Shown here: piece after piece, positions 1-64,000 of the stretch
Layout: every line of letters starts with the position of its first letter
How positions within the stretch are numbered: the stretch's first letter is position 1
NCBI GenBank assembly: GCA_021794595.1
Contig: JAJYQN010000096.1
Span: forward strand, 18,399-82,398
Direction: 5' to 3'
Origin: Pseudomonadota bacterium
GTDB taxonomy: Bacteria; Pseudomonadota; Gammaproteobacteria; Acidiferrobacterales; Acidiferrobacteraceae
DNA: 64,000 nt
Program-made: the position numbers and the translations under genes
Notes under the pieces: model-generated
What the model saw: only the letters and a program-made list of their open reading frames with translations
Told to the model about the DNA's origin: nothing
Database searches by the model: none

Positions 1-417
1 AACTCGACCCAGGTGGCGTGCATAGACTTCTCGACGACCTCGTTTGTGAAAGAGATTAGCCGGGCGCGTACCTTCGGCTTTATGCGTCAACTCGAGGCCC
101 TGCGCCAAAACGGCCTGGCTCGTGGCGGCGGTCTCGATAACGCCATCGTCATGGACGATTTCCGCATCTTGAACGAGGACGGGCTGCGGTATGAGGACGA
201 GTTCGTAAAGCATAAGATACTCGATGCCATAGGCGACCTGTATTTGCTGGGGCACCCCCTTATTGGCGCCTTTAGCGCCTGCAAGTCCGGGCATGCGCTG
301 AACAATAGACTGCTGCGGGCCTTGGTTGCGGATGCCGATGCCTGGGAGTTGGTGTCGTTTGAGGAAACCGACCAACCGGCCATTTCTTTCGCTCGTGCCT
401 TGCCGGCTATGACATAA
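1..417 (+). CDS. lpxC: UDP-3-O-acyl-N-acetylglucosamine deacetylase, C-terminal part (5' end outside window)
   Basis: Protein contains LpxC-like C-terminal text ([29 protein letters not shown]...[28 protein letters not shown]); open to window edge; lpxC-M23-secA order is common in proteobacteria. Confidence 0.93.
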
Positions 418-464
418 GGGCGGCGGCCGAGAGGGCCGCCCACGAGCTTTAAGGAGAGGAAGGA

Positions 465-959
465 GTGAAGGGAGAACGACCCGCTCATCTGAGCGTACTC
501 ATAGTCGGCCACAGGCGACCCTGGAATCGCTCTTTTCGCCTGACCCCTAAGCAGTGGAAGCTTGCCGCGGCCCTCATCGGGGGTGTGATTCCGCTCTTTA
601 TCGCGGTCGGTGTTTATGGCGCCCTGGCCCGGCTCTTTGCTCCCAATTCGGACCCGCTCGCGCAGGGGACCGAGGTGCGGGTGCTGCGCAATGAGGTGGC
701 CTTGGTCACCCACAATACCTCGGCAGGCCTTGATGCCATGGGACTTGAATTGGGGGCCTTGAACTCCGAGGCCGAGCATCTGACCACGCTCCAGGATCGG
801 CTCATGCGCTCGGCCGGCGTTCATATCCGCTTAGCCCGTCCGCCCGCGCCCTCGGTCCGTTCCGACCAAGGGACGCATCTGATGGCCTCTTTGCACACGC
901 TGTCTCGGCAATTACAACCGCGACGTCCCACGAAGCAGGCGCCTCGGCAGTCATTATGA
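465..959 (+). CDS. hypothetical single-TM protein between lpxC and M23 peptidase
   Basis: ORF with TM segment (LAAALIGGVIPLFIAVGVYGALARLF), overlaps next CDS by 4 bp (ATGA). Confidence 0.7.
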   Translation: MKGERPAHLSVLIVGHRRPWNRSFRLTPKQWKLAAALIGGVIPLFIAVGVYGALARLFAPNSDPLAQGTEVRVLRNEVALVTHNTSAGLDAMGLELGALNSEAEHLTTLQDRLMRSAGVHIRLARPPAPSVRSDQGTHLMASLHTLSRQLQPRRPTKQAPRQSL

Positions 960-1879
960 ATATCATTCTGATGCGCGAAGCCGACGCGAGCGCGCGGCGG
1001 ATAACCTTGACGATCGGACACCTTGTATTCGGTGCCATACTGCTTTTCGGGGTCGTTCCGCTCGTCTTAGGCGCGCTCGCCTTTTGGGTCTCGGGTCTTG
1101 GCGGTCCGCTCACCTCCGGCGCACGGGGGCAGTCCGGGGGGCTCCAGCAGACGGTAGCGAGGGTTCAACGGTTACGGGACTTAAGCCGGACCGAGCTCTC
1201 GGGTTTGGCTCAGGACATTGGGACGCTAAAGGCGCAAACGAGTCGGCTCGACGTTTTAGGTGCGCGCCTGGGGGCCCTTGCCGATATCCGACCCGCTGTG
1301 TGGCATGTTCCGAACTCCGCCGTGTCGTCGCCCGCAGGTCTTGGCAAGGATACGAATTGGACCCTTGCGAGCCTCCAAACCCTATCGGCCAAGTTACACG
1401 CAGCCCTTGCGTATAAGGAAATGGAGCTTACGGCCTTGGGAGCGATGTTGGCCGCGCGTCAAGTCAACGCGAACACCACACCTGGGGGTTGGCCGGTCCG
1501 AGGCGGCTGGATCTCCTCCCCGTTCGGGCCGCGTCCCGATCCGTTTACAGGGCGCCCTGGCTTTCATCCGGGGGTTGATATCGCGGCCCCCACCGGGACC
1601 CCGGTCCGGGCCATGGCCGCGGGTATCGTGATATTCGCCGGGCCCGATGGCGGCTTTGGTCGGCTCGTCAAGGTGTTCGATGGCCACAGCGAGGTCACGA
1701 TGTATGCCCATCTCAGTGCCCGTTACGTGCATGTGGGAGAAATTATTCATAAAGGTCAATTACTCGGGCGGGTGGGCGACACCGGCTATTCCACCGGTCC
1801 ACACCTCCATTTTGAGGTCCTTTTGCATGGCGTCCCCATCAATCCCATCGGTTTCCTCCACATAGCCGATCGTCGTTAG
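956..1879 (+). CDS. M23 family metallopeptidase (LytM/MepM-like)
   Basis: Motifs SPFGPRPDPFTGRPGFHPGVDIAAPTGTPV and GPHLHFEV typical of peptidase M23. Confidence 0.92.
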   Translation: MNIILMREADASARRITLTIGHLVFGAILLFGVVPLVLGALAFWVSGLGGPLTSGARGQSGGLQQTVARVQRLRDLSRTELSGLAQDIGTLKAQTSRLDVLGARLGALADIRPAVWHVPNSAVSSPAGLGKDTNWTLASLQTLSAKLHAALAYKEMELTALGAMLAARQVNANTTPGGWPVRGGWISSPFGPRPDPFTGRPGFHPGVDIAAPTGTPVRAMAAGIVIFAGPDGGFGRLVKVFDGHSEVTMYAHLSARYVHVGEIIHKGQLLGRVGDTGYSTGPHLHFEVLLHGVPINPIGFLHIADRR

Positions 1880-1947
1880 CGCTCAAGTGTTCAAGTAAGG
1901 CGTCTTTTCAGCCATAATGCGGCTTTCCTCGGGTCGCCAAGAAGGCT

Positions 1948-4638
1948 ATGGTCGCAAACGTCTTAAGCAAGTTCTTCGGGAGCCGCAATGATCGTGTCGT
2001 GCGGCGTATGCGTCAGCAAGTCGGCCGCATCAACGAGTGGGAACCGAAGTGCAGCGCGCTCTCTGATGAGGCCTTGCGGGCCCAGACGATCAAATTCCGA
2101 GAGCGGCTTGCGCGCGGCGAATCGCTTTCAGCGCTTTTGCCCGAAGCGTTCGCGACGGTGCGCGAGGCCTCCAAGCGGGTTCTCGGTATGCGCCACTTCG
2201 ATGTCCAGCTGATAGGCGGCATGGTCTTGCATGAAGGCAAGATCGCGGAGATGCGGACCGGGGAAGGGAAGACGCTTGTCGCGACCCTCGCGGCCTATTT
2301 GAACGCCTTACCGGGATCAGGCGTGCATGTGGTTACCGTCAATGACTATCTGGCCACCCGGGACGCCCAATGGATGGGGCGCCTCTATGGCTTCCTCGGC
2401 CTTACGGTAGGAACCGTTGTGTCCACGCTGGACGGCCCCGCGAGGCGGGACGCCTACGGCGCCGATATCACCTACGGCACCAATAATGAGTTCGGGTTCG
2501 ATTACCTCCGTGACAATATGGCCTTTAGCGCCGAGGAGCGGGTCCAGCGGATACTGAACTACGCCATCGTCGATGAGGTGGACTCGATCCTGATCGATGA
2601 GGCGAGGACCCCGCTCATCATTTCCGGGCCCACCGAAGAAAACACCGACCTCTACGCAAAAATCGATGCCATCGTGCCGAAGCTTACCCGCCAGACCGAG
2701 GAAGGGGGGCCGGGGGATTACACGGTGGACGAAAAGGCTAAGCATATCTACCTTACCGAAGAGGGTCACGAGGCCGCCGAACGCCTCTTGGCGAAGGCCG
2801 GCCTTTTGGCGGATGGGGCGAGTCTTTATGACGTGGCCAATATGGCGCTCCTCCATCACGTCAATGCGGCCCTGCGCGCTCATGCTCTCTACCATCGCGA
2901 GGTGGATTACATCGTATCCGACGGCCAAATCGTCATCGTCGATGAGTTCACCGGGCGCATGATGCCGGGGCGCCGCTGGTCGGACGGGCTTCATCAGGCC
3001 GTCGAGGCCAAGGAGCGCGTCGAAATCCAAAACGAAAATCAGACGCTCGCCTCGATCACCTTCCAGAATTACTTCCGTCTCTACGAAAAACTGGCGGGTA
3101 TGACCGGTACGGCCGATACCGAGGCGTTTGAGTTCCAGGAGATCTATAACCTCGAGGTGACGGTGATACCGACCCATCGCGTGGCGGTACGCGAGGATAT
3201 GGGGGACCAGGTCTATCGCACCGCCGCCGAGAAGCACGCTGCGATCGTGGCCGACATCGAGGCGTCGTATAAAAAAGGCCAACCGGTGCTCGTGGGTACG
3301 GCCTCGATCGAAAGCTCCGAGAATCTGTCGACTTTATTAAAGAAGAGCAAGATCCCTCATGAGGTTTTGAATGCCAAGCACCATGAGCGGGAGGCCCATA
3401 TTATTGCTCAGGCGGGTCGCGAAGGGGCGGTGACGATCGCCACCAATATGGCCGGTCGCGGAACGGATATCGTTTTAGGCGGGAATCCGGAGGCGGATAC
3501 CAAGCAGGCGACAACCGACGAGGAGCGGGCTGCGGTTCTTCGGGACTGGCAGCTGCGCCACGATCGGGTCATTGCGGCTGGTGGCCTAAAGGTGATCGGA
3601 ACGGAACGCCACGAGTCGCGGCGTATCGATAACCAGCTTCGGGGCCGCTCGGGACGCCAGGGAGATCCGGGCACCACCCGGTTCTATCTCTCCCTCGAAG
3701 ATAATCTGATGCGCATCTTTGGGTCGGATCGCGTAGCGGGCCTCATGGATAAGCTTGGCATGGAGCAGGGTGATGCCATCGAGCACCCATGGGTGACCAA
3801 GGCCATAGAAAACGCGCAGCGCAAGGTCGAGGCGTACAATTTCGATGTTCGTAAGCAGCTTCTGGAATACGACGATGTGGCCAATGATCAGCGAAAGGTC
3901 ATCTATGACCAGCGTAATAAGCTACTCGTCGCAGAGGATGTGAGCGCAAGCGTCGCCGCCATCCATCAGGATGTCGTCGAGGCGCTCATCAGTAGCCATA
4001 TCCCCCCAAATAGCTTCGAGGAGCAGTGGGATATCGCAGGCCTTCAGGAGACGCTGATACGCGAACTCCGCCTCGAGTTGCCAATCGACCGCTGGCTGAA
4101 GGAGGACAGTGGCCTCGATGAAGGGGCTCTGCGAGCCCGCATTCAAGAGCAGGCGCAGAATAGCTATAAGCAGAAGACCGAGCAGCTCGGGGCGGAGACC
4201 ATGCGCCATCTCGAAAAGGCGATCATGCTCCAGGTTCTGGATCTCCAGTGGAAGGATCATCTGGCCGCTATGGACCATTTGCGTCAAGGTATCGGATTGC
4301 GCAGCTATGCCCAAAAGAGCCCGCAGCAGGAGTATAAGCGTGAGGCCTTCGAGCTATTTTCGCAAATGCTGGACCGCATCAAGCACGAGGTCATTACAAC
4401 GATCGCTCAGGTCGATATCCAAGACGAGAGCGACATTGAATTCATAGATGAGCAACGCCGTCAGCATGGGGAGACGTTTTACGAACACCCAAGCGTCCTC
4501 GGGGTGGAGGGCGAGGCCGACGATGCTGGGGCATCGGTCCAGACGGTGATGAGGGCGGGTCCCAAGGTGGGTCGGAACGATCCCTGCCCGTGCGGGTCCG
4601 GGAAAAAGTATAAACAGTGTCACGGCAGGCTCGCCTAG
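1948..4638 (+). CDS. secA: preprotein translocase subunit SecA
   Basis: 896 aa; [33 protein letters not shown], and C-terminal zinc motif [14 protein letters not shown]. Confidence 0.98.
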
Positions 4639-4647
4639 GAGGATGGC

Positions 4648-5862
4648 ATGGCAGAAGTAAAGATAATGCCCCCCCTGGGGGCCGTGCCTGGCATACGCCT
4701 GGGGACCGCCATGGCGGGGATCCGCAAGGCCGGTCGACCCGATCTCGTGGTCATCCAGTGTGAGCCGGGAACGACCGCCGCCGCAGCCTTCACGCAAAGC
4801 CATTTTGCGGCCGCTCCGGTACTGGTTGCCAAGGCCCATCTGGCGCGCGCCGAACCTCGTGCCCTGGTTATTAATACGGGTTTTGCGAATGCCGCGACCG
4901 GCGAGGGCGGGCGGCAGGATGCCTTGGCCTGCTGTACGGCGCTCGCGCGCGAGCTGGGCTGTGGCCTAGAAGAGATCCTGCCGTTTTCCACCGGGGTGAT
5001 TGGTGAACGTTTGCCGGTGGCGGTCTTGGTGGCGGGCCTGCCATCCGCGATCGCGAGCGCGACCGAGGATGGCTGGCTTCAGGCAGCGCACGGGATCATG
5101 ACCACCGACACAGTCGCCAAGGCCTCGGCGGCCAAGCTTATGTTGGACGATAAGCTGGTCCGATTGGCGGGTATCGCCAAGGGGTCGGGGATGATCCACC
5201 CGAATATGGCGACGATGCTGGCTTTTATCGGCACCGATCTTTCCGCGCCTAGGGCGGTCTTGAAGGCTGCCCTAGATGAGGCGATTCGGTCGACGTTCAA
5301 TGCGGTCTCGGTCGACGGCGACACCTCGACCAACGACGCTGTGGTATTGCTCGCCACAGGCAAGTCGGGCGTGCGGATCGACCGGAACGAGGGTCCGGCG
5401 TTTGCGCGTTTCGTGGCGGTCCTGGAGACCGTATGTGCCGAGCTGGCCCATGCCATCGTCCGCGACGGGGAAGGGGCGACCAAGTTTGTGCGGGTGGACG
5501 TTTCCGGGGGCCGGTCGCGCGAGGAGTGCCAAGTCGTCGCCAACACCATCGCCCAGTCACCCTTGGTCAAGACCGCGCTTTTTGCGAGCGACCCCAATTG
5601 GGGTCGGATTCTGATGGCGGTGGGCCGTTCGCCTATTGCCTTGGATGACCCGAATCGTGTCACCGTCACCCTAAATGGCCTACGGGTCTTTACCAATGGC
5701 GCCGTGGACCCCGCTTATCGCGAAGAGCAGGGCCAGAAGGCCTTGGCGGCATTGGATATCGTCATCGGTGTCGATCTCGGCCAGGGGTCGGAAAAGGCCA
5801 CTGTCTTTACCTGCGACCTGTCGTACGATTATGTCCGCATCAATGGGTCTTACCGCACCTAA
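4648..5862 (+). CDS. argJ: bifunctional glutamate N-acetyltransferase/amino-acid acetyltransferase ArgJ
   Basis: GSGMIHPNMATML autoprocessing site and overall ArgJ sequence. Confidence 0.96.
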   Translation: MAEVKIMPPLGAVPGIRLGTAMAGIRKAGRPDLVVIQCEPGTTAAAAFTQSHFAAAPVLVAKAHLARAEPRALVINTGFANAATGEGGRQDALACCTALARELGCGLEEILPFSTGVIGERLPVAVLVAGLPSAIASATEDGWLQAAHGIMTTDTVAKASAAKLMLDDKLVRLAGIAKGSGMIHPNMATMLAFIGTDLSAPRAVLKAALDEAIRSTFNAVSVDGDTSTNDAVVLLATGKSGVRIDRNEGPAFARFVAVLETVCAELAHAIVRDGEGATKFVRVDVSGGRSREECQVVANTIAQSPLVKTALFASDPNWGRILMAVGRSPIALDDPNRVTVTLNGLRVFTNGAVDPAYREEQGQKALAALDIVIGVDLGQGSEKATVFTCDLSYDYVRINGSYRT

Positions 5863-6781
5863 GCCGGTCGTCGTCGGGATTATCCAGGACCCGACCGGCC
5901 GGGTTCTCGTTGCGCGCCGACCACCGACCAAGGTGGGTGGGGGCCTCTGGGAGTTCCCAGGCGGTAAGGTGGGCGGCGGCGAATCCGAAGAAGCGGCTCT
6001 CCGACGCGAGCTCGATGAGGAGTTGGGGATCACGGCGGGGCAGTGTGAATCGCTTCCGCACTTTCGGGCGGATCCGCCCCCGTCTGTCAGTCTGTCTTTT
6101 TGGCGGGTTCACGACTACTGGGGCGTGCCCTACGGGCGTGAGGGGCAGGATGTGCGATGGTGCACTCTAGACGACCTCGCGACGCTGCCTTTTCTGCCCG
6201 CCGATCTCCCGATTTTGCCGCGCCTCACCTTGCCGTCTCTCTATCTTATCAGTGATGTGGAGCGCCTCGGCGAAGAGGTGTTCGAGGAACGATTGCAGGC
6301 CGCGCTCAAACGCGGCGCGCGCCTTATCCAGTTGCGCGAGCCTTGGGTCTGCGCGCGCCTGTGCGCGTATGCGGCGCGACTCAAGGACCTGTGTGCCCCT
6401 TATGGCGCACGCTGCCTTGTGAACGGCGGCCCGCAGGAGGTCGGCACCTGCGCCGACGGCATCCATCTCTCGTCGGCTCGCCTTTGGCAACTCTCTGAAC
6501 GACCACTCTCCAGGGATCGGCTCATTGGCGCCTCGTGTCACAACGAACGAGATTTGCAAAAAGCAGCGGAGCTGGGCTGCGATTTTGCGGTCCTGTCGCC
6601 GGTTCGGCAGACTCAAAGCCATCCTGAGAGGGAACCTCTTGGCTGGTCGGGCTTTGCTGAGCTTGCGGTGTCGACCTGGTTGCCCGTCTATGCCCTGGGA
6701 GGTATGAAAGAACAGGATTGCCGAGAGGCTAACCAGGCCTTCGCGCAGGGTGTCGCCCTCCGCGGCGCCGTTTTCGGGTAA
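5843..6781 (+). CDS. Nudix (MutT-type) hydrolase fused to thiamine-phosphate-synthase-like domain
   Basis: Nudix box GGKVGGGESEEAALRRELDEELGI followed by ThiE-like TIM-barrel; ATG at 5843 overlaps the argJ end. Confidence 0.9.
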   Translation: MGLTAPKPVVVGIIQDPTGRVLVARRPPTKVGGGLWEFPGGKVGGGESEEAALRRELDEELGITAGQCESLPHFRADPPPSVSLSFWRVHDYWGVPYGREGQDVRWCTLDDLATLPFLPADLPILPRLTLPSLYLISDVERLGEEVFEERLQAALKRGARLIQLREPWVCARLCAYAARLKDLCAPYGARCLVNGGPQEVGTCADGIHLSSARLWQLSERPLSRDRLIGASCHNERDLQKAAELGCDFAVLSPVRQTQSHPEREPLGWSGFAELAVSTWLPVYALGGMKEQDCREANQAFAQGVALRGAVFG

Positions 6782-7033
6782 GGCGCGCAAAAGGGCGCGC
6801 GTCGCCCTCGCTAGACGTTTGATGGGTCGAGTCCCCGGATACAAAACCAAGCGTTAGCCGTATCTTCAGGGCCTTGCTGCCCAATACGGTATGCCGCCTG
6901 CCATGCGCTGTGCCACCCCTCATGATCTGGCCCTCGTGGCAAAGTCGCCGGCTTTCCTTTAGAGTCGCTCCTATGGCTCGTTTCGTAGAGGGGCAGATGT
7001 CGACCAGCGAGTGGCGGATCAAGGGGGTCGTCT

Positions 7034-7366
7034 ATGAGCAACGCGGATAGCTTAAACACGGTTCTGGATCAGCTATTGTCGGACGTGAAGGCGGTATTAG
7101 CCGACAGCGAACGACTGCTTCAGGCGACGACTCAGGAAGGGGCAGAGGTGCTCGCGGTCTTACGCACCGATTTTGCAGAACGGCTCCACGTCGCGAAAGG
7201 GCAGTTAAAGACGGCCGAAAAAATGGCTTTCGATAAAACGGCCGGGGGAATTGCGGCCGTTGAGGACGCGATTCGTACCAATCCCTGGCAGACGCTGTTA
7301 GTAGTCGGCGGGGCCGCGGCCCTCATAGGCTATCTGGCCGGTCGCGTTGGTTCTAGCCGTGGGTGA
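7034..7366 (+). CDS. YqjD/ElaB/DUF883 family protein
   Basis: 110 aa helical protein with C-terminal TM: NPWQTLLVVGGAAALIGYLAGR. Confidence 0.85.
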   Translation: MSNADSLNTVLDQLLSDVKAVLADSERLLQATTQEGAEVLAVLRTDFAERLHVAKGQLKTAEKMAFDKTAGGIAAVEDAIRTNPWQTLLVVGGAAALIGYLAGRVGSSRG

Positions 7367-7724
7367 CGGGGACTTGGGAGAGCGCCCATCAGGCGGCGAC
7401 CGCGCGGCATCTAGCCCCTTTGTTGCCGGGCTCGTGTCGCTCCTGGCGGCGCTTATTAATCAGCGCTACGCCGAGCCCCTTCATGCGCTCCGCGCCGAAA
7501 AGCATAGGCTCCTGCGGGGCGCGGCATTCGCCGCGTGCGCCGCGTTCTTCTCCTTGATGGGCGTGGTGGTCTTGTCGTTCGGTGTGATTGCGCTCTTTTG
7601 GAACCATGATCGCCTGGCAGCAGTGGGGGGCGTAATCGGTTTTTATTGGGTGCTAGCGTTGATATTTTTTTGGCGGTGGCGGGCTCTTGTCAAACAGGGC
7701 AGCCATCTCTTCGGCCGCCGATAA
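7359..7724 (+). CDS. phage holin family / YqjE-like membrane protein
   Basis: Two TM segments, adjacent to yqjD-like gene; GTG start at 7359 preferred over TTG at 7347. Confidence 0.7.
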   Translation: MGDGDLGERPSGGDRAASSPFVAGLVSLLAALINQRYAEPLHALRAEKHRLLRGAAFAACAAFFSLMGVVVLSFGVIALFWNHDRLAAVGGVIGFYWVLALIFFWRWRALVKQGSHLFGRR

Positions 7725-7742
7725 CGGGGGCGCTGGGCTCTC

Positions 7743-8342
7743 CTAGCCGGCAATGGGTCGTAATAGGTAACGCTCGTGGAGTGCGCGGACGCGCATCAAA
7801 AGCTCGGCCGGCGAATCGTCATTTACGATCAGATCGTCTGCCAGGGCCCTCCGTTTTTCGGCGCTCGCCTGGATCGCAAGCAGATCGTCGATCGTCTCAG
7901 GGGCGAGGCCCCGAGCCCGCAAGCGCTGTCGTTGCTCTTTAGGATCGACGTCTATGACCAAAACCCGGTTTACGAAATCCGGCCGTCCGACCTCGGCCAG
8001 GAGCGGAATGACCAACAGGGCATAGGGGTGGGCATCCTCGGATCGTCTTCGTAAGGCCTCGTGAATGGGTGGGTGAAGGAGGGCCTCGAGCGTTTTACGT
8101 GCGACCGGGTCGGTAAAGACCCGTTGCCGCAGTAGGGGTCGCGCAATACGACCCTCGCTGTCGGCGATGTCCTCGCCGAAGGTGGCCCGCAGGATGGCAT
8201 TGATCTCTTGCCCGGGCTCCATGAGTTCGTGCGCGATGCTGTCGGCGTCGATGACAAGCGCCCCGCACTCGGCAAACATTTGGGCGGCGACGGATTTGCC
8301 GGCGCCGGCACCGCCTGTCAAAGCGACCCTATAAGTGGCCAT
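7743..8342 (-). CDS. coaE: dephospho-CoA kinase
   Basis: P-loop GGAGAGKS, DADSIAHELMEPG; next to pilD. Confidence 0.95.
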   Translation of the reverse strand: MATYRVALTGGAGAGKSVAAQMFAECGALVIDADSIAHELMEPGQEINAILRATFGEDIADSEGRIARPLLRQRVFTDPVARKTLEALLHPPIHEALRRRSEDAHPYALLVIPLLAEVGRPDFVNRVLVIDVDPKEQRQRLRARGLAPETIDDLLAIQASAEKRRALADDLIVNDDSPAELLMRVRALHERYLLRPIAG

Positions 8343-9195
8343 GTGCCATGTGTAGATAACCTGCCAGGATGGGCCAGCCGAAGAAGAGTCCGATCCAAGT
8401 CGCCCAGCATAGGAATGGCCCGAAGGGCATGGGTGTGCTGCGCTGTAGGCGCCCGGTCACGATCAATATGATCCCGTACACGGCGCCCGTGAGCGATGCG
8501 AGCAGTATGATCAAGGGGAGCATCTGCCACCCAAGCCATGCTCCGGCGACGGCAAAGAGCTTGAAGTCGCCATAACCCATACCTTCTTTGCCGGTGGCAA
8601 AACGAAACGCGTGAAAGATGAGCCATAAAAAGAGGTAGGCGAACGCCGCGCCCCAGACCGCCGACGGTAAAGAGGTGTAAAGCCCGGCGCTATTTGCAAG
8701 CAGACCCAGCCACAGAAGGGGTAGGGTGATGACATCAGGGAGAATCTGCTCTTTCGAGTCGATAAAGCTGAGCGCGATAAGGCCTGCAGTCAGAAGAAAG
8801 GCGAACCCGGCCCGCGCCGTGAGCCCGAAGTGTGCGACTGTGGCTACGGCGGCGAGAGTCGTCAGTACCTCGATCAAAAAGTAGCGACTGGGGATCCGCG
8901 CGTGGCAGTGGCGGCATCGTCCTCGGAGCGCGAGGAAACCGAAGAGCGGAATATTGTCCTGTAGCCCTAAGGCCGTTTGGCACTCGGGACAATGGGATCC
9001 CGGCCAAGCGAGATTGAAGGTCGGTCCCGGTTCCGGCTGCGGCAAGCCCAAGGCCTCGCGACAGTCCCGTTCCCAGTGGCGTTTCAGGATGAGGGGGAGT
9101 CGATAGACGAGCATGCTGAGGAAGCTGCCGATGACGGCCCCTCCCGTTATGACGAAAATCGCGACCGGGAGTGAAGAGTGAGCGCTTACAATCAT
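8329..9195 (-). CDS. pilD: type IV prepilin peptidase/methyltransferase
   Basis: CPECQTAL...CRHCHARIP zinc motifs, aspartyl peptidase residues (SFIDSKEQILPD; GYGDFKL). Confidence 0.95.
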   Translation of the reverse strand: MIVSAHSSLPVAIFVITGGAVIGSFLSMLVYRLPLILKRHWERDCREALGLPQPEPGPTFNLAWPGSHCPECQTALGLQDNIPLFGFLALRGRCRHCHARIPSRYFLIEVLTTLAAVATVAHFGLTARAGFAFLLTAGLIALSFIDSKEQILPDVITLPLLWLGLLANSAGLYTSLPSAVWGAAFAYLFLWLIFHAFRFATGKEGMGYGDFKLFAVAGAWLGWQMLPLIILLASLTGAVYGIILIVTGRLQRSTPMPFGPFLCWATWIGLFFGWPILAGYLHMAHGHL

Positions 9196-9323
9196 GGTGG
9201 TTGGCTGATGAACTCGGTTAAAGAGCTGAGAGGTTGACGGCCCGGGGGACTGCTGTCAATGACGTCCGGGGATGCGTGGGCCACGCCGCCGGGCGCGGCC
9301 GTCACCATCGCGGGGCGGCGGCG

Positions 9324-11048
9324 CTACTCGTTTGTGACCCGCTCCACTTCCTCGAGGCTTGTGATCCCTTCCCTGACCTTTTTAAGACCCGACTGGCGCA
9401 AGTCCGCGATCCCTTCCTTTTGGGCTTGTTTGGCGATGTCCGTGGGGTTGCCACCGCTCATGATGATAAGTCCAATCGCCGGGGTTACGGGCATAACCTG
9501 ATAGATACCCACTCGGCCCTTGTAGCCACCGTTGCATTGATCACACCCACCCGGGCCATAAATATGTAAGTTCGGAAGCTCGGCTTCACTAAACCCCGCC
9601 TGAAGGAGGGCCGCGGCCGGAAGCTCCAGCGGTTTCCGGCAGTGCGAACAGAGGCGCCGAGCCAGGCGCTGGGCGATAATCAGATTGACCGCCGAGGCGA
9701 TATTGAAGGGCGGGACCCCCATATTGACGAGCCGCCCCAGGGTCTGGGGGGCATCGTTCGTATGCAGCGTCGAAATCACCATATGTCCGGTTTGCGCGGC
9801 CTTAATGGCGATCTCGGCCGTTTCCAGATCGCGTATCTCACCCACCATGATGACGTCCGGGTCTTGGCGCAGGAAGGCGCGCAAGGCCGTGGCAAATGTC
9901 AATTTGGCGCGTTCGTTGATGTTGACCTGGTTGATGCCGGCTAAGTTGATTTCCACCGGGTCCTCGGCCGTCGAGATGTTTCGGTCCGGGGTATTCAGGA
10001 TATTGAGTGCGGTATACAAGGTCACGGTCTTACCACTTCCCGTAGGTCCCGTAACCAACACCATGCCGTAGGGGCGGTGGATGGCCTCCATGTACACCGC
10101 CTTTTGCTCAGCCTCGAATCCCAACTTATCGACGCCCAAAGACGCCGAGGCCGGGTCGAGGAGGCGGAGTACGACCTTCTCCCCGAAGAGTGTGGGCAGG
10201 GTACTGACACGAAAATCGATCGCCCGGGTTTTCGAGACCCGAATCTTCATACGTCCGTCTTGCGGGACGCGCCGCTCCGAGATGTCGAGCCTCGCTAAAA
10301 TCTTAACGCGGGCCGCGATCCGCGCCGCGAGCGCAATCGGTGGCGATGCCACTTCCTCTAACACGCCATCGGTCCGAAACCGGACGCGATAGACGCGCTC
10401 GTAGGGCTCGATATGGATGTCGGACGCCCCGCGGCTAATAGCGTCTAGCAGGATCTTATTCACAAAACGGACGATCGGCTTATCGTTGACGTCGTCCGCC
10501 CCGTCTTCCTCTTTAGACTCGTTTTCTATGCCGACCTCGACATTGTCGAGGGCCTCGCTGGCCGCCATGTCGGCGAGCGAGCTGTCTTGGTGATCGAGGT
10601 TGCGGTCTATTAGTTGTCCGAGCTTGCCTTCCTCTACCAGCAGGGGTTCCGGTAGCAGGCCGGTATTAAACTTGATCTCATCGAGCGCCGCCAAGTTTGT
10701 GGGGTCGGCGACCGCCACGAACAGCCGTGTACCGCGCTTGAATATCGGGAGTACCCGATGGCGCCTTATGAGCTTCGCGTCGACGAGCTTGATCGGGAAG
10801 ATCTCGGTATCGAGCGCGCTGATGTCGAGGAGCGGGATACCGAACTCCTCAGACGCCACTTTCGCGATCGTCAGCGAGTCAAGCTTCTTACTCTCAACAA
10901 GACGCGTGACGAAGGAGACCTTATTGGTCTGAGACTCGGTATTCAGGCGTTCGGCCTCAGCCGTGGTCAGTAGCTGATCACGCACAAGCCGCGCCGCGAG
11001 GCCCGTAAGTAGAACACCACCGTTGACAATCGGATTGACTGTAGCCAT
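9324..11048 (-). CDS. pilB: type IV-A pilus assembly ATPase PilB
   Basis: Walker A GPTGSGKTVTLYTAL, GEIRDLETAEIA, zinc tetracysteine CSHCRKP...CDQCNGG; ATG at 11048 (MATVNPIVNGG) preferred over 11165. Confidence 0.95.
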   Translation of the reverse strand: MATVNPIVNGGVLLTGLAARLVRDQLLTTAEAERLNTESQTNKVSFVTRLVESKKLDSLTIAKVASEEFGIPLLDISALDTEIFPIKLVDAKLIRRHRVLPIFKRGTRLFVAVADPTNLAALDEIKFNTGLLPEPLLVEEGKLGQLIDRNLDHQDSSLADMAASEALDNVEVGIENESKEEDGADDVNDKPIVRFVNKILLDAISRGASDIHIEPYERVYRVRFRTDGVLEEVASPPIALAARIAARVKILARLDISERRVPQDGRMKIRVSKTRAIDFRVSTLPTLFGEKVVLRLLDPASASLGVDKLGFEAEQKAVYMEAIHRPYGMVLVTGPTGSGKTVTLYTALNILNTPDRNISTAEDPVEINLAGINQVNINERAKLTFATALRAFLRQDPDVIMVGEIRDLETAEIAIKAAQTGHMVISTLHTNDAPQTLGRLVNMGVPPFNIASAVNLIIAQRLARRLCSHCRKPLELPAAALLQAGFSEAELPNLHIYGPGGCDQCNGGYKGRVGIYQVMPVTPAIGLIIMSGGNPTDIAKQAQKEGIADLRQSGLKKVREGITSLEEVERVTNE

Positions 11049-11172
11049 AGACGTACGTTCGACCTTGCCGGATACTCCCGTGAGCCTGCCTTTTATAGTA
11101 GTTGAGTTAGCGCCATACGCCAGTCCTCGACGGAGAGTAATCAGGAGTGACTTGACCTCCCCCACTCATTAT

Positions 11173-11189
11173 CTTAGACTGATTCTAAG
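11173..11189. promoter_or_regulatory. PerR/Fur-family-like operator upstream of rubrerythrin
   Basis: CTTAGACTGATTCTAAG; TTAGACT-G-ATTCTAA is a 7-1-7 palindrome with one mismatched pair. Confidence 0.5.
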
Positions 11190-11213
11190 TTAAACCCAAG
11201 CACGGAGTATAGT

Positions 11214-11633
<420 letters not shown>

Positions 11634-11660
11634 GTTCTTAGATACGATGCGTTAGGATGC

Positions 11661-11692
11661 GCGGGTCGGCTTTGCCGGCCCGCCTTCTTTTT
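11661..11692 (+). terminator. Rho-independent-like hairpin between rubrerythrin and FeS oxidoreductase genes
   Basis: GCGGGTCGGC-ttt-GCCGGCCCGC stem (one wobble) followed by CTTCTTTTT. Confidence 0.7.
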
Positions 11693-11702
11693 GGAGGGGG
11701 GT

Positions 11703-13049
11703 ATGGAGCAAGATAACGATAAGTCGGTCATGCGCGAAGGAAACCTCGAGGCTCCGACGCGGCACACCATCTCTTGGCAGGACCCCGCCTATTTCGATAG
11801 GGCTGCGATCGATGCTGAACTTTTTCGCGTTTTTGACATCTGCCATGGTTGCCGACGGTGTTTTAACCTCTGCCAGTCGTTTCCGACCCTTTTCGATTTG
11901 ATTGATAACTCTTCCGGAATGGAGGTGAAGGACGTCTCGCCTAGCGATTACAGCCGGGTAGTAGACCAGTGCTACCTCTGTGACATGTGTTATATGACGA
12001 AGTGCCCGTATGTTCCGCCCCACCCCTGGAACGTCGATTTTCCGCACCTGATGTTGCGGGCGAAGGCCGCCAAATTCCGTGACGGCAAGACTCGCTTTCG
12101 AGACCGTGTGCTCGCGAGTACGGATGCGGTCGGACGCCTGGCGGGGATCCCGGTTGTCACTGAAATCGTCAACGCCGCCAACCGCAATGGCGCGGTGCGC
12201 AAGATCCTAGAGACCGTCCTCGGCGTAGACCACCGGGCCCATATTCCGAGCTACCACAGCAAAACCTTTCGGAAGGAGTGGCGGTCCCAGGATATCGAAC
12301 CCCGGACGACGCCGGGCACGACCGGACGCGTCGCATTGTTCGCAACATGTTACGGCAACTATAATGAACCCGAGCTGGCGGCCGATTTGGCGCGGGTCTT
12401 TCAGCATAATGGGATCTCGGTGCGGGTGTTGGACGAAGAGCGTTGTTGCGGTATGCCGAGGCTAGAAGTCGGCGATCTAGACGGCGTGGCCGCTTTGAAG
12501 GAATTCAATATCCCACGGCTTGCGGCGCTCGTGGACGAGGGTTACGACATCGTCGCACCGGTCCCGTCTTGCGTCTTGATGTTTAAGCAGGAATTGCCCT
12601 TGCTCTTTCCCGATGACGAGCGCGTCGCGAAGGTGAAGAAGGCCATGTTCGATCCGTTTGACTACCTGCTTTTGCGCCACAAGGGCGGCCAGATGAGGAC
12701 GGACTTTAAGAATCCGTTGGGCAAGGTCGCCTATCACGTTCCTTGTCATCAGCGGGTACAAAATATCGGGTTGAAGACCCGCGATCTCTTGATGATGGTG
12801 CCGGGTACCGCCATTGAGGTGATTGAGCGTTGCTCGGGTCATGATGGGACCTACGGCGTTAAGCGTGAGTTCTATGAAGATGCGGTCAAGATCGGGCGCC
12901 CGGTTGTAAAGCGCATCCAGGACGCGGCCCCCGACCATTTCATGAGCGATTGTCCCATCGCCGGGCATCACTTGGCGAACGGCATGAGCGGAGGCGGCAC
13001 GCCGATATCGCGATATGCACTCTTGTGCCGGGCCTACGGCATCGAATGA
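11703..13049 (+). CDS. heterodisulfide-reductase/GlpC-like iron-sulfur oxidoreductase (two 4Fe-4S motifs, CCG-type domains)
   Basis: [11 protein letters not shown] and [13 protein letters not shown] motifs; [11 protein letters not shown] at 11703 with SD GGAGG. Confidence 0.88.
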
Positions 13050-13076
13050 TCTCACACCATAAAAGGAGAACGTCTT

Positions 13077-13382
13077 ATGGCGCATGAAGGTATGCATGAG
13101 GACCGGTCGGAATTGACAGACGCGACCTGCGAGATGCATAGGGCGATTGTTTCGCTCATGGAGGAGCTGGAGGCGATCGACTGGTACCAGCAGCGGGTAG
13201 ATGCCTGCCAGGATCCGGAGTTGCGCGCGGTCCTCGCGCATAACCGTGACGAAGAAAAAGAGCATGCGGCCATGGCCCTTGAATGGATACGCCGCCACGA
13301 TTCCGTGTTCGACCGCGAATTGCGCGAGTATCTCTTTCGGGAAGGAAGCATCGTAGGCAAGGAACACGAAGACAAGGCTTAA
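13077..13382 (+). CDS. encapsulated-ferritin-like (EncFtn family) diiron protein
   Basis: HRAIVSLMEELEAIDWYQQRVDA...LAHNRDEEKEHAAMALEWIRRHD closely resembles the EncFtn core; no encapsulin-targeting C-terminal peptide seen. Confidence 0.85.
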   Translation: MAHEGMHEDRSELTDATCEMHRAIVSLMEELEAIDWYQQRVDACQDPELRAVLAHNRDEEKEHAAMALEWIRRHDSVFDRELREYLFREGSIVGKEHEDKA

Positions 13383-13391
13383 GGAGACCCC

Positions 13392-18068
<4,677 letters not shown>

Positions 18069-18072
<4 letters not shown>

Positions 18073-18866
18073 CCCGCTGGGCTCTCGGCATCGAATACAA
18101 CGGCGCCCGGTTTTGCGGGTGGCAGAGTCAAATCGGTGTGGCGACCGTGCAAGATGCGGTTGAGCAGGCCTTGTCCCGGGTCGCGGACGAGCCAGTGCGG
18201 GTGATTGCGGCTGGCCGGACTGATACCGGGGTTCATGCCCATGGCCAAGTTGTGCACTTTGATACCGGCCAAAGCCGGCGTTCCGAGGCCTTTACGCGCG
18301 GCGCCAATACGCATTTGAGCGCGGATGTCTCGATCTTGTGGGCTCGTCCGGTCCCAGACGAGTTCCATGCTCGGTTTTCGGCCGTGGGTCGGACCTACCG
18401 CTATGTGATTCTCAACCGTCGGGTGCGCCCCGGTCTTTGGGCGTCGCGCGTCAGTTTCGATTATCGGCCGCTCGATGAAAAGCGCATGCAAGAGGCCGCT
18501 AATGCGCTTCTCGGGCGCCATGACTTCACCTCGTTTCGTGCGAGCCAGTGCCAGGCGAAGAGCCCCGTCCGGACCCTGCGTCGCCTCGTGGTCGAGCGCC
18601 ACGGGGCGTTTATCGTGCTGACAGTCGAGGCCGATGCCTTTTTGCATCACATGGTGCGCAATATCGGCGGCGTCCTGTGCGCGATCGGCGCCGGTGAGCG
18701 GCCGGTTTCCTGGGCTGAGTCGGTTCTGAAGGTCCGCGACCGCGCCCTGGGTGGCTTGACCGCAACACCGGATGGGCTTTATCTGGACGCGGTCCACTAC
18801 CCCGATAAGTACGGACTTCCCCCCCTAAAAGACCCGGCTAGCCCGGCGGGGTTTGTGTTGTTTTAA
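18069..18866 (+). CDS. truA: tRNA pseudouridine(38-40) synthase
   Basis: [19 protein letters not shown]; 4-bp overlap with parC. Confidence 0.96.
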
Positions 18867-19013
18867 GGAGCATCGGCGCTCGGACGCGATAGGTGCGGGC
18901 TTCAAGTCTGAAGGCGCGGGATGTCAGGAACCCCGACGGAACATGGGTGCTCGAGGGGTCTGCCGGCAGCGCGGAGCCCACGGCCCATGAAGACGGGTGG
19001 GGGCCTTGGCCAC

Positions 19014-19035
19014 TATATATCAAGGTTGATATATA
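19014..19035. promoter_or_regulatory. perfect inverted repeat, candidate ArsR operator
   Basis: TATATATCAA-GG-TTGATATATA, 26 bp upstream of the arsR ATG. Confidence 0.75.
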
Positions 19036-19060
19036 TCGAATAAAGTATATACTGGCCGCC

Positions 19061-19426
19061 ATGGTCTCTGAAGACACGCTCCTGGCGGTTTTGGGAAATG
19101 CCAGCCGTCGACGGTTATTGATGCTGCTTGCAACGTTTGGCGAGCTCTGTGTCTGCGAACTCGTTCATGCGGTCGATCTCCCACAAGCCACCGTTTCGCG
19201 CCATCTCGCGATGGTCCGCCAGGCACGCCTTGTCGAGGCGCGCAGACAAGGGACATGGATGTACTACCGCTTCGCTCGCGATGTACCGTCGTGGGCCCTG
19301 GATATTGTGAATGCCCTACAGGCCGGTCCCGCAGGGGCGCTTTATCGCGAAGATAAACGCCGACTTCGGGCCATGCCGAATCGGCCTGTCCGTTGTTGTG
19401 ATTACGAGAAGGAGTGCTCTTCATGA
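19061..19426 (+). CDS. arsR: ArsR/SmtB family transcriptional regulator
   Basis: LGNASRRRLLMLLATFGELCVCELVHAVDLPQATVSRHLAMVRQARLV; CVCEL metal-binding-type motif. Confidence 0.92.
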   Translation: MVSEDTLLAVLGNASRRRLLMLLATFGELCVCELVHAVDLPQATVSRHLAMVRQARLVEARRQGTWMYYRFARDVPSWALDIVNALQAGPAGALYREDKRRLRAMPNRPVRCCDYEKECSS

Positions 19427-19872
19427 GTCGATTTCACATTCATTTGGCGGTCAGTGACATTGACGCCGCTGTGCGGTTTTATAGTGGGCTCTTTGCTCAC
19501 GCCCCATCGGTCGTGAAGCCCGATTACGCCCAATGGGTGTTGGCGGATCCACGGGTGAATTTCGCCGTATCGACGCGCAGCGATGTCCTGGGTCTCAACC
19601 ACTTGGGGATACAGGCAGAGACCGAAGACGAACTCGCGATGTTGACGGCTCGAATCGAGAATGGACCGGGTCCGGTCGTAAAGGAGGGGCTCACAACCTG
19701 TTGTTACGCCGAGTCTGACAAGTCTTGGACATACGATCCGGACGGCTTGCCGTGGGAGGCCTATCGCACTATGGGCCAGGCCGCGGTCTTTACGCGCGGC
19801 GCGGACAGCGCTTGCTGCGTCCCGACACCGGCTGTGATGGTTCCTATGCCAAGGAGCGGTAAGCCGCGGTAG
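19423..19872 (+). CDS. arsI: ArsI/CadI family glyoxalase-fold metal(loid) resistance protein
   Basis: [55 protein letters not shown] cysteine pair; within ars cluster. Confidence 0.8.
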
Positions 19873-19918
19873 AGTCCCCAATTTATTAAAACGGCCGCCC
19901 TGCCGGGAGGAAGCGCGA

Positions 19919-21229
19919 ATGGTTCTAGCGTTGGCGGTATTCGGACTCACCCTGTTCTTGGTGATCGCTCAGCCGAGGGGTCTTGGTATCGGTTGGGGCG
20001 CGTCTATAGGAGCGCTGCTCGCGCTTCTTCTGGGTGTCGTTCATCTCGATAACATCCCCGTGGTTTGGGGCATCGTGTGGAACGCTACGTTTACCTTTGT
20101 CGGGCTCATTATCATATCGCTTCTTCTGGATGAGGCCGGGTTCTTTCACTGGGCCGCGCTGCACATGGCTCGTAGAGGACGGGGCCGGGGCCAGGTGTTG
20201 TTCCCCTTGATTATTTTGCTCGGGGCCTTGGTGTCGGCCTTGTTCGCCAATGATGGCGCCGCTCTGATTCTCACGCCGATCGTGCTTGCCATGCTTTTAG
20301 CCCTAGGCTTTCCCCCGGCCGCTGCCTTTGCCTTTGTGATAGGTACGGGCTTCGTCGCTGACACGACCTCTTTGCCGTTTGTGATCTCCAATCTTGTCAA
20401 CATCGTGTCCGCCGACTTCTTCGGTATCGCCTTTCGTCAGTATGCGCTTGTTATGGTGCCCGTCGACCTGGTGGCAGGCCTCTCCACGTTTGCCGCGCTT
20501 TGGATTTATTTTCGGCGCGATATTCCTGCGTCATACGATGTGGCCCAATTGAGCGACCCCGCATCGGTAGTTACGGATCCTTTGTTGTTTCGATTGAGCT
20601 GGCCTGTGCTCCTCATATTGCTTTTGAGCTACTTTCTGGCCGGACGGCTGCGGGTGCCGGTTTCGCTGCTGACCGGGATCGCGGCCTTGGTTTTGCTATT
20701 GATTGCGGCGCGCGTCTGGCGTGGGGGCAAGACGGCCATCGTGCCGGTGGGGAAGGTGCTGCGCGGCGCACCCTGGCAAATCGTCGTGTTCAGCCTCGGT
20801 ATGTATTTGGTCGTCTATGGCCTACGTAATGCCGGACTCACGGTCATGCTGGCTTCGCTGCTGCATACCTTCGCCGAACACGGCATTTGGGTCGCCACTT
20901 TGGGCACAGGGTTTCTGACCGCGGGTCTCTCTGCCGTCATGAATAATCTACCCACCGTGCTGGTGGGTGCCCTGGCCATCCACGGCATGGCCGCGGTGCC
21001 GGCTACGACCCGTCAGGCGATGGTGTATGCGAACGTCATAGGGTGCGATATAGGCCCAAAATTCACCCCGCTTGGCAGCCTTGCCACCCTCCTATGGCTA
21101 CATGTCTTGGCGCGTAAAGGACAGACCATATCGTGGCGAACTTACATGCGGGTCGGTCTCGCGCTAACGCCCGCCGTGCTGTTGGTGACCTTGGTGAGCC
21201 TCGTACTGTCCCTGCAGTGGCTCAACTAA
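19919..21229 (+). CDS. arsB: arsenic transporter / arsenite efflux pump ArsB
   Basis: 436 aa polytopic protein with ArsB-like [16 protein letters not shown] and [23 protein letters not shown]. Confidence 0.93.
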
Positions 21230-21258
21230 CTCGTGAATACCCAGGCCTAGGAGGGCTT

Positions 21259-21690
21259 ATGCGCGTGCTATTTTTGTGTACCGGCAACAGTTGTCGCAGC
21301 CAGATGGCGGAGGGTTGGTTGAGACATCTCGCAGGTTCCGGCATGGAGGTCGAGTCCGCCGGACTCGAGGCCCACGGACTGAACCCGGCGGCCGTGCGCG
21401 CCATGGCCGATCGTGGGATCGATATCAGCGCTCAGGCGTCGAAGGTAGTCGATGCCGCGATGGTGGCCCGCGCCCAGCTGGTCGTGACGGTCTGTGGCCA
21501 TGCCGATGCGCATTGCCCGGCACTGCCGCCCGCTGTCGCCAAACAACATTGGCCATTCGAGGATCCGGCGCGAGTGACGGGCGATGCTGCGACCATTAGG
21601 CGCGCGTTCGAGGAAACGTGTCGCGCCATTGAGATGCGAGTGCGGACATTTCTCGCCGAATGCCGAAGGCACGGGCCTCAAAATAGGTGA
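21259..21690 (+). CDS. arsC: arsenate reductase (low-MW phosphatase type)
   Basis: MRVLFLCTGNSCRSQMAEGWLRH; ATG at 21259 with upstream SD. Confidence 0.93.
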   Translation: MRVLFLCTGNSCRSQMAEGWLRHLAGSGMEVESAGLEAHGLNPAAVRAMADRGIDISAQASKVVDAAMVARAQLVVTVCGHADAHCPALPPAVAKQHWPFEDPARVTGDAATIRRAFEETCRAIEMRVRTFLAECRRHGPQNR

Positions 21691-21934
21691 CCGGCCGTTT
21701 GATTGGGCGCTACCGGAAAGCGTTGCAGTGCTCTGTCCGTAAGCGTATAGCGGTTCAGGGGGTGGGGAGCGGCGCTATCGCCATCAAGGAGATCATCTCC
21801 CGACGTTTCCTGTCGCCCAAGGCATTGTTTGAGTATACACAGTGGCGCGCTATGCGCGGTGAGGGTGCAGGAACCGAGATCCTGCCCTGCTCCCCCCGGC
21901 ACCCGGTTAAGAGAATACACTCCCGACCTTGAGG

Positions 21935-22192
21935 TGAACGCAGGAAAGCGAAGAAACCCGCCGAGAAAAAGACTCGGAAGCGCACGTGTGACGAATTCAA
22001 AGACCCAGCCCTGCAGTGGGCCGAGCGGGATGGGGCGGCCCTGGACCTCGGGATCGCCGAGACACGGATCTATGCTTGGCGGCGCAAGCATCAGATCGAG
22101 GGGGCGCTCGCCGAGGCAGACCGGCTGAAAGAGGCTGACGTCGCTCGCCTAAAGCAAGATTTGGCGCGGCTCGAAGAGGAGATGTTTTCCTA
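21935..22192 (+). pseudogene. remnant of IS3-type transposase OrfA
   Basis: Readable frame ...KKTRKRTCDEFKDPALQWAERDGAALDLGIAETRIYAWRRKHQIEGALAEADRLKEADVARLKQDLARLEEEMFS*; HTH plus leucine-zipper pattern; no intact start and no OrfB follows. Confidence 0.55.
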
Positions 22193-22460
22193 ATCAACGG
22201 TGAGCGAGGCGATCGAAGTGAAGTCCGCCCTGATCCGACGCCGCGAAGGCCCGCGCGCGATTGTGCCCAGACGCGACCTGCCGTCGGCCTCCCGTAGCGG
22301 CTACACCGCGTGGCGGACCGTCCCACCTCCGTCCCGCGCTAAGGCCGATGAGGGCCTCCTGCAGGCCATCCGGCACACCCCATTTTTATCGACAAATACC
22401 GTTTAGGACACAATTCCTGCCACACACCGACAACAAATAGAACCATGGGAGGATAGGCGC

Positions 22461-22931
22461 ATGAGTAGAACCGACCCATCTCGTCGGCGTTTTCTCTTAA
22501 CTGGCCCACTGGCTCTGGGTGGTGGCCTCGCTACGCTGGCCGGATTCGACAAGACTTTTGCTCGGAAGGGGATTAACGACGATACCGCCAGACAAATCAA
22601 CACCCTGAACAATCGGTTCCTGGCCATTGGAGCAAGCCCCGCCGCAATCTCTGCCCGTCAACAATTCGCCCATCTTGTGAGCAATCCGGCGCTACCAACC
22701 TTGGCTAGGAATACCCTGCAAACCGCTGGGACGAGCCTCACCGGATTTCAGACGGCACTGCTTGAGGCAGTCCTTGTGATGACTTTCGATCCCGCAGCCT
22801 TGGCGGCGACTATGGTGGGGGCACCGTTGACGAAGCTCCAGCGCATCACCATGGCTCGGGTGCGCGGCACATTACAGGAAAACCCCGCGATTCAACGGCT
22901 TATCCGCTCTGGGGCTACCTTGAAAGGGTAG
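22461..22931 (+). CDS. hypothetical protein with Tat signal peptide (N-terminal part of a split frame)
   Basis: MSRTDPSRRRFLLTGPLALGGGLATLAG; terminates at TAG 22929-22931. Confidence 0.65.
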   Translation: MSRTDPSRRRFLLTGPLALGGGLATLAGFDKTFARKGINDDTARQINTLNNRFLAIGASPAAISARQQFAHLVSNPALPTLARNTLQTAGTSLTGFQTALLEAVLVMTFDPAALAATMVGAPLTKLQRITMARVRGTLQENPAIQRLIRSGATLKG

Positions 22932-23498
22932 CGAAATATATTGCAAAGCGATATCAACCAAGTGATCGCCAACAGCAGCCAGAGCGCACCAAGTTTTACC
23001 GTGCCTGATAATCCCGCTTTGGCGTCGATCGTGAACGACAGCACCGCCCTCTCGAATTCCTCAGCGTTTGGCACGCTCAAGGCCGCAGCCGTCCTGCTCA
23101 TGGGGACCCCAGCGTTCCTACCCTATCTGCGGGCCCAATCGCCGTTAACTGTGGTCAGCTACATGCCGTTGAAGTTGGCCATCAGTCTAGAGTTGCCGCA
23201 TCAAAATGATCCGCCGTGGCCTTTGGAAATTTCGATTATCCGATTTTTTATCGCATCCATAGTAGATACTGTATGGGACAATTTGGAGGGCCGTATTGCC
23301 ACCATTGTGGGAAATATTGCGAATGGAATTAATATAACCGCTGCGTTACTAGCACTTTCGCAACTGTGGTCAAAGTCGAATTCAAAGCCGAGCGGAACCT
23401 GCACAAACCCTCCATGGGGGCCATGCGTCATGAATAATACCGTGTATAATTGTGGCGATCCCGGCTATGCGGCATGCCTTAACGCGAATGGGATATAA
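22932..23498 (+). CDS. hypothetical protein, same-frame continuation after the amber codon
   Basis: Same frame as 22461 ORF; the track starts it at TTG 22941; Cys-containing tail CTNPPWGPCVMNNTVYNCGDPGYAACLNANGI. Confidence 0.45.
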   Translation, partial: RNILQSDINQVIANSSQSAPSFTVPDNPALASIVNDSTALSNSSAFGTLKAAAVLLMGTPAFLPYLRAQSPLTVVSYMPLKLAISLELPHQNDPPWPLEISIIRFFIASIVDTVWDNLEGRIATIVGNIANGINITAALLALSQLWSKSNSKPSGTCTNPPWGPCVMNNTVYNCGDPGYAACLNANGI

Positions 23499-23699
23499 AA
23501 AGCCGATCATTGCGGCCGCATTATTAAGTCCATTTATAAGTTCATTTAAGCGGAACGGTAGGTGTACAAAAAAATATCGCCGCGGCTGCCTATCGTTTCG
23601 CAGGCATCTGTAGGAGAGACATTCCAAGTGAGGCTCGCGAAACCGGGTAAAATGTATATGAGCGAACCGGTAAGCCGTTACAGGCGGTCTTAAGGGGGT

Positions 23700-24014
23700 A
23701 TGACGATGTCATCGTGGGTGCTAGAACATACGGTTGAATCAGGTTTGGCCATTAATGTTTTGGCTGTCGCTGTTGGTGTCGCTATTGGTATTTGGATGTA
23801 TCGTCTATGGGGCGAGAGATGGGCCAATGAGTCGCGTTTTCGGGTATCCCTCACCGTATTCTATACCCTCGTGAACATCGGCTTGGTCTATCTTTCCTTT
23901 GTATTGTCGGAGTCGCATAAGCAGTTTACGGCTTTTACCGCGATAGCCCTAGTCATGATGACGGGTGCAGCTTTTATGACGTTAAGAAAACTTCATAGGC
24001 AGAACCCAAGATAA
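23700..24014 (+). CDS. hypothetical small membrane protein
   Basis: 104 aa with three predicted TM stretches by eye. Confidence 0.55.
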   Translation: MTMSSWVLEHTVESGLAINVLAVAVGVAIGIWMYRLWGERWANESRFRVSLTVFYTLVNIGLVYLSFVLSESHKQFTAFTAIALVMMTGAAFMTLRKLHRQNPR

Positions 24015-24520
24015 TAAACATCCGAGGCCCGGATACGATACATAGGGCCCCGGATAACTTAGGAGCGTTGGTAGAGCACATCTGGTTTGGTCGCCATAAA
24101 GAGGCGGGAATGGTAAAACGGCGCCAGTCAAACGGGATGAAGTCTTTGCGCCAGCTCGCCTCACCTTAGCTTCTGGCGTCTTCGAGACCCACAGGAAGCC
24201 TACCCGCCGGGCCACGGCCTGATTCTTCAACCGTTGCGTATATTGTGCCATTGTCTTCTCGGCTCGCCCTTATTATAGGATCTATTGAGGCTACGACCAT
24301 GGTGATACGAGGGGACATTACCAGGTGAGAAGAGAGCGCTTCGGGGCCGGCAGCGCCGGTGTCCGCACCGCAGTGCCACGTGGGGCCGAGTTGAAAATGT
24401 GGTACACGCGCTCTTGTGGTAGCGGGAAATGAGATTAGCCGGCGTCTGCGGCTGCGGGGGACCGTCTGATGTGTAAAGCGGTGGAAACTTCTCCGCGATG
24501 AAGTCCGAGACTTATCTCAC

Positions 24521-24547
24521 AGCCGCTTACGCTTGGTGGAAGCGGCT
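24521..24547 (-). terminator. hairpin immediately after phoH stop
   Basis: AGCCGCTT-acgcttggtgg-AAGCGGCT perfect 8-bp stem; no strong T-run. Confidence 0.4.
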
Positions 24548-25929
24548 CATAGGATATCAGTCGCGTAATCAGCAAGCCGTGAGCGCTCTCCGCGTCGCAA
24601 AGTCACATGTCCGCTGTGTTTCCAACCCTTAAAACGATCGATCACGTAGGTTATCCCAGAGGTGGTTTCCGTGAGGTAAGGGCTGTCGATTTGGGCGATG
24701 TTGCCAAGACAGACTACCTTCGTTCCGGGCCCGGCGCGGGTGATGAGGGTCTTCATTTGGTGCGCAGTCAGATTCTGGGCTTCATCAATAATGATGAACT
24801 TGCGCAGGAAGGTCCGCCCGCGCATGAAATTCAAGGATTTGATCCGTACCCGGGAGCGAATAAGGTCGGTGGCCGCCGCCCGCGCCCATTGCGATTGGGC
24901 CCGGCTTTCGAGTTCGGCTTGGTTTAGGACGTCGAGATTGTCCTCGAGGGCACCCATCCACGGCCCCATTTTCTCCTCCTCGGTTCCTGGGAGGAAGCCA
25001 ATATCCTCGCCCACTGGGATCGTGACCCGGGTCATGATGATCTCGGTGTAGAGCTCTTGTTCCAGGGTCTGGTGAAGGCCGGCCGCCAGAGTGAGTAGTG
25101 TTTTGCCGGTACCGGCGTGGCCGAGGAGGGTGACAAAGTCGATCGCCGGGTCCATCAACAGGTTGAGAGCGAAATTTTGTTCGGCATTGCGGGCGCGAAC
25201 ACCCCACACGGCCTTGCCTTGGGGGCCGTAATCCCGCACCCCCTCAAGGCGAGCGCGGCTGCCACCCACTTCGCGCACGATAGCTTCGGTCGGGAGCCCA
25301 TCGTCTGCGACCAGAAATTCGTTGGGGTACCAAGTCTCGGTGACGGCGCCGCACACCTCGTAACTGGGAAGACCGTCAGGCGAGGGGTGGGCGACGAGGG
25401 AGTCTTTTGGTCCAAGACGCAGTGGTTCGATCCCCCGGTACAAAAGATCGGCGTCGTCCAAAACGCGATCGCTCGCGTAATCCTCGGCCCTGAGACCCAA
25501 GGCGCGGGCCTTGATCCGGAGGTTGATGTCTTTACTGACAAGGATGACGCTTCGGCCCGTCTGGGCGTTGGCGAGATCTCGGGTGAGCGCCAAGAGTTGG
25601 TTATCCGCCGTGTGCGCGACGAAAGCCTCAGGCAGGGGGCTGTTCGAGGTCCTTAAGGGGATAAAGAGCCGGCCGGCCGGCCGGTCCGCGCGGCTCGGGA
25701 GCGGAGCCCCCAACTCGAGGTTGGTGGCTTGGGTCAGGATTTCGTCAAGGAAGCGGCTGGCCTGACGCGTGTTGCGGGCCACCTCGGAGCCTCCCGTTTT
25801 ATGGGCGTCGAGCTCCTCTAAGACGATAATCGGAATATAGACATCGTGTTCCTCGAACCGATAGACAGCCGAGGGGTCATGCATCAAAACGTTGGTGTCA
25901 AGGACGAACAGCTTCCGGTCGGTCGTCAT
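24547..25929 (-). CDS. PhoH family protein with N-terminal PIN domain
   Basis: FVLDTNVLMHDPSAVYRFEEHDVYIPIIVLEELDAHK; GHAGTGKTLLTLAAGL; FIIIDEAQNLTAHQMKTLITRAG. Confidence 0.95.
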   Translation of the reverse strand: MTTDRKLFVLDTNVLMHDPSAVYRFEEHDVYIPIIVLEELDAHKTGGSEVARNTRQASRFLDEILTQATNLELGAPLPSRADRPAGRLFIPLRTSNSPLPEAFVAHTADNQLLALTRDLANAQTGRSVILVSKDINLRIKARALGLRAEDYASDRVLDDADLLYRGIEPLRLGPKDSLVAHPSPDGLPSYEVCGAVTETWYPNEFLVADDGLPTEAIVREVGGSRARLEGVRDYGPQGKAVWGVRARNAEQNFALNLLMDPAIDFVTLLGHAGTGKTLLTLAAGLHQTLEQELYTEIIMTRVTIPVGEDIGFLPGTEEEKMGPWMGALEDNLDVLNQAELESRAQSQWARAAATDLIRSRVRIKSLNFMRGRTFLRKFIIIDEAQNLTAHQMKTLITRAGPGTKVVCLGNIAQIDSPYLTETTSGITYVIDRFKGWKHSGHVTLRRGERSRLADYATDIL

Positions 25930-25930
25930 C

Positions 25931-26404
25931 CTAGCCGACGATCTCGCGCAGATCTTTTAGTACCGACAAGACGTGGCTTTCGACCTTTACTTTGCGGTAT
26001 TCGCGCCGTAAGACCCCCTCCGCGTCAATAATGAAGGTGCTGCGCTCTATCCCCATCGACTTTTTCCCGTAGAGGTTCTTTTCTTTGATAACGTCGAAGG
26101 CCGCGCAAAGCGTTCCGTCGCTATCGGAGATCAGGTCGAACGGAAAGCATTGCTTACTTTTGAAGCCCTCGTGGGACTTCAGGTCGTCGCGCGATACCCC
26201 CAGGATGACGGCGTTGAGGGCCTCGAATTCCTCGTAATGGTCACGAAAGTCCTGCCCCTCCATCGTACAGCCGGGAGTGTTGTCTTTGGGGTAAAAGTAC
26301 AATATAAGGTTTTTACCCCGCAATTCGGATAGTCGAAAGCTTTGGTCGTCGGTGGCCTGAACGGCCAAATCCGGGACCGGTTGACCGATTTCAATAGTAT
26401 TCAT
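25931..26404 (-). CDS. bcp: peroxiredoxin (BCP/PrxQ-like)
   Basis: KNLILYFYPKDNTPGCTMEGQDFRDHYEEF; ATG at 26404 (MNTIEIGQPVP). Confidence 0.92.
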   Translation of the reverse strand: MNTIEIGQPVPDLAVQATDDQSFRLSELRGKNLILYFYPKDNTPGCTMEGQDFRDHYEEFEALNAVILGVSRDDLKSHEGFKSKQCFPFDLISDSDGTLCAAFDVIKEKNLYGKKSMGIERSTFIIDAEGVLRREYRKVKVESHVLSVLKDLREIVG

Positions 26405-26677
26405 GGGCGCCTCTCTGTTGGTGGGCCATAGGGTATTGTAACAAGAGTAAGCTTGTCGACCACAACGGTAAGGAAGACGCGCTTTGCTTGGCCGCTCTTC
26501 GTTCAGTACAATACACGCGGGGCAGGAAGCGGTGCCGCGACAAATTAAAAATCTCTTTCGCGAAAAGTCGGACCGCGCTCGAAGAACGAGCTGTGACGTC
26601 ATGTTTGTACGGCACGGCGGCCTATTCGTGCGCCTGCAGCCCTAAGGGGTTCTCTAGGGCGTCACCAGGGCTCGTTC

Positions 26678-29600
26678 TTGATGGTATCGGAGGATACATT
26701 GAGGAGAACTTTTGTGGCGACCGCAGTCAAGGAACTTAAGGGCCGAGTGCCAACGCAACGTGCCGTCCGGCGCGGGCATGAGTCCAAATCCCAGGCAAGA
26801 ACCTCCGATATGGAGCGGCTTCTCGCCGGCCTTCAGCGCCTGCACGAGGGCGATTTCAGCGTCCGACTCCGCTTGCGGGAACCAGGGCTTTCCCAGCAAA
26901 TTGCCGAGATATTCAACAGCCTTGCGCGCCGGAATCAACAACTGACGCACGAGTTCGTGCGGGTTGCGGATCTAGTAGGCCGGCAGGGCCGGATTGCCGA
27001 ACGGGCATCCCTCGGGGGCATGCAGGGTTCGTGGGGCACCATGATGGATGCCCAGAATAGGGCCATCGACGATCTCGTCCAGACAATCATCGAGATTTCC
27101 CGAGTCATCCGGGCCGTGGCGAGCGGCGACTTGTCCCAGACTGTTCCCAATGATGTGGCGGGACGACCGGTAAAGGGCGATCTTGTGCGAGCGGGACGCA
27201 CCGTCAACACCATGGTCGACCAATTGCGGTCATTCGCGGCCGAGGTGACGCGGGTCGCGAAAGAGGTGGGTATCGAGGGTAAGTTGGGTGGCCAAGCGCG
27301 GGTAAGGGGGGTCTCGGGTACCTGGAAGGATCTCACCGAAAACGTGAACCAATTGGCCGGCAACCTGACCTCGCAGGTGCGTAACATCGCGCTTGTGACG
27401 ACCGCGGTCGCGAACGGCGATTTGTCGCAAAAGATCACGGTCGGGGCGCGCGGCGAAATCCTTGAGCTGAAAGACACCATCAACACCATGGTCGACCAAT
27501 TGCGGTCATTCGCGGCCGAGGTGACGCGGGTCGCGAAAGAGGTGGGTATCGAGGGTAAGTTGGGTGGCCAGGCCAAGGTGCCTGGGGTGGCCGGCACCTG
27601 GAAGGACCTCACTGACAATGTGAACCAGCTGACCGGTAACCTTACAAACCAGGTGCGTAACATCGCACTTGTGACGACCGCGGTGGCCAAGGGCGATTTG
27701 TCGCAAAAGATCACGGTCGACGCCCGCGGCGAAATCCTCGAATTGAAGAACACCATCAACACCATGGTCGACCAGTTGCGGTCGTTCGCGGCCGAGGTGA
27801 CGCGGGTCGCGAAAGAGGTGGGTATCGACGGAAAACTGGGCGGTCAGGCGCGGGTGCCCGGGGTCTCCGGTACCTGGAAGGACTTGACCGACAACGTGAA
27901 CGGTTTGGCTGGCAACTTGACCTCGCAGGTGCGTAACATCGCCGAGGTCTCGACCGCGGTGGCAAACGGCGATTTGTCGCAAAAGATCACGGTCGACGCC
28001 CGCGGCGAAATCCTCGAATTGAAGAACACCATCAACACCATGGTCGACCAGTTGCGGTCGTTCGCGGCCGAGGTGACGCGGGTCGCGAAAGAGGTGGGTA
28101 TCGACGGAAAACTGGGCGGTCAGGCGCGGGTGCCCGGGGTCTCCGGTACCTGGAAGGACTTGACCGACAACGTGAACGGTTTGGCTGGCAACTTGACCTC
28201 GCAGGTGCGTAACATCGCCGAGGTCTCGACCGCGGTGGCAAACGGCGATTTGTCGCAAAAGATCACGGTTGATGCGCGCGGCGAAATCCTCGAATTGAAG
28301 AACACCATCAACACCATGGTCGACCAGTTGCGGTCGTTCGCGGCCGAGGTGACGCGCGTCGCGAAAGAGGTGGGTATCGAGGGTAAGTTGGGCGGCCAGG
28401 CGCGGGTGAAGGGGGTCTCCGGTACCTGGAAGGATTTGACCGAAAACGTGAACCAATTGGCCGGCAACCTGACCTCGCAGGTACGTAACATCGCACTTGT
28501 GACGACCGCGGTGGCCAAGGGCGATTTGTCGCAAAAGATCACGGTTGATGCGCGCGGCGAAATCCTTGAGCTGAAAGACACCATAAACACCATGGTCGAC
28601 CAATTGCGGTCGTTCGCGGCCGAGGTGACGCGGGTCGCGAAAGAGGTGGGTATCGAGGGCAAGTTGGGCGGTCAGGCCAAGGTGCCTGGGGTGGCCGGTA
28701 CCTGGAAGGATTTGACCGAAAACGTGAACCAATTGGCCGGCAACTTGACGGCCCAGGTGCGCGCTATCGCCGAGGTGTCGACGGCGGTGACGAAGGGCGA
28801 TCTGACGCGCTCTATTACGGTTGAGGCGGAAGGGGAGGTGTTGGCGCTTAAGGACAACATCAACCAGATGATCAAGAACCTGAAGGAGACCACCGAGAAA
28901 AACATGGAGCAAGACTGGCTAAAGACCAATCTTGCTCGATTCTCGGCCATGATGCAGGGCCAAAAGAATCTGTCTGCAGTCTCGCGCCTCATCATGAGCG
29001 AGCTTACGCCGCTTGTGTCGGCCCAGCACGGCGCGTTCTATACCGTAAACATAGAGGATAATAGGCTGGATCTCATTGCCTCTTACGCCTACAACAAGAG
29101 CGTGATGGTGCCGACGAGCTTCGAGTTCGGCGAAGGCGTCGTCGGCCAATGCGCGCTGGAGAAAAAGCCCATCATATTGACCGCCGTCCCCGACGACTAC
29201 ATCCGGATTACCTCGGGCCTTGGTTACGCGGCACCGGCCAATATTCTGGTGTTGCCAGTCCTTTTCGAGGGTGATGTCCTCGCGGTGATCGAGCTGGCTT
29301 CGTTTCAGTCGTTTAACTCGATCCATCGTGTATTTCTCGATCAGTTGATGGTCAGTGTCGGCGTGGTCCTTAATATTATTGGCGCGTCGATGCGTACCGA
29401 GGAACTCCTTCAGGAGCTTCAAAACTCGAACGGTGAGCTAGAGGCCCAGGCGAAGGAACTCGAAGAAAAGGCGACGCTCCTCGAGATCAAGAACCAGGAA
29501 GTCGAGATGGCGAGCCTGTCGCTTGAGGAGAAGGCCGAGCAGCTGGCCATGATCTCGAAGTACAAGTCAGAGTTTTTGGCCAATATGTCCCACGAGCTAC

Positions 29601-30784
29601 GCACGCCACTTAACAGTTTGCTGATCATGGCGAAGCTCTTGGCGGAAAATCGCGACATGAATTTAAATCCCAAACAGGTCCAGTTTGCCAACACCATACA
29701 TGCGTCCGGTCGTGACTTGCTCAACCTCATCAATGAGATACTTGATCTTTCGAAGGTTGAAGCGGGTAAGATGGGCATCGTGGCGAGCGACACCAAAGTG
29801 TCTGAGCTTGTGGACTATGTGGTGCGCGATTTCCGTGCCATTTCGCAACAAAAGGATATCGAGTTCTCTATCGACCTTGCGGACGACGTGCCACCCTCGA
29901 TGTATACCGACGGCCAGCGGCTGCAGCAAGTCCTGAAGAACCTGTTGTCCAACGCGTTTAAGTTCACTGATAGCGGCGCCATTACCCTAAGGGCCTACCG
30001 CTACACTGGCACGCGCTCAGTGTTTCAGACCGAGGCGCTGCGCGAGGCCACGACCATCGTCGCCTTTACGGTCCGCGATACCGGCATCGGGATAGCAGAC
30101 AATAAACAGCGATTGATATTCGAAGCTTTTCAACAAGTCGACGCCACAACGAGCCGGAAATACGGCGGTACCGGACTTGGACTTACGATCAGCCGCGAAA
30201 TATCGCGGCTTTTAGGCGGCGAAATTCAGCTTCAGAGCACGGTTGGCGAGGGGAGTGAGTTCACGCTGTACATGCCACAGACGTACGTTGGGATCGATCT
30301 CGATGCCGGGCCCGTCGAGGCGGGTGCGCCCCCCTTTGGGGACGCCATCGGGGGAGAGGTGGAAGATGACGGCGAGCAGGTCATTGCCTTTTCAGGGGAA
30401 AAGATCCTCGTCGTAGACGACGATGTTCGCAACATTTTTGCGATATCCAGCGTCCTTGAGAACCACAAGCTCAACGTGCTGTTCGCGGAAAGCGGGGTGG
30501 ACGCGATCGAGATATTAGAGGCGAATGATGATGTCGATGCGGTGCTCATGGACGTTATGATGCCAAACATGGACGGCTACGAAACGACGCAGGCGATCCG
30601 CAGGCTCGAAAGGTACAAGAAATTACCCATTATCGCGCTTACCGCAAAGGCCATGAAGGGGGACCGTGAGAAGTCGTTGGAGGCGGGTTTGTCTGACTAC
30701 ATCACGAAGCCCGTGGATACCGTCGCCCTTTTAAAGATGATCAAAAGGTGGCTTATGAGTGGCGCGGGATCGATGTTGCCCTAG
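26678..30784 (+). CDS. hybrid sensor histidine kinase with tandem HAMP-type repeats, GAF, HisKA, HATPase and REC domains
   Basis: 1368 aa; six 92-aa repeats; [17 protein letters not shown] (H box), [31 protein letters not shown]. Start uncertain: ATG 26681 or GTG 26714 also possible. Confidence 0.93.
27212..28867 (+). repeat. six tandem ~276-bp coding repeats (HAMP-type, 92 aa each)
   Basis: ATGGTCGACCA(A/G)TTGCGGTC recurs at 27212, 27488, 27764, 28040, 28316 and 28592, exactly 276 bp apart. Confidence 0.95.
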
Positions 30785-30793
30785 GAGATCGGA

Positions 30794-33142
30794 ATGGACG
30801 GGGAGGAGAAAGTCAGGATCCTTGTAGTCGATGACCGACAGGAGAATCTACTCGCGCTCAGCGAAATCCTCGATAACCCCGGGTATGAGGTGGTGAGGGC
30901 GCAATCCGGCGAAGAGGCGCTGAAGGAGGTCTTGCGCAACGAATTCGCCGTGATCTTATTGGATGTCCAGATGCCGGGCTTGGACGGATTCGAGACGGCT
31001 GGGCTTATCCGAAAGCGACGGAAGTCACGTTCGATACCGATTATTTTTATCACCGCCATCAACAAAGAGGAGCAGTACGTCTACAGGGGTTACACGCTCG
31101 GCGCCGTTGATTACCTTTTTAAGCCGTTTGATGTGGACATCCTACGTTCCAAGGTCACGGTCTTTGTCGATCTTTTTCAGAAGACGCGCCAAGTTAAGGC
31201 GCAAGCCCGGCTTTTACAAGAAAGCGAGCGTCGGGAACGGGCCCGCCAGGTGGCTGAGGTGCAGCGTCGCGGCGAGCGGCGTTATCGCAATTTGGCAGAT
31301 TTGGTTCCGCAACTCGTGTGGACTGCGAACAGTGATTTGCGTCTGGAGTACGTGAACCAGCGGGCGCTTACGTATTTTGGCATAGACGTATCCCAGGCGG
31401 CCGAGCTGCGGTTGGAAGAGGTCGTGCACCCAGACGACCTCAAGGACAATACCGCGGAGTGGCGAACCCTGTTGCTTGCGGGCGATGAACTCGTGGTCGA
31501 GGTCCGTCTTAGGCGGGCGCGAGATCAGACTTACCGCTGGCACTTGATCCACTTACAGGCTGAACAGGACATTCGTGGCCGCGTCCGTTCGTGGCTCGGA
31601 ACGGCCACCGACATCGATGACCAAAGACGCATCGTTGAGGCCCTTGCGGCCGAAAAAGAACAACTCGCGGTCACGCTGCGGTCGATTGGCGATGGGGTCA
31701 TCACCACCGATCTCACGGGATCCATAGTGCTTATCAATAGGGTCGCCGAGAAACTTACGGGCTGGTCGCAGGACGAGGCCCTGGGGCGGCCACTCGAAGA
31801 GGTGTTTGTGGTCCGCGAAGACCTCTTCCCGGCGACCGATGCCGGGGACCTGGATCTAGGACCCTCTGTACCGTTGCGCCGGGCCGTGCTCGTCGCCCGC
31901 GACGGAACCGAGTGTGATATTGCCGACGGCATTACACCCATTCGTGATGGCGATGGCCAGGTACAGGGAACGGTCGTAGTGTTCCGCGACGTTACCGATA
32001 TCCAGCGGCTCGAAGAGGAGCGACAGAAGGCGAGTAAGCTCGAATCCGTGGGGCTTTTGGCGGGCGCCATCGCCCATGATTTCAATAATATCTTGACCGC
32101 CATCATGGGGAATATTTCGCTAGCCAAGCTCCATACTGGGGCTGGCGAACAGATATTTGATCGTCTGGAGGAGGCTGAACGGGCGGCCCTGTGGGCCAAA
32201 GACCTTACGCAGCAATTGCTGACGTTCTCCAAAGGGGGTGCGCCGGTCAAGAGGCCGGTGGAGATCGGTCCCGTGGTGCGCGACTCGGCGGAATTCGCCT
32301 GTCGCGGATCGCATGTCCTCTGCGAGGTCACTATCCATGGCTCGGTCATCGTCGAGGCGGACGAGGGTCAGATCCGCCAAGTGATCCATAACCTCGTCTT
32401 GAATGCCCAGCAGGCTATGCCGGCCGGGGGGCGGGTTCGGGTTACGGTCAAGGAAGCGACGGGACCTATGGTGGGCGGACGGCCTCTGCCCCCCGGGCGT
32501 TACGCGGAGATCGTCTGCGCGGACGAAGGCGTTGGCATAAGCGAAGCGAACATAGACAAAATCTTTGACCCCTATTTTACGACCAAGCAAAAAGGGAGCG
32601 GCCTGGGTCTTGCCACCAGCTATTCCATCGTGCGGAAGCACCACGGGCTTATTACCGTAGAATCAAAGCTCGGGCAGGGGACGCAGTTTCGGATCTATCT
32701 TCCGCTTTCCGGGAATGCTATGGAGCCTGTCAGAGTGTCGGAGGCGGCTACGAAAGGAGGCCACGGGCGTCGGATACTCATCATGGATGATGAAAGCTTT
32801 ATCCGCGATGTCTTGGGGCGGCTCTTTACGCACTTTGGCTACGAGGTCGGGTATGCGAGGGACGGCGCGGAAGCGCTAGCCGCATACCGGTCTGCGGCCG
32901 AGGAGGATCGTCCTTACCATTTGGTGGTCATGGATCTCGTGATTCCCGGCGGTATGGGCGGGCGGGAAACCATTAAGAAGCTCCTCGATCTTGATCCCGA
33001 GGCCAAGGTGATCGTGTCGAGCGGTTACTCGAACGATCCCATCATGGCCAATTACAAGAAGTACGGGTTTTGTGAAGCGGTCGCAAAACCCTACAAAAAC
33101 GAAGACCTGAGGACCATCGTGCAGCGCGTCCTGGCCAGCTAG
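30794..33142 (+). CDS. hybrid histidine kinase: REC-PAS-PAS-HisKA-HATPase-REC
   Basis: VILLDVQMPGLDGFET; AGAIAHDFNNILTAIMGNISLAK; GSGLGLATSYSIVRKHHG; LVVMDLVIPGGMGGRE. Confidence 0.93.
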   Translation: MDGEEKVRILVVDDRQENLLALSEILDNPGYEVVRAQSGEEALKEVLRNEFAVILLDVQMPGLDGFETAGLIRKRRKSRSIPIIFITAINKEEQYVYRGYTLGAVDYLFKPFDVDILRSKVTVFVDLFQKTRQVKAQARLLQESERRERARQVAEVQRRGERRYRNLADLVPQLVWTANSDLRLEYVNQRALTYFGIDVSQAAELRLEEVVHPDDLKDNTAEWRTLLLAGDELVVEVRLRRARDQTYRWHLIHLQAEQDIRGRVRSWLGTATDIDDQRRIVEALAAEKEQLAVTLRSIGDGVITTDLTGSIVLINRVAEKLTGWSQDEALGRPLEEVFVVREDLFPATDAGDLDLGPSVPLRRAVLVARDGTECDIADGITPIRDGDGQVQGTVVVFRDVTDIQRLEEERQKASKLESVGLLAGAIAHDFNNILTAIMGNISLAKLHTGAGEQIFDRLEEAERAALWAKDLTQQLLTFSKGGAPVKRPVEIGPVVRDSAEFACRGSHVLCEVTIHGSVIVEADEGQIRQVIHNLVLNAQQAMPAGGRVRVTVKEATGPMVGGRPLPPGRYAEIVCADEGVGISEANIDKIFDPYFTTKQKGSGLGLATSYSIVRKHHGLITVESKLGQGTQFRIYLPLSGNAMEPVRVSEAATKGGHGRRILIMDDESFIRDVLGRLFTHFGYEVGYARDGAEALAAYRSAAEEDRPYHLVVMDLVIPGGMGGRETIKKLLDLDPEAKVIVSSGYSNDPIMANYKKYGFCEAVAKPYKNEDLRTIVQRVLAS

Positions 33143-33145
33143 GGT

Positions 33146-34261
33146 TTAGGCCGATTGTGCGGCCTCCCCCGGGGCCGGGTGCTGGTCGAGATCGACCGAG
33201 CGGAGTTTCAACGCGGCCTCTTCGGGGCTTATGGTGTTCACGAAGAGTCCCGATCCGAGCTCGAAGCCTGAAGGTATCGAGGTTCGAGGGCAAATTTCCA
33301 GATGCCAATGGTAGCTCGCCTCGCAACCCCGGCTATCAGGGCTATGTGGCAGAGAATGTAGGAAATAATTGTACTGCGCGCCCTCTATCACGGCTTCGAG
33401 GCGCGCCATCGTGCGGCGCAGTACCCGGGCCAAGTCGGCCAGATCGGCCTGCGTTACCCGCAGGAACTCCGCGTCGTGGGCGAGCGGCAAGATATGTACT
33501 TCCCACTCGTAGCGGCTGGCAAAGGGTTTGATGGCGATAAACCGCTCGCCCCGTTCTACCACATACTGCCCTACGCTGATCCGTCGTTGTATGGCCCCGG
33601 AATCCCGGTCATAGATCGTCGCCTCGAAGGTCAGCGCCTCATCGATCAGCGAACAAAATATGCAATGGTGATTTTTGGTGTAGTACAGACGGCTGTGGTC
33701 GACCTCGGCCCGGACATTGTGCGGAACGACCGGCATACCAATGATTTGGCTATGGGTGTGCGGAATACTGGCACCGGCGGCAGGGCCGAAGTTCTTGAAG
33801 ACTAAGACATAGCGAAGTTGCTCGTTGGATTGGTAGAGCTGCTCCATACGGGTGCGATAGGCGGAAAAAAGTTCCACGAGGTGCTCGTTACTCATCTCGT
33901 GAACGGCTATACCGTGCTGGCTATGGTCAATAATGACCTCGTGCCGACCGTAGCCGTCGATAGTCTGTTGTAGTCCGAGGTTGAGATTCCGGTAACGATG
34001 GTCGTCGCCCAGCACGGGGTAGAGGTTCTCGACGATGCGGATGTGCCACTGCCCTTGGTCCGGGTAGGTGGCGATGGCCGGGGGGGTCATATGCTCGTTG
34101 CCGTAACAGAACGGGCAGGTCCCGACATGGGGCCGACGGTCCCTCGCGACCGGCTGCTCGGCCTTCTTCGGCCGCATGTTCCTCGCGGTGGCGACCAGGA
34201 CGGATTCCGTTGGTATAATCGGATTGATGCGGATTTCGCGAACGCTGGGTGTTTCGGTCAT
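33146..34261 (-). CDS. galT: galactose-1-phosphate uridylyltransferase-like
   Basis: CPFCYGNEHMTPP, NFGPAAGASIPHTHSQIIGMP, HWHLEICPR; ATG 34261 preferred. Confidence 0.88.
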   Translation of the reverse strand: MTETPSVREIRINPIIPTESVLVATARNMRPKKAEQPVARDRRPHVGTCPFCYGNEHMTPPAIATYPDQGQWHIRIVENLYPVLGDDHRYRNLNLGLQQTIDGYGRHEVIIDHSQHGIAVHEMSNEHLVELFSAYRTRMEQLYQSNEQLRYVLVFKNFGPAAGASIPHTHSQIIGMPVVPHNVRAEVDHSRLYYTKNHHCIFCSLIDEALTFEATIYDRDSGAIQRRISVGQYVVERGERFIAIKPFASRYEWEVHILPLAHDAEFLRVTQADLADLARVLRRTMARLEAVIEGAQYNYFLHSLPHSPDSRGCEASYHWHLEICPRTSIPSGFELGSGLFVNTISPEEAALKLRSVDLDQHPAPGEAAQSA

Positions 34262-34416
34262 CAGGGCTCTCCGAGCGAGAGGCGGTGAGAACACCGCCCA
34301 AGAGGGCCTCATTTTGCCACAATGGGCGCAACTGGCGCGAGGGGCGGCGGCTACCTGTTTTCCTTGCTTGTGGGCTAGGGGGCAAGTAGTATCGCGGTTT
34401 TATCACGGGGCCGGTT

Positions 34417-35295
34417 ATGTTTCGCGGTAGTCTGGTCGCCATCGTCACCCCCATGCGTGAGGACGGCGCTATCGATTTTTCTGCCCTCGATAGCCTTCTT
34501 GATTTTCATATACGCAACGGCACCCACGGGGTCGTCGCAACAGGCACGACAGGCGAGGCCTCGACTTTGGATGTCGATGAGCATATCGCTGTCGTCGCGC
34601 ACGTCGTGCGGTATGTCGCCGGGCGGATCCCGGTGATCGCTGGCACGGGAGCCAATGCGACGGCCGAGGCCATTGCGCTGACCCAAGCGGCAGCCGCGGC
34701 GCGGGCCGATGCCTGTCTTGTTGTCACCCCGTATTACAATAAACCCACCCAGGAAGGGCTCTTTCAGCACTTTGCGGCAATCGCCGGGGCTGCTGACGTG
34801 CCTATTATCCTTTACAACGTGCCGAGCCGCACGGCCTGTGATCTGCTCCCGGAAACGGTGGCGAGGTTGGCCCAAATCCCTGGTATTATTGGGATAAAAG
34901 ATGCGACCGGCGATCTCGAGCGAGCCCGCGCGATACGCAGCCTTTGCCCCCCCGGGTTCCTTTTGTACGGAGGCGACGATGCGACCGGGGTCGCGTTGGG
35001 ACTCCTGGGGGCGGCTGGCGTGATCTCGGTGACCGCCAACGTGGCGCCGAAGACCATGAGTGCGGTATGGGAGGCCATCTTCGCAGGCGACGCTGAACTC
35101 GCGCGTCGACTCGATGAGACATTGGCGGGCCTCCACCGGGCCTTGTTCGTGGAATCCAATCCGATCCCGGTGAAGTGGGCGCTGCATGCCATGGGGCTGA
35201 TCGGGCCCCAGCTGCGGTTGCCCTTAACGCCGCTGTCATCAACCAAAGTAGCGGCCGTACAAGCGGCATTGCGCCAGGCGGGGGTAGAGGCATGA
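34417..35295 (+). CDS. dapA: 4-hydroxy-tetrahydrodipicolinate synthase
   Basis: MFRGSLVAIVTPMREDGAIDFSAL; GTTGEASTL; YYNKPTQEGL. Confidence 0.97.
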   Translation: MFRGSLVAIVTPMREDGAIDFSALDSLLDFHIRNGTHGVVATGTTGEASTLDVDEHIAVVAHVVRYVAGRIPVIAGTGANATAEAIALTQAAAAARADACLVVTPYYNKPTQEGLFQHFAAIAGAADVPIILYNVPSRTACDLLPETVARLAQIPGIIGIKDATGDLERARAIRSLCPPGFLLYGGDDATGVALGLLGAAGVISVTANVAPKTMSAVWEAIFAGDAELARRLDETLAGLHRALFVESNPIPVKWALHAMGLIGPQLRLPLTPLSSTKVAAVQAALRQAGVEA

Positions 35296-35696
35296 GATAT
35301 CGGTATTTAGGGGCCGCAGTATTGGCGGCGAGTTTGACCTTGGGGGGTTGTGCGTCGCCGAATGCGGGCTGTCAGGCTCCCTCTTATGTGGTGCCGCCTC
35401 CGCTGCCGCCTCTCCAGGTCCCCGCCGGCCTGTCGGCACCGCCCAACCATAGTCGTTATCCTGGGGCCGCGCTTTCCCTGCCGCACACGGTGACGAGCCC
35501 GGCGCCGGGTATGCGGCGCGAGGCGAAACCGCCTTCGGGCGCGCTTGGCCCGGCTGTGACCGCTTCGCCGGCCGCTTCCGAACCGCCGGTTCCTCCGGGA
35601 TTGAGCGGCCCTCCCCTGAGTAGTACCCAGTCGAACGGAAACGGTGGAGACACTAACGGGAATGTGGCGCCGCTTGTGGCGGCGCCTGCTCCCTGA
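35292..35696 (+). CDS. short proline-rich lipoprotein downstream of dapA
   Basis: Lipobox LTLGGCASP; ATGA overlap with dapA; no recognisable BamC domain. Confidence 0.7.
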   Translation: MRYRYLGAAVLAASLTLGGCASPNAGCQAPSYVVPPPLPPLQVPAGLSAPPNHSRYPGAALSLPHTVTSPAPGMRREAKPPSGALGPAVTASPAASEPPVPPGLSGPPLSSTQSNGNGGDTNGNVAPLVAAPAP

Positions 35697-35798
35697 CCTG
35701 ACCCGCCCTATCGGGCCGTCTTGTGAGTGTAGCGAGCCTTAAGGTGACCATCGCTTGCAAGCCGAACCGCGGAGGCCTCTGAGCCGGATACCTATGCC

Positions 35799-38700
35799 GT
35801 GGATGTGACCCTCAATATCGCCGGGCCCAATGCCCTCGCCGCTTTTCGGGCGGAGCGTACGCTTCGCCAACTCCTGGCCGTGGCGCCGATTGTGGCGGTT
35901 TTTGGCCAGTATCGGCATTTTGCCTGGCTGCGCGAGCCCTTGTCGGACCCGGAAGGGCGGGTGTTGGCGGCGCTGCTTGATTACGGCAGCCCTGCTATCG
36001 TGCCCAGCGCCCCCTGCGACGAGTTTCTGGTGGTGCCGAGGCTCGGTACGATTTCCGAATGGTCGAGTAAGGCTACCGATATCGCGCAACGTTGCGGGCT
36101 TGGGAGCCTTTTGCGCCTCGAACGTGGGGTGCTGTGGTCTGTCCAGGCGGAGCGCAGCTTAACCGCCGACGAGCGGGATCGGCTCAGGCCTTTCCTCCAT
36201 GATCGGATGACAGAAAGTTTCTTGGCGAATCCGCAGGATGGGAGCGCCCTCTGGACCCCGGCAAAGCCCGCTCGCGGTTCAGCCATCGATCTTTTGGGCG
36301 GCGGACTTTCGGCCTTGGAGCAGGCCGACAAAGAGCTGGGTTTGGCCCTTTCCGAGGCGGAGCGGCGCTATCTGCTCACGACTTTTACCGGTCTCGGTCG
36401 CAACCCCACCGATGCCGAGCTCATGATGTTTGCTCAAGCGAATTCCGAGCACTGTCGTCATAAGATATTCAATGCCCAGTTTATTCTCGACGGCAAGGCT
36501 TGTGAGCGCTCGCTTTTTGCGATGATTCGCGAAACCGCGAAGGCGAGTCCCGATGGCCTGCTCAGTGCCTACGTAGACAATGCCGCGGTCATAGAGGGGG
36601 CAGCGTCCGGCACCCGCCTATTCATTGATCCGACAAGCCACCGCTATATGGTTCTCGAGGAACCGGTTCATATCCTGGCGAAAGTGGAGACCCATAATCA
36701 CCCGACTGCCATCTCGCCGTATCCGGGCGCGGCAACCGGGGCCGGGGGCGAGATTCGCGACGAGGGCGCCACCGGGCGCGGGGGTCGTCCCAAGGCGGGC
36801 CTTGCCGGTTTTTCCGTGGCCGATTTGCGGCTCCCTCAGGCCCCGCGGCCCTGGGAGGTCGATCGCGGGGCCCCGCCGCGCTTAGCGTGCGCCCTCGATA
36901 TTATGTTGGAGGCGCCGGTCGGGGCCGCGGCCTTCAATAATGAGTTTGGTCGTCCTGTCATAGCGGGCTATTTCCGATCCTTCGAGTTGGATGTGGGTGA
37001 CGTGGTCTACGGTTATCGCAAACCCATCATGCTCGCCGGCGGTATGGGGAATGTCCGCCCGGTGCATATCGAGAAGGAGACCCTGCCACCTGGGACACCG
37101 CTTGTGGTGTTGGGCGGTCCCGCGCTGATGATAGGTCTGGGCGGCGGGGCGGCGTCCAGTGTGGGGAGCGGAAGCGGCGAGGAGGAGCTGGATTTTGCGT
37201 CTGTTCAGCGTGGCAATGCCGAGATGCAGCGGCGCGCACAAGAGGTCATCGAGGCGTGTATAGCCCTTGGCCCCGAGACGCCGATCCTTTCGATTCACGA
37301 TGTCGGCGCGGGCGGCCTTTCAAACGCCTTACCGGAGTTGGTGCACGGGGCGGGCCGGGGCGGCGATATCGATCTGCGTGCGATCCCTAACGGCCAGACC
37401 CAGATGTCTCCCATGCAAATCTGGTGCAACGAGGCTCAAGAGCGCTATGTCCTGGGTATTCGCCAAGACGCGCTGCCGCTTTTCCTCGGTTTATGCGAGC
37501 GGGAGCGCTGCCCGGTTGCGGTTGTGGGCCACGTTATCGCAGAGCCGCAACTGCGGGTGCGGGACGCGCTGTTCGCAGCTGAGGGCGAGGATTCGCCTAT
37601 CGATTTACCCCTGTCCGTATTTCTGGGCGATCCTCCGCGGATGAAGCGCGAGGCCCGTACCGTCCGCCGCGCGTCGCGCGCGCTGTCCACTCGGTCGCTC
37701 GATATTCATGATGTGGTACGGCGGGTCCTGACCTTGCCGGGTGTCGCCAGTAAGGAGTTTTTGATCACGATCGGCGATCGCAGTATCTCCGGTCTCGTTT
37801 GCCGGGACCAGAGCGTGGGGCCATGGCAGGTACCGGTCGCCGATGTGGGAGTGACGGCCACCGGTTACCAGGACACGACAGGCGAGGCCCTGGCGATTGG
37901 CGAGCGTTCACCTATTGCAGTCATTGATGCTGCGGCCTCGGCGCGCATGGCTATAGGTGAGGCCTTGACCAATCTGGCCGCTGCCCGCGTGCGCCGCTTG
38001 CCGGACGTGAAGCTGTCCGCAAATTGGATGGCAAGTGCCGCGACCAAGGGCGAAGATGCCGCGCTTTTTCGGGCCGTCGAAGCGGTCGGCTTGCAGTTAT
38101 GCCCGGCGCTCGGCATCGCCATCCCGGTCGGAAAGGACTCTCTGTCCATGCGTGCCCAGTGGACGGTAGGCATGGAGAAGCGCGAGGTCCAGGCCCCGGT
38201 ATCTCTGGTCGTAACGGCCTTTGCCCCGGTCGCGGATGTACGCAAGACCCTGACCCCCCAGTGCGTACTGGAGGGCGATACCGACCTTCTTTTGGTCGAT
38301 TTCGGTCATGGCAAGGATCGTCTGGGCGGCTCTGCCCTGGCCCAGGTGTATGGTCTTGAGGGTGGGCGTCCCCCGGACCTCGATGACCCGCGCGTCCTCA
38401 AGTTATTTTTCGGTGTAGTCCAGGCCTTAAACGAGCTGGGCTTACTGCTGAGTTACCACGACCGCTCGGACGGCGGCTTGTTCGTGACCTTGTGTGAAAT
38501 GGCGTTTGCTAGCAAATGCGGCCTTGATATAGACCTGACAAATTTAGGCCTTGACCCCATGGCGGCGCTTTTTAGCGAGGAACTGGGGGCTGTATTGCAG
38601 GTCCCGCGCGTGCAGCGCGAAGGCATCCTCGGGGCTTTGAAGCAAAAAGGGCTATTACGTTATACCAAATTGATAGGAACGGTTCGTCCGGGACGGGAGA

Positions 38701-39689
38701 TCGTCGTCCGTTATTGCGGTCGGGTCTTCCTGGAGGGGGACCTCATGGCCTACGAACGACTGTGGGCGGAAACCTCGTTCCAGATGCAGGTATTGCGCGA
38801 CGAGCCGCGGAGTGCGGCCGAGGCCTATGATGCCCTTTCCGACAAGAACGACCCGGGCCTGAACGCGCACCTCACTTTTACTCTGGATCAAGCCCTGGCG
38901 CCGCACCTGATGCTGAGTAAGCCGCGCGTCGCGATTCTGCGCGAGCAGGGCGTTAACGGGCACCGCGAAATGGCCGCGGCCTTTATGGCCGCAGGCTTTG
39001 AGGCGATCGATGTCACCATGAGCGATTTACTGGCCGGCCGCGAGGTGCTGTCCGGCTTTTCCGGATTTGCGGCTTGCGGCGGATTTTCCTTTGGGGACGT
39101 GTTGGGTGCCGGAGGCGGATGGGCTAAGTCGATTCTCTTTAACGAATCCTTGAGTGCGCAGTTTGCCGAGTTCTTCGCGCGCCCCGAGACCTTCGCTCTC
39201 GGCGTCTGTAATGGTTGTCAGATGATGTCTCACCTGCGCTCCCTGATTCCGGGCGCTGAGGCGTGGCCGATCTTTGGGCGCAATCGTTCCGAACAGTTCG
39301 AATCGCGGACGGTGCTGGTGGAAGTGGCCCCGAGCCCGTCGATTTTGTTCGCTGGCATGGCCGGGGCCCGCCTGCCGGTTCCGGTGGCTCATGGCGAAGG
39401 CCGAGTCATTCTCGATACTGCGGCCCGGACATCGTTGGCGCAGACCGGGCTTATCGCCTTGCGATATGTGGATCATTACGGTCGGCCTACGGAAATCTAT
39501 CCGCGCAATCCCAACGGATCGACCGGTGGAATCACGGGCCTTACGACGCCCGATGGCCGCTTCACTGCGCTTATGCCCCATCCGGAACGCGTGGTGCGCA
39601 CGGTTACGAATTCCTGGCACCCGCGCTCGTGGGGAGAGTATGGTCCGTGGTTTGAGATGTTTCGTAACGCCCGACGTTTCGTCGGCTAG
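35799..39689 (+). CDS. purL: phosphoribosylformylglycinamidine synthase
   Basis: 1296 aa; [29 protein letters not shown], glutaminase [12 protein letters not shown]. Confidence 0.97.
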
Positions 39690-40708
39690 GAACGCCGCGC
39701 AAACAAAGCGCCTATGAGCTGGTCTTTAGTGAGGCCGATGGCGGCGATATCGGGGAGATGGGTGCGCAGGGTCGAGGCTTGGAATGCGAGTCCGACCAGG
39801 CGGTCTAAGGTCGGCGCGCCTGCTGAGATCCCAGGACCTGAAAGGTTTATGGCGCTGATATGTCCCTCGCGAACGGTCACCGAGACCAAGATGGACCCGC
39901 CGGGACCCTTGAGTGCGCGCTGGCAAAGATAAAGGCCCTCGCGAACCTTAAAGAGTGCCGTGGGTTCGGTCTCGTCGGATAAGACGGTCTCTGGCGCACT
40001 GAGCTCGGTCGCGACTTCTCGGGCCTTGGCCAGGAGTCGCTGCGGGGTGCGGGCCTCGCTTAAGCCCCCGACAAGGGGGGCGAAGGCCTGTGCGAGGCCG
40101 CGTTTTACGGCCTGAACGGAGGGGCGGTTCCCGGTTTCTTGCGTGATCGAGGTCAGGTGGTCGGTCAGGGCCGATTTCAATGGGGTACGCAAATCCTCGT
40201 TTGGCAGTTGCACAATCCGGTGCATGAGTTCGATGTCGAAGTCTATAAGTATGCTGCCCACGAAACAAAAGTAGCCGTTGATGTCGCCGGCCCCTTGGCC
40301 CGCTATTTTGCGTCCATCGCCTGTGACGATATCGTTTATGGGGCGAAGCGTCGCCCTGATCCCCAGGTCGCGGTAGACGCGGATCGGCGCCTTCGAGAGA
40401 TGTGCGTAGGCCTCGTCCACGCGGCTCGGGATCGGGACATGGGGCCGCTTTATGACCAGCGTGTAAAACACCTGACCCGGTCCGAGAAGGACCATGCCGC
40501 CCCCGGTTTCTCGACGCATCACGGGGATACTCTGTTTTTCGCAATAATCTCGATTCACGGTGGTGGGCGCGTCATCGAAAAATCCGAGGCTCACGAAGGG
40601 GCGCGCGGGCTCTATCAAGATAAGGCCTTCCTGCCCCAGGCGCGCGAGCGCGTGGAAGTAGGCGATAGGAAGGATGCCGCTATTGTCTGCGGGCTGAAGG
40701 AGTTGCAC
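39686..40708 (-). CDS. lipoate-protein ligase family protein
   Basis: [55 protein letters not shown] 40708 chosen as start because the longer ORF overlaps the divergent regulator. Confidence 0.88.
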
Positions 40709-40773
40709 GGCGCGGTCCTTGGCGTGTAGGGTCTCGGATATCCCTTTATTGTACAGGGGCGGGAGGATTTGCG

Positions 40774-41457
40774 ATGCATGAGGATCGGGAGGCCATTCAT
40801 AAGGCGCCGCTCTTTTCCGGCTTGTTCGCAGAAGAGCTGGACGGTTTGCTGATCCACGCGCGGACACGGCAAATCAAGCCGCACGAGGTCATCTTTGCCG
40901 AAGGGGATAAGGCCGGGGCCTTCTATTTTATCGCGATGGGCGCGGTACGCCTTTATCGCCTGTCGGCGCGCGGCGACGAGAAGGTAATCGAGATCCTCAT
41001 GGCCGGTTCGACCTTCGCCGAGGCTGTCGTGTTTTTGGGGGGCCGGTACCCGGTTTATGCCGCGGCGCTCTCCGAGACCCGGCTTGTCGAGATTCCGATT
41101 GGCGATTTTACCCGTACGCTCAAGGCCAACGGGGGCATGGCCCTGCGCATGTTGGCGGGCATCAGTATGCGTCTGCACCAACTGATTAACGATGTACAGT
41201 CTCTCACCTTGGAGACCGCTGGCCAGAGGGTGGCAGCCTATCTGTTGGAACAGTCACCGCCCGATGCCCAGTCTGCGGACGTCCACATGGTTATCCATAA
41301 GAACGTCATCGCCTCACGCCTGGGCGTGAAGGCCGAGACCTTTTCGCGGGTCTTGGCGACCCTGCGGGATTTGGGGTTGATCACAGTGTCCGGTAACGAT
41401 ATCCATATCGTGGATCGCCCCGGCCTTGAAAGGTGGCGCGCCAGCGTGGGGACTTGA
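40774..41457 (+). CDS. Crp/FNR superfamily regulator, DNR-like, cysteine-free
   Basis: cNMP-binding fold plus HTH IASRLGVKAETFSRVLATLRDLGLI with E-xx-SR recognition motif; no Cys in the protein. Confidence 0.92.
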   Translation: MHEDREAIHKAPLFSGLFAEELDGLLIHARTRQIKPHEVIFAEGDKAGAFYFIAMGAVRLYRLSARGDEKVIEILMAGSTFAEAVVFLGGRYPVYAAALSETRLVEIPIGDFTRTLKANGGMALRMLAGISMRLHQLINDVQSLTLETAGQRVAAYLLEQSPPDAQSADVHMVIHKNVIASRLGVKAETFSRVLATLRDLGLITVSGNDIHIVDRPGLERWRASVGT

Positions 41458-41467
41458 CCGGCGTCAA
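41454..41467. promoter_or_regulatory. FNR/DNR-type operator upstream of lipoate-binding protein gene
   Basis: TTGAC-CGGC-GTCAA. Confidence 0.65.
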
Positions 41468-41515
41468 GGCCGATCATTTTTAGGCAAGGGTAGACTCATT
41501 TTTAAGGAGTCCCTT

Positions 41516-41965
41516 ATGACCGAATACCGTGGATGCGAGTTACCAGAGGACCTCTTTTACGACCTTGATTACGTGTGGGCCCGGCCGGACGAGGACGGCC
41601 TTGTCGTTCTTGGTATCACGGATGCGGCCCAGACCATGGCCGGCCGAGTCCAAAAGATTCGCCTCAAAAAAGTCGGCACCCACTTGAATAAGGGGCGTCA
41701 CGTCGCAACCCTGGAAAGCGGGAAGTGGGCGGGCGGCGTGCCCTGCCCCTTCGAAGGTATTGTCGAGGCGGTCAACGACTCGGTGCTGGCGATGCCCCAC
41801 CTTGTCAATATCGGGCCTTATACCGACGCGTGGCTTGCCAAGGTACGGCCGCTCGAGCCGGCCACGGCCTTCGATGGCCTCACCACCGGGGCGGCGGCCA
41901 TGGCGGCGCTGCGGGCGTGGTTGGACCGCTATGATGTGCAGTGCATGCGCTGCGCTGAGCCGTAA
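41516..41965 (+). CDS. GcvH-like lipoate-binding protein (LbpA-type candidate)
   Basis: VVLGITDAAQTMAGRVQKIRLKKVGTHLNKGRHVATLESGKWAGGVPCPFEGIVEAVNDSV; ESGK places a Lys at the lipoylation position. Confidence 0.85.
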   Translation: MTEYRGCELPEDLFYDLDYVWARPDEDGLVVLGITDAAQTMAGRVQKIRLKKVGTHLNKGRHVATLESGKWAGGVPCPFEGIVEAVNDSVLAMPHLVNIGPYTDAWLAKVRPLEPATAFDGLTTGAAAMAALRAWLDRYDVQCMRCAEP

Positions 41966-41979
41966 ACGGTAAAAGTCGG

Positions 41980-42009
41980 GTCGTCTGTCTGGGCGCCGAT
42001 TCAGACGAC
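41980..42009. terminator. hairpin after lipoate-binding protein gene
   Basis: GTCGTCTG-14 nt-CAGACGAC. Confidence 0.4.
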
Positions 42010-42041
42010 GGTCGGCGTAGCCACGAGCTACAGGAGGCGGT

Positions 42042-42563
42042 GTGCAGATAAGGGAGTGGGGGACGCCTGGGGCTGGTCCGGGCTTTGATGATCCCTTAGG
42101 CTTACTCGCGGCCTGTCATGACCGCATTATGGCGCACTGCGCGACCCTCGTTCGTCTTGAGGGTCATGCGCGGGCTCGCGGATTCGACGCCGAGGCCTGT
42201 ACCGCGTCCGAACGGGTGATGCAATATTTTGCAAAGGCCGGGCGTTGGCACCATGAGGACGAGGAGCAGGATCTCGTGCCGCGGCTTAAAGTCCATGCCG
42301 ATGAGGCCCTGCTGTTGCTCCTTGTGAGGCTCATGGCCGAGCACCGCGCCCTGGAGGCGGCCTATGCGCCACTCCACAAGGCCTTGGTGGCAAGAGACCC
42401 CGAACTCAGAGTCGGGCCCTACGTAAGCCTCATGCGCGCCCACGTGGCGGCTGAGAATGCCGAGGTGTTACCGGTCGCGCGGGCCTTGCTCACCCCAGAG
42501 GAGATCGCGCAATTGGGGGCGGCTATGGCGAGGCGCCGGGGGGTCCGGCAAGGCGCGAGATGA
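42042..42563 (+). CDS. hemerythrin domain-containing protein
   Basis: ACHDRIMAHCATLVRLEGHA...RWHHEDEEQDLVPRL...LMAEHRALEAAY; His/Glu spacing of hemerythrin HHE domains. Confidence 0.85.
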   Translation: MQIREWGTPGAGPGFDDPLGLLAACHDRIMAHCATLVRLEGHARARGFDAEACTASERVMQYFAKAGRWHHEDEEQDLVPRLKVHADEALLLLLVRLMAEHRALEAAYAPLHKALVARDPELRVGPYVSLMRAHVAAENAEVLPVARALLTPEEIAQLGAAMARRRGVRQGAR

Positions 42564-42978
42564 CGTCTTCGGGACTGAGGATCAGGGGGCTTACCATGGG
42601 ATAGAGCTCGGTTTCCTCCTTTTCGTCGTGATGAATGAGGATCTGGGCGACCGTACCCATAAGCGCGGAGGCCTCGGCGGAGTCATGGTCGGCGATGGTT
42701 TCGCCGATCTCTTCAAAAAACCCCCGCAGGTCACGGTGGCCCTTGCGTAAGATCCCGGTGGTCGGGTTCTCCTGGCCGTAGCGAGCCTCATAGACCGGGA
42801 AAAGCCTTTCCTCTTCCGTTGTCATATGGATCTCTATGGCATCCCAAAACCTACGAAAGGCCCCCGGTGCCGTCTCCCAATCGGCCTTATCGACCGCCTG
42901 ATGGGCGGCGCTGAACGCCTCATCTAGAAATCGGTGATGCTCGGTAAAGCCCTCCAAAAGGGTGCGTGTTGTGCTCAT
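42523..42978 (-). CDS. hemerythrin domain-containing protein
   Basis: TEHHRFLDEAF...IEIHMTTEEERLFPVYE...GHRDLRGFFEE...LIHHDEKEETELYPM. Confidence 0.85.
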   Translation of the reverse strand: MSTTRTLLEGFTEHHRFLDEAFSAAHQAVDKADWETAPGAFRRFWDAIEIHMTTEEERLFPVYEARYGQENPTTGILRKGHRDLRGFFEEIGETIADHDSAEASALMGTVAQILIHHDEKEETELYPMVSPLILSPEDVISRLAGPPGASP

Positions 42979-43040
42979 CAGATACCCCTCCCGACGCAGG
43001 TCTGTTTGAGGCTATTGTCCCTAAGGGGCCGCCGTTATCC

Positions 43041-43054
43041 TTGACCGTAGTCAA
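43041..43054. promoter_or_regulatory. FNR/DNR-type operator in divergent intergenic region
   Basis: TTGAC-CGTA-GTCAA. Confidence 0.65.
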
Positions 43055-43113
43055 GGAGCAAGTCGCGCGCGGCGCCGTATCCTGGGACCGTCTCGGAAAC
43101 GAGGAGGGGGAAT

Positions 43114-43362
43114 ATGGAAGTCCGATTGCTGGTATCGAAGTGGTGTCCTGTGTGTCCGCAGGCCGAGGTGGTTTGGGCCGAAGTGGCTCGCCGCCGCTCT
43201 ATCGATTACGCGGTCCTCGATATCGCCGATCCCGTTGGACGCGCCCTTGTCGCCGGCCTGCGCATTCGCACCGTGCCGGCGATCGTGGTGGACGGGAAGC
43301 TGACCGCCGTCGGTGTGCAGTCGCTCGGGGATGCCCTGAAAATGGTCAGCGAGGCGGCTTAA
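43114..43362 (+). CDS. thioredoxin/glutaredoxin-like protein
   Basis: LVSKWCPVCPQAEVVWAE...IRTVPAIVVDGKL; CPVC redox motif and cis-Pro. Confidence 0.85.
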   Translation: MEVRLLVSKWCPVCPQAEVVWAEVARRRSIDYAVLDIADPVGRALVAGLRIRTVPAIVVDGKLTAVGVQSLGDALKMVSEAA

Positions 43363-43369
43363 GGTCGTC

Positions 43370-43717
43370 ATGGTCAGGGTCCGGCGGGTGTATGATCCAC
43401 CGGTCGTGGGCGAGGGCGTTTGGCTGCTGGTAGACAGAGTGTGGCCGCGGGGCCTGAGCCGGGCCCAAGCGGGATTGGCGGCCTGGTACAAGGAACTTGC
43501 GCCATCGACTGAGCTGAGGCGCTGGTTTGGGCGCGACCCCAAACGATTTAGTGAGTTTCGGTGCCGATATCAAGATGATCTGCGGGAGAAAGGTGACCTC
43601 ATGGAAGATCTCGCCGCTTGGGTACGTCACGGCGACGTTGTTCTAGTTTGTGCCCCTTCCGACGTGCAGCACAATAATGCCATCGTTCTTCGTGACGCTC
43701 TGCAAACGTGGCTTTAA
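43370..43717 (+). CDS. DUF488 family protein
   Basis: VWLLVDRVWPRGLSRAQAGLAAWYKELAPSTELRRWFG...DPKRFSEFRCRY. Confidence 0.88.
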   Translation: MVRVRRVYDPPVVGEGVWLLVDRVWPRGLSRAQAGLAAWYKELAPSTELRRWFGRDPKRFSEFRCRYQDDLREKGDLMEDLAAWVRHGDVVLVCAPSDVQHNNAIVLRDALQTWL

Positions 43718-44172
43718 AGGAAACGCTCTTCCTCGTCCTGCTGGCCATCCATCTCGTGGCTGCCGCGATCTGGGTGGGCGGTCTCCTATTTTTCATATTC
43801 GCGGTCGTGCCTGCCGCTCGGACGGCTCCGGATGCCGACATTCCGGCTCGCTTGGGGCGGGCGTTTCGCCCCGTGGCCTGGGTCGCCCTTGGGACATTAG
43901 TGGTCACTGGCCCTTTGCTCTTGTTTATCCAAGGGCTCGGGGCAGCTGTGCTGCGTCTTGGGTTTTGGCGCAGCCCCTTTGGCGTGACGTTGGGGGTCAA
44001 AGTGATCCTGGTAGTCACGGTCCTGGCGCTGACTTTGTGGCACGATATCGTTTTGGGACCACGCTCCCAGATGGTCTCTGATCCTGGCCCCTCGCGCCGC
44101 GTGGGCCGCGCCATAGGCCTTCTTTCTCTGGTCATTTTTCTAGCCGGTATGGCCCTGGCTCAGGGATTCTAG
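43708..44172 (+). CDS. CopD-like integral membrane protein
   Basis: LLAIHLVAAAIWVGGLLFFIFAVVPA with His in TM, four TM stretches. Confidence 0.65.
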   Translation: MALKETLFLVLLAIHLVAAAIWVGGLLFFIFAVVPAARTAPDADIPARLGRAFRPVAWVALGTLVVTGPLLLFIQGLGAAVLRLGFWRSPFGVTLGVKVILVVTVLALTLWHDIVLGPRSQMVSDPGPSRRVGRAIGLLSLVIFLAGMALAQGF

Positions 44173-44485
44173 TTGAGGTGTGGCGCGACCAAATGTCCCG
44201 GGCGCTTCACCGATGGCAAGGCGTTCCCTTGATCTCTGGATACAAACGCGAGAAAGCAATCGAGAGCCATCAGCCATCGCCGGGTATTCGCGCCATTGAT
44301 GGACCCTCCTGAAAAAGACCGGGGTTCGGGCGGGCGGCAATAAGGGGTGACGGACTCGCGTGTCCAAAGAGGCAAGAGTCCGATCCCCTGTCTTCCCCGC
44401 ACTGGCGATTGCCTTCCGCCGTCCCCGACCTATTCCCATTGACGCGCTTCACGATATGGCCAACCCGGGCTAGGCGACACATCAC

Positions 44486-47320
44486 TTAATCGGCGCGACC
44501 CGAATAACGTTCCTTGATCTGGCGCGCCACGATATCCGCTGGCTGCGGTCTGCTGAAATAGTATCCCTGTACCATGTGGCAACCTTGGGCGCGTAAGAAT
44601 TCGAGCTGCGCGATGTTCTCGACCCCTTCGGCAATCACCTCGATCCCAAGGCTCAACGCCATCGTAATGATGGCCCTTACGATCGCGGCATCGTCCGCAT
44701 CTGTGGTAATGTCGCGCACAAACGTTTGGTCGATCTTCAGAACATCGATGGGGAAGCGTTTCAAGTAGCTAAGCGAGGAATAGCCAGTACCGAAATCGTC
44801 TATAGAAAGACGCACGCCCATGGAGTGTAGCTTTTCCAAAGTATTCACGGCCGCCGGCGCGTTTTGCATGATCACGCTTTCGGTAAGCTCGATTTCGAGT
44901 GTGCCTTTGTCCATCCCGCTGTCCCGCAGAGCGCGTTGCGCGACATCGACAATATCGCCCCGCGCGAATTGCCGAGCAGAGACGTTCACGGCCATACGAA
45001 GCGGTGGCAATCCGGCAACCTGCCACTCCTTTTGCTTGGCGCACGCCGTGCGCAGAACCCACTCGCCGAGCGGCACGATCAAGCCGTTTTCCTCCATAAG
45101 CGGAATGAATTCCATCGGTGACACGATCCCAACTTCCGGTCTCTCCCAGCGAACCAAGGCCTCGTAACCCCTGACGAGATCGGTTCGTATATCGACTTGC
45201 GGCTGATAATGCAATACGAACTCCTCGCGGTCCAAGGCTCGTCGTAACTGCGTTTCCAGGCTAAGCCGCCGCGAGGCCTCGACGTTCATATTGGCCTTAT
45301 AAAATTGATAGTTGTTGCCCCCGTTTTTCTTGGCTCGATCCGCGGCAGCGTCGGCTTGCTTAATCATGGTTTGGGCGTCTGGAGCATCGCTCGAATAGAC
45401 GCTTATGCCGATACTGGCCGTTATGAATAACTCGTAATCGTTAATGATGAAGGCGGGAGCGAGCGCATCCATAAACTCTTGCGCGCGCGGGGCAATATCG
45501 TTGACGGATTTCGCATCGCCGATGATCACCGCAAACTCGTTTCCCCCGAAACGCGCGAGGGTGTCGACGGCCCGCACGCTGACGCGCAACCTCTCGGCGC
45601 ACATTTGGAGGAGAATATCCCCGGCGACATAGCCAAGGGTGTCGTTAACGAGCCTGAAGCGATCAAGATCTATAGAGACCACGGCAATCGTCTGGTCCGG
45701 ATCCCGAGCCCCGGCGATGGCGCGTTCTAGCCGTTCCGTGAATAAAGCACGGTTGGGCAGGTCCGTCAAAACGTCGTGGTGCACAAGATGATACAGCCGC
45801 TCCTCGCTCTGAATCCGCTCCGTAATGTCTTTACCGGACGATATATAATGCGTGATTTCGTGGTCTTCACCCATTATCGGCGTGATCGTGACTTCCTCGT
45901 AGTATCGGCGCCCGTCTTTGTGGCGATTGATGAAGACGTCGCGATAGACCTCGCCACGGCACAGTGTGTCCCAAAGGTTTGCGTAGAATGCAGTGTCGTG
46001 TTTTCCGGATTTAAGAATGCGCGGCGTATGGCCGATCGCCTCGTCGCGCTTGTAGCCCGTGAGACTCTCAAAGGCCGGGTTGACGTACTCGATTATCCCC
46101 TCCGGATCGGTAATGAAGACGGAGTCGGCGGTTTGGGCGAGGGCGCGGGACAGCTTGCGGACCTCCACATCGGCCAATTTGCGTTCGGCAGCTTCGGTCG
46201 TCAATGCCTTCGTGCGCTCGTCCACCAGCTCTTCTAGATGCTGGTGCAGCCGTGCCCGCTCAAGGGCAATCGCTACTTGGTTACCAACACCGTGCAGCGT
46301 CTTGAGATCGGCCTCGCCAAACAGTTGTTCCTCGCCGCCTACGAGGTTCATAAGCCCCAATCGGCGGTCACTGATCCACAGCGGGATGGTGGCATGATTG
46401 CAGAGTTCTTGGGTGTCACCGTCAGCTCGGGCGAGCCGCTCGCACTTGATGTTGACGGCTTCGCTTATGGTTCCTGTACGCAGCCAGCGCCGACAAGCGC
46501 AGTCACCCTTGAACGCCACCGCGGAGTTGGCAAGGGCCGGCGGGAGGTTACGGGTGGCGACGACCCGAAAGTCGTTGTCGCCGTCTTGCACTACCAACCA
46601 CCCAGCCCGTACCCCGGGGAGATTCATGGCGCGATCAAGGGCCCGTTCGGCCACTTCGCGTTCGGTGATCACTTCGTTGAGGCCGATGGCGATCTGATAC
46701 AGCCCGCTTAGGGATTGATTCGAGTGCGAGAGCTCGTGTTGCCGTGTTTTCAGTTCTTCGTTGAGGTGGACCGCCTCCTCGTAGATCGAGATCATCAGAT
46801 CTACGATCTGTTGGCGTTCCGCGGTTATGAAGTGTTTGCGACCGCCCAACAGGATGTCCGCGCCGATTTGGATCTTCTGGGTGCGGCGCAATTCCTGGTT
46901 CATCAGGATATAATTGATGCGGGTCAGGAGGTACTTGCTTTCATAGGGCTTACGAATAAAGTTGTCCGCGCCGCATTCGAGACCGGCCATAATGTCGCTA
47001 ACGCCGGCCAACGATGTCACCAACATCACCGGGACGTCCTTTAGTCTTTTGTTCGTCTTTATAGCCTTACAGAGCGCGTAGCCATCCATCTTTGGCATGA
47101 CGACATCGCTGATGACAAGCGCCGGCCGCGCCTTACGCAAGGCCATTAGGGCCTGTTCGCCATCCGCAACGAGGGTCGCCCGGTAACCGCTTTCTTGCAA
47201 TATATGTTCGAGACGCTGGGCTTGTGTCGGACTATCTTCGACAACAAGGATCTCAGGCGCCTCCTGAGCCGGTCGACCACCCCCTACGGACCTCGTGCCA
47301 GGACGTCGTTTTGCCGTCAT
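44486..47320 (-). CDS. REC-GAF-PAS-GGDEF(degenerate)-EAL protein
   Basis: VVEDSPTQAQRL...LVISDVVMPKMDGYAL; LARFGGNEFAVIIGD; GYEALVRWERP, DDFGTGYSSLSYLK, AEGVEN, QGYYFSRP. Confidence 0.93.
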   Translation of the reverse strand: MTAKRRPGTRSVGGGRPAQEAPEILVVEDSPTQAQRLEHILQESGYRATLVADGEQALMALRKARPALVISDVVMPKMDGYALCKAIKTNKRLKDVPVMLVTSLAGVSDIMAGLECGADNFIRKPYESKYLLTRINYILMNQELRRTQKIQIGADILLGGRKHFITAERQQIVDLMISIYEEAVHLNEELKTRQHELSHSNQSLSGLYQIAIGLNEVITEREVAERALDRAMNLPGVRAGWLVVQDGDNDFRVVATRNLPPALANSAVAFKGDCACRRWLRTGTISEAVNIKCERLARADGDTQELCNHATIPLWISDRRLGLMNLVGGEEQLFGEADLKTLHGVGNQVAIALERARLHQHLEELVDERTKALTTEAAERKLADVEVRKLSRALAQTADSVFITDPEGIIEYVNPAFESLTGYKRDEAIGHTPRILKSGKHDTAFYANLWDTLCRGEVYRDVFINRHKDGRRYYEEVTITPIMGEDHEITHYISSGKDITERIQSEERLYHLVHHDVLTDLPNRALFTERLERAIAGARDPDQTIAVVSIDLDRFRLVNDTLGYVAGDILLQMCAERLRVSVRAVDTLARFGGNEFAVIIGDAKSVNDIAPRAQEFMDALAPAFIINDYELFITASIGISVYSSDAPDAQTMIKQADAAADRAKKNGGNNYQFYKANMNVEASRRLSLETQLRRALDREEFVLHYQPQVDIRTDLVRGYEALVRWERPEVGIVSPMEFIPLMEENGLIVPLGEWVLRTACAKQKEWQVAGLPPLRMAVNVSARQFARGDIVDVAQRALRDSGMDKGTLEIELTESVIMQNAPAAVNTLEKLHSMGVRLSIDDFGTGYSSLSYLKRFPIDVLKIDQTFVRDITTDADDAAIVRAIITMALSLGIEVIAEGVENIAQLEFLRAQGCHMVQGYYFSRPQPADIVARQIKERYSGRAD

Positions 47321-47417
47321 TCCCCCCCCTTAGCGTTTGCATTAGGACCGACCGCCCACCCATCGGCCGCAAGCGTCTGATTGCTATAGTATAGACACGC
47401 TGGCGGCGACTGCCGGG

Positions 47418-48536
47418 CTAACTTCGGCCACTGCCTGTAAGTTGCGCCAAAAGCGCGGAAATTGCGCCCGGTTCAAGAATATAATCGGCGGCTTCGAGAC
47501 GGATCGCCTCGCCTGGCATGCCGTGAACCACCGAGGAGTCCGCGTCTTGGACGATGGTTACCGCGCCGTAGCCTTTCATGAGCGCCAACTCCGCTGCCCC
47601 GTCTTTACCCATGCCGGTCAGGAGAACACCCACCGCCTTCCGACCGTAGGTTTTCGCAACCGAATGGAAAAGGTAGGAAACCGACGGCCGGTGGATGTTG
47701 ACGGGGGCGTCCTGGACAAGACGGATCAGACCAGCCTGGTTTATCGCCATCTGATGCCCGTCCGGGGCAAAATAGACCCGGCCGGCGCGGATTCGCTCCC
47801 CTTCTTGTGCGATTTGGACCGGTAGGGCACAAAAGCCAGCGAGCCACTCGACCAGTCCGCCAAGGAAGCCGGGCGCGATATGCTGAACGATGACGACCGG
47901 CACCGGAAAATCCTTGGGCAGCCCGGCAAGGAGTAGTCGCAGGGCTTGCGGTCCGCCCGTGGACGCCCCTACCACTACGAGTTCGATGGGCACCGCATGG
48001 TTCTTGTCAGGCGGGACATGAATCATCGGGTCTGACGGCGCCGCGCCGCGGTTTCGGGCCCAACGTCTCACCACCCTCACTTCCGACATAAGTTTAACGA
48101 TTTCAATCAGTTCGCGCGAGCTTGCCTCATGTCGCGCGTGACCTATGCCGTCAGGACAAGAGACAACCGCCAAAGCGCCCACCTCGAGCGCCCGAAAGGT
48201 GGTCGCAACCTCCTTGATGCTGGTCGTACTGCTCACAATAACGATCGGCACGGGACACGTCTCCATAATCTGGCGCGTGGCCTCGAATCCATCCATATTC
48301 GGCATATGGATATCCATGGTGATGACGTCGGGAACCCTATGATGCACCCAAGCGAGCGCCTCATTGCCATCATGCGCGGTACCAACTACGCGTAATCCGG
48401 TCGCGGAGTTCAGAATATGGACCAGAAACTCGCGAACCACCGGCGAATCGTCAACAACAAGAACTTGGATCTCCGATCTCGACTCTTTTCCTGCCGAAGG
48501 ATGATTCTGTCGTAACGTCCTGCCACCGCCGCTCAT
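47418..48536 (-). CDS. cheB: chemotaxis response regulator protein-glutamate methylesterase (CheB)
   Basis: REC domain VLVVDDSPVVREFLVHIL plus VVGASTGGPQALRLLLAGLP and GMGKDGAAELALMK. Confidence 0.95.
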   Translation of the reverse strand: MSGGGRTLRQNHPSAGKESRSEIQVLVVDDSPVVREFLVHILNSATGLRVVGTAHDGNEALAWVHHRVPDVITMDIHMPNMDGFEATRQIMETCPVPIVIVSSTTSIKEVATTFRALEVGALAVVSCPDGIGHARHEASSRELIEIVKLMSEVRVVRRWARNRGAAPSDPMIHVPPDKNHAVPIELVVVGASTGGPQALRLLLAGLPKDFPVPVVIVQHIAPGFLGGLVEWLAGFCALPVQIAQEGERIRAGRVYFAPDGHQMAINQAGLIRLVQDAPVNIHRPSVSYLFHSVAKTYGRKAVGVLLTGMGKDGAAELALMKGYGAVTIVQDADSSVVHGMPGEAIRLEAADYILEPGAISALLAQLTGSGRS

Positions 48537-50872
48537 CAGATGAGTCTCTTCACGATTTCAAGAAGGTTGCCCTGATCGAAACTGCTCTTCACGATATAGG
48601 CATTGGCTCCGACCGCGATCCCCCGCTCGCGGTGTTCGCGCGACCCTAGGGCCGTAACGAGGATGATGGGTAGAGCCGCAAGAGGTGGATAGGCACGGAC
48701 CTTCTCGGTTAGTTCGAACCCGTCCATCTCCGGCATCTCGACGTCGGACACCAAAAGGTCGAAGCGGCGGGCTTTGAGCTCGGAAAGCGCCTCCGAACCA
48801 TCAACGGCGGTAGCCACTTCGTAGCCTGCAGCCATCAGGATGTTCTTCAGCAGCATGCGGGCCGTGATCGAATCTTCGGCGACCAAGATGGACTGGGGCG
48901 CCAACACCCCGGGTCCCGTGTTTTGCTGCGGCGCGGCCTCGATCCGTGACGCCGACTTGAGAAGATCGAGGGTATTCAGTATAGGTATCACTTGACCCGT
49001 GCCCAGTATGGCCGCACCAGAGACGTTCCTAACGCGTCGTAATGGCGCACCAAGGCTCTTGACTAGAATCTCTTGCTCTCCATGCACCTTATCCACACAA
49101 AAGGCGACCTGGGAGCCGCCGACGGCGAGGGCCACTACGATTGTCCCGGCCTCGGTCCGCGATGCTGCGCGATCTCGAGGTAAACCCAGCGCATCCGTGA
49201 GCCATACGAGCGGAAAGGTTTGCCCACCGCGTTGGATCGTGTCGTGGTTCTCCACCGTTTTAAGATCGTCAAGGGACAGTCTCATGGCCCATGCGATGCC
49301 CGCCATGGGAATGAGGTAACGATGGCCGCCGGCCGTTATCAGTAGTCCGCGGGCGTTCTCGAGTGTAAGCGGAAGCACTATCCGAAACGCAGTCCCGACG
49401 CCACGCTCCGTTTCAACCGCGATGGTACCTCCCAGTTCCTCCACCTTCTCGCGCACGATAGCAAGTCCCAAGCCGCGCCCGGAGAGATCGGTAATTATGG
49501 GGGCGGTCGAAAAACCCGAACGGAAAACAAACGATAAGACATCCGCATCGCTCATCCGCCCCGCTTCTTCCTGGGTGACCAGCCCGACCTTCGTCGCGGT
49601 GTCAGCCACCTTGGTGGCGTCGATGCCTGCCCCATCGTCGCTTACGAGGATCTCGATCTTGCGGCCCCCTTTATGGTTTAGGGCGATGGCGAGACGGCCA
49701 CGCTCGGGTTTGCTCCGTTGGCGACGCTCCGCCGGATCTTCTATGCCATGGTCGATCGCATTGCGTACAAGATGGATGAGAGGGTCCTTGAGCCCTTCGA
49801 GGATACGTTTGTCGATGACGATTTCGGTGCCGTCGATCACGATATCGACATCCCGACCCTTATTTCGCGAGAGGTCTCGAGCGAGCTTCGGTAGCATTTC
49901 CACCGCGGTTCCAAATGGCAGCATCAGCATCTTTTTGGTGTCGGCCAGAAGGCTATCCACCATGCGGGCAAGCGTGCGGTAATCTTGCTCTAGGCTACGC
50001 GCGAGCGAGAAAGCGCGCCCTGTCAAAGACTTCTTGCGGCGTCCTGGGTGCCTGCGATCGGTCGCCGTATGATCCCCGCCGACGGATGTCGTTTCCCGGT
50101 CGTTGCCGTCAGCCACGTCTTCGCGATGTTGATGTCTGCTATTCGGCCGCCCCTGGGAGCTATCCGAAGCGGCTCTATCCTCAAGCGCAAGCGCGCCCTG
50201 CATCGCCTTAAGTTCTTCGACGCGCTGACCCAGGGCGTGCTTTAGTAACAGCATCTCCTCGGCTTTAAGCAGTAATGTGTCAAGATCGGAGACGGCGATT
50301 CGAATATCGGTCCTTGGCGTCGTCCCGGCCAGTTCCGGTATTTCGGCCGGCGCGTGCGGCGACGGTGGGGGGGCGACCATGCGCTTTGTTTTGGGTGGTG
50401 TCGCCTTGCGGGGATGCCTGGGATGTTTGATCGGACGCGCTGGGGGGGATTCGTTTCGCGCTGTCCTTTTGTCTCGTATTCTCTTTAACCGCGTCTGAAG
50501 ATCGGCTGCTTGGGCATCGGCCGACGTCTTGGCGACACCGTCTGCAAGCATGCCGTCAAGCCCGTCTATGGTCTCGTGCAATACGTCGAAAAGTTCCGAG
50601 AACGTCGTTAAGCGCTCATTTTTTATGTCCGCGAAAACGTCTTCAAGCGCTTGGCAGACGATTTCGACCGCTCCCAGATTGACCGCCCGCGCTGCCCCCT
50701 TCAGACTATGAGCCTCTCGGAAAACCTTCTCAAGGAGGCCGGGCACGGCTTTGCCGGCGGGAGCGCTCTCGAGCGCGAGTACGCCAGACGACATCGCCCT
50801 TAGGTGCTCCCTCGCCTCGATCTTGAAGGTCGCCAGCAGACGCTCAAGGAACTGTTCATCCCGGGTGCTCAT
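48536..50872 (-). CDS. cheA: hybrid CheA histidine kinase with C-terminal REC
   Basis: Hpt REAHSLKGAARAV; HATPase LIHLVRNAIDHGIEDPAER; GRGLGLAIVREKVEELGG; REC DLLVSDVEMPEMDGFEL. Confidence 0.95.
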   Translation of the reverse strand: MSTRDEQFLERLLATFKIEAREHLRAMSSGVLALESAPAGKAVPGLLEKVFREAHSLKGAARAVNLGAVEIVCQALEDVFADIKNERLTTFSELFDVLHETIDGLDGMLADGVAKTSADAQAADLQTRLKRIRDKRTARNESPPARPIKHPRHPRKATPPKTKRMVAPPPSPHAPAEIPELAGTTPRTDIRIAVSDLDTLLLKAEEMLLLKHALGQRVEELKAMQGALALEDRAASDSSQGRPNSRHQHREDVADGNDRETTSVGGDHTATDRRHPGRRKKSLTGRAFSLARSLEQDYRTLARMVDSLLADTKKMLMLPFGTAVEMLPKLARDLSRNKGRDVDIVIDGTEIVIDKRILEGLKDPLIHLVRNAIDHGIEDPAERRQRSKPERGRLAIALNHKGGRKIEILVSDDGAGIDATKVADTATKVGLVTQEEAGRMSDADVLSFVFRSGFSTAPIITDLSGRGLGLAIVREKVEELGGTIAVETERGVGTAFRIVLPLTLENARGLLITAGGHRYLIPMAGIAWAMRLSLDDLKTVENHDTIQRGGQTFPLVWLTDALGLPRDRAASRTEAGTIVVALAVGGSQVAFCVDKVHGEQEILVKSLGAPLRRVRNVSGAAILGTGQVIPILNTLDLLKSASRIEAAPQQNTGPGVLAPQSILVAEDSITARMLLKNILMAAGYEVATAVDGSEALSELKARRFDLLVSDVEMPEMDGFELTEKVRAYPPLAALPIILVTALGSREHRERGIAVGANAYIVKSSFDQGNLLEIVKRLI

Positions 50873-50954
50873 GACGATTCTCGCCGCCCATCGGACCTGC
50901 CGCTCGCCATCGGCCTGGCGCCGACGATCGGGTGCGAAATGCTCCGGAGGACGA

Positions 50955-52439
50955 TCACACTCGGTACCTTTCGATCAGATCCTTGAGTCGTTGGCCGAGC
51001 TCGTGCAGGCTATGGGCGGAGGCTTCGGCCTGTCTGGTGCTAGCCATGTTCTGTGTGCTGGCTTGTCGAATGTTGTCGATGGCAAGGGCGACTTGGTCCA
51101 TACCGATGAGCTGCTGTTGACTCGAAGCGGCAATCTGAGTAGCGGCTTGCGCCGCTTCGGCGACTCCGGTTGCCAGCGTGCCGATCGTGTCATCGGCCGC
51201 AGCCGACTGCTTCACCCCCGCTTCCACCACCTTGGTGCCCTTTTCCGCTGCCATGACAGCGCTCGCGGTGGCCTTCTGGATATCGCCGAGAATCGTGCGC
51301 ACCTGGGACGTCGCCTGCTTGGATTGGGTAGCGAGATTCTTGATTTCCTGCGCCACGACCGTAAAGCCCGCTCCGTGCTCGCCGGCCTTGGCGGCCTCTA
51401 TGGATGCATTAACCGCGAGCAGGTTCGACTGTTCGGCGAGGTCGCCGACGGTTGTGGTGATGTCGCCAATAGCCTGGCTCTGCTCAGCGAGTCGCACGAT
51501 GCTTTCTGCGACCGCCTCCATCTGTTCTCGAACGTCGTTCATGCCTTCGTTGAGCTCTTCTACCGCCTTGCGACCATCATGCGCTACCTGCACCGCTTTT
51601 TGCGCGCTGTCGGAGACTTGTTTGGCCTTCTGACTTGAGAGCTGGGCTGCTTGTTTAACCTCTTCCACCGTGGTCCCGGTTTCGCTCACCGAACTTGCAG
51701 TTTCGGCAGCCCCAGCCGCGACCTGGGTGGTTGCAGCCAGGATTTCCGCGGCCGATGAAGTCAATACCGTAATGGTCTCGCGGATCTCGTCGCCAAATCG
51801 GCTGAGCACCCGAAAAATACTGGCGGTCAGGAATAATCCGCCAGCCACTACCAACACCGAAGCCACCAACACCCCGAGTAGAAGCATCAACAGCGTTTGT
51901 CGGATTCTGGAGTGCTCAGTGTGTGCCCGCACCGTCAGGAGCCCTTGTTCCCGTGAGGACATTTTTCGCAGAACCACGCGGATCTTATCCATGGTGGCTT
52001 TTCCCGTGCCGAGGCGCACGATGTGGTGCGCCGCGGAAAAGCCCTCCGTGCGCCGCAGACCGATGCTATCTTTGAGTTCGGTAAGCTTTCGTGCGGCTAG
52101 CAGGTCCAGCAGGCGCATTCGACGTTTCTGGACAGGGTCATCCGCGGTGCGCGCCGCGAGTTGCGCTAGGGCTCCATGTAAGCCTTCAAGCGCCGTACGG
52201 TATGGCGCCAGGTAGCTCGGCTGTCCCGTGATAATGTAGCCTCTTTGACCTGTCTCCGCGTCCTCAAGTAGCGACTTGACATGCCAGATATTGGTGATGA
52301 CGGCGTAGGTATGGCTGACCCATAACTCGTTTCTCTCATCCATTCTGGCGTTCCGATAGGAAACACCCACGAGGATAAAGAGGGTCAGGAGAAGGGAAAA
52401 AAGCGCTGTCCATATTCTTATGCCTATTTGCCGTTTCAT
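50955..52439 (-). CDS. methyl-accepting chemotaxis protein with CHASE3-like sensor
   Basis: ETGQRGYIITGQPSYLAPY; hairpin tip EQSNLLAVNASIEAAKAGEHGAGFTVVAQEIKNLA. Confidence 0.94.
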   Translation of the reverse strand: MKRQIGIRIWTALFSLLLTLFILVGVSYRNARMDERNELWVSHTYAVITNIWHVKSLLEDAETGQRGYIITGQPSYLAPYRTALEGLHGALAQLAARTADDPVQKRRMRLLDLLAARKLTELKDSIGLRRTEGFSAAHHIVRLGTGKATMDKIRVVLRKMSSREQGLLTVRAHTEHSRIRQTLLMLLLGVLVASVLVVAGGLFLTASIFRVLSRFGDEIRETITVLTSSAAEILAATTQVAAGAAETASSVSETGTTVEEVKQAAQLSSQKAKQVSDSAQKAVQVAHDGRKAVEELNEGMNDVREQMEAVAESIVRLAEQSQAIGDITTTVGDLAEQSNLLAVNASIEAAKAGEHGAGFTVVAQEIKNLATQSKQATSQVRTILGDIQKATASAVMAAEKGTKVVEAGVKQSAAADDTIGTLATGVAEAAQAATQIAASSQQQLIGMDQVALAIDNIRQASTQNMASTRQAEASAHSLHELGQRLKDLIERYRV

Positions 52440-52524
52440 GATGGCTCCCCGTTTTTCATATGTTGCGCTCTCCCTTTATCGTGCCGTCCATTGCGATGGT
52501 GACCGGCGGCCTAGCCGACGGTTC

Positions 52525-53160
52525 CTATTGTGGCATATCGTCGTCGACGATCAGGCGCTGATCCGCCAATAACGCGGCCATATCGAGAATCGCCATTCGT
52601 TCCGCCGTAATGCCCATAAGATAGTGGTCCCTTGAGTCCGTAACGGTGGACAGCGTCGTTTGGATCGTATCGCGCACGATCGTGCGCACGCCGATTACTT
52701 CGTCAGCGAGGATTCCGAACTCTAGGCCCAAACCCGACACAACGATCACCTTATTAAGATCTGTAAGGCCTCTTTCCGGCATATTGAAGAATTTTTTTAT
52801 ATCTATCACGGTGAGGATGCGGCCGCGAACATTCACAATGCCAAGCACGAACGCGGGGGTGCCGGGAAGGGGCGCAAGGTCCCTCATTTGGTAGATCTCG
52901 CGCACAAAGACGGATTCGATTCCATAATGTTCGTAGGCGAGAAGAAATTCAACGACTTCTATAGGCGCAACACCGGACTGAGCGGGCTGGTCCTCTTGCG
53001 CTAAAATCTGGGCGCGCGTCCTCAGTATCTCTCGCGTTTGCGTTGCATCGGGCGCCGCTCCCTCCTGTAGGATTTGCTCGCCTTCTTGTAGACGGCGCCT
53101 TATGGCAGTCCAGTCGGTAACGGCCGAAGACGAGTGCGGTGGAGGCGTTTTTCCGATCAT
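52525..53160 (-). CDS. cheW: CheW-like coupling protein (N-terminally extended)
   Basis: FVREIYQMRDLAPLPGTPAFVLGIVNVRGRILTVIDIKKFF. Confidence 0.92.
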   Translation of the reverse strand: MIGKTPPPHSSSAVTDWTAIRRRLQEGEQILQEGAAPDATQTREILRTRAQILAQEDQPAQSGVAPIEVVEFLLAYEHYGIESVFVREIYQMRDLAPLPGTPAFVLGIVNVRGRILTVIDIKKFFNMPERGLTDLNKVIVVSGLGLEFGILADEVIGVRTIVRDTIQTTLSTVTDSRDHYLMGITAERMAILDMAALLADQRLIVDDDMPQ

Positions 53161-54656
53161 GTGGCATGATCCATGGACATGATTGTCTGGATAATATCCC
53201 GGAGCTTTCCTACCGTCATCCCGTCAGACTCCGGTGGACAGTGGTCCCTGCGGTCTTCTTTAAAAATGGCAAGGGTGTTCGCGAAATACCGTCGTGACTC
53301 TTTGTAGTGGCCTTGGGCCCGCAGCGAATTGCCGAGCGCGAAGTGTGCAAGCGCGAACGACGGATCGAGATAAAGCGCATGTTTAAGCGCCGCGACGGCC
53401 TCGAGATCACGGCCTTGCTCTTGTAGGATGATCGCAAGCAGATAACGCGCCGTGGGATCGAGTTTGTCGGCGGTAATGGCTCTTTCGCACCACGTTAAGG
53501 CCTCGACAAGGCGCCCCTGATTAGCGCAAGCCTTCGCCAATCGAGTCATGAGCCGCGGATTTTCCGAATCTTGGACGAGTAGCGCCTGCAAGATATCGAC
53601 CGCGTCTTGGTAACGACCTTGGCCACATAACGTGTCGGCTTCTTGGAGGCGGTCATGGGGCGTAGGAGTAGAGACGGTGGCCGCTTGGCGCCGCGACGAC
53701 TGCGGATGCTCTGGTGGGGCGTTTTCGACGGCGGTCTGGGCAAAAGATCGGTGTGCTTTAGCCGTTGGCGGACGGGAATCGCTGGCGATCATCGGAAGCT
53801 CCGCGCGTGATTTGCGAAAAACTACGGCGTCTCGGAAGTTGACCGGGGTAAACTGTGGGAACAATCTCGACGAGGCTTCGCTCGGGCTTACTACAAGCCA
53901 CCCGTCATCGGCTAAGCACGCGTAAAGCTTGCTGATCACTTTGGGTACATGCTCCGGTTGGAAATACATAAGAACATTGCGGCAAAAGAGGATATCGATG
54001 CCGTTTGTGCCGTTAAGAAGCGACGGGTAACCGTCTTCCGCAAGATTGAGGTAGGCGAACGAGACTCGGCGGCGTATTTCCTCGTCAAGAGTATGGACTC
54101 TCTGGTTCGCGACGGGACGGAAATAGTGTTCCTTGATGGACGGCGGCGTCCGCCGAAACGACCACTGACCGTACTGGGCCCTTTGCGCCTTTGCCAGATA
54201 GTCTAGGTTGATATCGGTGGCCAGCAACATCAGCTTCCAATCTTTTAGATTAGGAATCATTTGCGTCAATAGGATCGCAAGGGAGTAGGGCTCTTCGCCG
54301 CTGCAACAACCTGCACTCCAGATCCGCAAGTGGCGGTCTGCGGCTCTACGCTGGATCAACTCGGGCAGGATATGGCTCTTGAGGGCCGCAAAGATTGGTT
54401 CTTCCCGGAAAAAATAGGTTTCGCCGACGGTCAAATAACTGGCCAGTCGTTGAATTTCGGGCGCCCCCACTGGGTGCGCAAGCAGCCATTCCATGCAGGT
54501 CGCCGCGTTTTTGCAGCCCAAGAGCGGGGCGCACGATCGCGCGCCGCGCGCCAATTCGTGCCAACGCTCCGGGGGGAAATGAAGGCCGAGCCTTGCCGCC
54601 ACGAATGCGCTGAATCGGGAGAGGAGTGCTTCAGGAATCGCGCGATCCTCGGTCAT
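53157..54656 (-). CDS. cheR: CheR-type methyltransferase with C-terminal TPR region
   Basis: LRIWSAGCCSGEEPYSLAILL; NGIDILFCRNVLMYF; TPR-like repeats at C-terminus. Confidence 0.94.
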   Translation of the reverse strand: MTEDRAIPEALLSRFSAFVAARLGLHFPPERWHELARGARSCAPLLGCKNAATCMEWLLAHPVGAPEIQRLASYLTVGETYFFREEPIFAALKSHILPELIQRRAADRHLRIWSAGCCSGEEPYSLAILLTQMIPNLKDWKLMLLATDINLDYLAKAQRAQYGQWSFRRTPPSIKEHYFRPVANQRVHTLDEEIRRRVSFAYLNLAEDGYPSLLNGTNGIDILFCRNVLMYFQPEHVPKVISKLYACLADDGWLVVSPSEASSRLFPQFTPVNFRDAVVFRKSRAELPMIASDSRPPTAKAHRSFAQTAVENAPPEHPQSSRRQAATVSTPTPHDRLQEADTLCGQGRYQDAVDILQALLVQDSENPRLMTRLAKACANQGRLVEALTWCERAITADKLDPTARYLLAIILQEQGRDLEAVAALKHALYLDPSFALAHFALGNSLRAQGHYKESRRYFANTLAIFKEDRRDHCPPESDGMTVGKLRDIIQTIMSMDHAT

Positions 54657-55150
54657 GGCTTGCGATCTCGTAGTGCCGCCAGGGCGATATCGACGTCTCG
54701 TTCCTCGCCGATGTCAAGACATTGATCGAGGTCGTGAATGAGAATCATACCGTCTGCGAGCCGGGCAACGCCGGCAAGGTAATCGATTCTTGGGGCGATA
54801 TCGGCGGGCTCCGCAATTCGCTGCCGAGGAATGTTGAGTACGCCCAGCGCCGCATCGACAACGAGGGCGAGCCGTCGATGTCGTGTCTGCGCGATCACAA
54901 GCTTGTCGGTCACGGTCGGTACCCGATCGGGTAGGCCGAATCGTTTACGGATGTTGACAACCGGGATGACCGAACCCCGGACGTCGATCACGCCCATGAT
55001 CACGGCCGGGGCCTTGGGCAACATCGTGATCTCGACCAACGGAATGACCCGCTCGACTTGTCCGAGAGGCAGTGCGTAGCGCTGTCCCTCAAGGATCAAG
55101 CCGACCACGGAGCTTGGTGCATCTGCAGCGGACCAGGGCGTTGTCGCCAT
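54653..55150 (-). CDS. cheW: CheW-like coupling protein
   Basis: YALPLGQVERVIPLVEITMLPKAPAVIMGVIDVRGSVIPVVNIRKRFG. Confidence 0.92.
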   Translation of the reverse strand: MATTPWSAADAPSSVVGLILEGQRYALPLGQVERVIPLVEITMLPKAPAVIMGVIDVRGSVIPVVNIRKRFGLPDRVPTVTDKLVIAQTRHRRLALVVDAALGVLNIPRQRIAEPADIAPRIDYLAGVARLADGMILIHDLDQCLDIGEERDVDIALAALRDRKP

Positions 55151-55732
55151 ATTTATGAGCCTCGACCTATGAGCCTCGACCTGAAAAGTGCCAGGGACAG
55201 TGCACTGTAAGGGCCTTAAACAACTATAGTCAATCTAGGAGATTTACCAACCTCCGATAATTTAACGCGATTTCCGACCCAATGGCCTCAATGTCGGCTC
55301 CCCATCGGCGCGCCAAGGAAAGCGACAAACAAGCCCGATACGCGCATCCGCCGAGGCCTTGCGCGCCTGAGACGACTTAGGTTCGAGCCGTGCGTGACGT
55401 GGCCACGCTTCTTGTGAAGAGCCCAGGGCAGGCCATGGCGGCGATAGGGATAAGGTGAAAATAAGGCTAACGCGCCCCCCGCCCTTGCGAGCGGGTCTAT
55501 GGCGCGTGGACTTCCACCGATCGACCGAGAGATCGCAGCCAGGATGCGGTAGGACTCTCGGAAAACCGAGGCGATCGCTTACTGAGATCGTCTGACTCCA
55601 TCGTCAAAATATGTTTGACGCATCGCTGCGGCCTATCTCGCACGGTCAATGACGAGCCAGCTACGGCTCTTTCGGGAGATCTCTTAAGCGCCGAAGGAAC
55701 ACGTCTTCAGGGGGGTGCCCCTATGTCCTTTG

Positions 55733-56974
55733 TCAAGCATTTGCTGTAGGTGTCGCCTGATAAAAAGCGCCGTCACGTAACATCGCATACAGCACATCGT
55801 TGCGTCGGCGGGCGAGCGCAATCAGCGCCTGATTGTGTCGCTTGCCCTGGCTGATCTTGCGGTCGTAGTAAGCCCGGGAGACAGGATCGCGCAAGGCCGC
55901 GAAGGCCGACAGGAACATCGTACGTTTTAAGATCTTGTTGCCTCGCCTGGAGGGATGTTCGCCCCGAATGGAGCTTCCCGAGCGACGAGTAACCGGCGCT
56001 AGGCCTGCATAGGCGGCAAGATGGGCCGCCGAAGCAAAGGGTCTAGGGGTAACCTCCGTCAGGAGTCTGGCTGTGGTCCTGATGCCGACTCCCGGCATGC
56101 TCATCAGGACTGGCGTAAGAGGGTGCGCCAAGACTCGCTGCTCGACCTCTTGGGCGAGTTCCGCGCGTTGCTGGCGTAAGGCACCTAACTGCTGGGCCAA
56201 TTTGGGCAGCACGAGGCTCACGGCCTGGGTGCCTGGCACCACCACGGTCTGTTCGCTCAAGGCCTTAAGGATTTCTCCTGGCAGCGTTTTGGCGAGCCTT
56301 GGCGCAAGCTTGCTTAAGTGCGTGGTAAGCCGTTTCTCGCTGGTGGCCGAAAGCGCCTGCGGTGACGGATATTTCTGCAGAAGGGCACACACAGCCGGAT
56401 GATCAAGCCGGGGTCCCAGTACGCGCTCCAAGGCCGGATGGATTTGGGTCAGAAGCCCGCGGATACGGTTGCTGACTTGGGTGATTTGCGCGGCCAGATC
56501 ATCATCAAAACCGCATAATAAAGTAAGTTCTGCCAAGGCCTCGTCGGTCTTGGGTAAAGCGCGCAACGCGTGCGGCATCGAACGAGCGGCTTCGGCGATG
56601 ATGGCCGCATCCCGTGCATCGGTCTTCGCTTCGCCGGCATGCAGATCGGCAATGCGGCGCATAGCCAACCCTGGCAAATAAGCGACTTCAATGCCTTCTG
56701 CACGCGCCACCGTGATGGGCAGGGCCCCTATTGTGGCCGGCTGATCGACAACTAACAGCAGTGCGCCATGCGTCTTCAGTTCCGCTATGACGGCGCGCAG
56801 CTTCTCTTCATCGTTAGGTAAGGCTTTATCCAACAACCGCTTACCCGATCGATCCAGTGCTACGGCATGATGCGCACCTTTCCCCACATCCACGCCGATA
56901 AAGATATCCACACTGTTGTGGTCTTCGTGGTCTGTCATACTCACCTCCCGTATCACGATAATACATACGGCCAA
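55733..56974 (-). mobile_element. IS110-family element, transposase/recombinase CDS
   Basis: IFIGVDVGKGAHHAVALDRSGK (RuvC-like N-term), AKTDARDAAIIAEAAR, MPGVGIRTTARLL, FASAAHLAAYAGLAPVTRRSGSSIRGEHPSRRGNKILKRTMF (C-terminal Tnp domain). Confidence 0.93.
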
Positions 56975-57180
56975 TGACCATGGCAGAAAGTCTCGGCATC
57001 CACGTTACAGGCGGCCTATTAAAGATATCATCGGCCGAGCCCCTATTAGCGATGACTGACTGCCTGTTCGACCCGGTGACAACACCCCCCGGATCATGGT
57101 CGACTGGGGGTAGCAATCATGCCGGGCCGGACTGGCCGTACCTCTATTGTAGAGGCAGGAAGATAGTAACGGGGTACTTT
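56975..57180 (-). ncRNA. candidate non-coding end of the IS110 element, possible bridge RNA locus
   Basis: About 200 nt upstream of the recombinase start, with CCTCTA-ttg-TAGAGG hairpin at 57141-57155 and a CCCCC...GGGGG pairing near 57085-57110. Confidence 0.35.
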
Positions 57181-59041
57181 GAAAAAATGCGAGGTTGGGT
57201 TTCTTGGAACCCCCTGAGCCGAGGGATTCCAGCTCGGGGGCGGCGTGACCGGCCTCCCCTTCAAGCCGATCCACGGAAGACAGGGGCTTTGTCTCTTGTT
57301 GCAGTGCCCAAAGTTCGGCGTAGAGCCCCTTTTGACCAATGAGCTCTCGGTGCCGGCCACGCTCGACTATACGGCCATCGCGCATGACCAGGATCTGATC
57401 GGCGTGTTGGATGGTGGATAGCCTATGGGCAATGACAAGCGTCGTGCGGTGGTTTGCAAGAAGCGCCAAGCCCTCTTGCACGATACGCTCAGAGGCGGCA
57501 TCGAGCGCCGACGTCGCCTCGTCGAACAGCAAGATCTTAGGTTGCTTTAAGAGCGTCCTTGCAATGGCAACCCGCTGTTTCTCGCCCCCCGAGAGCTTGA
57601 GCCCGCGCTCGCCCACCAAGGTGTCATAACCCTTGGGCAAGGACGCGATGAAACGATCGAGATGCGCCAGTTCCACCGCCTCTTCGATCTCCTGTCGCGT
57701 TGCTCCGGGGCGCCCGTAGGCGATATTGACGTAGAGGCTGTCGTTAAAGAGAACCGGGTCTTGGGGCACAACGCCGATGGTGTGGCGAAGGCTGCTTTGC
57801 GTCACGCTGCGAATGTTCTGATCGTCTATGATAATGGCCCCGGCGTCGGGGTCGTAGAGTCGCACCAAGAGACGGACAAGCGTCGATTTCCCGGAGCCGC
57901 TTGGTCCGACAACGGCGGTCGTCGACTGCGGCGCTATGGCGAAGTCTATGTCTTGCAGAAGTGGCCGACCGCCGTAGGAAAAACTGAGGTGCGTAAAGCG
58001 AACCTCGCCTCGAGAGATCGCAAGCGGGGGCGCGCCGGCCTGGTCGACAATGGCAAGTGGGGCCTTTAGGAGATCGAACATGTTTTCCATGTCGGCGAGG
58101 GAGTGCTTGATCTCGCGGTAGACGAATCCGAGAAAGTGTAAGGGCATGTAGAGCTGTATCAGAAAGGCGTTCACCAGTACGAGGTCGCCGAGGCTCATGC
58201 TGTGGTTTGCCACCCCGCGGGCGGCGAGAATCATGAGACCGGTTGCGCCGAGCGCGATGATGGTCGCTTGGCCGATGTTGAGAAATGCTAGAGACACTTG
58301 ATTGCGGACCGCCGCTTCTTCCCATTTTTGTAAGTGCTGGTCGTAGCGGTTCGCCTCGTAGTCTTCGTTTGCGAAGAATTTCACGGTCTCGTAGTTGAGG
58401 AGACTGTCTACCGCCTGACTGTTGGCCCGCGAGTCCATGTCGTTCATGAATCGGCGGAAGACCGTCCGCCATTCGGTTACGAACAATGTAAAGCCGATGT
58501 AGAGGGCCAGCGTAAAAAAGGTAATGACCGCAAACCAGGGGCTGAACTTAGCGATGAGAATGCCTGCCACCAAGGCGATTTCCACCAAGGTGGGTATGAT
58601 GTTAAACAGGAGAAAGTTTAAAAGGAGCGAGATGCCGCGGCTTCCGCGCTCGATATCTCGTGCTACGCCACCCGTCTGGCGGTCAAGGTGGAACTTGAGC
58701 GGGAGCGCGTGCAGGTGGCGAAAGACCGTGAGCGCGGCGCGCCGAACCGCGCGTTGCGTGACGCGTGCAAACACCACATCGCGCAACTCCCCAAAGAGCG
58801 CGTTGGCTAAGCGAAGCGCTCCATAGGCCGCGAGGAGGGCGACGGGTATGGCAATGACGGCTTGGCGGGTATTGAGGCTATTGACGATGTCTTTTAAGAC
58901 GAGCGGGACTGCGACATTAGCGACCTTGGCGAGTATGAGAGAGCCGAGCGCCAAGCCCACCCGTACCCGATATTCCCAGAGGTAGGGGGCCAGTTGGCGC
59001 ACGATCCGAATCAGGGAAACGCGGCGGCCGCGTTTGCCCAT
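57005..59041 (-). CDS. ATM1/HMT-type ABC exporter (TM plus ATPase); 3' end probably altered by the IS110 insertion
   Basis: VVGPSGSGKSTLVRLLVRLYDPDAG, LSGGEKQRVAIARTLLKQPKILLFDEATSALD; ATG 59041; last ~60 aa look non-native. Confidence 0.92.
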   Translation of the reverse strand: MGKRGRRVSLIRIVRQLAPYLWEYRVRVGLALGSLILAKVANVAVPLVLKDIVNSLNTRQAVIAIPVALLAAYGALRLANALFGELRDVVFARVTQRAVRRAALTVFRHLHALPLKFHLDRQTGGVARDIERGSRGISLLLNFLLFNIIPTLVEIALVAGILIAKFSPWFAVITFFTLALYIGFTLFVTEWRTVFRRFMNDMDSRANSQAVDSLLNYETVKFFANEDYEANRYDQHLQKWEEAAVRNQVSLAFLNIGQATIIALGATGLMILAARGVANHSMSLGDLVLVNAFLIQLYMPLHFLGFVYREIKHSLADMENMFDLLKAPLAIVDQAGAPPLAISRGEVRFTHLSFSYGGRPLLQDIDFAIAPQSTTAVVGPSGSGKSTLVRLLVRLYDPDAGAIIIDDQNIRSVTQSSLRHTIGVVPQDPVLFNDSLYVNIAYGRPGATRQEIEEAVELAHLDRFIASLPKGYDTLVGERGLKLSGGEKQRVAIARTLLKQPKILLFDEATSALDAASERIVQEGLALLANHRTTLVIAHRLSTIQHADQILVMRDGRIVERGRHRELIGQKGLYAELWALQQETKPLSSVDRLEGEAGHAAPELESLGSGGSKKPNLAFFQSTPLLSSCLYNRGTASPARHDCYPQSTMIRGVLSPGRTGSQSSLIGARPMISLIGRL

Positions 59042-59092
59042 AGAGGACCCTTCTGTAGACGGGTTTGGCGTGAGGCCGCGGGCGCGCACGCC

Positions 59093-60766
59093 TTAAGCCA
59101 AGCGCCTATACTTTATGCGGGTCGGGCGGTCAGCCTCGACACCGAGCCGCCGCTTGCGGTCGAGTTCATAATCCGCGTAATTGCCTTCGAACCAAACCAC
59201 TTGGCTGTCGCCTTCGAAGGCCATGATGTGGGTGGCGATCCGGTCTAGAAACCAGCGGTCGTGTGAGATAACGATCGCGCAGCCCCCAAATGCCAGTAAG
59301 GCCTCCTCGAGCGCCCGCAGGGTGTCGACATCGAGGTCGTTGGTCGGCTCGTCAAGCAAGAGCAGGTTGCCGCCGCTCTTTAAGAGCTTGGCGAGGTGGA
59401 CACGGTTTCGTTCGCCGCCCGATAGGTCCTTCACGTACTTTTGTTGATCCGCGCCCCGAAAATTGAACCGCCCTACGTAGGCGCGCGAAGAGACCTCGCG
59501 TTTTCCCAGAACGATCATGTCCGAGCCGCCCGATACCTCGGCCCACACGGTCTTGTTGCCATCAAGCGCATCGCGCGCCTGACTCACATAGGCTGGTACG
59601 ACCGAGGGTCCGACGCGCAAGACCCCGCTATCGGGCTGTTCCTCTCCTACGATCATCCGAAAGAGCGTTGTTTTCCCCGCACCGTTTGGGCCAATGACCC
59701 CTACGATACCGCCGGCCGGGAGTTTAAAATTGATGTGATCCATGAGCAGGCGGTCGCCGAAGCTCTTGGTGAGGTCGATGGCTTCGACCACGAGATCGCC
59801 CAAGCGCGGCCCGGCCGGTATGAAGAGGTCGGTCGTCTCGTTGCGCTGTTCGGTGTCTTGAGACACGAGTTCCTCGTAGGCGGCCAGACGGGCGCGGCTC
59901 TTGGCGTGTCGGCCCTTGGGCGAGGTGCGCACCCACTCGAGTTCGCGTTTGATGGTACGTTGCCGGGCCGACTCCTGCTTCTCTTCAATGGCGAGGCGCT
60001 TTTCCTTTTGCTCGAGCCACGAGGAATAATTGCCCTCCCACGGTATGCCCTGACCTCTATCCAGTTCCAGAATCCAGCCCGCGACGTTATCGAGAAAGTA
60101 ACGATCGTGGGTCACGGCCACGACCGTACCCTTGTATTCTTTAAGGAATCGCTCGAGCCAAGCCACCGACTCCGCGTCGAGGTGGTTGGTCGGCTCGTCC
60201 AGCAGCAACATGTCCGGTTCGGAGAGGAGTAGCCGGCATAAGGCCACGCGGCGGCGTTCGCCGCCCGAGAGCACATTGACGTCGGCATCGAAGGAAGGCA
60301 GACGCAGGGCCTCGGCCGCGATCTCGAGCTTGCGTTCGAGATCCCAGGCCCCCGCGGCATCGATTTCACTCTGGACCTGCGCCTGCTCTTCAATTAGAGC
60401 GTTCATCTGCTCGTCGGTGAGCGGATCCCCGAAGCGCAAGCTGATGGCGTTGAACCGCTCGAGCAAGGCCTTTGTGGCGGCGACCCCCTCCTCGATATTG
60501 CCTCTCACGTCTTTGTCGGGGTTCAGTACCGGTTCTTGGGGCAGGTAACCTATCCGAATACGGGCGGCCGGTTGGGCCTCGCCGTCGAATTCCTTGTCGA
60601 CACCGGCCATAATGCGCAGGAGCGTGGACTTCCCGGAACCGTTCAGCCCCAGTACCCCGATTTTGGCGCCGGGGAAGAAGGATAGAGAGATGTTTTTGAG
60701 TATTTCGCGCGACGGGGGGACGATCTTTGTCACCCGTTGCATGGTAAAAATGTAGGGAATGGCCAT
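59093..60766 (-). CDS. ettA: energy-dependent translational throttle protein (ABC-F)
   Basis: [50 protein letters not shown]; two ABC cassettes. Confidence 0.96.
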
Positions 60767-60997
60767 AGCCTCCCAGTATACTACGCTCTAACGGAAGTTT
60801 CTGCTGGCCGGACGTCTCCGAACAGCACCCATTGTGGCCCGCTCGTCGCCCTTGTGCTGGGCGGCCTTTGTGGATCGGTTAGTCTTGGTAAATGGGTCCG
60901 CGGGCCGGCCGAATCAAAGCTTGAGGTCGATTGGGCGGGTCGTTCATACTGTCGCACCGCGCTACTTGGTGGGGCCTCTATTGAATGAATACGGGGA

Positions 60998-61798
60998 ATG
61001 AGAATGCTGCGTTGGATGATCGCGATCGCGCTGGTCGCGTTTACGGGTACGCGCGCTTTTGCCCACGAAGGCGGGCAGGGGCTGTCATGTAGGGCCTTTG
61101 CGGGCGAGTTCGTGCAGCTTGCCGCCAAGAACCATGGGCGATTTCAGGTATATCGCACGGGCCCGAAGGCCGCCACGCTCGGTATTTTGTTGCTGCCTGG
61201 GAGATCCGGCCTCGACGAACCGACACTGGCCTGGGCGGATAGGCTAGGAGCGGAAGGCTATAGGGTGGTGGCGGTAAATCTTTATGGTAAGGCCCGCGTG
61301 CCCAAGTCCCGCGCCGCGCCAATCAATAATCAGCGCCGGGCGGACGCCGAAGAGCGTTCCGCAATCCATTTTTTGGCGGCCCCGGGGCGCAAGATCGTGA
61401 CCCTCGGCTGGGGATCGACGGGCGCCCTGCAAGCGCTTGAGGCGAGCGCCGCCGATCCGGCTGACGTATCGGGTACGGTACTTTTTGACGGCGGCGTCTC
61501 GGCGCCCGCGTCTTTGGTCCAGCGCATTAAATCGCTTGTGCTGCTGGTCGCTTTTAATTCCACAACCCCGCTACCCAAGCTGCAAGCCTTCGAGGGACGG
61601 ATGCGCCTCTACGGCAAACCCCTCACCGTGCATTACTATAATGTGAAACCGAAGACCGTAGATCCCACGGGCCCCGACTTTGGCAGTACGATCGCCCAGG
61701 AGATATGGGTCCAGGTCGACAGCTTTTTCGGGCGCGTCCAGTTTCTTTGTCGGCGTTGTGCGCCTTACCAAAACTATCTGTTCGATTACCACAACTAG
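60998..61798 (+). CDS. dienelactone-hydrolase-like alpha/beta hydrolase, probably secreted
   Basis: Signal peptide RMLRWMIAIALVAFTGTRAFAHE; LGILLLPGRSGLDEPTLAWADRLGAEGYRVVAVNLYG. Confidence 0.75.
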   Translation: MRMLRWMIAIALVAFTGTRAFAHEGGQGLSCRAFAGEFVQLAAKNHGRFQVYRTGPKAATLGILLLPGRSGLDEPTLAWADRLGAEGYRVVAVNLYGKARVPKSRAAPINNQRRADAEERSAIHFLAAPGRKIVTLGWGSTGALQALEASAADPADVSGTVLFDGGVSAPASLVQRIKSLVLLVAFNSTTPLPKLQAFEGRMRLYGKPLTVHYYNVKPKTVDPTGPDFGSTIAQEIWVQVDSFFGRVQFLCRRCAPYQNYLFDYHN

Positions 61799-61817
61799 GC
61801 GTTCTTGCGGGTGATCT

Positions 61818-62717
61818 CTAGCTGAGCAGGAATTCCAAAAGCGCCTTTTGTGCGTGCAGCCGGTTCTCCGCCTCATCCCAAACCGCGCTTTGCGGGCCGT
61901 CGATGACATCTGACGCGACCTCGAGTCCGCGATAGGCGGGAAGGCAGTGCATGAAGAGGGCGTCTGGGTGGGCGCCATTCATGAGTGCTGTGTCGACACG
62001 GAATCCCGAAAACGCCTGGGTACGCGTTTCCTTCTCGGCCTCTTGGCCCATACTGGCCCAGGTGTCGGTCACCACGAGGTCGGCCCCGGCCACCGTCTCC
62101 TGTGGATCGTGCGACATCTTCACCGCCTGCCCGGCGGCGGCCACGATGTCGGCGTCCGGTTCGTAGCCCTTAGGGGTGGCCACCCGAAGGGTGAAGTCGA
62201 ATTGGCGCGCCGCGTTTATCCAGGAATGACAGACATTGTTGCCGTCCCCGACCCAGGCCACCGAGCGCCCGCGAATGTCGCCGCGCAGCTCGAAATAGGT
62301 TTGGATATCGGCCAGCAGCTGGCAGGGGTGGAATCGGTCCGTGAGCGCATTGATGACCGGGACTTGGGAGTGGGCGGCGAATGCCTCGAGCTTGGCGTGC
62401 TCGTGCGTACGAATGACGATGGCGTCGACCATACGCGATACCACCCGGGCCGTGTCTTCCAGGGGCTCGCCGCGGCCGAGTTGAAGCTCTGCCGGGGCCA
62501 GGAACATGCTGTTCCCGCCGAGCTGTGTGATGCCAGCCTCGAACGAGACGCGCGTGCGGGTCGAGGATTTCTCGAAAATGAGCGCGAGACTGCGCCCGCG
62601 TAGGTATTCGTGCGGCTCGCGTCGCCGAAGTATGGCCTTTAACGTCATGGCGCGCTCCACCAGCATCCGCAGCTCTTTGGAGCTGAAGTCGAGCAGGCTC
62701 AAAAAATGGCGCGTCAT
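61818..62717 (-). CDS. argF: ornithine carbamoyltransferase
   Basis: [54 protein letters not shown] 62717. Confidence 0.97.
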
Positions 62718-63895
62718 GACGCCAAAAACTCCCGAATGCTTGCTGCCGTCAGTTCGCCCAATTGCGCGGCCTCGGCGTCGCTTAGGATGAGGGGCGGCAA
62801 TAATCTGACGACCTTTTCCGCGGTGACGTTCAAAAGCAGACCGTGGCCTAAGGCGATTTTCATAATGGCCTGGCACGGCCTATCGAGCTCGATGCCTAAA
62901 AGCAGCCCCTGGCCGCGTACGACCTTGACGCCGGGTTCGCCTGCAAGTCGTGCTTTCAGGTCGGCTTGCAGCCGGGCGCCGAGCACCAAAGCGCGTTCCC
63001 AGGCCCGCATTCCCTCTAGCGTAGTGATCACGGCATCGGCCACGGCGCAGGCGAGGGGGTTTCCCCCAAATGTCGATCCGTGGTGTCCTGCCTGGAAGAG
63101 TTCGGCAGCCGCCCCGTGAGCGAGGCAGGCCCCGATAGGCAGTCCGTTCCCGAGCGCCTTGGCGAGTGTCATGATGTCCGGCCGGGCGTTTTCCTGTTGC
63201 CAGGCAAACCACGTGCCGCTGCGACACATCCCGGTTTGGATTTCGTCGAGAATCAAAAGCCAGCCGGCCTCATCGCAGAGCTTGCGCAAGCCCCTCAGAT
63301 AGCCGGGATCGGGTATCTGGATGCCCCCCTCCCCCAGAATCGGCTCCACCAGAACGGCTACCACCGTCTGGTCGCGCTCGCGGACTTGTTTAATCGCCCC
63401 CAGGTCGTTGAAGGGGACCCGGCGAAAGCCGGTCACGAGCGGTTCAAAGCCGGCCTGCACCTTGCGATTGCCGGTGGCGCTCAGGGTCGCCAGCGTGCGC
63501 CCGTGGAAGCTCCCTTCCATCACGATGACGGCAGGTGTTTCGATGCCCTTGCGGTGGCCATACAGACGTGCCAGCTTGAGCGCTGCCTCGTTGGCTTCGG
63601 CACCGGAGTTGGCGAAGAACACGCGATCCATGTGCGCGATCTCGCACAGCTCGGCGCCGAGCGCCTCCTGACCGGGGATCTCGTACCAGTTGGAGGTGTG
63701 TATGAGGCGCCGCGATTGGGTACAGATCGCGTCAATGACGGCCGGATGGGCATGCCCCAGACCGTTGACCGCGACGCCCGCTAAGCCATCGAGATATTTG
63801 CGGCCGCTTTTGTCCCAGAGCCACACCCCTTCGCCGTGTGTGAAGGCCACAGGAAGCCGCCCGTAGGTGGCCATAAGATGGTGTTCGGTTGGCAT
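62714..63895 (-). CDS. argD: acetylornithine transaminase family protein
   Basis: [39 protein letters not shown] overlap with argF. Confidence 0.95.
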
Positions 63896-63912
63896 CGCGC
63901 CCCCAAAATATA

Positions 63913-63936
63913 AAGCGCCCCGGTGGCAGGGCGCTT
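63913..63936 (-). terminator. Rho-independent-like terminator upstream of argD
   Basis: AAGCGCCC-8 nt-GGGCGCTT followed on the minus strand by TTATATTTT. Confidence 0.65.
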
Positions 63937-64000
63937 ATAAGAATAAGGATCGCGGCCGCCTGCGGCAGGGCGGGCAGTCCGATCAAGCGGCGCATCTTAC

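Follow-up and report, generated by a model that had tools for sequence, protein, structure and literature searches.

The closest described counterparts of the locus analyzed here come from the control of nitric oxide (NO) responses and from sulfur oxidation. The cyanobacterial form of the regulator HcpR binds TTGACnnnnGTCAA before hcp and norB (PMC1274295, PMC12750200), and predicted NO regulons include these two genes together with COG4309 (PMC1274295). On the side of sulfur oxidation, the lipoate-binding proteins termed LbpA are recognized by a lipoyl lysine and by conserved cysteines at the N- and C-termini (PMC6067878). In this study both themes meet in a single stretch of 64 kb (hereafter the window), from a genome that is taken to be that of an Acidiferrobacter, an acid-loving sulfur bacterium of the order Acidiferrobacterales. 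The features of the locus are collected in Table 1.

Table 1. Genes, operators and promoter elements of the locus, with positions in the window.
Feature	Positions	Strand	Basis
LplA-like lipoate-protein ligase, divergent from the regulator	39686..40819	-	LplA-B_cat domain
DNR-type Crp/Fnr regulator, 227 aa, no Cys, E-xx-SR helix	40774..41457	+	cNMP_binding and HTH_Crp_2 domains (domain search); nearest solved structure, P. aeruginosa DNR; HTH alignment
Operator 1, TTGACCGGCGTCAA, predicted for lbpA3-HHE1	41454..41467	+	exact TTGAC-N4-GTCAA; 17/17 genomes
-10-like TAGACT, lbpA3 promoter, 23 nt past operator 1	41491..41496	+	A2/T6 hexamer in 16/17
lbpA3, LbpA-type, GcvH-like lipoate-binding protein with lipoyl site ESGKW and Cys at N- and C-terminus	41516..41965	+	GCV_H domain
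Hemerythrin HHE1, probably on one transcript with lbpA3	42042..42563	+	Pfam Hemerythrin; gene order conserved
Hemerythrin HHE2, divergent from trx3	42523..42978	-	Pfam Hemerythrin
Operator 2, TTGACCGTAGTCAA, between HHE2 and trx3	43041..43054	+	exact TTGAC-N4-GTCAA; 16/17 genomes
-10-like TATCCT, trx3 promoter, 23 nt past operator 2	43078..43083	+	A2/T6 hexamer in 14/16
trx3, small thioredoxin-like protein (CPVC)	43114..43362	+	Pfam Thioredoxin_3
DUF488 protein, 3' of trx3	43370..43717	+	Pfam DUF488; gene order
CopD-like membrane protein, 3' of the DUF488 gene	43708..44172	+	Pfam CopD; gene order

Two palindromes of the form TTGAC-N4-GTCAA had been singled out in an earlier note on this DNA, and the observation was confirmed: both are exact, they are the only zero-mismatch copies in the window, and the first overlaps the final four bases of the regulator gene. 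Across the 2.92 Mb draft genome there were six exact palindromes versus none for a reversed-pattern control, but that control overstates the enrichment, and a fairer one is a scan of spacings from N0 to N10, in which N4 gave 6, 2, 5 and 8 matches in four genomes where about two per genome are expected at other spacings, a modest excess. Part of the exact sites must consequently be due to chance, such as one within msbA, and given so modest an excess the counts alone are insufficient as proof of function. In the family loci that were fetched, the degenerate core occurred 104 times at N4 versus 0–4 times at each other spacing, these loci having been chosen largely by the motif itself. Matches within the coding sequence of msbA, nuoC and a ccmF-like gene, though exact, were not counted as operators.

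Conservation provides strong evidence, as judged from alignments, that the two sites are real. Operator 1 was found as CTTGAY-N4-GTCAA in all 17 genomes of the family and operator 2 as TTGAY-N4-RTCAA in 16 of them, these genomes being kin and the counts therefore not independent. The family consensus of both, CTTGAY-N4-RTCAAG, occupies the same places as in the window. Over 17 species the information content per column is 1.90 and 1.78 bits in the arms of the operators, compared with 0.81 and 0.75 bits in the rest of the intergenic sequence. The gene order purL, ligase, regulator, lbpA3, HHE1, HHE2, trx3, DUF488, copD is kept in the 17 genomes with small losses. Spacing of 22–23 nt between operator and -10 element is that of class II FNR-type activation, and the geometry found here corresponds to it. 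Besides the lbpA3 and trx3 promoters, for which the suggestion of an operator centred at about -41.5 was borne out (Table 1), a hexamer with A at its second and T at its sixth position lies exactly 23 nt past the operator in 8/8 promoters of the NO reductase gene qNOR, whose product is a 772-residue COX1 and NorB cytochrome-c-like protein, and in 16/16 promoters of tusE. In other families of the order the offset is 22 nt, as seen for 7/7 denitrification, 7/8 trx3 and 4/4 NPD promoters. When 80 promoters were pooled, offsets 22 and 23 together gave 78 matches and the next best offset gave 12. On the HHE2 side of operator 2, the second genus has TACACT or TAGACT 23 nt away, and the first genus is less clear. 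The designation of both palindromes as FNR/DNR-type operators in class II position is thus supported.

The regulator encoded between the ligase gene and operator 1 resembles DNR rather than FNR, as had been argued from its recognition helix and lack of cysteines. Among solved Crp/Fnr structures its best relative is P. aeruginosa DNR (3dkw, E=1.1e-33), the next being at 2e-27. Orthologues at 58–96% identity are present in 16 relatives, and an alignment of 39 homologues shows hardly any variation at the E, S and R positions of the recognition helix. No N-terminal cysteine cluster of the FNR type or other Fe-S motif was found in the regulator, which has no cysteine at all, or in its orthologues, which have 0–2 scattered ones. 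The genome encodes only three other proteins with a cNMP domain: a CRP-like protein, one without an HTH, and a true FNR with an N-terminal cysteine cluster, located at G000:C52.

The regulon is larger than the small local one envisaged in the earlier note, a description that proved wrong, since its members include tusE elsewhere in the genome and NO-detoxification genes in sister species. The operator precedes tusE, which encodes a TusE/DsrC-like protein, in 16/16 genomes, that of the window included. In sister species it lies upstream of qNOR in all eight genomes having that gene, of hcp in 3/3 cases found and of the DUF2249 genes of one group in 11/11 cases found; we take DUF2249 to correspond to COG4309. 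In other families of the order, where the regulator is 41–46% identical, the operator precedes nirS, nosR, qnorB and narK. It also lies there between the divergent regulator and trx3 genes, and one family has lbpA3 in this divergent arrangement too. Because hcp, norB and COG4309 belong to predicted NO regulons, this list of targets in relatives makes NO the best guess for the signal, in agreement with the earlier proposal. No match to qNOR or Hcp was found in the genome of the window (92% completeness).

In those other families the operator also precedes dsrA and a dsrE gene, which suggests, from the sites themselves, that the regulator may also control genes of reverse dissimilatory sulfite reductase in order relatives. 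The form TTGACC-N2-GGTCAA was seen upstream of dsrA in three order relatives and of dsrE in one (L196:1501, L201:2490, L210:2540 and L203:2491). In two order relatives the same operator stands before genes adjoining a heme-copper oxidase cluster (L183:1501 and L208:2587); the oxidase there may serve as a terminal oxidase or, alternatively, as an NO reductase of an unusual kind. TTGAC-N4-GTCAA also occurs close upstream of nrdD, for the anaerobic ribonucleotide reductase, in three relatives (L060:3079, L105:3089 and L125:3079), and these sites could be read by FNR or by the DNR-type regulator. A last candidate lies next to hemN, which has a perfect FNR box, TTGATCCACATCAA (L009:3853, G000:C52). 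The gene after hemN is nitronate-monooxygenase-like with a Cys-rich C-terminus and has TTGAC-N4-GTCAA at L009:5419, and in order relatives the nitronate-monooxygenase-like gene retains, at class II spacing, a site of the DNR type. Membership of the hemN/nitronate-monooxygenase site (C52:59418) in the regulon is uncertain because FNR boxes adjoin it.

LbpA3 is a third lipoate-binding protein of its genome and shares about 40% identity with LbpA1 and LbpA2 from the sHdr cluster. Its alignment displays the GcvH-like character, lipoyl lysine and terminal cysteines expected of an LbpA; its gene lies outside an hdr cluster, the sHdr cluster with LbpA1 and LbpA2 being on another contig (L007). The LplA-like ligase encoded beside the regulator, which shares 30% identity over 179 aa with the sHdr-linked ligase, is a plausible partner of LbpA3 and stands outside the list of predicted regulon members. 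An exact palindrome between tusA and dsrE had raised control of the sHdr operon as a candidate. This was rejected, as the compensatory changes in its arms are best interpreted as those of an intercistronic RNA hairpin. The stem-loop (L007:3401-3420, G000:C132) lies directly between the stop codon of tusA and the ribosome-binding site of dsrE and is present in 16 family genomes. Its arms show the compensatory change TTGGC/GCCAA in G005, another stem takes its place in G007, the loop of G013 is 3 nt long, and G016 has a G.U pair; the spacers fold into small hairpins of -2.3 to -9.3 kcal/mol. In sequence the hairpin resembles a DNR operator.

A sister genus (G015) offers a natural experiment. It has no orthologue of the regulator (best match 34%) and retains FNR (53%). 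Its lbpA3 and trx3 have been kept (81% and 72% identity), with no operator upstream of either gene (best 7/10 and 6/10). That the operators are gone though FNR is present argues that the regulator, and not FNR, reads the sites, the argument resting on a single lineage whose genome retains the 34% homologue. The gene for that homologue adjoins hdrB-like and large oxidoreductase genes (L170:3067-9290), with FNR/DNR-like boxes at 2954 and 5729; it is possibly a rewired relative of the regulator.

With good confidence, we interpret both palindromes as sites of class II activation by the neighbouring regulator, which is of DNR type and probably responds to NO, a reading that draws on the operators, their spacing and conservation, the list of targets, and the absence of operators where the orthologue is absent. 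We infer that the regulator reads these sites, with NO as the signal and haem as the putative sensor, and that it activates transcription. In the proposed mechanism, NO, probably via bound haem, would activate the regulator dimer, which would bind CTTGAY-N4-RTCAAG centred about 41.5–42.5 bp upstream of start sites and recruit RNA polymerase to promoters whose -10 element is fair (TAgaCT, TAgagT). Within the window this would switch on lbpA3-HHE1, trx3-DUF488-copD and probably HHE2, and elsewhere in the genome tusE and possibly NPD/hemN. In this genome, in which neither qNOR nor Hcp was found, the regulon would supply spare lipoate and thiol sulfur carriers and NO-binding di-iron hemerythrins under NO.

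Some points speak against this explanation. The residue aligned to His187 of DNR, presumably one candidate haem ligand of that protein, is arginine in the regulator, and the FNR of the same genome shares the E-xx-SR helix and could bind TTGAY. It might accordingly be supposed that the sites are read by the O2-sensing FNR, which would make low O2, and not NO, the signal for the genes: each of the 18 family genomes encodes an FNR of the CxxC type with the E-xx-SR helix, and the consensus of the FNR box overlaps that of the DNR box (PMC1274295). We consider this unlikely, in view of the fact that the operators favour C at position 5, whereas hemN has a perfect FNR box, that they adjoin the regulator gene across the order, that the targets include NO-specific genes such as qNOR and hcp, and that the sister genus has FNR and yet no operators at lbpA3 and trx3.

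Another possibility is that a DNR-like Crp/Fnr reader senses a different signal, such as sulfane sulfur, redox state or CO, and governs a regulon of sulfur metabolism. The targets in the window's genome (LbpA3, Trx3 and TusE) would fit such a role, as would the operators at dsrA and a dsrE gene in the order, and no NO reductase was found in this genome, so that the response there may not concern NO. Operator and spacing are shared, however, by qNOR (8/8), hcp (3/3), nirS, nosR and narK, and the most direct link to sulfur, the tusA-dsrE palindrome, is an RNA hairpin, which leaves a different signal quite improbable in our judgment. As for palindromes arisen by chance, the expectation of about two exact copies per genome and the presence of some in conserved coding sequence, as in msbA, would allow for them, but position-specific conservation in 16–17 species and the fixed spacing to the -10 element already refute this idea, to which we attach practically no probability.

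With the sites read by the DNR-type regulator, an observation of two sites grows into a predicted NO regulon, spanning the order, in which NO defence or denitrification is tied to sulfur oxidation. The third lipoate-binding protein, for which there is otherwise no explanation, gains a testable condition of expression. We speculate, tentatively and with considerable doubt, that this NO regulator of the Acidiferrobacterales is wired to sulfur-carrier chemistry (LbpA3, TusE and Trx3, with dsrA and dsrE in order relatives) and that, in species without qNOR and Hcp, such as this one, the remaining lipoate and thiol carriers together with hemerythrins are themselves the NO response, serving NO handling or thiol repair via protein-bound lipoate. 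If this were true, nitric oxide would be a cue to which sulfur oxidisers adjust their lipoate and persulfide carriers. Such a link is absent from the literature searched; that search, incomplete in coverage, returned no paper in which a lipoate-binding protein of sulfur oxidisers is controlled by NO.

With one of the closest known systems, DNR of Pseudomonas and beta-proteobacteria and its denitrification regulon (PMC1274295), the locus shares the Crp/Fnr architecture, the E-xx-SR helix, the absence of Fe-S cysteines, an FNR-box-like operator with class II spacing and, in order relatives, targets of the nir/nor/nos type. It differs in that its operator is often TTGAC-N4-GTCAA, not TTGAT-N4-ATCAA, and in that the regulon includes LbpA3, TusE and Trx3 while neither an NO reductase nor Hcp was found in the genome of the window. 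HcpR is similar in its operator consensus, its hcp and norB targets, the haem/NO signal (predicted here) and the frequency of hemerythrin-like genes in its predicted regulons, whereas the window's regulator is nearest to DNR among solved structures. With the sHdr-linked LbpA proteins (PMC6067878), LbpA3 has in common the GcvH-like fold family, the N- and C-terminal cysteines and an adjoining LplA-like ligase; unlike them, it is a third copy outside the sHdr cluster and has a DNR-type operator. Finally, sHdrR and SoxR of Hyphomicrobium (PMC12423496) likewise link sulfur oxidation transcriptionally with genes of denitrification or nitrate respiration, but they are ArsR-family repressors whose signal is sulfane sulfur, and no Crp/Fnr regulator takes part.
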